Source: Neopestalotiopsis rosae (taxonomy: Eukaryota; Ascomycota; Sordariomycetes; Amphisphaeriales; Sporocadaceae). Taken from it: DNA of 64,000 bases. The stretch covers positions 4,836,001 through 4,900,000 of the forward strand of contig JALGAS010000005.1 of assembly GCA_023078685.1 (NCBI GenBank). The letters run 5' to 3'. Shown piece after piece: positions 1 to 64,000 of the stretch. The notes under the pieces were generated by a model. That model ran no database searches. It was not told where the DNA came from and worked only from the letters and a program-made list of their open reading frames with translations. The translations under genes were made by a program, and so were the position numbers. Positions within the stretch are counted from its first letter, which is position 1; each line of letters begins with the position of its first letter.

Positions 1-1143
1 TTGTTCGAAATCCTGCGCGACTGGCAGCCGTTCAGACTCGATGCACTGGGGCTAATTACACTCCTAGGTGCCGACGAAGTTGCCAAAGCGACAGGCTCCC
101 TTACCCAGAACGTCCTCACAGACTATCTTCCTCTCCTTGGAGCATACAAAATCGCGAGCAATCAAATTGCCCAAGTTGAGCCTGGCTTTGCTCTATATAA
201 CATCACTGATGGCGTTTGGATCACCGAGGTTCAGGCATGGTTCACACGATGGCTTTGGATGAACATCGAGGCAAATTATGTCACCCTGAAGTGGACACAT
301 TGCAAACAGCCACGCAAAACTTGTCCCAACCACGTGCTGTCCTTGCTTATCGGAATGATCATCAATCTTGGTCTCATCACACTCACGACGCTACAAGCTG
401 ATTGGTATGGCGTAGCAAATGCAGCAGCAATGTTTGTGTCTGTTCTCGTACGAGCCTACGTCCGGAGTGTGATGCTTGCGCGGGTCGATAAAAGTTTCTC
501 AAAAGGCGAAAAGTTCATTCAAGCTCAAAGTGATGACCCCTCACTCGCGAAATTCATCATTGTATTCCCGGAGGGCAAGCTCGCTATTTTCCATTGTGAA
601 CGAGCCTATTTGAGCGTCATGATCGACGATAAGAAGCCAATGCGTCTGCTCAGTCACATCATGTTGAGCATTGCAAGGGGTTTCGGTTGGTTGGCTTTCG
701 CCGTGCAGATTGTTGCTATTGGCCAGGCCTCTTTATCTACACAGATTGTAACGGTATTCGTGATGGTGTTGGCGAGTCTGTTTACGGTGTTTCACATTGG
801 AGAGAGATGTCGAGGTCAGATTGGCAGTTACATCAAAATTGAGCAGGAACCGATACGAGCGAAAGGTCGCCTGGATGTTTACGCAAAATTACTTCCTACA
901 AGTGAGGAAGAGAGATATATGACTAAGAGAGGCTTGTTGCCGGACAGAAAGTCGTTGTGGGGGGCTGACTGGTGGGTAAGATGGCACGAGGCTAAAACCA
1001 GGACTGATGAGAACACGAATGATGAGTCAAGGATCATATTGAATATTCCCCAGCTAGACACGGAGGTCAAGCAATGTGATACGCAGGATACCAACTCTCT
1101 TACAGATGTCGAAATGGATAACGATAGCAACGATGAGAAATAA
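1..1143 (+). CDS. Multi-pass membrane protein of unknown function, 5' end outside window
   Basis: The frame is open from base 1 to a TAA at 1141-1143 and gives 380 residues. The first codon is TTG, and alignment with the paralogue at 11,878-12,996 puts the true start just left of the window, so the gene is cut at its 5' end. I see hydrophobic segments near residues 113-150 (two) and 225-265 (two), and a hydrophilic acidic C-terminus of about 70 residues. The N-terminal block with PFR.DALGL.TL.GADEV is shared with the paralogue, as are LYN.(T/S)D, WLTRWL-like and DWWG/DWYG blocks. I do not recognise a characterised family, and both N-terminus and membrane segments suggest an integral membrane protein. 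It converges with the HET-like gene at 1443-2465. The coding call is strong because of the conserved paralogue. Confidence 0.75.
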   Translation: MFEILRDWQPFRLDALGLITLLGADEVAKATGSLTQNVLTDYLPLLGAYKIASNQIAQVEPGFALYNITDGVWITEVQAWFTRWLWMNIEANYVTLKWTHCKQPRKTCPNHVLSLLIGMIINLGLITLTTLQADWYGVANAAAMFVSVLVRAYVRSVMLARVDKSFSKGEKFIQAQSDDPSLAKFIIVFPEGKLAIFHCERAYLSVMIDDKKPMRLLSHIMLSIARGFGWLAFAVQIVAIGQASLSTQIVTVFVMVLASLFTVFHIGERCRGQIGSYIKIEQEPIRAKGRLDVYAKLLPTSEEERYMTKRGLLPDRKSLWGADWWVRWHEAKTRTDENTNDESRIILNIPQLDTEVKQCDTQDTNSLTDVEMDNDSNDEK

Positions 1144-1442
1144 ATAGCTATTTACATTGGAATATTACTGATACAGCCGTATCAGAGAAATGAATAGACC
1201 CTCAATACAAAAGTTCTTCTGAACAAAATGATCTTGATGGTGACTTTCCGTATCCAGAACTCCAATAATGGTTGCCCGCCTTTTTCTATTTTCTATTCTT
1301 CTAAACAAGAAGAGAGGAAACCAACGTATGTACAGATTGGATATGCCGCTTTTCGTTCGACCAACAGCCCCTTCCAGGCTGTTCATAGATAGCCACATTA
1401 CTCAGGTGCACGTGGCGTATCGACTACACCATAACATGTTGC

Positions 1443-2465
1443 TTACAATTGAGGCCGAGTATCGAATGTAGCAGAGTCGATCGTTGAGTCTTTAAACAGA
1501 GCTGTGATCTCCTTTTCATACAGAGCTCTGATCTTTTTTTGTAACCGAGTCGAGTCACTCTCAACAGATGTTCGGCCCCACTTTAGTGCGTGCTCAAGCA
1601 GAGCTTTGTCGGCTCTGTAAAGTATCCTTGGCTTTCCCAGCCTTGCATACAGTAATGGACGCCAATTGGATACGTCCTCAATTGTCGCCCCGTCGAACGA
1701 AGATTTAAGGATATTCTCAAGTTCCATGACGCCATCTCGGCACTCAAACAAAAGTTTTGGGGCTAGTATTGCCTCAAACAATGTCCACAGTCGACTGCCC
1801 CAACTTGAAAATGAAATCCGCAGGAAACACTCGGCATATGAGGAGGTCCGGCTCAGGAGGGCGATGTCAGTGTCCAGAACGACCACAGCGAGTGCATTTC
1901 CCATAACATCTTGCAAAGTTTGATAAGTTCTCCATGCGAAACCGGTGAGGGGTGAGCTCCGTAGCGGTAAGCACATGATGTCGATCCAAATATAGACTGG
2001 ATAGTCCGGAGGCAGTTTTTGAATTGGCATAGCCGATTTAACACACCGGAGGATGCGTCTCAATTGACATTGTGGTAGCTCGTTTCGTTCCGTGTTACAG
2101 AGCCCATCTGCCAAGGCATGCGATATGGCAAAGTACTTCATGTTGTCGACCATGGGTTCGACCTTTATCTCAATCCCCTCATCTCTTTCGTCCAAACGTA
2201 ACAATGCTGCGCCGTGGGATTCAAGCGTTTTTCGTAACTGATGCGGGTCTGCTCCAAGCAATGGACATGAGCATTTGGGCGATGTATGTCCAGGTAGAAT
2301 TTCAGAAGTTCTCAGGTCGTTAGCGAAACATGTCGCTTTTGTGCAAGCAGAGTGGTTTTTGCTTTTCTGGGTTTGGCCTATATCGTAATAGGTTTTCTCC
2401 CAACTCGTCGAACATTGCTCTTGAACCCGACTAGCGATGTTTACGCATACCACCGAGTCCAACAT
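1443..2465 (-). CDS. HET-like (heterokaryon incompatibility family) protein, possibly truncated, core Trp lost
   Basis: About 340 residues from the ATG at 2465; the open frame continues to about 2540 without another ATG, so an upstream exon may be missing. Family hallmarks are a Cys/His-rich stretch, then ISHALADG, then an island with WIDIMCLP, a VVVLDTD block and a SSWGSRLWTLFEA block. These match the order in one fungal HET subfamily (ISHVWADGLGN, WIDTLCVP, VLVLD, RLWTLQE). HET proteins trigger incompatibility or programmed cell death after non-self recognition. Here the conserved SHxW motif reads SHAL, so the tryptophan is absent. The protein is shorter than most relatives at both ends. 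It may be a decayed or regulatory HET protein; the family call is good, the exact start is not. Confidence 0.62.
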   Translation of the reverse strand: MLDSVVCVNIASRVQEQCSTSWEKTYYDIGQTQKSKNHSACTKATCFANDLRTSEILPGHTSPKCSCPLLGADPHQLRKTLESHGAALLRLDERDEGIEIKVEPMVDNMKYFAISHALADGLCNTERNELPQCQLRRILRCVKSAMPIQKLPPDYPVYIWIDIMCLPLRSSPLTGFAWRTYQTLQDVMGNALAVVVLDTDIALLSRTSSYAECFLRISFSSWGSRLWTLFEAILAPKLLFECRDGVMELENILKSSFDGATIEDVSNWRPLLYARLGKPRILYRADKALLEHALKWGRTSVESDSTRLQKKIRALYEKEITALFKDSTIDSATFDTRPQL

Positions 2466-2519
2466 TTCGTATTTGCCTTTGTAAGCTGGTAATTCATGGC
2501 CACCTAAGTCAAAGTTCAA

Positions 2520-3836
2520 TATGTAGATACGATATTGATCAGCTTAGGAACAGAATAAATATTCAAAGAGAAGAAATCTCGGATAAGCTGTTGTGACTGC
2601 TGTCACGATGAGTCGTTAACATGATGCAGGAAATGAACAAGCAAGGAGCCGTGTGCGGTCATAGCCAAACTTATGTAGGTACGTAGTACCTTGACTGGAG
2701 TCCAATTTCTAACCCTGCTTAAGGCCAGGCAGGGGCTACTCACTACCAAGCCACATGGCGTATGGAATGTGTGTATAAGTATAAACAACTCATGCAAGCC
2801 CCATTGAGGCATGTTTGCTTGCACTCATGATCATAGCATCTGAAACTTGGTGTTTCCTGTGACTACTACGCGGTCCGCTTTTGCCCAAAAAAACAAAAAG
2901 TTTCTCGCCTTGAAAATATGCGTGATACCTTGTGAATGCATATGACTGTGTTCGAGTACTTGCTTTCGAAAAGGGGGACGATGCAGTACGTTCAGCAAGT
3001 GATGATGCGGCCTCCAAACTCATTTCCGGTCTCTTTGAATCAGGATGTTACTAACAAGGGAGGGTAATATTACATGGGCACTAACAGAGCTGAAGAAGCG
3101 CAAGACCTCTTGAAAATAAGTAATGATACTGTGTCCAGGGTACACTAAAGATAAGGCTGCTCGTGAAGACTGCATTACCCCAGTCCATCTTCAATTACTA
3201 CTTCGTGGAACACAAAGGTCCCGGCATGGATCTCGTACATCATCTTGATAAAAGGGTTAGCGGCAATAGAGGATCCGAGCGCTCGGGACGCTATGGTTGC
3301 ACTACATATTACACTAGCTGGTGCGCTCAAAAGCCAACTTTAGGTACACTAAGCGCATAATTCTGCGCTTGGAGCCTAGGTGTGGATTCAAGCTCAATTA
3401 TGGTTGCCCCAAATCAAGCACTGCGTTGTGTATTACGCATCGCAGCAAATTCTATTTGACCATCACACAACCATCTGCTACATTACTTCTGGGTTCCGCA
3501 GTTATCGAATTGTGGTTTATTAGCTAATCACGACTGCGACTCTTATGCACACTGCCAAGGTAAAGTATCAGTGAATTTGAACAAAGTCATGTAAATTGCT
3601 AAACTTGACTCGTGGTTGGTGAGGAACTCCTTTACACCTAACTATTGACTGCACTAACTGCTGGCAAGGCTATCTATCCCTATATATCATTTATTCACGT
3701 GTTGCTCAGGTCAAATACATAGGGGTCACCAATCTCTAAGTCCATCGCCGAACAACCAATACGACAGTTCACACGAATGTATCAACGAACCCTTTTTCAA
3801 GGGAAAAAAAAAAAGGTGTGCTTCGCTGAGGCTAAC
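2520..3836. other. Intergenic region without supported genes
   Basis: Scattered short frames only, none with family resemblance, splice structure or compositional support. It includes the upstream region of the HET-like gene and leads into the SDR relic that begins at 3837. Confidence 0.6.
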
Positions 3837-4100
3837 GGCGCGGCCACGGCGCCTGTAATAGCCATGCGCGGCCACCACGTCTTCGCGACGGGCTGCCCTG
3901 GTAATAGCCGACAATGGATGCGGGCTCGATGTGCCGGTCAACAACGCTGACATAGACTATGTTCGGCCGGTACTCGATATCGATGTCGCAACGGCCCAGC
4001 GCCTCCGCGGCATCAGTCTATGGTGTCCGTCTCTTCGGATAATTCAGGTCTTTGCCGACATGGTGATCGCAGCCGATAACCGAATGGTGAACGCTAGCTT
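3837..4100 (+). pseudogene. Relic of an AYR1-like short-chain dehydrogenase
   Basis: Two adjoining pieces in different frames resemble 1-acyldihydroxyacetone-phosphate reductase-type SDRs. The first (3837-3890) reads MRGHHVFAT, matching the RGHHVFAT segment after the Rossmann glycine motif. The second (3901-4098) reads GLDVPVNNADIDYV followed by VLDID and RIIQVFADMVI, matching the LDVLVNNAG.DYV / LDID / QAFADLLI order. Roughly 50 residues between the pieces are missing, NNAG reads NNAD, and the catalytic Ser-Tyr-Lys half is absent. The local GC content is higher than in the flanks, which fits an old coding fragment. No start, stop or splice structure remains, so I treat it as a dead fragment. 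Confidence 0.55.
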
Positions 4101-6021
4101 GTCCGCTTTTTTCTTTAACTGTCCATGGTACTATATATTCTCTGCTGACTTTTCGCCTAATGCCTGAGCTCTTGACTCTACACTCCGTAGACTGAGCTTC
4201 TTTCATTACTAAACTCACTCATTCCCCCCGCTTACCTCCCACAGAACCATGTAGCGGCAGGGTTGATACCCAAAAGCGACATATGCCTGGCCTAGGCTGA
4301 TCTTAATGCCCTTTTCGAAACGCAGCATCATCACCTGCGGACCAAGAGTCGTGATAGCAAGATTCATTTCAATGATGCGGCTATTTCCGACACGACAAAG
4401 TACTTTTGCGAATTGATCCACGCAGCCACGGACAAAATCAACCAGTTGAAGAGAAACCATTCGTATTCCTTGGAGCTAAATTATTGATGGTTCACCCCAC
4501 AAGCAGCCTATGGCAGCTTACTGACGGGGCATATACAGCAGAGGTCGTCCATGTGACATGCGGTGGCACGATCCATGGGGCATACTTGAACCTGCTGTAA
4601 AGCTGATCGAACATGTTTTATCTTTGGAGAGTGATAATGCAAGATTATTTCCTTTTTCTCGTCCCTTCTTAGAAATAAGTAATGCCATAGGTGGGACAAC
4701 AGCAATTGCGGAAGTCATTTACCCCATGATGACATTCGTACTTGATGTCCCTCGGGGGACGCCCTTGGCATCGATTCGCATGAGCTGAGCTCACTGAAGA
4801 TGTCCGCATGCATGGGATCTGGCTTGTCTGGTGCAAGTAGACGCAGACAGGGATAGTGACAGGGGCCGTAGTTCGTATCCCGGCCGCAGCTGCATTTGGC
4901 TTGCATTTGGCTTGCTAGGGGGAGGTGCTTCACGCCCGAAAGCTGCATTGCTCATCTGGCTCTAAGCCAATCCCATGATAGATTGATCAAAGAACATCAG
5001 GTTCAACTAATTTACAGTGCTTCGGTAAGATCTTTAGCCTCGTCTCCTTGCTCTGGTAAACCAGGCATAGAAAGGGATATAAATGGCGATTGCAGAGTAA
5101 GAGGAACCTAGCCTGCACTATGTAATCCACCTCAAACCTCTCCTTACTGTAAGGCGTATCATTATTTACGTCCGTCCCAGAACATGATACGCCACAAGTC
5201 GCTTGTGTTTATAACCGTCCGTGTAATTGCTGGAGAGCCTAATCGAGGCAGCCGGTTGTGTGGGAAGGATTGTTTGTCCCCTTTTGTGCGCGTTGGATCT
5301 TCAGCACGAAAGAATCGTCTTTGGCGTTAATGTCAGGTTTTCTATACGTTATATCGAGACTAAGACTTTTTTTTAATCTGACTTTTTCCTGCGAAAAGGC
5401 ACAGCTTGCTATCCAGTATTGTCGTGACTAATGGTTGGGGAGAGCACTTGCCGAAGAATCAACTGCAGTAACGAGGCTTTCTTCCATGAGCTCGTAAATC
5501 GTACTGTACTTCCAATCATCTTCTATCTTGGGACCTTTGTTTAGTCCTTGTTGTTTTTCAGGAGGGGGGTTGGAAAGTAGGATCAAGTTTTGACAGGATT
5601 TGGAATACCTGAAAAGTATTTAGATGCTTCTTCGATTTCTACTTTTTCTTTTTCTGTGTTTCCTTTTTTTCTTTCCCTTTTTTTAAGAGGGGGGGGGGGG
5701 GGGGGGGGGGTGGAGGCTGGGAACACTGAAAATGTATGAATCATAGACCACCGTTCCCACAGTCGTGGTGGGACCATGAACATTGTCGTGCCACACAATC
5801 GTTGTGCAATGAAACAACTATGTCATCTGACACAATCATTGTCCCCAAACAAAAATTGTTGCACTAATGCGTATTAGATCAGTCAGATACCGTGGTGGTA
5901 CCGAGCCCTTTAGCAATGCAATATCATTTATTTGTTTTCCAACGCTTCTTAAGTTTGACTAAACACTTGAAGTATGGGTACGGTAATGAACATGTTGCAT
6001 GCGGAGTTACATGAATGTCTT
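4101..6021. other. Gene-free intergenic stretch with a polypyrimidine run and poly-G tract
   Basis: No supported gene. The notable content is a T/C-rich run at about 5636-5684 followed directly by an uninterrupted G tract at 5689-5710. It also contains the 3' flank of the reductase gene that ends at 6022. Confidence 0.55.
5689..5710 (+). repeat. Homopolymeric G tract, 22 nt
   Basis: Twenty-two consecutive G residues preceded by about 50 nt that are almost entirely T and C. Such a purine/pyrimidine asymmetric block can form G-quadruplex or triplex structures and is length-unstable; its exact length in an assembly is unreliable. Confidence 0.9.
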
Positions 6022-7295
6022 TCAAGGCTCCTTCACCTCGACATACAGCTTGCCAATCTTATCTCCCGTGAACAATTTCTCAAAGGCAGTATCGGCCATA
6101 CTGATTCCACCTTTGACAATAGTTTCCTTCGTCTTGATCTTCCCTTCAGCAATCCATTGTAACAGAGCGACCCGAGCCTCAGGAACATCTTTAATGTGAT
6201 CCATGACCACGAATCCTTCCATCCGTACGCGCTGCTTTGCGATCTCGATTATGTTCTTGATTCCCTGCCTCTCAGGCTCTGGAAGGTTGTAATGTGCCAT
6301 GCCGCCACATATGATGTACCGAGCAAACATGGCAGCTCTGGAGAGGGCAACTTCCAACAACCAGCCACCGATGTTGTCCCAATATACATCGATTAGATCC
6401 GGCGTCGCCTCCTCAAGCTTCGCGACAAAGTCTGACGACTTGTAATTGAGCGCGACATCATAGCCGAGCTCGTCGCAAAGCCAGCGGCACTTCTCGTCGG
6501 AGCCGGTGATACCAATTACACGAGCACCTTTGATCTTGGCAATCTGACCGACTATATGTCCTGTAGCACCACTGGCTCCAGAGACAACCACCGTGTTGCC
6601 GGCTTGTACATCTGCTTTGTTCTTGAGCCCAACATACGCGGACATGGCAGGTCCATCTAGGATAAGTTATTAGCAATGATTTGGTAGTGTTAATCAGAGA
6701 GTGAATCTAAATTCTTACTGAACGCCACTGTCAGCATATCAGTCAACTTCGCGCCTTCAGGCAGCTTGATGTTCTCAACCATCTGTTCCGGAACAATCGC
6801 TACTTCGGTCCAGCCAGTGAGTGCGTATACGATGTCTCCCGCTTCAGCTTTTGCCGACTTGCTTGCCAGGACGCGAGAGATGGCGCCACCCACCACTGTT
6901 CGAAACAAAAATAACATTATTAAGTGACTTCATTCTTTGCAAGAAAGTGAGACGACTGGCCGCCAGGAGACTACCCAGTGTCAATCACTTACTTTTTTGG
7001 CCAATGGCCACGGGAGCGATATAAGACCGTCTGTCTGGGACAATATTAGCACAACACGCTAGTTGGTTCATATCCGAGATTGTAACATGCCATTTAGCAT
7101 TCCTCGCATGTACGGGTCGAGCGATAAATACAAAACCTCGAGGAGAAGTTGTCCATCTTGCAACTGCTCTGCTGTCGGAGCCAGCTCTGACTTTGCTTCA
7201 AAGGTTCGGCCTGGAATCACAGAAAGTGTTGGCCGTTCGGCCAGGCACAAGGTTGTGTTCTGTCGCGACATTCTTGGAATCGTTACGCAAGCCAA
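6022..7295 (-). CDS. Zinc-less MDR oxidoreductase (leukotriene B4 12-hydroxydehydrogenase / NADP-dependent alkenal reductase type)
   Basis: Model complement(6022..6656, 6719..6895, 6993..7034, 7091..7295) gives 352 residues. It likely reduces alpha,beta-unsaturated carbonyls with NADPH in the cytosol. The N-terminus carries ERP, a LSLDPYMRGMLND block and RRSYIAP, and the Rossmann part carries VSGASGATGHIVGQIAK and VIGITGSDEKC, the family's GxxGxxG signature. The C-terminus reads FTGDKIGKLYVEV, typical of the family. No zinc-binding cysteines are seen. Intron 1 (7035-7090) has a GC-AG border with a GCTAAT branch-like site; introns 6896-6992 and 6657-6718 are GT-AG. An in-frame ATG at 7271 (MSRQN) is an equally good start. 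The gene neighbours a P450 and an SDR and may act with them. Family call is firm; substrate unknown. Confidence 0.88.
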
Positions 7296-8129
7296 CCAGT
7301 TCAGGTACTGAGAGATCAGAGAGGGCGAGGAGCAGAGGTAGAAAAATTGACATCCGACGGGATTTCAATTCGTGGACGGGGTTTCCCCTCTGTTTCCATC
7401 TTTATTTTTGTTGATGAAGTCCTGAATTTCAAGGTTGCTGCAGGTGGACTGTTGGTGCTTGACTTGGCGGTCGACTGCCTTCTTTCGTAAAAGTAAGGCC
7501 ATAACGCCTCCGCAAAACGACCAGGTCCTGTGTGCAGGGCCCTGGTCGCTGAAGCATGACCCTCAACGGACTGTGGAGAGGAGGCCTAGCGCGGGGCTTT
7601 GTGGCAGTAGTGGAAGCTGCGATTATCACTGAGCGGGTGTGCAAATTAGAGCTTTACTAGCACCTTAGGGAAATATTCCTTTCTTCGAACATCAATAAAT
7701 ACACGCTGCCGAATATCTGGAGTTTCCATCTCTCTCCTATCCAATGATCCGACAGGTCAACGGAGCAGGCTATAAAGTCGTTTATAAGCAGGGTACACCA
7801 TACGAGCCAAGCCACAATGCGAAGGACTACACCATTTGAACCAATAACATGCTGCGAATCACCAACTATACTTGGAGCCACAATAGTCAAGCCTGCTCCA
7901 CCATATCTGGCTTATCAATATTGCAGAGTAGGGGAATTGGCGAGTTGATGTGGTAAAGATGATGGATAGTACCAAAATTGGAGACCACTGTTCCAAATTG
8001 TCTTTTTCTCGGACGTTGTGCGCACACTGAATTCTTAACTTTAAAGAATCATCTTTGATATGGTCGTACCGCCAATGCGTTCAATGCGTTGTAATTCTTG
8101 TGGTAGCTCTGCTTCGTATCTTGCTGAGA
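7296..8129. other. Intergenic region without supported genes
   Basis: Contains the upstream region of the reductase and the 3' flank of the P450. I see no coding, repeat or RNA signal. Confidence 0.6.
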
Positions 8130-9914
8130 TCACTTCGTGGCCCCTGCTTGTGAGACAGAATTTCTTGAGTTGAAGATCAGAAATGGGCCGTCGTGGCTCG
8201 AGTTGAAGCAATCATGGGTGGCAAACTCATGTTGCCGGCCTCTGTCTCTGCCCTCTCCGACGGAACCCAATGGACCCGGCGCGGCTTCAAAGTCGAAGTA
8301 CCAAAATGTCTTGGCGAGGACGAGCGATATTTCCAGATAGGCCAGTGGCTTACCAACACAATTTCGTGGACCAATAGAGAAGCTGGCAAATGCGTCGCTC
8401 ATCCGCTTTCTAGTGTTAATATCGTATTCAGGGTCCCTCGATCCGCCGGCACCAGCAGAGACCCAACGTTCGGGTTTGTACGCAAAGGGGTCAGGGAATA
8501 TCATGGCGTTATGACTCAAGGCATAGACATTCACCCCGAATAGCGTGCCCCGGGGTATGAACTGCCCGTCGATGAATAAAGGTTGTTTATCTGTGACCAC
8601 TTGTTGTCTCCAGAGATTGGCCGATATTGGAGGGGACATGCGCAAGGCCTCGTCGATGCAGGCGCGGAGGTAATGACAGCTCGCCAATAGCGGACCGTTA
8701 TGAATCTCGTCGCCATTGGAAAATGTGGACCGAATCTCGTCGGCAAGCCGTGCATAGCAATTTGGATTTCGGGACAGGTACCAGAAAGCGGACGTCATAG
8801 CCGTTGCCACTGTATCTCCCCCGGCTGCAAGAAACACCATCGCCTCTTTCCAAACGGCGCTGTCGCGTGTCTTGGCCGCCTCACTCGGGAGCTCATGGGC
8901 GACAAACGAGTAAAAGTCTGGCTTTTCGTGAACGTCCAAGGCGAGACGGGATCTGACCATTTTCTCCAACAAGCGTATGAATTTCTCCCGGATCGCGTAA
9001 AAGAGATGGTCGAATACAGTATTTGTGTGCACCTTGTGGAAAGCCGGGAAATGGTGTGAGATATTTCCAACAAAAAAGCTCATGCTTATGGATCGTGCAA
9101 AAAATTGGTTTTCGTCGCTGACTTGCGTCCCAAGATCGTATCCAAGGGCAAGCTCGCCTACAATATCGATGGCGAGGTGGCTCATCCTCTTCGTCATATT
9201 GACAGGCTTCTGCGCTGATTCGGAAAGCTGTCTCAGGAAGACATCAATGTGGGACTGGACAGCTGGTGCGAATAATCGAATCGATCTCTCAGAAAATGCA
9301 TGGCCGACGAGTTTTCGCTTCGCGCGATGAAGGTCTCGGTCAAGAGTATTGAATACACTATAGACTCCATTACGCGTCAGGAGTTCGTAAGTGAAAGCTT
9401 TCGTGACTCGTTCGTCGTTCTCATAGATACCTGTCAATGACACCTCAGTCAGTGTGTGAAAAGCAACAACTGGCTACGATCAGCTTACTCTTAAAGGCGG
9501 TGACGCTATTGAAAATGAGCCGATTAGGCGCCAGCCGTACTACAGGTCCTGTGCATATGTTCAGCATTATATGGTAGATGAGGAGAGGAGGAAAATATCC
9601 TAGGGGAAATAGTCGGGTACCTACCGTATATTTCATGTAGTCGGAAGACCACCAAAGGCAGTCGCTTTCGAGCCGCAAGTATGCCGGCATAACCGTCAGT
9701 CAGCTTCGCAACGACGGGCCCCGGGTAGTTGCGTAGAGGGTGCAACAGCAGGCGGTATGATACAACGAGGAGTATCTAGAGTAGATAAGAATGATGACAA
9801 GGGACCTCGACTCTGAACGCCTATCACGCATGCGCAGATTGCCTAGCTTACAATTAATGGTAGAGAGTATGCCGCATACTGGGCTGCAATGATGGGGGAT
9901 TTGACAACTGCCAT
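8130..9914 (-). CDS. Cytochrome P450 monooxygenase
   Basis: Model complement(8130..9430, 9489..9548, 9625..9775, 9852..9914) gives 524 residues. It is an ER-anchored class II fungal P450 that needs a P450 reductase. Exons 1-2 encode an N-terminal membrane anchor followed by YRLLLHPLRNYPGP, the usual hinge. The I-helix AGGDTV lies near 294-299, ExxR as EALR near 352-355, PERW near 411-414, and the haem loop FSIGPRNCVG near 442-451 with Cys about 449. All motifs are intact, so the enzyme is probably active. The tiny first exon (63 nt) was found from frame and donor consensus. It sits between an MDR reductase and a divergent SDR, as in small secondary-metabolite or detoxification clusters. The CYP family was not resolved; a relic of a related P450 lies at 13,768-14,390. 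Confidence 0.9.
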
Positions 9915-10493
9915 ATCACCAAGGTGAAATTTTGACAAGAGTGAAACGAGTGACGTGTGTGACTACATGGGTAGCTTGTCAGGCGCTGACGCAGGATGGG
10001 AATGTCGAGAATGATCTTCTCTCGTAGCCGTGAGTAGTGGCTACGGCTGTGTGCGAGCTTCAAAAATGACGAACAGTGGAAAGTTGAGACCGGTCGTCAG
10101 GTCACAAGTTTGTCAACGAGACCAAATTATTCTTGGCCGCGGGTGCCGCAAATGTGCTCGGCCCGGGGGTATACTTGAAGAGTTATGCCTGCTATGCACG
10201 ACTTCCGTTGGTTACAATGGAGGCCGGGGCAAGAACCTGGATTCTTGGATTTTGCTTGAACCTACGCACTACTTTCGGGTTTCACTGCGAATTGACTCTT
10301 TCCTAGCTGCGACAGGTGCTGTTCCCATGTTCTGCCTCTCTTGCAGACCCTTCTAAGGAGCGCAACCGAGCATTTCAATATTCAACACTATACCTACCTA
10401 CCTACCTAGGTAGGTACCTACTTATTGACATTCGCTTTCGAACCCGTTCCGTCTTCGGGGTCCACTTCTCCACAACGGCTAGCACGCGCAAAC
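9915..10493. promoter_or_regulatory. Divergent promoter region between the P450 and the SDR
   Basis: The 579 bp between the two start codons should carry control elements for both genes. The only clear structure is a TACC/GGTA repeat cluster at 10,391-10,420 with a perfect 18 bp palindrome at 10,399-10,416, about 80 bp upstream of the SDR start. No other gene is seen. Confidence 0.5.
10399..10416. repeat. Perfect 18 bp palindrome in the divergent promoter
   Basis: The sequence tacctacctaggtaggta equals its own reverse complement and is embedded in a run of TACC units. It could be a binding site for a dimeric regulator, but similar TACC/AGGT runs occur in fungal intergenic DNA by chance or slippage. 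Confidence 0.7.
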
Positions 10494-11650
10494 ATGGGGC
10501 CGCCCGCTTGTGGGATAACCCCGGAACAAGAGGCTAGCAAGGCCCAGTTCCTCCGCCGCCAGTTTTCCAGCGCTCCACCGGCTCTACTGAGGCACGATGC
10601 CGATCTGAGCGGAAAGACTGCCATCTTGACCGGAGCTAATGGTGGCATCGGCATCGAATGCTCACGCCAACTGCTTGATCTCGGTCTCAGCAAGCTCATT
10701 CTCGCTGTGCGCGACGAAGCCAAGGGCGAAATCGCCCGCAAAAGTTTGACACCTCTGCTTCAGTCTGGTCAAAGCATCGAGGTTTGGCAGCTGGACTACG
10801 CATCTTATGATAGCGTTATAGCTTTTGCGCAGCGAGCCGAAGGCCTCACCCCTCCGCTTGATATTGCTATTCTCAACGCTGGTGTCAATCGCGCAAACTT
10901 CAATCTCAACCCAACAACGGGTCACGAAGAGGATCTGCAAACCAACTATCTTTCAACTGTCTTACTGATTTTCCTCCTTCTCCGCGGATTCAGAAAGGCA
11001 TCATCATCTTCTCCCAGCCGCATAGTCGTCGTATCATCGGACCAAGCTGCGTGGGCCAGATTTGATGAGAAAGACAAGGTGCCGTTGCTACCAGCATTTG
11101 ACGACAAAGATGCCACATGGTATCCAATCGATCGGTATGCCACGACCAAGCTTTTGTGCCAGTTGTTCGTGACCGAAGTAGCCAAACGTACGCCATCGTC
11201 CCTCGCTGTCATCACTTGCGCCAATCCAGGACTTTGTTACGGCTCGCAAATCGGCAGCGAGCTAGGTTTTTTTGCGGCAGTCTTCATACGGCTAGTAGGT
11301 CATTCGACTGCCACTGGCGCGCGTAGTATCATATATGCTGCCGCTAAGCCCGACGAAAACTTACATGGTCAATATATTGAAGATGCGACGATCAGACCGT
11401 AAGCCTTTTTCTTTTTCTTTCTTTTTTGTGTAGAGGATACAATGTTTCGTATCCTTTGTCGCGATCACCGATAACTCGTTCGCCTCGCGGTTGACATTGA
11501 AGCTGATTCAATTGAGTACACTTTAGAATGGCGCCATTGGTGTATTCCAAGGAAGCAGAAACGATCGCTCGGCGATTGTGGGAGGAGACTCTGCAAGAGC
11601 TTTCTTTCGCAGGAGTCAAGGACGTGGTAGACAGCCTGACCTCTCTTTGA
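10494..11650 (+). CDS. Short-chain dehydrogenase/reductase
   Basis: Model join(10494..11398, 11527..11650) gives 342 residues. The ATG at 10494 has a good context (CAAACATGG). The cofactor motif TGANGGIG is near residues 46-53, NAG follows, SS lies before the catalytic region, and YATTK supplies the YxxxK pair. The second exon (MAPLVYSKEAE through RLWEETLQEL) is the usual C-terminal helix of this SDR group, and it restores the family's length. The fragment up to 11,402 alone would end prematurely in the intron. The enzyme is probably NADP-dependent and cytosolic. It is divergent to the P450 and may act in the same pathway. Substrate unknown. Confidence 0.87.
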
Positions 11651-11877
11651 GAACAAGCCTAGCACCAGTCGACTTACACTTGTTCGCTCAGTGACAAGTA
11701 GAATGAAAGCATTACAGTAAGTCAGATACATCAGTGATCACTGTGCGAGAAGCTGGGAATACATATGTACTTGAAATTTCATGCAATTGATTCTCTCGTT
11801 TACTGTGCCTCTGATATGGTAGCCATGGCTCTTCTTTCATATCTTCCTTCTCGTTGACTTAAGTGAGAATGCGTCTC

Positions 11878-12996
11878 TCAAGCTTCAATACCATCGTGGA
11901 GTTCTCGAGTATTTTGTCCCTTGTGTTGCTTTTTCCAATCCTTTTTGTAGTCCCCGAAGGCTCTCCACCACTTTGTGTTCGCTTTGCGAGGCAATAGTCC
12001 CCAGTCAGCTAGGAGATCTTCCTCCACGTCGTCACATTCAAGCTTGATATAAGCCCACATTCTCTTATCTGGTCGTGGGATATCATCTGCGATCTGCTTG
12101 GCCGAGATATGGTCGGTGATGCAGCACTCATCACAACCGAGACCTTTGACCGTAGCCCAAGTACTCAGAATAAGGAGAGAAACCGCATAGATTTGACAAA
12201 TAAACTCGGCTTGGCCCAAAGAAAGAGCGTGGATACCAAAGATAAACCAGCCAAATGCTTTGGTATAGGCGTACAGGTGTGGCCGTTGGATCCTGAGACT
12301 CTTCGTAAAGCCTTCGAGGACAAGTCCCCGGGGTGCGTACATTGTGACCATCCTGCCATCGGCCAGTGATATTAATAGTTTGACTTTTTCGGTATCACCG
12401 TGAATGCTGTGGCTCCCACTTCGTCCATAACACTCGTCAAGAACAGCCCTATCTAAGGCGTTGACATTTTCTTGAACCAAGCGACAACGAACGACGACCG
12501 ACATTGCCATCGATACGGCAGTGACCAAACCCCACCAGTCGCCCATTGAGATGGCCATCACGAAGCTTCCTCCGATAGCGAGAGAGCCAATAATGGCTGC
12601 AAGCAAGTTCCGCCATATCTTCGTGCCACCAAGCTTATTCTTTTGAGTCTTCTCAGGGGTTACCGACCATTCATAGATGGTCGTGCTCATTTTCAACTCT
12701 TGGGAACTCAACCAGCGAGTAAGCCAGGCCGAGAGACTTGTGGTGGTGATAGCATCGGAGACATTGTAGAGATGGAATCCCGAAGTCATGGTCGTGAACT
12801 GATCGTTTGCCACGACAGATGCTCCTGAAAGCGGAAGGTATTTCGTGTATCGACTTTGCACTAATCTTCCAACACTCTTGTTAACTTCGTCAGCCCCAAT
12901 CAGGGTCACAAGCCCAAGAGCATCGATACGGAAAGGAGCCCGGTGGGAAAGGTATGAGAAAAGCATCTTTGGATGAAAAGGGCTGAAGGAATCCAT
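11878..12996 (-). CDS. Multi-pass membrane protein of unknown function (paralogue of the gene at 1-1143)
   Basis: Intronless frame of 372 residues from the ATG at 12,996. A second ATG at 12,966 aligns best with the start of the paralogue. The shared core reads PFR.DALGLVTLIGADEV, then LYNVSD and WLTRWL. Hydrophobic pairs lie around residues 137-180 and 245-290, with a charged C-terminus of about 80 residues. No enzyme or transporter motif is visible, so function is unknown; relatives with this layout are annotated only as hypothetical membrane proteins in fungi, as far as I recall. The two copies lie in opposite orientation about 11 kb apart. Confidence 0.78.
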   Translation of the reverse strand: MDSFSPFHPKMLFSYLSHRAPFRIDALGLVTLIGADEVNKSVGRLVQSRYTKYLPLSGASVVANDQFTTMTSGFHLYNVSDAITTTSLSAWLTRWLSSQELKMSTTIYEWSVTPEKTQKNKLGGTKIWRNLLAAIIGSLAIGGSFVMAISMGDWWGLVTAVSMAMSVVVRCRLVQENVNALDRAVLDECYGRSGSHSIHGDTEKVKLLISLADGRMVTMYAPRGLVLEGFTKSLRIQRPHLYAYTKAFGWFIFGIHALSLGQAEFICQIYAVSLLILSTWATVKGLGCDECCITDHISAKQIADDIPRPDKRMWAYIKLECDDVEEDLLADWGLLPRKANTKWWRAFGDYKKDWKKQHKGQNTRELHDGIEA

Positions 12997-13767
12997 TTGG
13001 AATAACAGTACACGATACGGAGGGTTGCATAGACAATATAGAGAGGGAAATGCTGGTTCTCGATACAATCAGTATCCAAATGAAGGAAGTCAAATCGCAT
13101 GTGTTAAATCGTCGGGCGACATAAACCTTCCCTCTTTTGTGTCACCGAGGAGCTCCCACAGTCGCCCTGATGCTCAGCCACACGGTGGCGAAAGATCGTT
13201 GGTCACGTTGGCCAGTTCAATGTGTGGTCGCATTGTGGGGTGTCCATTCTCGTGCGGCATGACTACCTACATACTTGTCGCGGAGAATGCACTGTGAAAA
13301 CTACCTACCCCATACCAGCCCTTCCATCACTACAAATACGAAGAACGGCTACTTCGAAGATTCGTCTCGATCGTTGACTGCTCCTCGCCTTCACTCTTTT
13401 GGTGTTTTACATCCTCGACCACACCGAAGTGATTTATCACACCACACAGTCTGGTTTTGCAATACCCCTCTATCGTCTGGATCGTCCTGACATAGCTTGA
13501 TTGAGGCCAAAGCCTTCTTTGAGAGTTTATCTGAACTAGGCTGCATGGTGCCCTGGGCGTCAAAACAATTGGCTCTGATCAAATGCACTTCCCAGGGTGG
13601 TAAAATACCGATCCTATAGCAACAATTCTAGGGTTACCATCTAAAAACATCTAGCACGAGGGATCTTGTTTGGAGGGTTCATAAATTCAGAACCGTCCAT
13701 CGAAGTGTACATCACTGACAATAACAGACTTGATTTGCAAATGAGGTAACATCATATATTGGGTCAT
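12997..13767. other. Intergenic region without supported genes
   Basis: Upstream region of the membrane-protein gene. Short frames only, none with recognisable content. Confidence 0.6.
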
Positions 13768-14390
13768 TTACACGTCCTTGATACTGTCTCCAATCGCCGC
13801 CGTCCGCCGACAAAGTACCAACATTGGCCCGTCATGCATCGCAGATGCAACATCGTACAACTGATATCCGCTCTCTCATGCGCCCTTCTCCGATTCCAGG
13901 ACTACCACCACCCAGTTTCGTGACATCGCCCAGAGCGACGTCAAAGTCAAAGAACCAGAGAACAGTGGCAAGTACCAAGCTATACTGCGCATATGCCATA
14001 ACCTTGCCAGCGCAGCCGCGTGCGCCGATGGAAAAGGGAATTAATGCATTTTGCATGATCTTTCTCTCGCCCGCTGACAGCTTCGCATTTTCAAGCCAGC
14101 GCTCGAGATTGAACGCGAATGAGTTGGGAAAGTACTTCTCGTTGTGGTGGATGGAATATGTGTTGACCCCGACTTGGACCCCCGAGGGAATCACGCGTCC
14201 GTCTATTACGACAGGGGTATATTGTTCTCATCTTCCGGAAATATCTCTCGTTCCTGCGGCAGGTGGTGACATTCGTAGCGTTTCGTCGATTGTCGCCCGG
14301 AGATACTTGCAGCGGAAAAACTTGTGGCCAATCTGTATATCGTCTCCAGAATCAAAACATGAGAGGACACAAAGGGCCATTTTATCTGAT
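13768..14390 (-). pseudogene. Cytochrome P450 relic, C-terminal third with several frameshifts
   Basis: Reading down the minus strand from about 14,385: a KYLRATIDETLRMSPP block (ExxR region), then IDGRVIPSGV, NLERW, the haem loop FSIGARGCAG and FFDFDVAL. The tail then matches YQLYDVASAMHDGPM in another frame, ending at a stop at 13,768-13,770. At least three frame changes are needed (near 14,235-14,250, near 14,215 and near 13,855). Everything N-terminal to the K-helix region is absent, and the relic stops where a dispersed repeat begins at 14,391. It resembles the intact P450 at 8.1-9.9 kb in the ExxR and haem regions but is clearly a different subfamily member. Confidence 0.8.
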
Positions 14391-14540
14391 GCTACCCCGG
14401 TGTAGTATGTTGCCGGATTGGCCTAGCCCGGAGTCGCGCAGATACCAATATGCGAGCACTTAGCTCTCTTACCTAGCGGTGGACTATCACCTGCAGGATA
14501 TACCTCCACTCAGTGACCGGAGAGCCTACCCTCGGAGACC
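14391..14540 (+). repeat. Dispersed repeat, copy A
   Basis: About 150 bp that aligns at roughly three quarters identity with 18,240-18,390 in the same orientation. Shared blocks include GCTACCCC at the left, GGATTGG, GCGAGCAC, TAGCGGTGGACT, and CTCGGAGAC at the right. It abuts the P450 relic on the left and a 16 T run (14,543-14,558) on the right. Its class is unknown; it may be part of an old transposon or LTR. Confidence 0.65.
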
Positions 14541-14746
14541 TATTTTTTTTTTTTTTTTCCCTGTTTGAATCCCAGGTATATAAAAATATATTTCATTTAC
14601 TTGGTAAGAATATCTCAAGGCCCAAATATTTACTAAGTTCGGACTGTCTTCAAAAGTATCCCTTAAATTAAATGAAAAAGAAAACGGGAAAAAAAAAGGG
14701 TGATGGAGCTATGAATAGGGTAACGAATGGATGGGACACGAGCTCT

Positions 14747-17315
14747 TTAAGTACAGGTTCCAAAATCCGACTGGCAGCCAGTTCCACAGTTATCACTGCT
14801 GCTGCCGCAGTAGCCCCACTGAGAGCAGCAGGATCCGAACTGAGAGCCGGCGCAAGTGTAAGCATTGTCCCCGCCGCAAGTACCGTCTGGGCTAACAGTA
14901 CCACCACCCTCATCACAGACGCCGAAGGCTGTCTGACACCCGCTTCCGCAGTAGGCCGAATCGGAGCCACAGTACCCGCTGGAGGAGCAGCAGTTGCCGA
15001 AAGCTGAGCCGGCGCACGTCATATCTCCTGCTGCAGTGCCGCACGTTCCGTCGGTACTGACGTTGGACGTTGCCGTTGGCGAGGACGTAGTTGCGGTGCT
15101 GGTGGCCGTAGTTGCAACGGACGTGGTCGTGGCGCCGGCGTCACCGTCCACACCGATACAGAGGTAGTAGTCAGGCCACAGTGCACTGCAATCGGAACCC
15201 AGTGATGGGTTCCACTCGTAAAGCTCGTCTAGGCTGATCCCATGATCATTGGCGATGGCCCAGCATCCGTCACCAGACACCACCTTGTAGAAACTGGTAC
15301 AATCCGATACCATGCCGCTCTGAGTAGGTGTGGGAGTCGCGACGCCCGTACTCGTGGTGGATGTGGCGCTTGTTGTTGTTGTCGTCGCCGTCTCAGAGTC
15401 GGTGCTGCCGTGGGGGTATGAGCCCTCCTCCGAGGTGGAGTAGCAATAATACGTCCCCTTGACGAAACCAGAACAATCTGCGCCTACAGAGGGGTTGCAT
15501 TCGTAGAACCAGGCAAAGGGCATGCGTAACAGGCTAAGGTGTGCATCGCAAGACAGCACCGCGGGAAACCACCTCGTACAGCCGCTGATCTCGCCGGCCG
15601 CACGTGGGGAGACCGGGACCGCGGTAGCCGCCGTTGCCGGGGTCGGACTGGCAAGGACGCGGCAATACGAGACACTCGGAGCCAGCGTACAGTCGTAGTC
15701 GTACGACTTGGTCGCCGCGCCCTCCTCATTCTGGTCCAAACTGGGGTTCCACAGAACGAACTGCTCATTGCTGAGCTCGTTTGATTGGGCCGCCTCCCAG
15801 CAGGTGTTTGGGGTGCTGAGAGAGTCGTTCCACCAAAAGTATTCCCAGCAGTCGTCGCGGGTGTTGTTAGCCAGCGGGATGACGACAGAGTCACCGCTCT
15901 CGACCCAGGGATCCACGTACTCGATCTCCGTGGTCTCCTGAGGCTCAAAGGTGTCATCTGGGGTCTCCTCAGCGTAGCCTGGGTAGTCTTCAATCTCGCC
16001 AACAGGCGCAACGCAGTATGAAGTGTCGGCCCACAATTTGGTGCAGTTCTGTTCGACCATTGGGTTAAGGAAGATGAAGTCGTCCAACGAAATGCCATAT
16101 TTGAGCTCGACTGTGCCGCAGTCTTCGCCAGCTTGTACTTCATGGTAAAGTCCACAATTTGTAGTAGTAGTTGGGGCAACGTTGGAGGGGACTTCAGCCG
16201 GCTCTGTGTATGTTGCGCTGTCCGTGTTGTTCACAAGACTGTACTCGCCAAGAGGGTTTGTCAAACACATAGTTTGGCCCACGAACAGGCCAATGTTGTT
16301 GCATAGACCGTTGATAAATGGATTCCAAGACCGGAGCGAAGCTTGACTGATGTCTTTCGCATCGCTTATACTGCGACAAGTGTCGCCGTCTTGGATCACG
16401 TAGACGGTGCATTGGTTCCTGATGCACAGAGTTCCAGAGGTCGGGAAGTCTGCCAGACTGTAATCCAGGCCGTTCGCAGTAATCAGATCATGCGTTGCTA
16501 CACCTTGAGAAACAGAAACACTCAAGTATGTATCTTCAGTCTGCACAACATATTGGCTGACACAGTCTGCCGTTGCCGTTGGCCTATTGTGGTCAGCTTC
16601 CGAATATTCTGATCAGTGGAAGTGTGTAACTCACGATGAGATGAGTAAAGGTTCAACCGTCATGGTTGCTGGAGGTCCGTCGTAGCCACAACTCGAACTC
16701 ATAGAAGCGTAGATGGATTGCATCTCCTCGGGAGCTGAGTCGATGGGTGACACAGCGTGGATGTAGGCAGTTTTGAGATAGCATTCATCACACTCTGGGT
16801 TCTCGGCTTCATTGACGCCGTCCTGGAACCACAGATTACAATACTCATCGCTAAAAACAAGAAAGGTGTTAAAACAATACAGATATGGCAGACTCTCCCG
16901 GCGAATCTCACCTTCGCTTCAAACATGTGAGATTATAACCGTATATGGCCTTGTCTGTGAGGTATGTCACAGGCCAAGTAGAGCCATCCGAGACGCTGTA
17001 ATATGTGACATCGGAGCCACAGCTCGATATGAGAGTGCTACGGTGCTCCTGAAGGCTATCGAAGCAAGTGCTAGTACAGAGTGCATCCAGGATGGTCTGG
17101 TCAAGATTTGGCCAGAGGTTCGCGTACAGTGATCCAATCGCCTGTTTACATGACACGTTTGCGTTGAATGCGTCCAGACACTCTTGAGAAGATCCAGGAA
17201 GCATTGAGCTATCGGCGTAGTTCAAAGGGTAATATGCATCTTGGGCTCGAGCTGGCACCCAACAGGCAAAGATATGAACAAGAATGCTTACAAGCCAGTG
17301 CTTTGTTGCTGCCAT
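14747..17315 (-). CDS. Secreted LysM and CBM18 (hevein-type) chitin-binding protein
   Basis: Model complement(14747..16583, 16635..16850, 16912..17315) gives 818 residues. It begins with a signal peptide (hydrophobic residues about 7-24, A-R-A-Q-D cleavage area). A cysteine-rich region of about 180 residues without LysM follows. About six LysM-like units come next, several degenerate; the clearest contain VYVIQDGDTC, YHEVQAGEDCGTV and FYKVVSGDGCWAI, each followed by WNP or NP and a closing cysteine. Ser/Thr-rich linkers separate units. Two CBM18 domains with eight cysteines each end the protein. Such proteins bind chitin fragments outside the cell, shielding hyphae or dampening host chitin sensing, or they act in mycoparasitism. 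Unlike many homologues, no GH18 chitinase gene is adjacent here. All introns are GT-AG, 51 and 61 nt. Confidence 0.9.
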
Positions 17316-18239
17316 GGAAAAACCTTGTCCACAACAATCCTTGCGGCCAAGTCGATACGGAAGAGAACAAGAATGGATTGAAGGAGAACGGATTCTGGTT
17401 CGTCGCTTTCGAGGCTGTATAATGGCGGGCTCGCGGAAAGTCTACTGTCGCGAAGTACGATCGAATAACTGGTCCCTCCGAGGCGGAGACACATGCCGTG
17501 GCCAAATCGGGAAATTTTGTTATAGTCAGGCTTTCTTAATTTCACCCTGTGTCGACTTGGCTGTTTTGTAAGTGCTCGCCCACCCAAGTATTGGGGCCGA
17601 GAATCATGAAGCAAATCAATATCGCATCAGATCATGACAATTCTTGCCTCGGCTCAGAGAACTCTACAAGCTGAGCTGAGGCTCTACCCGATTGCAGGCC
17701 ATCAGGGGTCGCAAATTAGCTCAACGAATAGAGTTTTTCGGCTAACGAAAAGGGCGGCCATACTATCCGCTAGACTAGACTGCGGAAGTCAGCGACTATA
17801 CAGTAGCTCTCTTGGCACAGGCACAGCTACCGCACTTAATGACTTTCAGGTGGGTATGTCGGAGAAGACGATTTCAGGGTCTTCAACCGCAGAAAGTAGC
17901 GAGCATGGTATCACGCCTTGGAGCTGAGTGACCGTGCCGTATTGGAGTTGGACCAAAGGGCCAGAATGGATTAATATCCCCTAGAGATCGTACCCTTTAG
18001 GAAATGTAGAGTCACCATGGCAGGAAACGAAATTAGAGCCAAGCTTTTTTGGTGTAGAATCCCATTGTGCAACTAGAATAGCTATGGGGCTTCGTACACT
18101 AAGCGATAGCCCGTATGAGCCACAGCAGAGTCGATGGAAATAGTATGCAACAACGAATGCGCCCACGCATGTTGAAAATAAGGCCGTGATGTAAGCTATT
18201 ATTGTCAGAAAGGGTTTTCAGAAGTCCATTCTTGGTAAC
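17316..18239. other. Intergenic region left of repeat copy B
   Basis: Contains the promoter region of the LysM gene. No supported gene. Confidence 0.6.
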
Positions 18240-18390
18240 GCTACCCCAGTATGGTGTATTGCTGGATTGGACCACATAGGGCACGCGCGATACTAATGGC
18301 GAGCACCGTATTCTCTTGCGTAGCGGTGGACTTTCAAGCGAAGGCAGAATTGTCTCCACTGAGCAACTGGAGAGGCTGTACTCGGAGACG
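18240..18390 (+). repeat. Dispersed repeat, copy B
   Basis: Second copy of the element at 14,391-14,540, same orientation, with a few small indels. The flanks on both sides are unrelated between the copies apart from a short GACCTAT downstream, so the boundaries are reasonably sharp. Confidence 0.65.
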
Positions 18391-18769
18391 ACGGACCCTG
18401 ACCTATCTGCAAAGAGTGAATGTTCTCAGCTCGGAGTCTTTCAGGATTCAAATTTGATGCTAATTTTTTCTTGAGCAAAACTGTACCATGCATGGGCCAT
18501 GTTGCGTTCGCAACATGTGTTTCCTGCTAAATATGCAAAATAACGGTTGGTACTCAAGAACTCCAAATGGCCAAAGCGAAGCCGGAAGTGCCCCGGCTCA
18601 TCTCAATTTATCTAGGAGTCAACAAGCATCAAAATGTCAACCATGAAGGAAGAGAAGGATTTGCCTGAGCCGCAACTTCATTTGTTAAGTTCTACCTCAA
18701 AATTCTGCCGGAAATCTAGCATTTTCGTTTTTCATTTATGAATTTATCGGTCGCGATCTCTTCCCAGGT

Positions 18770-19838
18770 TCATATAATTAATCCGGTGGCATCTAATCCT
18801 TGGAGTTCGTCCCCGTTGATAATGGACCAGCCTTGCTCTTTTACTAAGGCGATAACATCCCTTTTCACCTCTTCGGCACTGTTGTATTCCCAACTCCAGC
18901 ACTTTCGTATCATGACTCCCATAAATTTCGTCTCTATCACCGGCCAGGCTTTCCACGAAATCAGCAAGGCAAGCTGATTACGATCGAGACCCATATGCGC
19001 TTCCGGGAAATACGAAGTCATCAACCGGAAAACCATGCAAGCCCACTGGAACAAGTCAGACTGGCGGGTCGGAGACGGACGACCGCGGCCCTGCGCAGGT
19101 CCAAAGCCCCTCTCGCTGAAAGTGCAGCCGCCGTAAAACTCGGCCTCGTAATACCGGCTGCCGCGGTCATGGCGACGGTAGCCCGCAAAGGGGAAGCCGA
19201 CGACGGACAGCGACAGCGATGGTGGTGCGGACAGCCAGCACAGATCCTCGCTAAAATCGCCGCAAACGACGTCGTGCGAGTGCATAAAGTCCAGGGCTGA
19301 GAGGGCGTGGAGCGCCCACTGGTACACGAAAGGTCGCCAGCGATCTACGACTCGGCATGCGACAGACTGTATCAAGGCCTGGGAATATAGCTCTAGTTTG
19401 TGCTCTTCTAGGAACTGCCTGAGCGGTGGACCGGACGGCCTTACTAGTACCGGAAATCCTGTCCAAGCATCTGGTCGAATAAACCTGGAAGACGAAGTTA
19501 GTTACATGCGCTCTTGCACAGGTATTCACTTTGGAAATGAAATAAACCTACGGAACCAGTCGGGGATGGGCCGCATCGATCTGCTTGTAAATCAAGCACG
19601 TTTTCCAGCAGAGCATAGATGAATAGCTATCACGCCACAACGCGTCCATCGAGTCATCTTCTTCGCGGCAATACTCTTCGGGACACATAATAATCGAGTC
19701 CGCGTCGAGTTTCGACACGTAGACAGGACCCAGATCGACGTGCAGCGGGCCGCCTGGCGCCTCACTGACGCGGTGAGGCCGCGGCTCTGCGGGCGGCGGG
19801 TCTGGGTCGTCGGCGATGGCTTGTACGGTCCGCGCCAT
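18770..19838 (-). CDS. Degenerate protein-kinase-like protein (probable pseudokinase)
   Basis: Model complement(18770..19484, 19552..19838) gives 333 residues, with a 67 nt GT-AG intron. An N-lobe-like part reads YKQIDAAHPRLVPF, as in fungal kinase-like proteins. The C-lobe part has ALSALDFMHSHDV followed by VCGDFSEDLCWL where an active kinase has HxDLKxxN. Thus the Asp may remain but the Lys and Asn positions are lost. A VVGFPFAG stretch stands near the DFG position. The PTRQSDLFQWACMVFRLMT block corresponds to the conserved Asp-containing F-helix. I infer a pseudokinase acting in signalling or as a decoy. It lies upstream of, and in the same orientation as, the DUF7580-like gene, whose C-terminal domain also looks kinase-like. 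Confidence 0.68.
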
Positions 19839-20480
19839 TGCACTGGGCTGATTTGAGAGCAACGCGCAGTGAGATTTGGACCTTGTGCTGTGTTCTGTCA
19901 CGAGTCCTCGATATTGGCATCAAGGCATCGACCGGAAAGGGTACCATATATATATGATTGTAAACAAAATCTGAAAAATCTAGATTTCCGAAACTACGGA
20001 GATCGGTCCCAAAAGTTTTAGGCAGCTGCACTACCAAGCGTTGCCGCCAAGCCATACTTGCAACTGTGTAGGAAACTAGCCAGCTGAGGGCCTGCTGCTA
20101 TTCCAGAAGAAGCACTATTCCCGCTAATTCAGAGGTTTATACACTCGGTTTTGTTGACATGCCACTGGAGACTCCATCTATTCAAAAGGTTCTCATTCCT
20201 AGTCGTTTTGCGAGATTATTGGTCCCTGGCCGGCCGCGTATCGTCATACTACCCAGATAACTAGCCACTGAGTTGGTGTGCCTGGCATGATGTCGCTTGA
20301 CCTGGAGGGCTTTTATCCATTGGGGCTGAATCTAAGCTCAAAGTGCACATAAACGAATCCTGTGCTTCTAATCGTCCTACCGAAACAAAGGCGCCCATGA
20401 ATATCACCGACTCTACATGGGCCAATGGAATACAGCTTCTATTAGGCTCGTATAAGGCTACAATCGCCTTGCCTCTCGGG
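19839..20480. other. Intergenic region without supported genes
   Basis: Between the kinase-like gene and the DUF7580-like gene. I see no repeat or RNA signal. Confidence 0.55.
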
Positions 20481-22381
20481 TCATCTCTGGCTGATTCGCC
20501 GAACGAGATCTTCAATCTCGCAAATGACTGAACTGTACACCGCGTTTCGCAAGGACGGGTTTTCCAAGTCCGCGCCTTGCCCAAAGTCACAGTCCACGCA
20601 CTTCTGCACGATCTCTTGGAATCGCGGGCCCAGCCTTGATGTTTGGTGCGCACGTCTCCGGATCATGACGACGTCATCGGCATTCATCGCACACCATCGG
20701 TCAATCTGTAATAACGCGACGCCGAGGCTGTAGAGTGCCATGTTCCGTATCCCGTAGAGTAGCTGAGCCTCGCCGACATCTTGAGGCTCTGTAGGACTCG
20801 GCTTTCCGGTCATGTAGGGCTCTTCTCTCAACGCTTGTCGTCGGTCAATCTCTGCACTAATATGCAGGGTCTGTAGGATCGTCGCCAGATTCATGTCTTC
20901 TTCATGATTGTTTGGAAAATAATATACGTCCTCGAGACTCCAATACGATCGCCACCATGGGCTGGGGTTGAGCTGAAGCATACCGCGCGCCAATGCCAAG
21001 GCAATTTGGAGCTGGTCAGGTATGGACAAACTAGTGGCGACTGGCTGCTTCAGAATGGTTCGGAGAGAAGACGAGCTCTGGTATGAGGTTGGTAGATCTG
21101 GCCAAGTGTCGGCTACATTTCCAAGGATGTGTCGAAAGCCTGCCGCATGATCTATGTATAGCACAGATGCAGTAGGCAGCGCCAGCATCTTGAATTTTTG
21201 GCAGATCGTACCGCACACATCGTCGGACTGGGACAAATCAAGTTGCGGAATCAGGCAGCTCAAGTTTAGGTCAGTGATTTGTTTTGAAGAGGCAGGTACC
21301 GTTGATATGTGCGAGATCTCCTCTTCGTCTTTCATTTTTATCCTCTTGGCGGGTCGTGGACCATCATAATAAGAAGCTACCGACGTGGTGCTTGAGCACG
21401 GAGTTAACGGCGCTTGAGTAAGACGATCTGTTGTCAGTTTTTGGGATAGAACACTGAGCCTCACCACCTCCCTAAAGCCTGGTTAATTGTACAAATAATA
21501 ATCATGTATCAGCATATAGGGCCCCTACGTATTGGCTTTGAATCCGGACACAGTCCGCTGACGCATCAGAAATTTGACTGTTTCTCCCGCTTGTCCAAGG
21601 AATAGAGCTAGGTCATGGTACACATGCCGTGATTGGGAACATGACCAATTTTGCGTTAAAGCTTGATAAAAGGATCGAGTGTACGATTGCAAGAAATCAT
21701 AATACGTGGGGATTTCGTTCGTATCATGATCCTTTCGTTTCGGCTTGACATGCCGAATCTGCTTGGTCGTCTTCCGCAAACGCTTGAAGTCCTGGTTCAG
21801 TTCGCAAAAGTTGTCAATCTTCGACAACCACTTCGATTTATGCTGCGTCACGTCTATGGCTCCCTTGATACGTTTAGACGTTGTGGGCTTGAAAAGTTAG
21901 AGGCGATGTTAGACTGCGAAGTGAATGGGGCATTGGGCTCACAGCTTCAGTGGTTTCCAGATATAGGAGGCTCAGATCCTTGTCCAGGGCAGCGATGATA
22001 TCGTGTATGTCTTGCACCACTTCTTTGAAGTCATCATACCTCCTACCAAGATATGCTTCGATTTTCTCGTCCAGCTGCGATGAATACCACAAGCGGTTGT
22101 CTGGCTCCTCGAGCATAAAGACGACATCATCTGGGTCGATAATCTCTTGGAGTAGCAGATGGCATTCGTCGAGGAATATGTGTGTTTCCTCAAGCAATCT
22201 TAGCCATTTCACGATTTGATTATGGCTATACGTGACATACCTTCGTAAACTTTTTCCTTATTCTCTTGAGTTCTGATCTCGAATGGCGCAGTGTTTTGAG
22301 TGTCGACTTTGCAGCTTTGATGCCTTTTATAGCGCTCAGACATAGAGGAGCTATGCCAAGCGCAAGAGATACGGGATCCAT
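20481..22381 (-). CDS. Fungal protein with helical N-terminus and DUF7580-like C-terminal domain
   Basis: Model complement(20481..21471, 21529..21887, 21943..22198, 22251..22381) gives 578 residues. The N-terminus starts MDPVSLALGIAPL, a pattern typical of HeLo-like or STAND N-termini, and continues as a mainly helical region of about 240 residues. The C-terminal part contains LALARGMLQLNPSPWW, an EDVYYFPN stretch and MALYSLGVALLQI, which I recall as the DUF7580 pattern; it resembles a kinase C-lobe without catalytic residues. A basic PAKRIKMKDEEE stretch could be a nuclear signal. The first intron (22,199-22,250, donor GTTTAC) is the weakest junction; it was chosen because it keeps the frame and the family pattern. 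Function unknown; such proteins cluster with incompatibility genes. It shares a divergent promoter with the C2H2-SH3-bZIP gene. Confidence 0.72.
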
Positions 22382-22748
22382 TTCGCGATGGCCGCGCAGC
22401 TGATTGAGCAATTGGAGGACACCTCATCGATGATGAAGGCCTCATAAATCAGCATTTCCGTGAGATGCACAGGCACACAGCTGACAAGGTAGGTGATCAT
22501 CGGAGTCAGCTGTCACCCCCCGGAGGTGCTGAGCGGGGTGAGGAACCGGTCGTGCCCATGCTGCATTCTCACCACGATCTGTCCAATGGCAGACCATCAT
22601 AGAAGCGGCTGCGCCACAATCCTGCAAATCAGAGCGACCTTTCATCATTGCTGTCTCTCATGCCAGATTGGCACAAAATCAACTGATAGCAATCCATCTG
22701 CAGAAACCATCCACCTTCTACTAGAAATTTTGAGTCAAAGGTCTTGTC
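22382..22748. promoter_or_regulatory. Shared divergent promoter region (DUF7580-like gene and C2H2-SH3-bZIP gene)
   Basis: The two start codons are 367 bp apart and point away from each other, so upstream elements are probably shared. I see no distinct motif that I could name. Confidence 0.5.
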
Positions 22749-25121
22749 ATGGATGGTGGACCAGAGATTCAGCGGTGGCAAGATGCAGTGCTAAGCAGTC
22801 ATGATATACTCTCCCAGAAGTCACTCTTGGCGTCTCTGTTTACGTCCTGTTCAGAATTATTCGTATTACTGATTCATTCCCTGTCGCAGGAAACGCCTCC
22901 ATCCTTCCGCTTCGAGCTCCAGCGCAGCCACGATCGTTTAGTTCTCTGGGCCGATGCGTATGGTATCGAGGAAGGCAAATTTGAGAGCAAGCTTGAAATG
23001 TCGCAGCGTATTGGCGACTTTACCTTGAGAACTCTGAAAAGCGTGTGTCGAACGTTGACCCACAGTAAACTTGGCAGTGTCTCTTCCGTTCATGCGCATG
23101 ATTACTGACTTCTTTCAGGGCTTCTTCCAATTCTTCAGCAGCATGGTGCCACAGAAAGCGAACATTCCTTAAAAGCAGCAAATCTTTGGATACTGGCCGA
23201 ATCATTGTCGGTGTTGATTCAAGGTGATGATAGCAGCGATGATTCCAGTGGTGATGAGTCTGAAGCAAATTACATCGAGCGCGGTGGAGTGGCCGATTTG
23301 GAGAATTTGCGTGAGATCATCGAGGATTTGGACGTGGATACAGAGTGTCTCCTTGATCTTGGCACACGGCTTGAGGAGCAGGTTGTGAATCCGATCATCA
23401 ACGAGAAATCAGTTGATCCTCAAACGATAGATGGTTGGGACCCCTCGAAACATTTTGTTGAACGAATCAGACGTTTGTATCCTTCATGCGAAAACGATTT
23501 GGCCAAACGCCTTGGACAGGCGAACTGGGAGAGAGTGCTAAAGTTTCAAGGGAGCAAAGAAAGGAATATCTCAGAGTCGATTGGTCTTACCACGACCGTG
23601 TCAACATTCAGTGACCCAGCCCATCTTCTACATGAGCCAAAGGGAACGACTTCACTATTTCATGACTCTGGCGTGGGTACTTCCACGGGAACGAAAAGCC
23701 TCCAACCTCGCAGCAAATATGCTGCGTCACTGGTCACCCAAGTCAATCGGAACGACATCATATTAGAAATTCCAGAGTTGTCACTTGAAGCAAAGCAGGG
23801 CATGGAATTCAACTGCACGGCCTGTGGTGAACGATTAAATATTCAAGACGATGCCGATTGGAAGTATGTCCTCCAACGGATTGATTCAATGTTGGTTGAT
23901 TGCGGGAGTTGCATGCTGATACATCATACTAGAGACCACATCATTTCTGATCTTCAGCCGTATACGTGCCTGGAAAGAGGCTGCGAGAGCTTGATGTTTC
24001 TGTCGAAATCAAGCTGGATCCGTCACCTCCAACGCTCGCATAGATCGCTGGATGACTGGGCAGCAACGACGTGTCGTTTCTGCCACAAGCCCGTACCATC
24101 TGGTATGGACAGCATAGTGGCTCACTTGTCGGACCATTTAGAGAAGATTGCGATCATGGCGCTTCCCATCGATCAAAGTCCAGAATTTCTAAGGACAGGT
24201 AGAGCCAAATCGACCTTGGACCTTCCTACTCCGAGCCGACGAAGCCAATATGGCCACTCGCTACCATCGCCACCAGGAGTGGCACCACCCGTACCGTTCG
24301 CAGCTTCAAGCAAAGGAGCACCACTCGTGGCCGAGGTATTGTATGACTTTTCGGGGCAGCACACAAACGAGCTTAACATCTCATCTGGTCAGATTATCGA
24401 GATCGTGGAGAAGCAAAGTCGCGGTGAGAAACAATGCTCGCTTCGAGGAAACTAACATATACTCCTAACATACTGACTATTTATAGGCTGGTGGTTGGCC
24501 AAGAGTGCTCAGGGTCGAGGATGGGTTCCAGCTGCCTACGTTGAGGAGATCAAAGCGCCAACCTCAGCACATATGCAGAGACCCGTACCATCCCCATCCC
24601 TGGTGCCTACTGCAACAGCAGTCGTGGCGAAGGAGATGAGCTTACAGGATTACAAGGAAAGGATGACCCAACGCGCTGGCACGAGTCCAAATCAATCATA
24701 TTTGCAGCAAAACTCTGAGAAAGAACAAGCAGATCAGGACAAAACCGAGTCTGGCCATTCTACCCGTGACGTTGAATTGCAGCACAAAAACAGCTCTCGG
24801 CGCTTTCAGAGTATTCATAAGGCGAGTTTTGACTCAGGGGTCGACAAAGACCCTAACCCGCCCATAAAAGTCGACAGTCCACAAGATACAACCGCCATGA
24901 AGAGAGCTCGCAATACATTAGCTGCTCGCAAATCTCGAGAGATCAAAGCTCAGAGATTGGATGATCTGGAATCGCAAATAAGAAAACTCGAGGCGGAGCG
25001 AGATCATTGGAAAAGGATATCTTTATCGGCGAGGGGCCAGAACAGGGTGGAAGCGAATCAAACTTCTACACAGGATCGAACTGCTACACAGCAGTTTCAT
25101 GGACATGATGAAGCCGTCTAG
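22749..25121 (+). CDS. Fusion protein: acuF-type C2H2 zinc-finger module, SH3 domain and GCN4-like bZIP
   Basis: Model join(22749..23064, 23119..24423, 24487..25121) gives 751 residues. Residues about 1-260 form the helical N-terminal module seen with fungal C2H2 proteins annotated as oxidoreductase acuF-like (FRFEL, DRLVLWADAYG, LLPIL blocks). Residues about 336-455 hold the Cys/His zinc-finger array ending in HLEKIAIMALP, the typical end of that family. Residues about 508-562 form a whole SH3 domain: EVLYDFSGQHTNELNI, then RGWWLAKS and GWVPAAYVEEI, most like class I myosin SH3. The second intron splits this domain, and its two halves join in frame. Residues about 678-715 are a bZIP: KRARNTLAARKSREIK then L701, I705, L708, very like GCN4/CpcA. 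I infer a DNA-binding adaptor; the zipper is short. Confidence 0.85.
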
Positions 25122-26706
25122 GTCGATACGTGGATCGGTAGTGTTCATGACACAATCAACAAGAATGCAAAGCTGTATGTTGCAAGTCTGAATTTTGTTC
25201 TAGAGTTGAATCATGAAGCTGCCTGGGCTGATGCTAGTCGCCATCTACGTGAACCAATCGGTGTAGGGTGGTTCATGATCGTGATGGCCAGACGTAACAT
25301 AAATGGTAATGCAAGAAAGACGATCCAGAAAGGCAGGCCGCGAGACTTCAGTTCAAGCGCATTGTATGGGAGAAGCGATTCAATGCATCGTAAATGTCAT
25401 GACCGCCGGCCGTGCAAGGCACCCTAGATCTCCATGATCTGGATTACGACTACCACGGAATCTGCTTTCGTCACTCTACGTCCCCGATATCTATACTCCC
25501 CGTCGCGACACCCCGTATAATATGCTACGTTCTTGTCATCCCGTAGATATTACAGTCATTTCATCTAAGCTTCTTTGCATTCCCCGCCTGCTCCGATGGA
25601 GTTGAACAACAGCACAAGTATCATAGCAGGTCCGGGTCCAATACCATTAATGCGATCGCATAAGCCACTCATGTCCATCATCTTGTTTTGGGTTTATTTA
25701 GCAAGCAACTATTATGATTGTCACTATGAACCGCCTGTCTTAATACCAGCACGAGACTCAAAATCGTAGCTGGCCGAGCTATTGTCGCAGAAATCAACAA
25801 AGACTGGTAGTGTTGGAGAGTGGTGCAGAGAGTATGAGGCAGATCTCTCAGCGCATGTCACCGTCGCAGCACCGGTTGAGTCCACGAGGGTCCCTGTTAT
25901 GGCTAGGCGACTTTGCTGAGCACGTCCATGGACCATACACAGTAGCTCTAGCATCCCTGCACTGCAGCTCTAGCAAATACCAATATAGCGAGGGATCAGT
26001 CAGACGCGACTGGAAATTGCATACAAGTCAGACCTGTTGTGTATGTTTCTCCTTTGCCAAATAATAATAATATTGTGTGCAGTAACCAATTGTTAGACAT
26101 TACGAGGCTGGTCTACTGTCAATCCGTAACTCTAGGGGGTTGCGCTGGCTGCAGAGTCGCGCACCTTACCCCTGCCTCACAACTGCAGCTGTGAACGAGT
26201 CGGGCGCTGTTGGTTTCCCTGATCAGGGATCGCATGCGACCTCCACACCCGAGAGCCTCGTCTGGAGAGAGGGGTATGGTATTCATCTACAGCTCAGCGG
26301 GGTCGAAAGGCATTTTTCTCCATGAGCCCCGAGTCCCCAACGAGTAGCAGCGGACCTGTACCCGCCAGGTCTCCATTCGACTGCGCTGCCACATTGAAAC
26401 TTCGCCAATTGCAAGCCAGATAGAGACTGCCGACAGGGTCTTTTGGGGGCCATGCTTCTTGCCTCTGTTGCATCTGCGCAATGCGATTGTGTGGCGCAAA
26501 AAAGTGATGAGTTGTCATGGCCACTCTGGAGCCTTGCGACAAGAGGCTTTTGTTTCTTCTGAATATGTCGCAGCCATATGTCATTCTGTGATACTGCTTT
26601 CGAAACCTCATGCTAGCGAACAGGTCTGGTGCTTTCCTGGTAGCCACGCCATTCTTTTGTCTTTCGTTGTGCATACGTTAAACACCTATTCCGTTCTTTG
26701 CCCGTC
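25122..26706. other. Intergenic region without supported genes
   Basis: About 1.6 kb with only short frames. It contains the upstream region of the HET gene at 26,707. I see no repeat copy related to A/B. Confidence 0.55.
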
Positions 26707-28575
26707 ATGAGGCTGATCAACACCGAGCACTTTCTCGATAAGGGCGAAATTGCCTTTAAAGATAGAGACAGCATACGCAACAAACCATATGCCATTCTCT
26801 CTCATACATGGGGTCGACAGATGGAAGTAGATGGCAAGCCCGACTGGGGCGGCGAAGATGATGAGATTGTGTTTGCAGACGTTGCTGACGGGGACACGGG
26901 CACGAAGAAGCCTCACGCTTGGAGTAAAATCAAGAACGCCTGCGAAGCAGCACAGAAACATGGGTGTGGTTATCTCTGGGTAGACACTTGCTGTTTCAAC
27001 AAGGAAAGTTCAGCAGAGCTGGACGAGAGCATCAATGCCATGTTTTCGTGGTATCAGCAATCGGAAGTTTGTCTCGTATATTTGGCCGATCTTGAAGTCG
27101 ATTCGGTGCAGGTACACAAGGATGAAAAGGATCAGTGTCGTTGGTTCAAGAGGGGCTGGACGCTACAGGAATTGATCGCTCCCAAGAAGGTCGAATTCTA
27201 CAACCAGGATTGGAAAAAGGTTGGATCCAGAATCGACCTTGTCGATATTCTACACGAAATCACCGAAATTGATCGCGACGCTCTAACTGGGAAAAGATCT
27301 TGCTTGTCCTTCACAGTTGCCGAGAGGATGAAGTGGGCAGCTCATAGAGAGACGAAGCGCCCAGAAGACCGTGCGTATAGTCTTCTTGGCCTGTTTGGCG
27401 TTCAAATGAGCTTGATTTACGGGGTTGGAGGGAAGGCAGCATTCCGAAGATTACAGGTGGAGATAATCCAAAACACGACTGACATGACTGTTTTCGCCTG
27501 GAGTCCCGACAAGGATACAAAGGAGACCAGTGAGTTCTGCAGCATGCTTGCAGACTCGCCAGATCGATTCGTGGAGAGTCCTACCATGAGCACCATGGAA
27601 CTCGAGGGTCATTTCTCTATTACGAACAGGGGTGTCTCGCTTGATGCCTCGACCTTGAGGACTGTCCCAAAAAAGAAACATGAACCGAAACAGGAATCGA
27701 AACAGGAATCAAAACAGGCATCCCAGCCTGCCCTTGTCTTTTTGATAGGGTACACTGATTATCCTGACCACATGATATGTTACGGTGTCTATCTCCAGAA
27801 GATTGGCAGTGCCAACTACGCCCGATACAGGACACATGGACTAGCCCAATTCAAGGAAGACAAGAAGAAGTACAAGTTGAAGCCGGTACCGCGCCATCAG
27901 TGCTACATCACGATTTCGCCTCGTGATGTAGAGTCTGCTCTTAGAAAGTCACACAGGAAAGCCATTGTTGTGCCAGAGGAGTTCAAGCCCAAGAGGTACA
28001 CCACAGAATGGGGCATCAAGGTCCTAGATCGCGTGCCAGAGCGTATCTGGGACTACCAGGAGGGATTGTTTTTCCGTGTCGGTTACGGGCACAGGGACGT
28101 TGTCAGAGCCGTTTCTGTGGAGTTGCACCTCCTAGATCAGAAAGTCAAGTTCACTGTCCTATTGCATCGATATGGAGATAGTGACAAGGTCTTTATCCTT
28201 GACGAAAAAAACACGAAGTTGTCAGGCGTCAAGCCCATCTTCGGTCCTAGTCAAAGATTTGATTCGGTCAAATGGGACGACCTGGCAATTGATCTTGCAG
28301 TTCAGAGCGAATACCTTGATGTGGTAGCTCAGGGCCGCTCCTACCGAGTCTCAGCGACTTTAGGCAAAAACGAGGATGGGAAGATGGAACTGAAACTTGA
28401 CGTTGCATCTGATGCTTACCAACAAATAGAGGATCTGAAGGACCAACAAATAGAGAGTCTGGAGCGCAGATTGAAAGATCTGGAGGAACTGATGAGGGAA
28501 AAACGAGCACGACTCAGTGACGATGATGAGGATGAAGAGGTAGATGCGTTAAAGAAACGCGCAAGGAACGTTTAG
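26707..28575 (+). CDS. HET-domain protein (HET-E/HET-D-like N-terminal type)
   Basis: Single exon, 622 residues. The start is the ATG at 26,707 (MRLINTEHF), the usual HET-E-type beginning; the frame continues upstream only through TTG. The HET domain occupies about residues 22-240: YAILSHTWG, YLWVDTCCFNKESSAELDES, MFSWYQQSEVCLVYLADL, WFKRGWTLQELIAP and RPEDRAYSLLGLFGV are all intact. Downstream is a beta-rich region of about 300 residues. A short KQES-type repeat lies at about residues 327-340. A coiled coil (about 575-605), an acidic run and a basic KKRARNV tail end the protein, suggesting oligomerisation and nuclear localisation. No NACHT or WD40 follows, so it is not a full HET-E. It probably acts in allorecognition cell death. 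Confidence 0.9.
   Translation: MRLINTEHFLDKGEIAFKDRDSIRNKPYAILSHTWGRQMEVDGKPDWGGEDDEIVFADVADGDTGTKKPHAWSKIKNACEAAQKHGCGYLWVDTCCFNKESSAELDESINAMFSWYQQSEVCLVYLADLEVDSVQVHKDEKDQCRWFKRGWTLQELIAPKKVEFYNQDWKKVGSRIDLVDILHEITEIDRDALTGKRSCLSFTVAERMKWAAHRETKRPEDRAYSLLGLFGVQMSLIYGVGGKAAFRRLQVEIIQNTTDMTVFAWSPDKDTKETSEFCSMLADSPDRFVESPTMSTMELEGHFSITNRGVSLDASTLRTVPKKKHEPKQESKQESKQASQPALVFLIGYTDYPDHMICYGVYLQKIGSANYARYRTHGLAQFKEDKKKYKLKPVPRHQCYITISPRDVESALRKSHRKAIVVPEEFKPKRYTTEWGIKVLDRVPERIWDYQEGLFFRVGYGHRDVVRAVSVELHLLDQKVKFTVLLHRYGDSDKVFILDEKNTKLSGVKPIFGPSQRFDSVKWDDLAIDLAVQSEYLDVVAQGRSYRVSATLGKNEDGKMELKLDVASDAYQQIEDLKDQQIESLERRLKDLEELMREKRARLSDDDEDEEVDALKKRARNV
27685..27723 (+). repeat. Short in-frame tandem repeat (12 nt unit, KQES)
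   Basis: About three near-identical 12 nt units encode KQES, KQES and KQAS inside the HET gene. Slippage would change the linker length in four-residue steps without breaking the frame. Confidence 0.7.
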
Positions 28576-29023
28576 AAATGGAGGAGCGACATTACTGTCG
28601 CAGCAGGGAGATATGAGTATATCTCTTGTCATATATCCATCAAGTTGCGCATGTCTCTAAGTATCATGAAGTCATCGCAATGCACTGAAATACCATTTGG
28701 CTAAAAGACTTATAGTGACTGGAGAGGAAGCAATTCCATAGTCTTCAAGAAATGTACAAACGAGAGCTTGTTTCATGCCATCTCAATGTTCTACCGGCAT
28801 CAGATTGAAGTCATCATTGTCCTTGACGATGCGCGAGAACGAATAGTAGAAAACAGATTTATAGTTTGAGCATGTCACAATGGATGGATGAGCACATCAA
28901 TGCCGTTCAGACCAGCAGCAATCTTGTGACTGAGAATGATTTGCGAATAAGAATCAATTGAAATATGGGTTCCGAAATAACCCTAGCCATCTAACCATCC
29001 TTTAGAGAGTAAAGAAAATATAG
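28576..29023. other. Convergent 3' region
   Basis: Lies between two convergent genes (HET at left, histidine phosphatase at right). Nothing else is seen. Confidence 0.6.
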
Positions 29024-30319
29024 CTACGATGATGTCGTATTGGTACCCTCTGCCGAAGATATTCTTACGCCCTTAACAAAAAGGGGTACCATAGCGCTTT
29101 CGCTGATGCGAAACCTCTCAGTTTCTGCGCCAGCGCCAATAGCTATAAGCAAGGCCGTCAAGGCATACGAATGCGCTGTCAGCGAAATGAATTGGTTGTC
29201 GTCGTGCTCAAAAATGTCCTCCAAGAGTGATTGCTTTCTCTTTGCATGCGGGACTTCTTTTTCTTCCAACAATGGATCTTTCTGCCAGAGAACATCATTT
29301 TCCTCGAATCCTTGTTCGATTGTCCACTTCGGATACATATCTTTAATCGTTCTAAGTGGGCTGCGCCTGTCACAGGGATGGGGTGTCAATCTTTCTCTCA
29401 GGGCCTCTTTCACGATTGGAACGACTGGAGGTGGTTCTTTGCGTTCCAATATTTCGTTGTACACAATTTGGGTCGTTTCGAGACACCTGGTCAAGGGACT
29501 GGTGTATATCGACTGCGGCCACGGCATCCCATCGTTCTCAACTGCCTTCTTCCAGAATACGGCCAGAGCTTTGGCTTGAGCGATTCCTTCCTCTACGAGA
29601 AGCGCATCGGCCCATTCAAGCGTGTTGTCGGGTGCCAGACTGCGTCTCACATCGCTTCTCAGAACCTTCATGTCTTCCTCGTCATTGTCGTTCTTCATGA
29701 ATTCGGCCTTGGCCATGTCGTTCATGTCCTCGAGGACTTTGTCATCAATGATTTCAATATGGACGGCTTCGGGTTTAGCACCATCAAGAAGGGAGAACTT
29801 GGTCTGGAAGAAAATCAGTCTAAACTCATCAAATGAACAGAACATGCGTAAACTTACGTTCCAAATTTTCTTTGTCTCCCTCCCTGCAACTTCCGCTCGT
29901 TTCAGCGCATTCATCACCACGTTGTGCACGCCAACACCGTGTCGTAACACATAGAACAATTTGTACGATGTATTCTCGTCGCTGGTCTGATTCAAGTAAT
30001 TGACATATTTCTCGAATCGAGCCCACTGAGCTGCAGGCTGTCCATCATCGGTTTCGTAATTCCCATCTAGGATGCTCAACCGTTCCACTGTAGGAACCAG
30101 TCCATCATAGTCTTTAGCTATATCTTTGCCTGGTCTGAAAAAACCTGGCACAATTTCGAATTTGTACTTGGGCGTCATCTTGATTGTCGAGGGACTAGAA
30201 GCGTTGCTTGTCGAAGGTCCAGTGATTGATGTTCTGAACCAATTTCGTTTGAGCAACCGACCAGTCGATCGCAGCAGATTTATAAGGCTTTGAATAAGCC
30301 AGTCAAGGATTTTCCACAT
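29024..30319 (-). CDS. Histidine phosphatase superfamily (phosphoglycerate mutase-like) protein
   Basis: Model complement(29024..29803, 29858..30319) gives 413 residues. The phosphohistidine motif FYVLRHGVGVHN is at about residues 123-133. The second catalytic histidine is likely in SLTAHSYALTALL. TSPLTRCLETTQIV is the usual R-containing block. WADALLVEEGIAQA gives the typical L.xxGxxQA block. The 54 nt intron (donor GTAAGT, acceptor TTCCAG) has no in-frame stop, so an unspliced reading would add 18 residues; splicing joins KIWN to TKFSLLDG as in relatives. The N-terminal 47 residues contain a hydrophobic segment (about 3-16); an alternative start is the ATG at 30,178 (MTPKYKF). Substrate unknown. 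Confidence 0.85.
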   Translation of the reverse strand: MWKILDWLIQSLINLLRSTGRLLKRNWFRTSITGPSTSNASSPSTIKMTPKYKFEIVPGFFRPGKDIAKDYDGLVPTVERLSILDGNYETDDGQPAAQWARFEKYVNYLNQTSDENTSYKLFYVLRHGVGVHNVVMNALKRAEVAGRETKKIWNVSLRMFCSFDEFRLIFFQTKFSLLDGAKPEAVHIEIIDDKVLEDMNDMAKAEFMKNDNDEEDMKVLRSDVRRSLAPDNTLEWADALLVEEGIAQAKALAVFWKKAVENDGMPWPQSIYTSPLTRCLETTQIVYNEILERKEPPPVVPIVKEALRERLTPHPCDRRSPLRTIKDMYPKWTIEQGFEENDVLWQKDPLLEEKEVPHAKRKQSLLEDIFEHDDNQFISLTAHSYALTALLIAIGAGAETERFRISESAMVPLFVKGVRISSAEGTNTTSS

Positions 30320-33117
30320 GAGTAGGAAATACTCTCAAGAATGATTTGATGTCGTTGGGCCGCAAACGTCGACTATTTGGTCTAGAGATTTGAATCTAGG
30401 GATGAAATTCCAAAGTCCTTGTGTGTAGTGGGGTATCTTGGCGGTCGCGCAACGATTCAAGCAAGATCCAGCAGCATAGTCGCTCGATGCGCGTCCAAGC
30501 TCTCCGAGCAATATGGTCTTCTGTCACTCCACAGAAGAAGGCTCTCTTAAATAGATTCTGCTGACGAATATGAAGGACGTGATCGTTGTGATATATCCTG
30601 GAGTGAGGGGAAAGCTGAAGGGAGCCTGATGTCTACTTGCATAAGGCGCAGGTAGGCTGCGCCCCATGGATGATTTAGCCCCTGTAAGAAGAAAAACGAC
30701 AAGGATCTCTTGATTTACTCCCGTGAGTAGACCACGCTGTGGATCAATAGCCAATCAAAGTCCTGAGCCGCCCCCAGAGACGGTGGCACTGCAGTCAGAA
30801 CAAACGTGCAATCTTGGTCAGGCGATGTTTGGCCGTCAATGATATTTTGATAAGGCTGACGATCTTGAACTAGACAATCTACAGGGAGAGGAGCGCATTT
30901 TGCCAATGAGAATGATTTTTGCTGTCACGGCCGCTCCAAGCACAGTCTACGCAGCCATTGTCGAAATCACATCCTGTGGGCCGGCTATTCAAGAAATATG
31001 TTTGCCCACATGAGACCCTGGGTGAAATGGCTGCGAAGGATACGTTCTACTATGGTTGGCCTCGAACAATGAAACAGAAGACACTGTTTGCTGGTAGCAA
31101 AGTAATATCAGATTCTGAGCCGACCAACGACTCCGCGGCTGGACAAAGACAGCATTCAACAGAGAGTCGCATTGCACGGCGTCCATCTTCGCCTTGTGGA
31201 ATGATTGACGGGGAACCCAGTCAAGGGCTGAATGACACAGAGGGTCACCTTTTGAGAGATCGTGCAGCCTGGTATTGTCGATTCATCTTCTACAATCGAC
31301 CAGGCCAGTAAGCCTGTCTCCCAGGTGTAAGAGGACATCGTGGAGTCCGTAGAAAAGACCCACGTCGAGCTCCTTGCTGCGATGAAGAAGACAGTGATGT
31401 TGCGATACACAGATGTCCATTCCTTCGACATTTTAGTGCACAAGTGATATGCAGTTCATGGGTCAAGCCATCTATACAGATCGAAACTGATAGTCTGGCA
31501 ATAGCCAACGCGCTGTCCTTCCCGACAAGTATCTCGCATCTCGATGGGAGTCTTTGGCAAGGGAAAAATATATTCCGTAGCCGCTCTTGCTAAAGATAAC
31601 AGCCATCAGTCTGCTTGAACAAGGACAGATATATAAACTTTGAGCTTACATGACTGCGGCTAAATTTTCGAGACCTTGGCCCGTCAGACTCACTTTTGTC
31701 TCACGTACGCACTGGCAGATTGGCTCTCGGATGCCGCGAATCGCTGCAGCTTCATAACAGATGCTGTTCTTGCGCATGGCATGGCGCGGCATTCGCCTTC
31801 GTATGAAGAAGCTCGTCCGGACGACCTAAAAGGCATGCATTGCACACTGCACGCTCTGTCGCCTGTGGGCATTCCTCGTAGTGCGCATAGGTATGGGGAA
31901 GAAGGGGAGGGGGCGGGGCAAGTCTTTGGCGGGTCATATAGTCGCAATATATTCTCCCAGCTTCTCCTAGCGCCATGAGAAGTATGAACAACTTATATTC
32001 GGCCGATTCATGGACGCCTGGACCTAGGTGAGCAAATTTACTTTGGAAGCCTGGCCCTCATCATATCCTGTCACACAAATAGCCGTAGCCAGAAAAGCAG
32101 TCTCCGTCGTTTCTACTTTGATCTTTTCCCAACTAAATATGGGGAATATGCATGCACTCTTTCATGTTCCAGAGCTTGATTGACCCCTTAAGAAACATGC
32201 TCTCGTCATCGAACCGCAAACGCCCAAAGATGTCTAGAGGACATTGGTGACACGCAGACTGTCGTGTTGCACCACATTTGGAAGAAAAGAAAGTAGCATT
32301 CACACTATACTACTGCTCAGGCGTTCAAAGGGATTGTTTCGTGTCATTCGGAAACAGTATATCGTACTCGCCTGCTTGACTTATTGTACAGAAGAATATC
32401 TCGACAAGCTCCAACTTCGATCAGTACCTATGTTTGAAAAATCCAAAGGTTACTTCGGCATTGGATAAGGTGTTTGACCAGGATTCCGGGGAATTAAATG
32501 CAGAATCCTTGCTTTTTTCTTTTTCTTTTTCTCTCCCTTCGCCAATGTGAGGTTACTGTGCCTTGTCTCCATTCGGCAATTTGTATCGAAGATGCACGCA
32601 ACGCCATGTCCTCATTAGAGGAAGGGTGTCATCATAACTGTTCATGTATTGCTCAGACCTGCACATGGAGGAAGAGAGCAGCCACTTTACCCCTGGATAG
32701 GGGGCTTCTCCTGCTGTCTTGAATATATTGCACGTCTCAATCACTCACAGGAGAAGCATTGAGAAGGGGGACGCATCTTTTTGTGCTGAAGATTTTATCA
32801 TTTGGGTTCAGGTCACAGGTGCAAAGTGTCTTAGATGCCCCATGTTCCTCGTCCTTTTTGGCTTTTCGCTTAGGAAAAATAAGTTCGATACAATAATCTC
32901 AGAACCCACGTTTTACATTACACCACATGTATGGTAAGAATAAGACTAGATATGGAGGCGAATCCTCCCTTCCTAGTATATTGCTGCCGACTGCATCGAC
33001 ACATCGGCAAGGAGGGGCTGCCAGGTCCTCGGCCAATATGATGAGTCCAAACGTGTCCTCACTCTGATTTAATCCGCATATTCGCCAAATTCTATCGTCG
33101 AATCGTTGATCGTGACC
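30320..33117. other. Long intergenic stretch (2.8 kb) without supported genes
   Basis: Only short frames, mostly from non-ATG starts, and none resembles a known family. A CT-rich stretch lies near 32,510-32,550. The right end is the promoter of the RING-like gene. Confidence 0.5.
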
Positions 33118-34447
33118 ATGGAGATGGTATTCGAATCGCCAATGGGCGTGTTGAGCACAGAAGCTCCCCCTATAGACGAGCCCGCCAGACGACCCGTTGA
33201 GAGAATCAAGAAGACATTGCGAAAATACACGAGCAAGCTCCAACTTCGTCGGCCATCGGCCAAGAGCGACGAACCAACCTGGGACTCTATTGCGCCCACC
33301 GACGACGCCTCGGATCCGCCAAGATACAGCCGGCTGCGCATGCTGGACGACTACAGGTGGCCCGTCTGCGAGCCGCTCGAGGTTCTTGTCCTCAGCAACG
33401 ATCATGCCACGTCCAACACGACGCCGCCGGGGAGCTTCCGCTGCCAAATGATTACGATACCTACCCGCGCGGCCTCGTCGTCCTGCCCCGACGACAAGGA
33501 GACGAGTCTCGACCGGCTCATCACCCTGCCCTGCGGCCACGTCTACCACCCGGCCTGCCTGCAAGGGGAGCTGCGGCGGCACGCCTACGCCCGCTGCCCG
33601 CGCTGCCAGCACACGCTGCACTACCGCCTGTGTCATCACCGGGTGCACATTCCGTACTTTGCGCCCGGGACCGCGATCCACCCGGACGAGCTCGACGGGG
33701 CATGTCGGTGCTGCGCGCCGTTCCCCTTTATGCAGCACGTCATGTCGGAGCGGGGAGAAGGCGCTCGCAGCGGCGACAGGACGCACCTCGGTGCGTTTCT
33801 CTCGTCCGCAACGTCCGCCAAAGACAAGAACCACCACGATCACAGCAATAACCACAGCAGTGGACAACAACTGCCACCACCATCGACCTCATCCGACGTC
33901 GGCGGGTTTTCCACGTCAAAAGACGAAGACGCCGGCGCCGCCGACTTTGGCTGGCACTGGTGGGCCCTGAGCGTCTTCGAGGGGGGCGCGGAGCGGTTCC
34001 TGGCCGAGCGCGCGGCCCTGCAGCGGCGGCTGCTGCGCGTGTGCGCGGGCGGGCACGAGCGGGAGCGCCGCGTCGCCGTGCTCATACTCGACACGCTGTG
34101 GCTCGTGTACGCGCACCTGCGCGCGCACAAGGGCCTCGAGTGGCCGCACGCCCTGCGCCTCGTCGGCCCCATTGCCTACGAGGAGGCCGCCGCCTCGTGC
34201 TGCAGGACGGCCGAGCAGCGCGGCGTCGACGTCTGGGCTGGGCTGTTGGATATGATGGTGGAGCGAATGCATGTAAGTCCCCAGGAAAAATCAAACCTCA
34301 TTTGTCTCTGAGAAAACAATAAGCTCATAATCCTTGACGTAACAGGCCTTTCACCTTCGTGGCGCTGCATTGTGGCAGCCCTATGAGCTTCTACCCTTCC
34401 AACCCTATTATCCCATGGTGGAAGACTTGACAGATGGGGCTGTGTGA
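33118..34447 (+). CDS. RING-finger-like protein
   Basis: Model join(33118..34272, 34346..34447) gives 418 residues; the ATG has a strong context (GACCATGGAG). A probable RING begins at Cys109 and has LPCGHVYHPACLQ at about 137-149 and RCPRCQ at about 160-165, spaced as in C3HC4/RING-H2 domains, although the first zinc pair is unusually far from the rest. Further paired cysteines (CRCC) and a His/Asn/Ser-rich low-complexity stretch follow. The C-terminal half is helical and Ala/Arg-rich. The second exon adds a 33-residue tail with LWQPYELLPFQPYY. GC content is high in the centre, which explains the long antisense frame. Likely a ubiquitin ligase or zinc protein; the substrate is unknown. Confidence 0.72.
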
Positions 34448-35163
34448 AGCCTCATCTAATGAAGACAAAAGTCTGTCAAAAGTGTGTTTCTGGCGATGTA
34501 TATTGCCCTTGACGTCTTGTTCTTGGTGAAGCAAGATGCTGGAACTTTGATGCTGTGCAGATGGTTTCAGTATTCTGTTCAAAAGTATAGATACCCTAAT
34601 AGCGTTTTGGATTTCAAAATCGTAATACGTCAGTCTCCTCCGTAGATGTTGAGCTTTCTTCTGATTGTCAGATCCTACTTCTCCACCTTGTATTCTGGTG
34701 AATGCATGCCAGCTGGTCTTGACACGACATGGCCAAGTAGTTTTCCGACCGACAACGTTTGATCACTTCGAGGTATTTGGATTGGTGTGATAAGCTTGAC
34801 ATCTGCTTGCACTCAATCGTGAGGCGTAACACCAAAGACAAACGATACTTGTTTGCAAAGGATGGCACAAATCAAAATCAATACGCTGTCCCATTTTCTG
34901 ACCTGGAACTATGTCTATACCTACAAGGAAGGGTATCGTATCTGGACTTGTTTCCACCCCGTTTCAACCGCCGCACTTGAACTCCTTATTCAGATGTATG
35001 ACGCCAAGGCTTTCTTGTTGAGAAATCAAGCCACGCTGGATTTATCGTCTTCGTGTTCGATATAATTCCGAATGTTTGCAGACACGCATAGGCTGCTGAA
35101 ATGATTCCGCATGTCGAATCATTGCCCTCTGTTGGTGGAGGTGCGCAAAGCGCTTCGTGCCTC
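34448..35163. other. Convergent 3' region without supported genes
   Basis: Between the RING-like gene and the mitochondrial carrier. Short frames only. Confidence 0.6.
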
Positions 35164-36559
35164 CTAAGGCATTGGCACGGAACTCCCCTCCTCCTTCATT
35201 CGTAGTGCCTTAGCCTTCTCCTCGTGTAATGTGTTCATGACATATTCGTATGTCATCATGGTGACTGTAGCGGCTGGCACGGCTCGCATCATGTTGACGC
35301 CCATGCCGGCATAAAAAGCTCTCCATCCTTCCTCTTTCAGGATTGTACGGAAGGTCATCAAAACACCTCGGTACTTGGCTTGAGGAATAGCCTCGCTGGC
35401 CTTGGCCCCTTTTTCGGTGACGCCAAGCCCTTGTAAATATTCGGCACCTGCTGTCGGTCTCCTTTGTGTCTGTAACCTTGTCCTGATAACCTCATGGGGG
35501 TAGGTGGCGGAGCTCGCCATAATCTTTGACATAATTGAAGCAGATAGCACGCCAAGCCAGTGTTTCTCTGCGCCCCCTTCGCCCATGTGGCCCATGTCTT
35601 GCCCGGTAAACCTCTTGCGGAGATACTCATACGCTGGGAATTGGACAGCGACGTGAGTCAGACCGAGCAGAGCTGGCGATAAACCTGAGTAAAATGATAG
35701 TATGCCCTCGGAGGAATACATCTTCCTTGCGGCATCAAGGGTCGAGTTGTAATGCCAGGACGAGCTGATAGCTGGTCTTGACGTTGGTGTGTTTCCCGAT
35801 CTAGGGAATAAAGACACATGTCTATTACCATTGGAGGATTGTGACATGAGTCGAGTCTTGATCACCCAGATAGGGTTGGTGACCACTGTGCTCGAGGCAC
35901 CGGCGACTATGGACGACCAGAAGTTGATCAACATCTGATTTCGAACTGGATAGTGTGTTAGAAGCTATGGTATCTTGTGGTCTTGTGACCGCTTTGTCGC
36001 TATTCAGCAATGGCAAAGACTTACCGTCGCGTTCAGCCAGGAACTCTTTGCTCTTGGTATAGACAGTGAACCAGACAGCCCATGTCGGAAGATACCCAAG
36101 AATGATGGGACCGAGTCCTCGATACATGCCACGAATTCCTTCCTCTCTCCATATTACCCTGGCTGTGCCAATAAGACCCTCGTAGACTTTATGGTGACCG
36201 ACGTGCCTTCCCTTATCCACTGGCGTGAAGCCACCCTGAGCTTGTAGCTTAGTTTTGATCACGTCGAGTGGACATGTAACAATGCCAGAGGTGAAACCAC
36301 CCACGGCGCCCGATAGAGCGTTGAATTGCGACTCGGATGCTCTCGTCGTCCATCTCTGCATCACACTAAGACCATCACTTCCATGATGCGTCACGGCTTG
36401 TACCGCCGAAGCCGGCGAGCCCGGCATGATGCTGTCTGGTGCGCTGGTAGTTCCCAGTGTATTGGCCGGGGATGAGGGTCGAGGCGAAAAAACACCATAA
36501 TCTGTAGGTGTGTTCGGCGACCGATCTGTCGGATCGTTCTGTGCCTGGTCGTGCGACAT
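35164..36559 (-). CDS. Mitochondrial carrier, NAD+ (YIA6/NDT) type
   Basis: Model complement(35164..35945, 36025..36559) gives 438 residues. Three carrier repeats are visible with signatures PLDVIKTKLQAQ, PIWVIKTRLMSQ and PHEVIRTRLQTQ. The tryptophan in the second (PIW) is characteristic of the NAD/pyrimidine/folate carrier branch. The EGIRGMYRGLGP, EGILSFYSGLSPAL and EGWRAFYAGMGVN blocks complete each repeat. The N-terminal 65 residues are Ser/Pro-rich, as in fungal NDT homologues. The protein should sit in the mitochondrial inner membrane and import NAD+ or a related nucleotide. The intron is 79 nt with clean GT-AG borders. The carrier family is certain; the substrate is inferred. Confidence 0.88.
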
Positions 36560-38292
36560 CCCCTCGCGGAGCTGGAGGGTGATATCAGAACCCCGGGTAC
36601 ACTCGGGAACTTGGAGAAGGGCCGCGCAGTTGGGGCCCTAGACCGGTATCGAGAGAGGCCCCGGGTGTAGAAGGCCTTTTGGTGAGATTCGAACTTGTTC
36701 GGGGGTGAACAAGCTAGGGGACCTAAAAGGGCGAAGTGTTCACCCAATTCTTCGAGATGCAGTGTTTGTCTTCTTGTGGTAATCTTATCGTTCTCGAATC
36801 GATCGCACGAGTGGGTTGCGGAGGCGTCACTCTCGTCTCGAGGGTTGCAGGTGAACGAATCGTGTGCGGTGTGCGGGGAACGAACTGGGCTCCCGCGCAA
36901 GTTCACCGTCGACACGTCCAGTCTGATTGGGACTGACTACGGGGTGCAGCAGGCCATTGATGAAGAAAGGAATTCCCACGGGTGAATTAGTTTTGTACAA
37001 TGTCGAGGAGGAGTGAGTCGGGTCAGAAGACCAGGTCTCGAATATGCTCAGAGATGCCTCTGCTGGGAAACGGTGAGGGGTGCGGGCTAATAAGCAGCCT
37101 GGATTGGCGCAATAGAGGTGGTTTGTTCCCTGTTCGTGGAGGACCCCAAAAAAAAGCAAAGCAGGCATGCAAGCAGGCAAGCAGGCAAGCAGTGAAGGAC
37201 TGGGAGGTCAAGGTAGGTGCAGCAGTAGTAGGTACGGCAGGTATCGGCCTTTGGGCGCCTTTTTACTCACTAGCCGATAAACGGTTTGGAGCGCTATCAG
37301 TACTATGAGGGAGCTCCGCCGGTATGCGCCGACGACCTTTTTGTACTTCTTGAATAGATTTCGGGGACGATCAAGACGATTTACTGTGATTCAATCATGG
37401 AGAGCTGCAAGTGATTGTGTGTCTGGGCCATTTATTAGGTGTTGCAAGACTCGTTCTGGAGATCCCAAAGTTAATCGGTTCCCGAACCAAAGAGACCTAT
37501 TTAGGTCGACCGGAGTTCCTTTGTTGTCTGTAGTACGAGACTTTTGGGGAGCGAAAAATTACCAGTGACCTCATAGCTGACTGAGGAAGCACAGCACGTG
37601 GCTGAAGTTCAAAGTGGGAAAGCAGGCAGGTCCAGGGTCTGCCTATCCGTTCCTGAAGCCCAAAATCAAATTTAGATACGCCATGATTCCCAAGGTAATC
37701 TTGGAAAAGCTTCACTGGTTATTTGAAATGCGAGAGAGGCTTTGTGGTGTGTGGCCGCAAGTTTCCTAGGATGGCCATCCCCCCATCAAGTATAGTCTTC
37801 ACTTATAGCTACTGTAGCAAGGTCCATGATCATTTGCAGAAGCCGTTTAGCACGTGCATACAGAGACAACCACCATACACACCATAATGAATGGATGTGG
37901 TAATTCCCAAGGTTCCAAAGTCAGGGTCACGTCGGCGTAGGCATGTACAGCCTGCAGCGCCCAGAGATTTAACGAGCCAGTGATTGTCGACTCGCTTGTT
38001 GGTCGATACTGCATGTTTTTTAGTGCTGGGCCGGCGCCATTCGAGCGCCTCGAACGAAAATGTACAGCGTGCATTTGGAGGCTTTTACCGTACCATAGGC
38101 AAATGTTCGAAGTGCCTTCCACGTGACCCGCGAAAAAGCTCGGACCCGCCAGCCAACCGGAGGCGGCCAGTCAACTGGCAGCAATTATCACTCACATCAC
38201 GACTTTGCTCCCGAGAGAGAGAAGCTGCTTTTACTTTGGACCGCCCCAAAGCTCTCAACGCCACCCCTGATTCAACCACCCCGAGAATCACC
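36560..38292. promoter_or_regulatory. Long divergent intergenic region between the carrier and QCR7
   Basis: About 1.7 kb separate the two divergent starts. It contains an 8 bp tandem repeat (GCAGGCAA type) at about 37,161-37,192. No coding gene is supported; both ends should carry promoters of genes for mitochondrial proteins. Confidence 0.5.
37161..37192 (+). repeat. Tandem repeat, 8 bp unit (gcaggcaa)
   Basis: About four imperfect units in a row between the carrier and QCR7. It is a simple slippage-type repeat. Confidence 0.75.
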
Positions 38293-38978
38293 ATGTCCGC
38301 CTACCCTTCGCTCGCGCCCTTCGTCCAGAAGAGGCCCTGGTTGCGCAATGCTCTCAAGCCTCTTGCCAACTGGTACGCCAACGCCGCCGGCTACCGCCAG
38401 CTCGGTCTTCGGTACGTCTTCCCTCAGCCAGCCTGCTGCGATTCCGGCCGGTTCAATCGGACAACTCTTCATCAGCTTGGAAAGATTGCTTGCGAGGTCT
38501 CGACTGTGTGCATCGGAAATTATTGAATCAATTGAGGGCCGAATAGAATGGTCATTCAGTCTCACAGGACATTCGCAAGCAATCAAGCACGGGAATAAAT
38601 TGCATTGGAGACGGAAAGACTGACCAATTCATGTCAAAATAGTGCCGACGATCTCATTGTCGAGGAGGATGAGGATGTCCTGAAGGCCCTCAAGCGTCTT
38701 TCTCCCCAGGAGTCTTACGACCGCGTCTACCGCATCCGCCGCGCCATGCAGTGCTCCGTGTCGCACAAGCTGCTGCCCAAGGAGGAGCAGACCAAGCCCG
38801 AGGAGGTAAGAAAAACGCAGATGCCGACAGCAAAAAAGAGGAACGCCGGAAGATTGGGCATTGGCTAACATATGCGCTCCAGGATGTGCCATACCTGATC
38901 CCCCTCATTGAGCAGATCCGCGCCGAGAGAAAGGAGAAGGAGGCTCTGGACTCCATGACCATCATCAAGAACCACTAA
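38293..38978 (+). CDS. QCR7: Cytochrome b-c1 complex subunit 7
   Basis: Model join(38293..38411, 38643..38805, 38883..38978) gives 125 residues, the normal size for this subunit. It is a matrix-side component of respiratory complex III, needed for assembly with cytochrome b. Key stretches are [56 protein letters not shown] and [12 protein letters not shown], all diagnostic. Intron 1 is long for this window (231 nt) and intron 2 (77 nt) has a GGCTAAC branch site. It has no cleavable presequence, as expected for Qcr7. Confidence 0.95.
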
Positions 38979-40170
38979 GCGTAATCAGCGGAAGAACACG
39001 GGAAACGAGGGAGCGTCATTGTCTTTAAGGGAAAAGACGCGAGAGGCACCGGTGATGGCCGCTTGTACAAATAAAGAAGACATGAATAGAAGACAGCATA
39101 ACGCATCATTGCCAAAGACCAAGGGATAGAGAAAGTTTTGGATTTTCAAGATCTCAATATCCAACATGTCCGGGCAAGTGTGTATATTTGTATAGAGAGA
39201 GAATTACCTATGTGCCACAATTGTCCGAACACGGTCAGAAAGCGCGTACTACTAACCACGGGGCATGTTCCAACATTTGATAATGGTACATACCGAGCAA
39301 CAAACGGGTATTTGTCTGTGATGAAATCTTTATCTTGCGAGCATTGCAAGCCTCCGACGTTGGCCGATACCTAGGTACATATTCACCATGATCAGCGAGC
39401 CGATCCCAGGCTCGATTTGAACTCTTTCACGTGTGTCATATGCTACTGATGGAAGCATGGAATTATCCATAGTCAACTACAGCAATTACATCATGTCCTT
39501 GGACTCCTTGAGAATTTTTCAATATACACAACAACTTGCCACTCGTCAAAGGGGTATGCGCGCAAATATCCTGAACTTTGCGCCTCTCACCTCCCTGTCT
39601 TCCACTGCCCATCCAACCAGTATGCGCAAGTGGTCTTCTCCACCATGATGGATTACCAGACTCTATTATAGTAGACCGCCAGAAAAAAAAAACAGAATAT
39701 TACCCTGATACCGACCACAGCCGACCATGCAGATGCGCGCGCTTAATGCTTTCTTGTACACTGCTGTACATAGACAGGTAAAGTCAACAGCTCGAGCCCG
39801 ACTAGAGAATGGCATCGTGGTCATGCCTTCGAACGACCAGTGCCATTTCTCGGAACGCCAGTGCTTCAGGTTGGCGCAAGCCCAGTGATCCACATGATTT
39901 TCGCCCACGCTCTCCAGTGGGTACTTGAGCGAGATCACAAGAATGATCAAGTTCCAAGGCAAAGAGAGCAAACTTTTCGACAAGAAGTTTGGCCCCAATT
40001 CTAGCTGCTGGTAGGGCCGTTGATGGTATGGGTTTTGCGTGTATCATGAGTTTCGTACAATAATTACGTGTCCTATCCTCCATCGAGTGTTGGGAGCCCG
40101 GTACCGACGGACAAGCTCGGTACGCGAATAGAATTGAGGATGAAGAAAATAATGCAGATGTGAAATGCAT
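38979..40170. other. Convergent 3' region without supported genes
   Basis: About 1.2 kb between QCR7 and the Anp1-type gene. An A-rich run lies near 39,682-39,692. No gene seen. Confidence 0.6.
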
Positions 40171-41748
40171 TTATGCGTTGCCGGGCTTCTCGTCGGTGTC
40201 AATATGCCAGACGACGTAGTTCGGGAGACCAATGACTTCGTATCCGGCGCGCTTGGCCATCTTTGCGAAACCTTCTGTCTCGGCTTGGTTCTCGAAGGCG
40301 TAGCAAGGGAAGTTGATGCCTATCAAATTATGTCAGCATTGAGGTCGCGTAGAAAAAGAAGCTGGTTTCGAATGAAACATACCTGAACGGTGAACGTCAG
40401 CCTTCACCAGAATGTTGACACCACCAATACCGTCGAGCTCAATCTCCTCGTCCTTGTCGTTTCTCCAGTCACCCATACGGGCCATGTGCTGGCGTCCGGT
40501 GTCGTATTGCTTGTATCCTGTAGATATCCAATAGTCAGTAAGGAGCTTTTCCAGAGTCCATGATTCTCAATTGTTCAATATCGCCTTACCTTCAGCGAGG
40601 ACTGTATCCTTGGGCAAGCTAGCAGCGAGCTTAAGGGCCTTGTCGGACTCGACCCAAGAGTTGTAGTCAACTGGAGGCGCATGGTCAGCTCATTGAGTTC
40701 CTCTCTTCATATCAAGCGCTTTTGGTAGACTTACATCGTCCCTCAACATCGCGGCCATCTCTGTAGCGGTGGAACCAGATATCTAAATTCAGTCAGCAAG
40801 AAGAATTCGCAGCGTATACAATATTGTTATACGTACTGGGCACAATGATATCACGGTCGTGAGCAATAAAGTCCTCGATAATCTTCTTGGGGCTGTCCTC
40901 GATATCCACGTCGCGCCAGTAGACCCAAGAGTGTTCGGGCTTCAGAGCAGTCGACAAGAGGTAGTTTCGCGCCTTGCCCATGGCCTTGCGCCTTGGTCCT
41001 TGGGCCTCGAAACCGTGTCTGTCCTCGACAGACTGGCTCAGCTGGAAGTTGAAATCCTTCTCCACAACCACGGCGCTGTGGAAAGGAACCTTGTCAGGGC
41101 GCGTCTGGATGCGCTTCAATTCCATAGCCAAGACTGCAAGAGTACTGTCGGACGAGTCACCAACAAGGAAAGCAATGTCAATCAGGTGGTGGGGATAAGT
41201 CAGCTCCGCAAGAAGTTCGAAGTATTTAGACAGGTAGGGCGCGGCATCCTTGAGCGGGGTGAGAATGAGAACGCGTTCCTCCTTTGCTACTGCCTGTGGC
41301 GTAGACTTGATGGGGTTGAGGTCGATGTTGATGATGGAGGATTCGTTGACTTCTATCGGGGCGTGGTGGTTGAAGATGACTGGCGTTTGGAGGTGGGCAT
41401 TCCATGCTTGCTGCTCATTGAGCGACATTTCCATCGGTGGTTTCGACGGTCCCCAGCAGTAGAAACTGTCGCGAGAGAAAACACACAAGTTAGTTGGGCT
41501 CCCTTCTATGAAAAGCAAGCAGGAGAAGCCGAAAGCTCGACCGTGCTACGGATCAATAGGGAAGTAGCAGCATACCTTTGCATCTCATTAGCTGAGGATC
41601 GGATGCCGCGCCATAGCAGCAAGATGATGCCAACGACGGCAAGAGACAGGAGGAACCGCGTCCTGGTGATGAATATCCATATCGCCCGGGTAGGGGGTAA
41701 CTGTGCTTTGGCCGACTTCCAAGTCATGCCGCCCTTGGGGAGAAGCAT
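40171..41748 (-). CDS. ANP1: Mannan polymerase II complex subunit, Anp1 (Anp1/Mnn9/Van1 family alpha-1,6-mannosyltransferase)
   Basis: Six exons, complement(40171..40319, 40383..40517, 40590..40670, 40735..40782, 40837..41465, 41576..41748), give 404 residues. It is a Golgi type II membrane protein that extends N-glycan outer-chain mannan. The N-terminus has a single membrane anchor (about residues 32-47, FLLSLAVVGIILLLW). The catalytic part contains RVLILTPLKDAA, ELTYPHHLIDIAFLVGDS, a WVYWRDVDIEDSP block with the Asp-rich metal site, NIWFHRYRDGRDVEGRFDYNSW and an IETEGFAKMAKR-like ETEGFAKMAKRAGYEV block. Within the family, KDAAPYLSKYF and EGRFDYNSW fit Anp1 better than Mnn9 or Van1; this assignment rests on memory. 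All five introns are 54-110 nt GT-AG. Confidence 0.88.
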
Positions 41749-44700
41749 ATTGAGCGCTTCGGGGTGACCCTGTACGGCACCCTCAAATGGATCGCGAAGG
41801 CAAGAAGAACGGGCGACGCGAGACAGAAAGGTTCCTTGAGCGCCGTCGCGGGTGTGACGTTGTGGTGGTTGTTCCCGATGTAGTGGTGCAGCACAGCACG
41901 TCCAACGCTCGCACGCTAGGTAGCTGGAGACTGAAGTACAGCGCCTGACGGGACACGATGGCTGTCACAGGGGTCCTCGACACGTCGTGTGGAAGAGCAA
42001 AGGTTGATCGGCTGTCGTTGCCAAGGGGGTGATTAGAAAACTCGAAGCGACAACACGGCGGTGATGCTTCCAGGAGTCAGAGTCAGTAATCGTCGTCAAC
42101 TGTCGTATCCTCGTGTACTGGCTGGGGGGTGAGAGACTGGGAGAGGTAAGAAAAGTTTCTATGCAGACACACAGGCTTGAAGCAAGTGAGCCAAGCTGGC
42201 ATTGGACGGGATTGAATTGGATTGGCGTGGGCTAAACGAGATGGTACCGTCCGTCCGTACACCTGTCGACAAGCCTGGAGAGCTCGGCGCCCTACACTTG
42301 ATTGGGTGGCTTTAGGTAGGTGGGAAACGTCCCGAATTGGGGGTGGGCAATGGAACTCGCTGTTTTTAGCTCTACTTACAGTGAGCTTTGGGGACCGAGC
42401 CGACGCACCGGTTCAGCCTAGGAGCGAGCAGCCGTATTTTTGTTTATGACACTGTTATAGATCTTCTTTTCTTCACTGTTCAAGCTGAATAGTAAGGTTG
42501 ATTTAAAAAAGGTACAATTGATCACAAGAAATTTAAACCCATGAGGCTGTGTACGGATTTGCAACAAGTAATCAAGGCGGACTAAGAGAAAGCTGGCTAA
42601 GATGTCTTCCCTACTACTTTGTATATAGCAGTACTACTTTGCTTACCATTTCCGTCCCCCTACGAGTGTTTCTGGGCCGCTGCGAAGGAAGGGGTTCTGG
42701 AAAACCGGCAGAATCCATCTGCAATCGACCCAATACGCCTACTCCCGTCATCAGGAAGAGCTGATGCACGAGCACCTGCAATTGCTACCTCGGGGAAAGT
42801 TACATAGACCTACGAATACCTGGGGTTTCTTAGTAGCAGAAGTAGCCCCTAGCAGATTTTCAGTGCATTGGCTTCAAGTATACAGTGAACATTGGACACA
42901 TCGCAATGCAATGGAAAGGCTCTTTCATTTCAGACGCAAAGGACTGACTGGTTGCTCGAGAACAAATGACAAGACACACTACAACTACCAGCTGGCGTGT
43001 AGCGCGTTGAAAATCCCCCCTTTTTTTTTCTTGTCTTCTCCCGGATAAGCTCGCGAGTACCAGCCAGCATCCGCTTGTCCTGCAATTTTTCTTGGAGGTT
43101 TGCCAAGACCGCTATCGCAGATTTCTGTCCAGCAAGGGGGTCAAGCCCATGGGGGCACGCGAGCACGAGCTGGCGCATTGAGATTCCGTCTGTGGCTAGA
43201 AGGCGCCAGGCGACGCGTTCTCTTTATAACGAGTTGTCGGGATGAATTATCGTGCTTTTCAAGGGAGACTCGGGCAAAGCATCGTCGCACTTTGATTAGG
43301 AGTCTGCTTTGACTTGTACGTAGAGATATATCTGATGTGTGAATACTCTCTTCGTCGTGCTGCAGAGCATTTTCCAATAATAGTAGCAGAGTTCATACGT
43401 CTCAGCAGTGATCCGATCTGCTGCTGCTACTCGGACTTACTCGGACACGGTGGTCTGGAATGTCGATTGCTCCACCGAATACTGGGGACGCGCAACGGAG
43501 ATCATCTTAAACCTACAGCCTCCATTTGCCTTCCCCATTCTCTCTACTGCTGGTGGAATCTGCGGCTAGTGGCTTCAATCCGCCATGTTGTTAACTTACC
43601 AGCTTCTACTCATGCTCTCTTTTCTTGATTATGTTTTGTCGGTGTTCCGAGCTGCATTGTGTGATGGCCGTATACACCTGAATTCCACGACTACATTAAT
43701 CGCATCAAGTTCTGGAATGAGCAGACGCATATCACCTCGTAAAGCTCTGAGGTATTGACCCATGTTGCCATTATCCAGTGCGAGCATAATGTTGCAACTG
43801 AGATCTCGCCCTGTCATTCAACAGGGCCCACCAGTCAAGTAGCCACATGCTACCTACTATTGATGTATATGCAGCACTCGTGGGTCGATTGATACAAACA
43901 TGAGACTTGGAAGAATCTGTTCAATAATTGATGCTTTGTACGCGTGCAGACTTTTGATTGCAGCGTTTGGGACTGGTTATCAGCATTCCATCGATCCATG
44001 GTCTCACCTAGTGCTGAGGGCTGATATTTATTACAGGGTAGGCAAGTAGCTTCCTCGGTGTCCTGCCTCACTTGCTCTATGCCCCCAGACTATAAATAAG
44101 AAGGCGATGCAATAAGTTTGACTACCGGAATATATGCCAATGCACCTCAGATTAACTCCGGAAATCAAGTCCAACACTATGCTGATAATACAAAACTCAG
44201 TATATTTACAATTTAATGGGCGCTGAACGTGATATTTACAGCCTGCGTCGGCTGTGCTACATGGTCTTGGTGGTTGCCAGGTGAGACTGGCGCCTGCTGT
44301 CCTTCGTCATTTCTGACTGGCTGGCAACTGCAACGATGACAAAGCAAGGGCGTGAACTGCAACCGTTATAATTTAGCAATGGAGAGAAACGATATCGATG
44401 TTTCCAAGAAGCCACCGAATAAATTATATTGGCATTGAAGCTGCATGATCTTCTTCAGAATACGGATGCGCACATTTGCCATTATATAGGTACAGGTACA
44501 TTGTATCCCTGCAACCTGGAATGCACGTCATCGCAACGGCATCAAGAACTACAGTCAGATCTTCGAGGCAACCACGAGCACGTCCGAGATCCATCTCATT
44601 GTCACAACCATTCTCATATCATCAACCCAATGTTTCTCAGGTAGCCTCGGCTGATCGTTCATTTCATACATTCAGGCTCTCGGAGAATCGGAGGCCAAAA

Positions 44701-44826
44701 TTGTTTAGGTGTTGGCATTCCGGCTTGTTTGGCTTTGCATCACACTTGAAACAATACTCGGACTTCCAGAGTCCTGGATTCAGCTTTCTTCCTCATCACA
44801 TATCCTCTTCAAAACGAACGTTCGCA
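41749..44826. other. Long divergent intergenic region without supported genes
   Basis: About 3.1 kb upstream of both the Anp1 gene and the glycosylase gene. Only short frames without family resemblance. A C/T run lies near 43,014-43,030. The last 300 bases are in frame with the glycosylase (see findings). Confidence 0.5.
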
Positions 44827-45945
44827 ATGACTACGCGCAGGTCTGCTCGGCTCAGTGCCGCCGCTGAGGCCAAGCCATCGCCAAAAGTGATGCCTCCGCC
44901 TCCGCCTCCGCGGTCCAGAAAGAGGAAGACGGCCCCCGAAGCAACGGAGGAAACTGTGCAGCAGCCAGACGCCCCGTCCACGCCTCAGAAGCGACGGGTC
45001 AAGGCAAAGAAGGCTGCTACGCCGCCACCGGCAACTCCTACGCCCAGTAACGCAAAGCTCATCGGGGAGCCTGCCACCCGCGCCGCCCGCTCGGCCACCA
45101 CGCCCAAGACCAAGCCCAAGTCGGCGGCAGTGGAGCGCTTGGCAAACCCGGAAGTGAGCAACGCTACCCTGCTCTCGCCCGAGACCTCGCGGATCGTCGC
45201 TGCCAAATCCCTGGACGAGGCTTCGCCGACCAAGGCCGGAGTCAGCCGGACCACGACGGGAAATATCCTCAAGCAGGCGTGTGACCACCTGGTCAAGACG
45301 GACCCGCGCATGAAGCCGCTGGTCGACAAGCATCACTGCCGGGTCTTTTCAGCCGAGGGCCTTGCCGAGGCCATTGACCCCTTTGAGGCTTTGTGTTCGG
45401 GCATCATCAGCCAGCAGGTGTCCGGCGCAGCCGCCAAGGCCATCAAGAAGCGCTTCATTGAGCTGTACCCGCACGTGGAGAAGCAAGGGGACCGATTCCC
45501 ACACCCAAAGGAGGTGGCCGATACCAAGCTCGATGTGCTGCGGACGGCCGGGCTGAGCCAGAGAAAGGCCGAGTACATTCAGGGCCTTGCTGAGAAATTC
45601 GCCACGCAAGAGCTCACGACGGACTTTCTCCGTACCGCGCCGTACGAAGAGGTCGTGGAGAAGCTCATTGCTGTTCGCGGCCTGGGCCTGTGGAGCGTCG
45701 AGATGTTTGCCTGCTTTGCTCTGAAGCGTTTAGATGTGTTTTCGGTAGGCGACTTGGGAGTTCAGAGGGGCATGGCCGCCTTTGTTGGCAAGGATGTGAA
45801 CAAGCTTCGCAATGGAAACGGCAAATGGAAGTACATGAAGCAGGCCGATATGGAAGCAATGGCTGAGCCTTTTCGGCCGTATAGAAGTGTCTTCATGTGG
45901 TACATGTGGAGAGTCGAGGAGACTGATATCAGTACATTGGAATGA
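44827..45945 (+). CDS. MAG1: DNA-3-methyladenine glycosylase (AlkA/MAG1 family)
   Basis: Single exon, 372 residues from the ATG at 44,827 (MTTRRSARLS). The enzyme excises alkylated purines at the start of base excision repair. The N-terminal 130 residues are basic, Pro- and Lys-rich and carry likely nuclear signals. The catalytic HhH-GPD core begins near residue 160: PFEALCSGIISQQVSGAAA, then the helix-hairpin-helix RTAGLSQRKAEYIQGLA and VRGLGLWSVEMF. The catalytic Asp is probably D309 in SVGDLGVQRG. Yeast Mag1 is shorter (296 residues), the difference being the N-terminal tail. The frame is open for 351 more bases upstream, with an in-frame ATG at 44,521. Confidence 0.92.
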   Translation: MTTRRSARLSAAAEAKPSPKVMPPPPPPRSRKRKTAPEATEETVQQPDAPSTPQKRRVKAKKAATPPPATPTPSNAKLIGEPATRAARSATTPKTKPKSAAVERLANPEVSNATLLSPETSRIVAAKSLDEASPTKAGVSRTTTGNILKQACDHLVKTDPRMKPLVDKHHCRVFSAEGLAEAIDPFEALCSGIISQQVSGAAAKAIKKRFIELYPHVEKQGDRFPHPKEVADTKLDVLRTAGLSQRKAEYIQGLAEKFATQELTTDFLRTAPYEEVVEKLIAVRGLGLWSVEMFACFALKRLDVFSVGDLGVQRGMAAFVGKDVNKLRNGNGKWKYMKQADMEAMAEPFRPYRSVFMWYMWRVEETDISTLE

Positions 45946-48900
45946 GGAAATATCTTCGTAGATATAAGGAGAACTAGCGACATCTTACTTAGAGATCGCC
46001 CTGTACTACCAACTTATGTATTCAAATCAAACAGTAAGTAAATGTCGTTTGCAACAATAGTGTCTCTCCGCTGAGTGAATGGAGGAGAAGGTTTATACGT
46101 CAAGTATAGCACAGCACCGCGCAAACAAACTCGCACAAACTGCTATATTGTAATGCCGCCTGCATCATGGCTACATCCTCGAAAGCTATTACTCGGATAC
46201 TTCTGCGATCTCCGCCTGTATTTGCCATCATCGAGGCCCTTGACAAGAACAACAGAAGAGGGACACCAGAACTAGAAACATTATGTTCTGTACTTGGAGT
46301 TGTAGATTCGGACCTGAAATATGGGCCTATTCTCCGCTTGTACTGAAGGTGAAGTCAATGAAGTCACGAATAAAGTCAGAAAAGCTATGATAACACGAAT
46401 GCCCAAGTGCTCATGGACTTTTGTTTATGAGCTCAAGATACACCGTCTCGTCAATACAGCATTGTGTTTGAATACTTGTACGTGCCTGATTGCATCCTCA
46501 TTGTCTCGTAAGGAAGTGACAGCGCAGATGACTCATAACCGCACGGGAGGAGCATCTCACGCGTGATTAGTATCCCGATCTTTGATCCCAAATTCCCAAC
46601 TGCTTCGAATAAAGAACAGTATAGGGACTTTTGACAACTGCAACCGCTGATGATGAATCAGGCCGGTGATAGCGTCTCCGACGCAGACACATGGCAGGTG
46701 TCTCCTCTGCCATCATAGATAGCCGCTGTTCACATGCTGGCCAAAGGTCTTCTCCGTCCACAGCAACGCTCTACTCTCAACCAAGACCGTCGACTGGCTT
46801 CTTTTCTCGGCTGTTGCCCCCCCGAGTGCGGTCCAAATCTGCAGCTGCTAGTCCTCTGTTGCTGCGCTGGCTCTCGGTGACACGTCTCGAGAGACCTCGG
46901 TCATGACGACGAAACCCCCAAGATTTCGAACGAAACTGGATTTCTCTCGCATGCTGTAATGCAAGGCGATCGGTAGAACTCGGTGGGACTCTGGTCGAGC
47001 AGACTGACCGCCCGCGGGATGACTCGATCGAGTCTGCTTCAGTCGGTAAAGGACCTCTGGCAACATTCAAGTCCGCTCGACAAAATCGATATATAAACAT
47101 ATACGACTTTGGCTCTTCCATCAGAGAAGAGTTTTATAATCGGCCATGTTCAACCGGAAGGTCACGACAGCGACTGACACCATTTCGGCAAGAGTCACGC
47201 AACGTGGGAGTTGTTTGAATTTGTAGCAATCATACACGTTCGAATCTTTGACCCCTTTACACAATAAGAGAATCTCGTGAGCCGAGAAACAGCAATTACA
47301 AATGGCTGGGACCAAGTAACATTTCGATATGGTCAAATACGATCAGGAGTAGTACTTTCTTCGTATAATGAGAACAAATGATGAGCATCCAATCTAGTAA
47401 AACTCAGATCGGGAAAGACCGAGAGACGGCACGGCCCTGCCCCCGAGCGCTGCTTGCTAGAGCTTGCTGGACTCTGGGACCGGAACCACTATTTGCTTGG
47501 GTTCGTCGAAACGGGGCAGCACCAAGCACCTGTCATCCGAACCCAACATAGCCTCGTTTTTTCAGCTATTTGCAATTATGGAGAGCATTGAATGCTTGGC
47601 CTTCCTTGAGAGGAGTACGCAAAGTGGCGAAAAGAAAAATCGACAAAGAAGGACACAGGGAATTATTTTAGTTTTCTGGAGTCATCTGAATGAGCCTGGC
47701 CCCCTTTCTCGCACGAACCCCATACTTACCCATACTCACACGCAAAAAAGCATGGATTACTATTACCAGGCTACCTAGCACATCTTGTATATCTAAAATT
47801 CCCAGTAAAAGGAGAGGAACTGGAAGCTCTACTGTAGTACACTTCAGGACCCTTGAAGTCTAGATCGGGGCTGAGGCCGTTCATGATGCAAAAAGAGGGA
47901 GCAATAAAAGCCCCAAAGACATCCCAGCCCAGATCAGCAAGCTGACGAAGCAAGATGTAGAAAACATGTTGTCGAGCCACACCCCGGCCCACTTTCCACG
48001 TAGCGAGGACGCGTGTGCGAACACGCCGCACCACAGTAGGGTGAGATATGGGAATAAGCACCTAAAAGCTGCACTCCAGCGGACGGCTTTAACACATGGT
48101 GGCTCATCAAGCCCAATATAGTTGGCAAAAAGAACGCGGCCTGGCGGCTGATATGCAGGCAAAAGTCTGCCCTAACAGCCAAGATCATGGTTCTTTTTCA
48201 TGGGCAATGCACGATAGTACATAGAAGAAAAAGCTTGCCCAAGTAATGCCGAACGGGATGACGTCGGTGAATGCGTTCGAGGTGCTCCCTCCCACCTTCG
48301 GCAGAACATCTTTTGAAACACCAAAAGGGGGCTGTTCAGCCGTGACAAGGGGTTGGGCTTCTTTCTTCTCGAACATGCCGGTGTTATGCCTATGGGCAAA
48401 ATCCCACGCTGGCCTGGCTGGGCATTTCCAGAAGCCCACGAGCCCTGGAGTTTAAAAAAAGAAGGACGACGATGAAACATATGTCCTATGGGGCCATGCC
48501 CTCGTTGGTGGGTTATGACGCCAATGTGCGACAAACCATGATCAGGATGGTTTGATAGATATGCGCTGGTCGTCTTGGTAACTGTCGAATATTTTTTTTC
48601 TTCTTGATACTAAACATGATACTGGGAGTTCGAAGGTGGGAAAAAAACCGTGCTAGTGGATAAACGGAATAAATAGTATGCAGAAGTCTATTCAGTGCAG
48701 CCAATGCGACGTCGATGCTGCACCTCATACACATCCTTTTCGACCTGCCAAGACCAGGATTGATGCGTGAAGATTCGTGTTCGTAGCACACCAATGCTTT
48801 ACCTCTGGAGATGCTACGAGCAGCACATTCACCTCATTGGACACTAGTTGGTGAACCAGCCACGACAAGAAGCTAGGAAAGGTCGTGAACACCACCAATT

Positions 48901-51900
48901 GACTCGGTTGCAACGAGTAGATCCGGTGGATGTGTGATAATTGCTTGAGCGTCAAAGTGATGATTCAATCAAGTACGGGTAAGATACTTAGAGATACAGA
49001 CTTGCGATCGACTGCAAGGTTATACGGACACAGCGTGACAGCGTTGAGATCGTGTTGCCTCCCCTATGTGATCATGGCTGCATTGTATAAGAAAGGCTCC
49101 GACGACACCAAGGTGAGGGTGCCGCGTCACATGAAATGACCAGTTGGTGGTCAAAGATGCATATTGGATGATGGGCGCTTCGTTGTTCATCCATCTACAT
49201 GGATTCAGACTGACTGTATTGACTTATAGAACCACAGAAATCGGTGATAATGGTAGGGAATAATGACCAATCCGAGCGGCTCATCTTGCATTTCGTTGCT
49301 CAATGATTTTGGGACTAGATGAGCTGCCTTCTTGTTAGACGCTGGGAATGGGGTTGCCTGGCAACATTGTCAATGGCGAAGATATGTTCTTCCGGTAGTC
49401 AAGAAGCATCTTCTTGTAATGCCACCGCCCAAGGATATATTAGATAATAATTGACGAATTCATTGCAAGACAGAAAAAGAAATGTTTGTTTGCGTACATA
49501 ATTCTTCCCCGTGTCGCCCGCCGTCTGTCGGTTGTCAGTGGAAGCTTCAGGTACCGTAGTCTACGGCCACCCCTATGGGCCCAGAGCAATCTGGAGAACA
49601 TTGCCCGATCAGTGATTAGTGGGGAGGGATGGACGGCGGGAGACGCCAAAGTAATTGAGGAAGCAATGAACATTCTGTATTGGGCGAGGAAGAAAAGGGG
49701 TGGAGTTGTTCAGTATGGTAGCGCCCAGACTAATAGGACGGCCTGTTTCTTATCCATGATTGATTGTCGTCATCATGGATAGGATAGCTTGTTGGCAACC
49801 AGCCAAACCAGCCAGCTCAGTGGAGGTGCGGGAGCTCCGAGGCACTCATTGTAAAGAATATAGTGGGCAACTTGCACCGTGGGCGGCTTCCGATCGGCAG
49901 CGAACCTGCGATAGCCTCAAATTCATGATTCCGCGCAACCAGTAAAAGCAGATCTCCTCAATTGAGCGGTTTCCTGGCGGTTGTCGTTCGTTCACATGGC
50001 GAATACCAATCTACTCAAATAGATAGATACCGTCTGGTGGTGGCCTGAGACTCCATTGCTCAGCCACGCTGGCGAGAAGAAGGTTCAGAAAGTAAACTGC
50101 GTATCCTCGAATCAGGAAACAGACCCTGGGTTGGGTACAGCAGGGGGAAGAATTCCGTTTGGTTGTGGCTGTCGCTGGCTACTACGCTGGTTGTGCAAGC
50201 AGCTGGTAGCCAAATGCAACGGAGATGAGTCTGCAGGAGTGAACAGGCACTCTCGTGGTGGACACTGGGCCTGCCCCCGGTTTGTAAGAAAGCTTGCATA
50301 TATGGAGGCTTGTTGTTGTTATTTTTTGTTGTTGATGCTGATCCCCGACCTCAAGGTTTTCCCTCGAGGTTAGAGAAGCATTGGATGGCTTCCATGCTCG
50401 GAATTCCCATGAGACGAGTCGAGAGATTTCCGTCCTTGGGCTTGTCATTCAAGGGAATGACGATGGGCGGCGGCGTGTCGAAAGTGCCGATTGGATATCT
50501 CGACGGAAGACATGATGATGCACAACGGGGAAACGATGCTAGTATCCATTTACTGCGCCTATAGCCCCTAGGCCAGCTGGGAGAGACGCGCCGGGCAGAT
50601 TGCCGGCGGATTCAACGCGCAATCTCGCCCACACGAATGGATGTTATGGCAAGTATCGGCAAGGGGGTGGATACAAGAAAAAACGGCAGCACTATTGCCT
50701 GGGCAGGGAGGGTGCAGATGGTTGCTTGGCTCGCATGTGGTTCCTTGCTTGCCGAACTGGGACAGAAGAGAGAGCAATCTCGCCAATTGCACGATGAATT
50801 TTTCAGCACTGGTTGAATGAGGCCGCGCCCGCACCACCACCCATCATGGGCCATCATCTCGATAACACGCACGAGATTGACTGGACTTTCCCTGAACGGG
50901 CGTGGCGCCGTCAAACGCATACCGGGACCTGCTGGGTGTGCAGTCGTCAGTCGTCAACGATTCGTACTTTTTTCGCTTTCTCTCTCGCACGCACGTAGGC
51001 ACGTACACAGCTTTGCTTTGCTGTGCTGTGCTGCGACACGTACATTGGACGGAACCATCATCCAGTTAGTAGTAAATGTAGGTCGGTCAGTCAAAATAGT
51101 CCTGTGCTTTGCTCGTGCTTGTGCACATGAAAAGTACGGAGTAGGAGTACGTAAATCGTACGTGCTCTTGTTTTTGCGTTGTTGGGGTGTGTTTTGCTGG
51201 CAAGTGCCTTCCTTGGTGCTGGATTCGGAGGTCGGGAAGTCGGAGGTAACCAGCAGTCCATGGCATGTGCAAGCAATGATGATGGAATTCCATATGTGGG
51301 CGTATTTCCAAAACCCATAGTGCATCCATCCAACCCATTCACTCATTCATTATTACCTACCGTGCACAGTACTTATCTATTGAAAAGGGATATCACATCG
51401 CCCAAAAGAAAAATCAATGGACGAGAAGGAAAGGATAGGTAGGATATTACTACAACCTTGGTTAGCACAGTAGTAAAATAATAATATGATCTATCTCAGG
51501 TGTTGCTACGCACACACACACAGGCACAGGCTCCCTGGCCAGTGCAGCAGTGAAAGACGCATATTGATTGGCACGAGATTGGGGATCTCTAAATGAAAGG
51601 TGCACAAATTGGCAATCTCTTGGCAAATCTCCAGGTAGAGTTCGGGCCTGGCTTGCATGAAGCTTGCTGAGTGTCCCAGTTGGTGTCCCATTTGGTGTCC
51701 ATTGGTGTCCATTGGCGTCCTACAGTGCCTGTTCTTGGGGGCGATCCCCATCGAAGGCCGCCCACGCTCCGGGCATTAGCCCAGCAGGCCTAAGCAGGCA
51801 CAGCAGGGCCTGGCGAGCAAGAGGTAACGGAGGTATCATTTCGTTCCCACTCTTCAGACTTGCTTCCCCTGGACCAGGCAGTGATCCCCCCTGTCTAGCA

Positions 51901-52364
51901 CCAAAACGGGATCCTCTTTTGCGGTTGGGATTTTCCCTCGTCCCATTCCACTATTTTCCACACCTCCTGCACGCCCCCTCGTCTGTGTCCACCCCCCGTT
52001 CTCCTTCGTACGCATGAGCTTTCGCCGGGTCCCAGTTCTGAATCTAAATTCCAAAACGTCTCGGCTTTTCTAGTCTGCGTAAAGAACTCTCTTTTTCTCC
52101 TCTCTTTCCTCTCATCTTCTTTCGCACTTCCCTTTCGGATTCATTCGTTTGTCCGTTATTCAATCGTAACAGAGGAAAAGCCGCTCGCTTAATAGCTTCC
52201 TCGATTTAATACCTCCTTCGTTCGACACCAGCTATTTCTCGCGTCCAAGGAGCGATCCACGTCAAACCCAAAGCAACAACATTCCAATCCTCTCGACCGA
52301 CCCGACGACAATTCCGATTCGTGTCAACTCAAAATTTTCAGTATTTTCGTGTATTTCTCAATAG
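45946..52364. other. Very long gene-poor region (6.4 kb)
   Basis: No frame here shows a recognisable domain, a sensible start and a splice structure together. The hydrophobic minus-strand frame at 47,881-48,162 lacks an ATG. A CA repeat lies near 51,509-51,523 and a 10-12 bp tandem repeat at 51,671-51,720. From about 52,080 the plus strand becomes strongly C/T-rich, typical of a highly expressed fungal core promoter, and belongs to the ECM33 gene. Noncoding RNA genes could be present and would not be visible. Confidence 0.45.
51671..51720 (+). repeat. Imperfect tandem repeat, 10-12 bp unit (gtgtccattg type)
   Basis: Five successive units beginning GTGTCC or GCGTCC, two of them identical, lie about 650 bp upstream of the ECM33 leader intron. 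Confidence 0.75.
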
Positions 52365-53386
52365 GTAAGTTTCGAGTACTGAGTGAAGACTCTTTCTTCC
52401 TCCAGCGTTGTCCAGACACCTCTTCCGCGTGGCTGGCTCGTGTCTGTTCCTGAATACGAATCCTACACCTGGACGATCACAGCATCCGCCAAGGATGGGA
52501 AGGATTTCCAAGAACTGCACAATACGATACCTCGTTTTCAACCCACACTCCTATCCACTCAATTGGGGCCTCCTGTGGATAGTCCAAAGAAAAGTGGCCT
52601 GGCTTCCTCGACCGTGGAAATGGGGTGGCAGCACCAGACGTTGATACGGGTGACAACGGCTTCCATACAAGGTTTGGACTTTCTGCTGCAAGCTACTGTA
52701 CATCAATGGCCCTAGTGCAAGTGGTTGTCGGTGGTTTCTGCATGGTGGTCTACCTTTTGCCAGCCATGATTGGCCAGAGGCCTGCGACAGCATGTTGGAA
52801 GCAATCCTGTTTGGTCGCCGTCGTCACTTGGCTCAATGTTTGGATGCTCAACACCGGCGCTTTGCATAATGTTGATAACGCCATGGCCTTTGACGGGTAG
52901 TTCCTCAAATGCTATCGCTACAGGCGTGGAGTTGTTTGTCTTTGGGAAGCAGCAGCCGCCAGTTACCCAGATGCACCAACCGGAATCCTGACCTGGTCTT
53001 TCCCAGGCCAGTCGTGCTCTGGTAACCAATTTGTCGGGAGTTGACAATCACATTCGTGTTGTACAGTCGAGCTTGCTAGACTGGGCGTGCCTCTGTGATC
53101 GTTGTTGACTCCCGCTTGGCATCTACTGGCTTCCCAAATTGACTCATTACTTCCCCTGGTCAATACGATCGTCGGCTGCATTCCTGGCACCAATTCATCT
53201 TCACTTTTCCCAGTACTTCAGTTTTTTTTGGAACCTGCAGAACGAATTCCTTTCCGCACAACTATCTGCACTTGAAGCTTTGTTGTCGGGGAAGACGACT
53301 GCACTGTTCTCATTATTCTTTTTTACCAGCTCCATTTCGAGCTGTAGCAACCATTTATCGAATCACGCTGACCCAAACCACTACAG
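52365..53386 (+). other. Probable 5'-leader intron of ECM33 (1,022 nt)
   Basis: The donor AATAG|GTAAGT at 52,364/52,365 is a perfect fungal consensus. It lies just downstream of a C/T-rich promoter-like block. The acceptor CTACAG ends at 53,386, nine bases before the start codon, and is preceded by the branch-like GCTGAC. No convincing coding frame lies inside. Long leader introns are known in strongly expressed fungal cell-wall genes; this one is predicted, not proven. Confidence 0.55.
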
Positions 53387-53395
53387 TTCTTCAAA

Positions 53396-54663
53396 ATGTA
53401 CACTCAGAAGTTCGTTTCTGCCGTTGCGGCTCTCAGCCTGGCCACTGGTAAGCCGCCTCAAGTCCCTTGATTTTCTGTATTTTGCGTCTAGATGCTAATC
53501 TATCATCTACAGGTGCCTGGGCCCTCGACTGCGACGATGACACCGTCACCATTGAGTCGGCCTCCGACATCACCACCTTCCAGTCTTGCGACAGCATCGA
53601 TGGAAACGTTGTCATCACCACTGGTGCCGGTGAGACCGTCGATATCTCTGGTCCTACCAGCATTGGTGGTGACTTCACTGTCGAGAACAACGGTGGTCTG
53701 ATCTCCCTGACCTCGTCTTCCCTCGAGACCGTCGGTGGTGCCTTCACCCTGAAGAACCTTACCCTGATCTCCACCCTGTCCTTCACCAAGCTGTCCTCCG
53801 TTGACTCCATCAACTGGGCTACCCTGAGCAACCTGGACACCCTGACCTTCGGTACTCCCGGTCTGACCAGCGCCAAGACTGTCGCCATTGCCGACACCTT
53901 CCTGAGCACTCTCGAGGGTATCAACATCCACAGCTTGGACTCCATGGATATCAACAACAACCACCGTCTCACTGACTTCACCACCGAGCTGTACAACCTT
54001 TCGACCCTGCTCAACATCAACGCCAACGGCGAGGACCTGAGCGTCAGCATGCCCAACCTGATCTGGGCCGCCAACATGACCATCTCCAACGTCACCAGCT
54101 TCTCTGCTCAGTCTCTTGAGACCATCAACGGCTCCATCCGCTTCGACTCCAACTACTTCACCTCCTTCAGCACCCCTAACCTGACTGAGGTCCAGACTGG
54201 TGATATCTCATTTGTCAGCAACTCTGAGATCACCAACATCTCCATGCCTCTGCTCACCAAGGTTGGTGGTGGTTTCACCATTGCCAACAACACCGCCATG
54301 GAGGAGCTCAACGGTTTCCCTCTGTTGGAGACTGTTGGTGGTGCCGTTCTCATCCGCGGTAACTTCTCCGAGGTTGACCTGCCCTCTCTTAAGGAGGTTG
54401 ATGGTGGATTCGACATCTCTTCCACTGGCGATATCGATACCTCTTGCACTGACTTCGACTCCCTTCACTCCAAGGACTACATCAAGGGCTCGTACAGCTG
54501 CACCAGCAACAACGCTGATGCTAACAGCGACCTCGACAGCACTGGTGGTACCTCCAGCTCTGGCAACAGCTCCAGCAGCGCTGTCGTTGGTGCCTCTGGC
54601 ATGAGCATGTCGTGGCTCGTCAGCTTGGTCTCCATTGCCGGCTTCGTTGTCGCCTTCTTGTAA
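53396..54663 (+). CDS. ECM33: GPI-anchored cell-wall protein of the Ecm33/Sps2 family
   Basis: Model join(53396..53447, 53513..54663) gives 400 residues, with a 65 nt intron inside the signal-peptide region. The signal peptide is about residues 1-19. The body is the receptor-L-like, leucine-rich repeat solenoid of Ecm33 with many repeated L..VGG and I..N patterns (DCDDDTVTIESASD, TSIGGDFTVENNGGLI, LETVGGAF). Numerous NxS/T sites are present. A Ser/Gly-rich stalk of about 35 residues precedes a C-terminal hydrophobic tail (WLVSLVSIAGFVVAFL), a typical GPI signal. Ecm33 proteins keep the cell wall intact and help apical growth. Codon use is strongly biased towards C-ending codons, implying high expression. 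Confidence 0.95.
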
Positions 54664-55637
54664 GGTTGAGGATGGATAGGGTTAAAGGGGGCGTCACTCA
54701 GATTTTCCATTTTCCGAATGTCATCAAAAACTCTTGTCATTGTCATTTCACCTGAGTTGCACGGTATCGCAACAAGGGCTACGTACAAGGAACCGCTAGA
54801 CTAATACCACCGCATATTACTGATCAACTCTCCTCCGTGATACTTCTTCGATGGTTCCCGCCTTGGACTCATGCTCTCAACTAGACTCAGGACGAGGTTT
54901 CTCGGCTCAGAACAAGTTACATCGACGAGGCGTTGCAAGGTGGAAACAAGTTGACATGTTTGGATGCGTTTTGTTTTTGTGGCGTTCTAATTTTGGGTTT
55001 CAATGAGACACGGTAGTCATCAGACAGCGCAGCGCATTTTCTATTGGTTGTAAACAGGAAGTAATATTTCACTCGATTGTCATTTGCCAAATAAACGCGT
55101 CAAAGACCATCAAACAATTCGTCGTGCTCTACTGGTGCAGCATAGGATAAGAAATATGTGAACTGAAACTTGCAGAGTGATTGCCATTGCTATGCTTGTA
55201 CACTGACTGATCTTGTTCTACATGCCTATAACCACACCCCGACACTTGCGCAACGTAGAGGTAGACATTTAACGCAGCGTTTCGTGACGTCTCCCTGAGA
55301 CGTTCTGGAACAAGATGCCTCGATCAGTACCATTGGCGAAATTTGAGTCTTTGAATCTGGTCATCTGCCAGATGTAGTCACAATAGTCATGTGATTAATG
55401 CGTAGGTTGGTGGAAGCAAGACTTTCATAATCGTAGTAGTACCAATGATTCCCTTCTTTCTTCATTCATGTCGGGTTCTTGGAACACCATGAACCAATTA
55501 GCAGATGTTGGCGTAGCTACTCAATTCCAGGATGGAGTAGCTTATGGATCACTCAATCACCTGCTATTCATACGTCCTGATTTCTCGAACCTTTCAACAT
55601 ATAGGTCCGTTGGTTTGGTAATGGTAGATGGCCTCAT
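54664..55637. other. Convergent 3' region without supported genes
   Basis: Between ECM33 and the SPF45-type gene. Nothing recognisable. Confidence 0.6.
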
Positions 55638-57276
55638 TCATTCGTACACACCCTTTTCGAACGCCTCGAGATCGTAGAATCGCGGCTCGATGCTGCTCCC
55701 CGCAAACACACGGCCGTCCAGCGCGTTGACGGCCCGCAGGGCACTCACCGTGTCCACGAACTTGATGTAGACGCTCTTGGTGCCTCCTGGGGCCGTGTCA
55801 ATGTAGATCCTCTCGACGCGGCCGTACTTGTCGCCGCACTCCTCGCCGATTTCTTGGCCGAGGCCGTCCTCCATCTCCTGCTGCGCGTCCTCAATGTTAT
55901 CCAGCATGTGTCGCAGGACAATGACGTTGGACATGGGACCAAACTTTCCTCCTTCGTCCGCCGACGATGGTGTAGACGAACTTGCATTGTTGCTATTTGG
56001 ATTCGCTTTTGGTTGTATGATCTTGCCCCGTCCGCCTGGTTCCGCCCAGCCGCCGTTTTCGTTCTTCTTGCGCTTCTCGACCTTTACGCTCAACGGGGCA
56101 AGAATACCAGTACCCTCGGCGCCCAGTCCTTGGCCTTTGGACCAGCCGTACTTGGACATGAGGCGAGCTGCAAAGCCCTTTTGCCCTGGCCGGCTCGACC
56201 GCGGGGCGTCCTCGTCGTCCTCGTCCTCGTTTTGTGCTTGGCTCTCGGGCACCTCTTGGTCCACACCCTCCATTGCTGTAGGTTCTGGCTGGGCGTAGCG
56301 GACTGGTGCTCGAGAAATAGTCGCATGTTCTGGTTCTGGCGGCGGCGGCGGAGGGGGTACCGGAGACTGTGCTTCTGGTCCAGCAGGACCTGGCTCGGTA
56401 GGTGGCGGAGGCGGCGGTGGTATGCCTTGCGACATGGCCAGCCGTCGAGCATAGGCATCGTCTCCAGTCTTGTCGTCTGGCAAGGGCACTGGGGCAGCCC
56501 TGGGCGGCGAGGGCGGCGGAGGCGCGAAGGAGTATGCGGCCGGTGGTGCGAACTGGTCTGTAGTAGTAGGGACATGTTAGTACCTCCAACGAGGTCTGGG
56601 TGAAAGAGAATCTTGGCATGAACATACTGTTCGCGGGACGGTGCTGCTCTTCGTCCTCCTCGCTGTCCCAGCTTGATTGCCTCTTCCGGTCTGCTGGTCG
56701 TCTGTGCCTATAGAGCAGCGCTTTCCACTCCCTCACTTCCATTATACGCTCGTCACTGCGGAGATACTCGTCGACATTGGTAGGCCGTGAAGGGTCGTAA
56801 ATCTCGTTCCAGTCCGTCTCAACTGGCGCATTGTGCTTCTTCTTTTTCTTCTTGTTGCGCGGCCGCCTATCGTCGAACATGAAATCATCGTCTTCCGTAT
56901 TGGTCCAGTCCGCCAGCGTGCTCTTCACGGGAGGAGGCGCGGGGGCTCCTGCCGCTGCCACCGCTGGATTCCCACTGCCCGGGACATGGCCTGCTCCAGG
57001 CACAGCAGCGGCGGCTTTGGGAAAGGCGGCTTTGGGTTTCTGTGTCTTTTGTTGCGGCCGCCGTATGTTCTGAATAGGCTGGAAGCGTAACGAAGCGTCT
57101 GTCTTCTTCGCTGCTACCGCCGCCGCGACAGCTTCTTGCCCTTTCACGGCGTCGAGCGCTTGCTGTGAAAGCTGTGGTCCTCGCGATATGGAAGCAGCCG
57201 AGTCGCCTGGCGGATCAAGAAGATCCGCGTAGAGGGACAGCCCGCCCCCGGGCTTGGGAGGCGGTGGTCCAGACAT
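55638..57276 (-). CDS. SPF45/RBM17-type splicing factor (G-patch and UHM-type RRM)
   Basis: Model complement(55638..56557, 56628..57276) gives 522 residues. The nuclear protein probably helps 3'-splice-site choice. The N-terminus begins with LSLYADLLD, a conserved SPF45 start. Next come a lysine-rich NKKKKKKH signal and an EIYDPSRPTNVDEY block, which is also typical. Pro-rich stretches follow. The G-patch lies in GFAARLMSKYGWSKGQGLGAEGTGIL. The C-terminal RRM of about 105 residues reads VIVLRHMLDNI through KSVYIKFVD and ends with EPRFYD, the R-x-F motif of UHM domains that bind ULM peptides. The intron is 70 nt. Confidence 0.9.
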
Positions 57277-57951
57277 TTTTTGCGGAAGCTGATATGGGGA
57301 AGAGAAGGCGGTAAATACAAGCTGTACAGCCGGTTATCCAGAGACAGGAGAGAACGCTGCGAATAAGGTGAATGGAGAGTACTTCTCGAGTGCCGTTTTA
57401 CGCGACGAGCGGCATGTATGTTCGGACCCGGCAACTTTTTGGCGTAGCTAAGCTGTCAACTGGAGCTCGAAGGTGGATTGCTGTGCTGGGAGTACTGAGA
57501 ATCAGCCTATTATGATTGATTGATTGGGGGTTCTCCAGGGGGCCCCGGCCGCTAGAGCCCCTCCAACTCCAGCGATTTGGCGAGGTTCAGGTACCAGCCC
57601 GTGGCCTCGGTAACGGCATCCGTAGTGAGCTCAGCACTGCCCGGTGACACCATTCTTGAGACCATGTCATCCATGTTAGAGACGCTGGTCTGACGTTTGT
57701 TGGCATTATCTTAGTTTCCTTCCGTGCGAGATATTTATCGGGATCACGCAAACAATACGCGTGAAAGGACTTTGTGCTTGATAGAGTAGACTCTTTCTTT
57801 TTTTCTTTTATTGGAATATCATAGACCTCGATTGGTCCTGTACATTCATTCCTACGATAGACTCGTTCTTTGCTTCCTCTCTCCTATCTGGGATATCTGG
57901 GGGAAAGTGTGTGATACCTCAACCAGGCACTCAAGCTCAAGCCGTGATACC
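57277..57951. promoter_or_regulatory. Divergent promoter region of the SPF45-type gene and PCS60
   Basis: About 675 bp between the start codons. A T/C-rich run at 57,790-57,810 lies about 150 bp upstream of PCS60. No other gene is seen. Confidence 0.5.
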
Positions 57952-59753
57952 ATGGCTACTCTGCAGACTGCAATTCGTGGCGCTGCCGGCTCGACGGCCG
58001 TCATCATCCCTTCAAAGTCTGGCGCCCTCACCGTCACCTACAAGGATCTTGCGGCCGAGTGCTCTGCATTCCAACGCAAGCTGGCGGACATTGGTATCGG
58101 CCACGGTGCTGCTGTATCTATTGCCGTAGTCAACTCGTACGAGTTTATCGTCTCGTTTGAGGCCACAGCTTGGCAACGCGCAGTTGCCGCTCCCTTGAAC
58201 CCTGCCTACAAGCAGGATGAGTTTGAGTTCTACATTGACGATGTCAAGTCGGCCATTGTCCTGGTTCCCAAGGGTGCCTACCAGGCCAATGCACCGGCTG
58301 TGAAGGCGGCCAAGAAGTTCAATGCTGCGATTGCCGAGTGCTACTGGGACGAAACCAAGAAGGAGGTCGCGCTCGATGTCAAAGATCTCGGCCTCCTTAA
58401 GGGAAAGGCCAAGGAGAATATACTGCAAGCGCAGACTGATGATGTCGCGCTGGTTCTACACACGAGGTGAGTCAGTGGTTCGTAGTAGTTCAAACGCGAG
58501 ATACTGACCACTTGAACTTAGCGGAACCACATCAAGGCCCAAAGTCGTGAGTTTGACTGAGATTTTCTATAGCAAATTATCTCAAAATACTAATATGTTC
58601 ATTTCAGGTGCCCTTGACCCATCGCAACCTTGTCCGTACCATGGGTAAGTGATGCCAAGTCATGCAACACAAGACTTGTGCAGGTCTTGGCTTACCATTC
58701 TTGGAGTATACAACTAACCCGTGTCCAGGAAACATACAGAGCACATACAACCTCACCTCGGCGGACCGGACTATGCTGGTCATGCCTCTTTTCCACGTCC
58801 ATGGCCTCCTTTGCGCCCTGCTGGCTCCTTTCTACTCTGGAGGATCCATGATTGTTCCCACGAAATTCTCTGCCACTGACTTCTGGCGGGACTTTGAGAC
58901 TCACAAGGCCAATTGGTACACGGCAGTGCCTACTATCCACCAGATCCTCCTCAAATCGCCTGTGCCTAACCCTTTGCCCAACATTCGCTTCATCCGCTCG
59001 TGCTCCTCACCGCTTTCCCCTGCCGTTTTCGAGAAGCTCGAGGAGACCTTCAAAGCTCCCGTTCTTGAGGCTTACGCCATGACCGAGGCAGCGCATCAGA
59101 TGACTTCGAACCCTCTTCCTCCTGCCAAGAGAAAGCCTGGTACTGTTGGCCTTGGCCAGGGTGTAATCGTGAAGATTCTCAATGATGCAGGCGAGGAGTT
59201 GCCCCAGGGAGCTGAGGGTGAAATCTGCATCCAAGGTGAAAATGTCACCAAGGGTTACCTCAACAACCCCAAGGCCAATGCGGAAGCATATACAAACAAT
59301 GGCTTTTTCCGCACTGGCGACCAGGGCAAGAAGGACGAAGATGGCTACATCATCATCACGGGAAGAATCAAGGAATTGATCAACAAGGGAGGCGAGAAGA
59401 TCAGCCCAATAGAGCTGGACAATGTGCTCACGAGACATCCTGCTATAAGCGAGGCCGTCAGTTTCGCCATCCCCCACGAGATGTACGGACAGGATGTCGG
59501 AGTAGCCGTTGTACTGAAGAGCGGCGAAAAGCTGAGCGCTGGCGAGCTCAAGCAGTGGATGACTGAGCGGGTAGCCAAGTTCAAGGTCCCGGCAAAGGTG
59601 AGTAACACTATGCACATGATATGAAGAAGCCAAGCTGACAATTTACAGATTTATTTCTCTGATGTCATGCCCAAGACTGCTACTGGCAAGATTCAGAGGC
59701 GTATCGTCGCCGAGACGATGATGAAGCAAGACCAACCCAAGGCGAAGTTGTAG
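57952..59753 (+). CDS. PCS60: Peroxisomal AMP-binding acyl-CoA synthetase, Pcs60 type (oxalyl-CoA synthetase-like)
   Basis: Five exons, join(57952..58466, 58522..58546, 58608..58644, 58729..59597, 59649..59753), give 516 residues. The enzyme activates a carboxylic acid with ATP and CoA. Two micro-exons (25 and 37 nt) carry the ATP-binding P-loop: SGTTSRPK at 172-179, then VVPLTHRNL. Further adenylate-forming motifs are YAMTEAAHQM, GFFRTGDQG, the hinge GRIKELINKGGEKISP and the catalytic lysine region PKTATGKIQRR. The C-terminus is KAKL, and AKL is a variant type 1 peroxisomal signal. Yeast Pcs60 is similar in size and also peroxisomal; oxalate is its best-known substrate. Confidence 0.93.
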
Positions 59754-60231
59754 ACCAGATCATTAGAACTAGACGAGACTGGTAGAGGAGTCTTCATATG
59801 TGAACGTTGCATTTCAAGAATCGGCTGTAGACTTGACTGATACATACACAAGAAGACCTTAGAAAAGACACGATATACAGGAAGATTAGAACTACTTAGA
59901 TGACATATACAACGAGTGGAATCATGAATGTAGCAGAAATGACTTGTGATTTGGGTATCTTTACGCTATGAAGCTCAATGCAACTCCGTTCCATCCGAAT
60001 AGCAGCAGACTGGTGATTTCCTTCATACCGTACATCCATGCACCCCAAACGCCTAATGAACCATGAACCTCAAAAAGCTGCCGCATTAGTGCGCAGTCAG
60101 AAAATACCGAGCAACCAGACCCAAACTTCGCTCGCTCCAGAAAATAAAGCACCAGAATGGAGCTTCGGTCTCCTCAATAACGCCGTGAATCAAATGCAGT
60201 TACTTTTCTCCGTGTGAGCATTTATCGTCCT
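59754..60231. other. Convergent 3' region without supported genes
   Basis: Between PCS60 and the small hypothetical gene. Nothing recognisable. Confidence 0.6.
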
Positions 60232-60708
60232 TTAGCCCATTGAGAAGTAAGCATCCTCATCCTCGTCATCGGCGCCGTCCTGTGCGGGGCCGGCTGATTG
60301 TGGCGCTGACACCCAAGAAGTCGCACTCAACACCACCTCATCCTGCGGTTGCTGTCGTGGTGTCATCGAGAAAGGCGAGTACGCAAACCGCCTCGTCTCC
60401 TCCTCCTGGCGGCGCAACTGCTCAGCCCGCAGGAGGCTGTACCGCACCGCCTGGTCCAGGGACTCGTAGACGGTGACGGTCTCGCCCGAGGCTTCCTGGA
60501 CGGTGAAGGGGGCTGCCTCGTCCTCGGGCGCGGTGGAGGTGGAGGAGACGACGCTTTGCGCGTCTGAGAATAACGAGACGGCGTCGTCTTGGTCCTCTGT
60601 AGATGCCCGTGATGAGATAGAGGCTGGGTATTTGTGGGATGATAGTGATGGCGAGAAGGCCTTTAGGTTCTCTGCGGTGAGAGGAGCAAAGCTGGCAAGC
60701 TGAGCCAT
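60232..60708 (-). CDS. Small acidic hypothetical protein
   Basis: Single exon, 158 residues from the ATG at 60,708 (MAQLASFAPL). It is Ser-, Ala- and Asp/Glu-rich and largely disordered. A central helix (ESLDQAVRYSLLRAEQLRRQEEETRRFAYSPF) of about 35 residues is the only ordered-looking part. The tail DGADDEDEDAYFSMG is acidic. I recognise no domain. GC bias and the clean ATG support coding; short proteins of this look are conserved among Sordariomycetes, to my recollection. Function unknown. Confidence 0.65.
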   Translation of the reverse strand: MAQLASFAPLTAENLKAFSPSLSSHKYPASISSRASTEDQDDAVSLFSDAQSVVSSTSTAPEDEAAPFTVQEASGETVTVYESLDQAVRYSLLRAEQLRRQEEETRRFAYSPFSMTPRQQPQDEVVLSATSWVSAPQSAGPAQDGADDEDEDAYFSMG

Positions 60709-62467
60709 TGTGATTGATGTCAGGGTAATCGATTGATAATCTAGGTGTTGATGTATCGATAGCAAGATGACTTCTAGTGATGATGATTATAGAGTTTTGT
60801 AAATGGTGGAGTCGTAGGTCGAGTCACGGATATACTCTTCAGTACTGTATGGGAAGCAGGAAAAGGGTCAAGAGATGTAGGAATGCAGGACACTGTCTGC
60901 ATGACATATATCTATATCTGCTGTGATACCTTGGAACTGAGCCGCTGCAACCTTACCTGCGCCGAGATAGGGCTATGCTTCATCTAATCATTGACCCTTG
61001 ACTCGGTCGAAGCGGGATGAGATGATCGTCATGTGCCCGGATTCGGTCATAGATTGGTTCCCGAATCACAAGCCAAAAGTGACCAGCCAGGAGCCCAGAA
61101 TGAGCCAATGCCTTTTGCAACTGGGTGCAAAGTTCAGGGTCCCCTCCCAGCTTTTCGTTTGGTCCGGGGTCTAGACGCAAAGGTAAAAAGGCAGAACAAG
61201 AGAGGGAACAAGGGAAAGGGAATGACGCACTGATAACATAAGCCGATGATCACCGGCAATAGCCTGTAGCCAGCTAACTAATCTGTACTATCACGCCAAG
61301 CATTAGCTCGGTCAATTGATCAATTGACCAATGGGACTTTTCGCGGGCTGAAATGGTAAAAAGGCTCAGCTGGGCACTTGGCACCTTTCCCTCCAATAAA
61401 GTCTTTCGCGGATCTCCCGCGACCGTTTTCGGATCGCTCGCTCTTTCGCTCCATCTCGCGACGACGAGGCTTGCAGCCATCAATCGTCAAAGATCGTGTC
61501 ATCTGGCCGAATACTGAAGAGAATTTTTCTTCTGACTGTTTTGGTTTGACTGGGCGACATCGGGCACATCTGACTTGATGAACCTTTTGTCCCAGGCTTG
61601 TGGTGAGAGAATATGTGTTATCCTCTCCACGGTCCACGGGCCACGGACGCTTGAGATTGCCGATCACTTGTTTGGGAGATCCCAAATGCCAAGGCTCATC
61701 TATCGTTTCGAAAAATGGATATCGAAACCTCATTTATTGTCACCGCTATACAATCTTCTTGGCACCTTTCGATCGACGAATATCTCATACGGGAAATGAC
61801 CGCCAAGCAGCTTCGTGATTGAATGGCTGCGTCCAAGCGGCAAGTTATGTTGGACGACCATCTCAAGGGGTCTTGCTGGCATTCAATCTTGCAATACTGC
61901 CTGAGTGTACCATGGAAAGTCATTGACTTTTGGAGTGCGCAGGAATGCGCGACATACTCTTTGTCGAGTACTCGCTCACCCTTGCCTTTTTTCTTTTACC
62001 TCTTTTTTTCCCCAAGGACTTTTGTGATGATGGCCGTGAGGCAATGAAATGCGAATGATATTTGCCGGATTTCTTCACGCTGCTCCGTGGAAGCGCCTTC
62101 TCCCTGCACGTTGCCATACTGCTGTCTTCTGCTCAGCGTAATGGTCATTTATATATAGAGCGCTTCGCTTGGGGTAAGTATTTACAGATACAAGGACCCG
62201 AGCCATGCTCAGCCTCACAGTGATCATGTGCCGCCAAAGTACTAGGTAGGTGGCCAATCAACGACGCCAAAGTAAGGGAATATGCATAAGAGGGGTTCAG
62301 CAACTGAGGCATCAGCCTGATCAAACAATTCTTCCTTCTTTTTAATCTGCTCGACACCTCAGACCTAAACAACTCAGCGCCGTTGATTCGTGGGCCTAGA
62401 AACATAATGCCGTAAATTGCGGGAGTAGAATTTCATTCATGGTTGTTAAATGCCAGTTCGAAATATC
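60709..62467. other. Intergenic region without supported genes
   Basis: About 1.8 kb between two divergent genes. Short frames on both strands, none convincing. Confidence 0.5.
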
Positions 62468-64000
62468 ATGGCTTCACCCGTGAATGACTGCAAGAGCAGC
62501 CCTCGCCCAATCTACAGCTATCGGAGCCTTCCTCTTCAATCCATCAGGCTGCTTCATCTTAAACCCGGGAGCTTCAATGACGATATTGCCATATGGCTCG
62601 AGCCTGTTTGGTTCCGGCTTGACGAAGAATCTGACGAGAGAGAGCCACCATCAAATCAGTGGCCAGAGCACTCACAGTCTCCAGGAAGCCCCATCGAGTA
62701 TGAAGCGCTCTCCTACGTCTGGGGTCCAAAGGAAAATCCCATGGTCATATCGATCGAGGACGAAGAGGGCTGCATAGCACACGTCACTCAGAATTTGTAC
62801 ATCGCTCTCAAGCACCTTCGATACGAGGACCAAGCTCGTGTCCTATGGATCGATGCTCTGTGCATCGACCAGGCCAACAATGAAGAAAAGAGCGCCCAAG
62901 TGACTATGATGGCCGATATATATCAATATGCCCATCGAGTGGTTGCTTGGCTTGGCTCGGAATCAGACAACAGCAATCGAGCCATGATGGCAATGCAGGA
63001 TCTGGGATCACAAATCCTTGTCAATTGGCCTGAAAGCAAAGACACTTCGCAGCTAGACTTTCATATCAGTACCGCTCAAGGGTTCGATGGTGTTGATTGG
63101 ATCCATGGTCGCGCTCTGATCCCACTTCAGACTCTAGAGCAGAATGCCATTCACCACTTGCTATCACGGCCTTGGTTCGAGCGACTTTGGATCAGACAGG
63201 AAATCCTCCTAGCCAATCGAGATGCTGTGATCACATGTGGCACACATCAGATTCTCTGGCTTCACTTCCGCCAGGCGATGGTGGCATTATATACGTATTC
63301 CAATCAGTTTGAATATGAATTGATGTTGCTCCTCAACAGGCTTTATGGTTTTATATTTACATATCTCGATGCTGGGTACGGAACATCTCGACTTAGTTTT
63401 GCCACCGCAACATGCGAAGATCCGAGGGATAAGCTATACGGCACGCTGAGACTCTCGTATAAGAGACGGAATGTCCTAGGCATCACTCCGGATTACACCA
63501 AGTCAGTAGGACAAGTTTACGCGGACGCGACCAAGCGCATCATTCAGTTCGAACAAAGCTTGAATATTTTAGAGCAGTGTGAACTGCACCCTGCGCTCCC
63601 TGGTCCCTCTTGGGCACCCGATTGGTCACGGCGTCCGATGTTCAAGCTTTACAATGAGGATTGTCGTGCCAGCTCATGCCTCTGGATGGAACCGGCCCAG
63701 TCAGACGGACGCATCCTACGGGTTGTAGGCAAACATACCACAGTCATCAACCGTTTGGAGAAGTTTGAGTACAATGACTTTGCGCCGAAGACCGAACTTG
63801 TCCATGCAATCCGGAAAATTGTGCGGACTGTACTTGAGGGAACATCTTTGAGCAGTGGTCAAATTCTCAAATCTTGCGCCGAAATGCTTCTGTGGTCATA
63901 TAATTCAGATCTTTATGAGCCGTCTCTAGAACTACATTATCCAACTCTTCGGCAGACGAAGTCTGCGATCACATACATACTTGCCGGATGTTCATTAGAA
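62468..64000 (+). CDS. HET-domain protein, 3' end outside window
   Basis: Open from the ATG at 62,468 (MASPVNDC) to the window edge, 511 codons without a stop. The HET domain starts near residue 14 with YSYRSLPLQSIRLLHLKPG. It continues with the hallmark YEALSYVWG, VLWIDALCIDQANNEEK, QVTMMADIYQYAHRVVAWLG and SRPWFERLWIRQEILLA, and EDPRDKLYGTL follows downstream. All core residues appear intact. This is the common HET type with a long C-terminal region, different from the HET-E-like gene at 26.7 kb. It should act in incompatibility or programmed cell death. No intron is needed within the visible part. Confidence 0.9.
   Translation, partial: MASPVNDCKSSPRPIYSYRSLPLQSIRLLHLKPGSFNDDIAIWLEPVWFRLDEESDEREPPSNQWPEHSQSPGSPIEYEALSYVWGPKENPMVISIEDEEGCIAHVTQNLYIALKHLRYEDQARVLWIDALCIDQANNEEKSAQVTMMADIYQYAHRVVAWLGSESDNSNRAMMAMQDLGSQILVNWPESKDTSQLDFHISTAQGFDGVDWIHGRALIPLQTLEQNAIHHLLSRPWFERLWIRQEILLANRDAVITCGTHQILWLHFRQAMVALYTYSNQFEYELMLLLNRLYGFIFTYLDAGYGTSRLSFATATCEDPRDKLYGTLRLSYKRRNVLGITPDYTKSVGQVYADATKRIIQFEQSLNILEQCELHPALPGPSWAPDWSRRPMFKLYNEDCRASSCLWMEPAQSDGRILRVVGKHTTVINRLEKFEYNDFAPKTELVHAIRKIVRTVLEGTSLSSGQILKSCAEMLLWSYNSDLYEPSLELHYPTLRQTKSAITYILAGCSLE

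Follow-up and report, generated by a model that had tools for sequence, protein, structure and literature searches.

How a single fungal gene came to join a C2H2 zinc-finger module, an SH3 domain and a bZIP, and what such a protein might do, is the question raised by this locus. The DNA analysed (the window) is a stretch of 64,000 nucleotides at positions 4,836,001-4,900,000 of contig C13, which runs to 4,977,431, in a genome of 53.8 Mb and 17 contigs. A preliminary description of the window had placed an acuF-type C2H2 module, a myosin-like SH3 and a Gcn4/CpcA-like bZIP in one frame and had suggested that both of the latter might have been captured from other genes.

Structure of the fusion gene

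Joined at 23064/23119 and 24423/24487, the gene has GT-AG introns and can be read as a single open frame 751 residues long, and to this extent the splicing first proposed holds. It overlooked, however, the stretch 23864-23932, which is 69 nt long, starts with GTATGT, ends with TAG and is in phase, the frame staying open across it. The 23 residues that it would encode are missing in all five aligned relatives, which run W..H..(S/T)DL.PYxC unbroken, and for this reason an intron is the most likely reading of the stretch, with a product most likely of 728 residues, not 751. On the forward strand, exon 1 (22749..23064) then encodes the helical N-terminal module and is followed by intron 1 (23065..23118, GT-AG); exon 2 (23119..23863) encodes more of the helical module and the start of the C2H2 region; and beyond intron 2 (23864..23932, placed by alignment to the relatives) exon 3 (23933..24423) carries the C2H2 fingers, a Pro-rich linker and the first half of the SH3. 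Intron 3 (24424..24486) lies within the SH3, and exon 4 (24487..25121) holds the second half of the SH3, a linker, the CPC1-type bZIP and the stop. In the 728-residue form the SH3 occupies residues ~486-539 (24327..24551, forward strand, intron 3 within) and the basic region begins at 655. The splice points other than intron 2 are less settled. The reading of intron 1 (LTHRLLPIL) is shared with three of the five relatives (P0002, P0125 and P0127), six residues being absent there from the P0001 and P0126 gene models, and the P0001 model is without 59 finger-region residues present in the other four.

There is no doubt about the SH3 (Pfam SH3_1, E=1.8e-12, at 512-556 in the 751-residue form), which is complete, as had been described. 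The motifs VLYDF, GWW and VPAAYVEEI are present, and by inspection it retains the usual ligand-binding motifs. The bZIP scores under the Pfam cut-off (bZIP_2, E=0.0028, 18.1 bits against 22.3); its likeness to Gcn4/CpcA is nevertheless upheld by 79% identity over 62 aa to the CPC1 of the same genome. Against 119 CPC1-type sequences compared, its identity reaches a maximum of 80% with a mean of 71%. A basic region of CPC1 type (RNTLAARKSR) and a short zipper are present, the basic region being kept but for a single R->I change. The CPC1-like stretch of flank and bZIP (PPIKVDSPQDTTAMKRARN...WKRISL) lies at 24858..25025 on the forward strand. No C2H2 family scored above cut-off in a Pfam scan of the window protein: the C2H2 label, and with it the acuF-type module that had been placed in this frame, is based on PF26082 (AcuF-like C2H2) and on alignment to the relatives. 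PF26082 is precomputed on P0001 and P0127 and goes unreported by the Pfam copy used here. The same scan of the fusion protein gave no myosin motor or TH1 match and no NACHT/NB-ARC (nucleotide-binding) match. The activation motif of CPC1, W[FY]PLFP, is absent from both the window gene and P0001, while W[FYG]PLFP occurs in 95 of the 118 other matches listed among the best 120 of 218 matches to the C-terminal part.

Two further approaches to the N-terminus and the fold were set aside. A HeLo domain was considered for the N-terminus of the fusion protein on one weak match, in one of five relatives (P0002, E=0.01, below cut-off). An AlphaFold2 model of P0002, built from a 5-sequence alignment, was poor (mean pLDDT 43.7); a Foldseek search of the PDB with this model returned nothing at E<=0.001, and no structural argument is built on it.

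It could be argued that adjacent genes have been read as one, given that the database proteins which resemble the product are themselves predictions. Such a gene-model artefact is extremely unlikely: first, a single unbroken 635-bp exon encodes both the second half of the SH3 and the bZIP; second, the domain order is repeated in other records; and third, two sister genes in this genome have fingers and tail in single ORFs, of 545 aa (C3:146337, CRZ1-like tail) and 614 aa (C13:4756, Zn2Cys6 tail).

Origin of the captured parts

When the genome is searched with P0001, the best SH3 match outside the fusion gene itself is found at C13:3837462-3837848, beside the head of a class I myosin (C13:3838833); the second half of this SH3 is 62% identical and the first half with its upstream part 39%. 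In the myosin and in the window gene an intron splits the SH3 at the identical point, behind the first G of a shared glycine codon (G|GC TGG TGG). No others of the 27 genome SH3 matches are interrupted at profile position 29-30, in a comparison which, as a six-frame search, is a loose control. From the final AG of intron 3, 61/75 bp are identical to the myosin I DNA of the same genome. The shared codon and phase of the intron, together with this identity, indicate that the SH3 segment was copied at the DNA level from a class I myosin gene, intron included, a conclusion that is well supported. The resemblance to class I myosin noted earlier is thereby borne out and extended to intron position; the fusion gene differs from these myosins in having no motor or TH1 match.

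Searched with a CPC1 (P0012), the genome yields two sites: the gene for its own CPC1, at C14:3660343, and the fusion gene. The latter matches at 71% over 73 aa, covering CPC1 residues 412-484 only, and no colinear match to the N-terminal part of CPC1 was found in the window gene. Over the CPC1-like stretch, 89/122 bp are identical to the CPC1 of the same genome. The gene thus resembles the CPC1/CpcA/Gcn4 activators in its bZIP and PPIxVDxP flank and departs from them in lacking the activation motif and the CPC1 N-terminus and in having the C2H2 module and SH3. Genes of both donor types sit in the same genome, in keeping with the proposed capture from both sources. For the linker between SH3 and bZIP no genome donor besides itself was found (next match E=0.69). 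As judged from these similarities, the case that the gene is genuinely chimeric, combining a helical and C2H2 module with a CPC1 C-terminal part and a myosin I SH3 segment, is well supported. The window bZIP is nearer to the CPC1 of Pestalotiopsis and of its own genome (79-80%) than to the bZIP of P0002 (69%), and for the bZIP the simplest account, though not a proven one, is a single capture with later divergence. A bZIP tree (62 columns, quick method) left 65/103 inner branches open, and the capture was not dated from it.

The best relative is P0001 (Neopestalotiopsis sp. 37M), with 97% identity over 100% of residues 495-751 of the 751-residue form. It shares the C2H2-SH3-bZIP order with P0002 (Pestalotiopsis sp. 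IQ-011), and among the best 120 of 218 matches to the C-terminal part these two are the only ones on which an SH3 family is precomputed. A query of C2H2 and SH3 together, for which 717 candidates were drawn from ~5.8 billion sequences, gave six proteins at E<=0.001; again P0001 and P0002 alone span both parts, the next being a Myosin-1. The three-domain order, for which a search across Hypocreales had been proposed, thus points to the Sporocadaceae (Amphisphaeriales), to which Neopestalotiopsis belongs, and Hypocreales is unlikely. The N-terminal module as the query returned five proteins, P0001, P0002, P0125, P0126 and P0127, from 7994 scored candidates that share most words and are of similar length, a restriction under which other architectures may be missed. 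In P0125 (Paramyrothecium foliicola) and P0126 (Stachybotrys chartarum) the module is 48% identical over 99% and the tail is a CPC1-type bZIP, above the bZIP_2 cut-off in P0125 and below it in P0126, which also has a DUF7896 match; a scan of both gave no SH3 match. In P0127 (Biscogniauxia) the module is 36% identical and there is no bZIP. An activation-like motif is kept in P0002, P0125 and P0126 (DPWFPLFP, EVWYPLFP and TGTWGPLFP respectively), so that P0125 and P0126 share the N-terminal module and CPC1-type tail with the window gene and differ from it in having this motif and no SH3 match. P0125 is recorded as 'Cross-pathway control protein 1' despite being a C2H2 fusion, and Paramyrothecium foliicola also encodes an ordinary CPC1 of 431 aa (P0020). 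Given that P0125 and P0126 have both C2H2 module and CPC1 tail without the SH3, this join is probably the older one, spanning Hypocreales and Amphisphaeriales, with the SH3 added on the Sporocadaceae side. Alternatively, horizontal transfer or repeated capture may account for this distribution.

P0002 appears to have gained more. Between its SH3 and bZIP lies a Gln/Pro-rich stretch that is 42% identical over 168 aa (E=2.4e-18) to a gene of the genome analysed here, the C-terminal part of which weakly matches Med15_fungi (E=8e-4, below cut-off). A further segment of 32 aa shows 59% identity (E=4e-5) with the end of a kinase-like gene; this gene, with a Pkinase_C match under the cut-off (E=0.061), is presumably COT1-like. 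The labels MED15-like and COT1-like for these fragments (residues about 560-960), from one predicted protein, are tentative.

Comparison of the window protein with P0002 gives identities of 181/250 for the helical part, 86/120 for the C2H2 part, 37/57 for the SH3, 43/57 for the bZIP with its flank and 29/100 for the linker between SH3 and bZIP. Relative to their donors in the same genome, the SH3 has 20 synonymous and 18 non-synonymous codon differences of 55 and the bZIP 37 and 15 of 64, where single random changes would give a non-synonymous share of 0.72-0.74; these counts combine the changes on both branches, and the synonymous positions may have reached saturation, so that the fused copy is not isolated. 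The differences favour constraint on the captured parts, although for the SH3 the case is weak. It is conceivable that the gene is a neutral or decaying chimera kept by chance, whose SH3 and bZIP no longer function: the bZIP falls under the cut-off and carries the R->I change, the activation motif is gone, non-synonymous differences in the SH3 nearly equal synonymous ones and the locus lies about 77-141 kb from the contig end. This is improbable, however, given that the frame is open with a predicted protein as close as P0001, that P0002 retains SH3 and bZIP despite a diverged linker and that the non-synonymous share is under the neutral expectation.

The module family, its partners and its tails

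Searches with P0001 and P0127 place the finger module at about ten loci in the genome, the window gene included. Nine come from the P0127 search, counting rows that cover the module and excluding those that match a later finger only, and C11:1910184 comes from the P0001 search. At eight of the ten loci (the window, C11:5695, C13:4757, C11:3286, C10:3765, C12:2246, C3:146 and C11:6013) a divergently transcribed gene lies beside the module gene. In the window this neighbour is at 20481..22381 on the reverse strand, with a DUF7580 match (E=6.1e-10) on 20481-21482; its ATG is at 22381, and 368 bp separate this from the ATG of the fusion gene. The paired neighbours begin MDPxSLxLxI.PL, MAELALAILPL or MSGxEVxGxVLGxxPL. 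DUF7580, of which the genome holds 17 matches, is above cut-off in six of the eight, in one of these only with its neighbours in frame; the seventh (C13:4758) reaches 26.7 bits against a cut-off of 27, and the eighth (C11:3285) was scanned at its N-terminus only. At C11:1910 there is no such divergent ORF of at least 150 aa within 6 kb, and at C10:5597, where almost no upstream DNA was examined, the nearest DUF7580 match is on the same strand. A HeLo-like N-terminus of the partner was considered from PigL_N matches in two of seven N-terminal pieces (E=7e-4 and 0.0023), both below cut-off, and was not adopted.

On its other side, 1.6 kb downstream, the fusion gene has a HET-domain gene (26713..28575 as the stretch scanned, forward strand, E=7.9e-12). 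This gene and the head-to-head DUF7580 gene form a context that would suit the earlier, speculative suggestion of a protein linking a cytoplasmic partner to transcription during a self/non-self response. Elsewhere in the window are an ORF with LysM (E=2.2e-25) and chitin-binding domains (14750-16612, reverse strand), a cytochrome P450 (8133-9473, reverse), a short-chain dehydrogenase (10410-11399, forward) and an AMP-binding enzyme across two ORFs (57790-59621, forward). Beside the pair at C13:4756, a large ORF (L036, 4729-6810, reverse strand) has by eye the look of a nucleoside-phosphorylase-type domain. Such domains are frequent in fungal NLRs.

The tails of the sister genes differ from that of the window gene. 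At C3:146337 the terminal zinc fingers are 95% identical over 111 aa to those of the gene at C11:3092321, a block that we take to be the CRZ1 finger block; at the DNA level 311 bp align at 88% identity, of 112 codons 35 differ synonymously and 7 non-synonymously, and the copy is without a donor stretch that lies between two matching blocks. At C11:5695 the last part of the frame encodes a bZIP basic region that matches C14:1696520 at 86% identity over 29 aa. The two share an intron position (C|GC), with DNA identities of 85% across the 79 bp preceding it and 86% across the 50 bp that follow. The C13:4756 ORF holds the module fingers and a tail with two Zn2Cys6 clusters (E=5.9e-14), also matches DUF7071 (E=1.8e-15) and adjoins an ORF with a PHD-like piece (E=8e-4, below cut-off); its closest other genome matches are 49% and 58%, so that no recent donor is seen. 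At C11:3286 the next ORF has finger-like motifs by eye and no Pfam C2H2 match, at C12:2246 the ORF ends without a tail, and a Pfam scan gave no tail family at C11:6013, C10:3765 or C10:5597. A donor for the C10:5597 tail was sought and not adopted, there being no Pfam match and other genome matches of merely 31-34% identity. By eye the tail of one sister module gene (L073, 1-1047, reverse strand) resembles a kinase N-lobe, with no Pfam match and weak genome matches. It is well supported that members of the family share the finger module, lie mostly head-to-head with a DUF7580-type gene and differ in their C-terminal domains, several of which are copies from regulators of the host. The sisters bear fragments of further regulators, and the whole thus has the appearance of a family that takes up segments of the regulatory proteins of the cell it belongs to.

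Wherever a tail family could be assigned, in four module genes, a DNA-binding domain forms part of the tail. This bears on the proposal that the fusion protein is a cytoplasmic scaffold, its SH3 binding actin-patch proline-rich partners and its bZIP helix merely dimerising, with no role in transcription. The retained SH3 motifs and the short zipper fit such a scaffold, although the zipper of CPC1 itself is also short; the DNA-binding tails of the sisters, a basic region intact except for R->I and the CPC1-like activation motif in three relatives do not, and the proposal is very unlikely.

Proposed function and biological meaning

Known systems offer partial parallels. Dual-specificity fungal transcription factors carry two types of DNA-binding domain, as the window gene may, its bZIP being assigned by similarity, and the combination of bZIP and C2H2 is already known, in 9/191 fungal TFomes (Shelest 2017, PMC5415576). 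In the portion of that paper available here neither domain capture nor gene pairing is described, and 'SH3' occurs 0 times in it. In the literature searched, which was largely open-access with bioRxiv outside its scope, no description of the SH3-bZIP join or of the DUF7580/C2H2 pair was found, nor any mention of DUF7580. This search agrees with the earlier statement that no described family is known to join SH3 and bZIP; the combination of C2H2 with bZIP is not unique to the gene, as P0125 and P0126 have it with no SH3 match.

The reading held here, with about as much belief as doubt, is that this chimeric family member is a DNA-binding regulator that would compete with or redirect CPC1, the SH3 serving as a docking site. 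The protein would be nuclear, and its tail would determine where it acts: the bZIP may pair with itself or with CPC1 and bind CPC1 (Gcn4-type) sites, the SH3 may dock the protein to a proline-rich ligand, and the signal may be given or received by the paired DUF7580 gene. Since the W-[FY]-P-L-F-P motif is missing, the protein would act on cross-pathway control chiefly as a competitor or as a re-targeted modulator. Gcn4-type activators act through Med15. Against this regulator model, the bZIP of the window gene, with its R->I change in the basic region, is under the Pfam cut-off, as is that of P0126, and neither the SH3 nor the MED15-like and COT1-like fragments of P0002 bind DNA or are needed by an output model.

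These non-DNA-binding pieces fit the strongest rival, an integrated decoy, in which the tails would be baits on a sensor module, as copies of host regulators likely to be targeted by an attacker, and the DUF7580-type gene would execute an immune or allorecognition response. Plant NLRs carry integrated decoys, and for Sordariales NLRs such baits have been proposed, a CHK-2-derived kinase among them; in both, a host domain is likewise copied and fused to another gene, and pairing is known (PMC12258605). The head-to-head pairs at eight of ten module loci, the HET gene that adjoins the locus and tails which, copied from regulators, stay host-like (95% identical in the CRZ1-like case) are all consistent with a decoy. 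However, the fusion gene is set apart from those NLRs by its lack of a NACHT/NB-ARC match and its decoy role is putative, no attacker or trigger is known, the HeLo-like assignment of the partner is weak, and the identified tails hold DNA-binding domains that also fit an output role. Furthermore, in the Sordariales study a non-canonical domain was present in just one of the head-to-head NLRs (PMC12258605). The decoy is considered rather unlikely, and the regulator that competes with or redirects CPC1 is retained as the working model.

A broader and tentative reading, itself doubtful, is of a paired recognition system outside the NLRs, in which a DUF7580-type gene lies head-to-head with a C2H2-module gene and the tail of the latter would be renewed by copying the cell's own regulators. 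The copied pieces would be those of CPC1, a CRZ1-like factor, another bZIP and myosin I, with MED15-like and COT1-like pieces in a relative, and the captured tails might be used either as baits or as re-targeted outputs. In either use, re-targeted regulator or bait, the locus would extend to a fungal gene pair a principle from transcription-factor evolution or from plant immune receptors. It provides a testable case of domain capture, as donors, intron positions and pairing are all visible in a single genome. If the family keeps capturing pieces of regulators, its tails would form a natural record of the host proteins that are important in fungal conflict or signalling.
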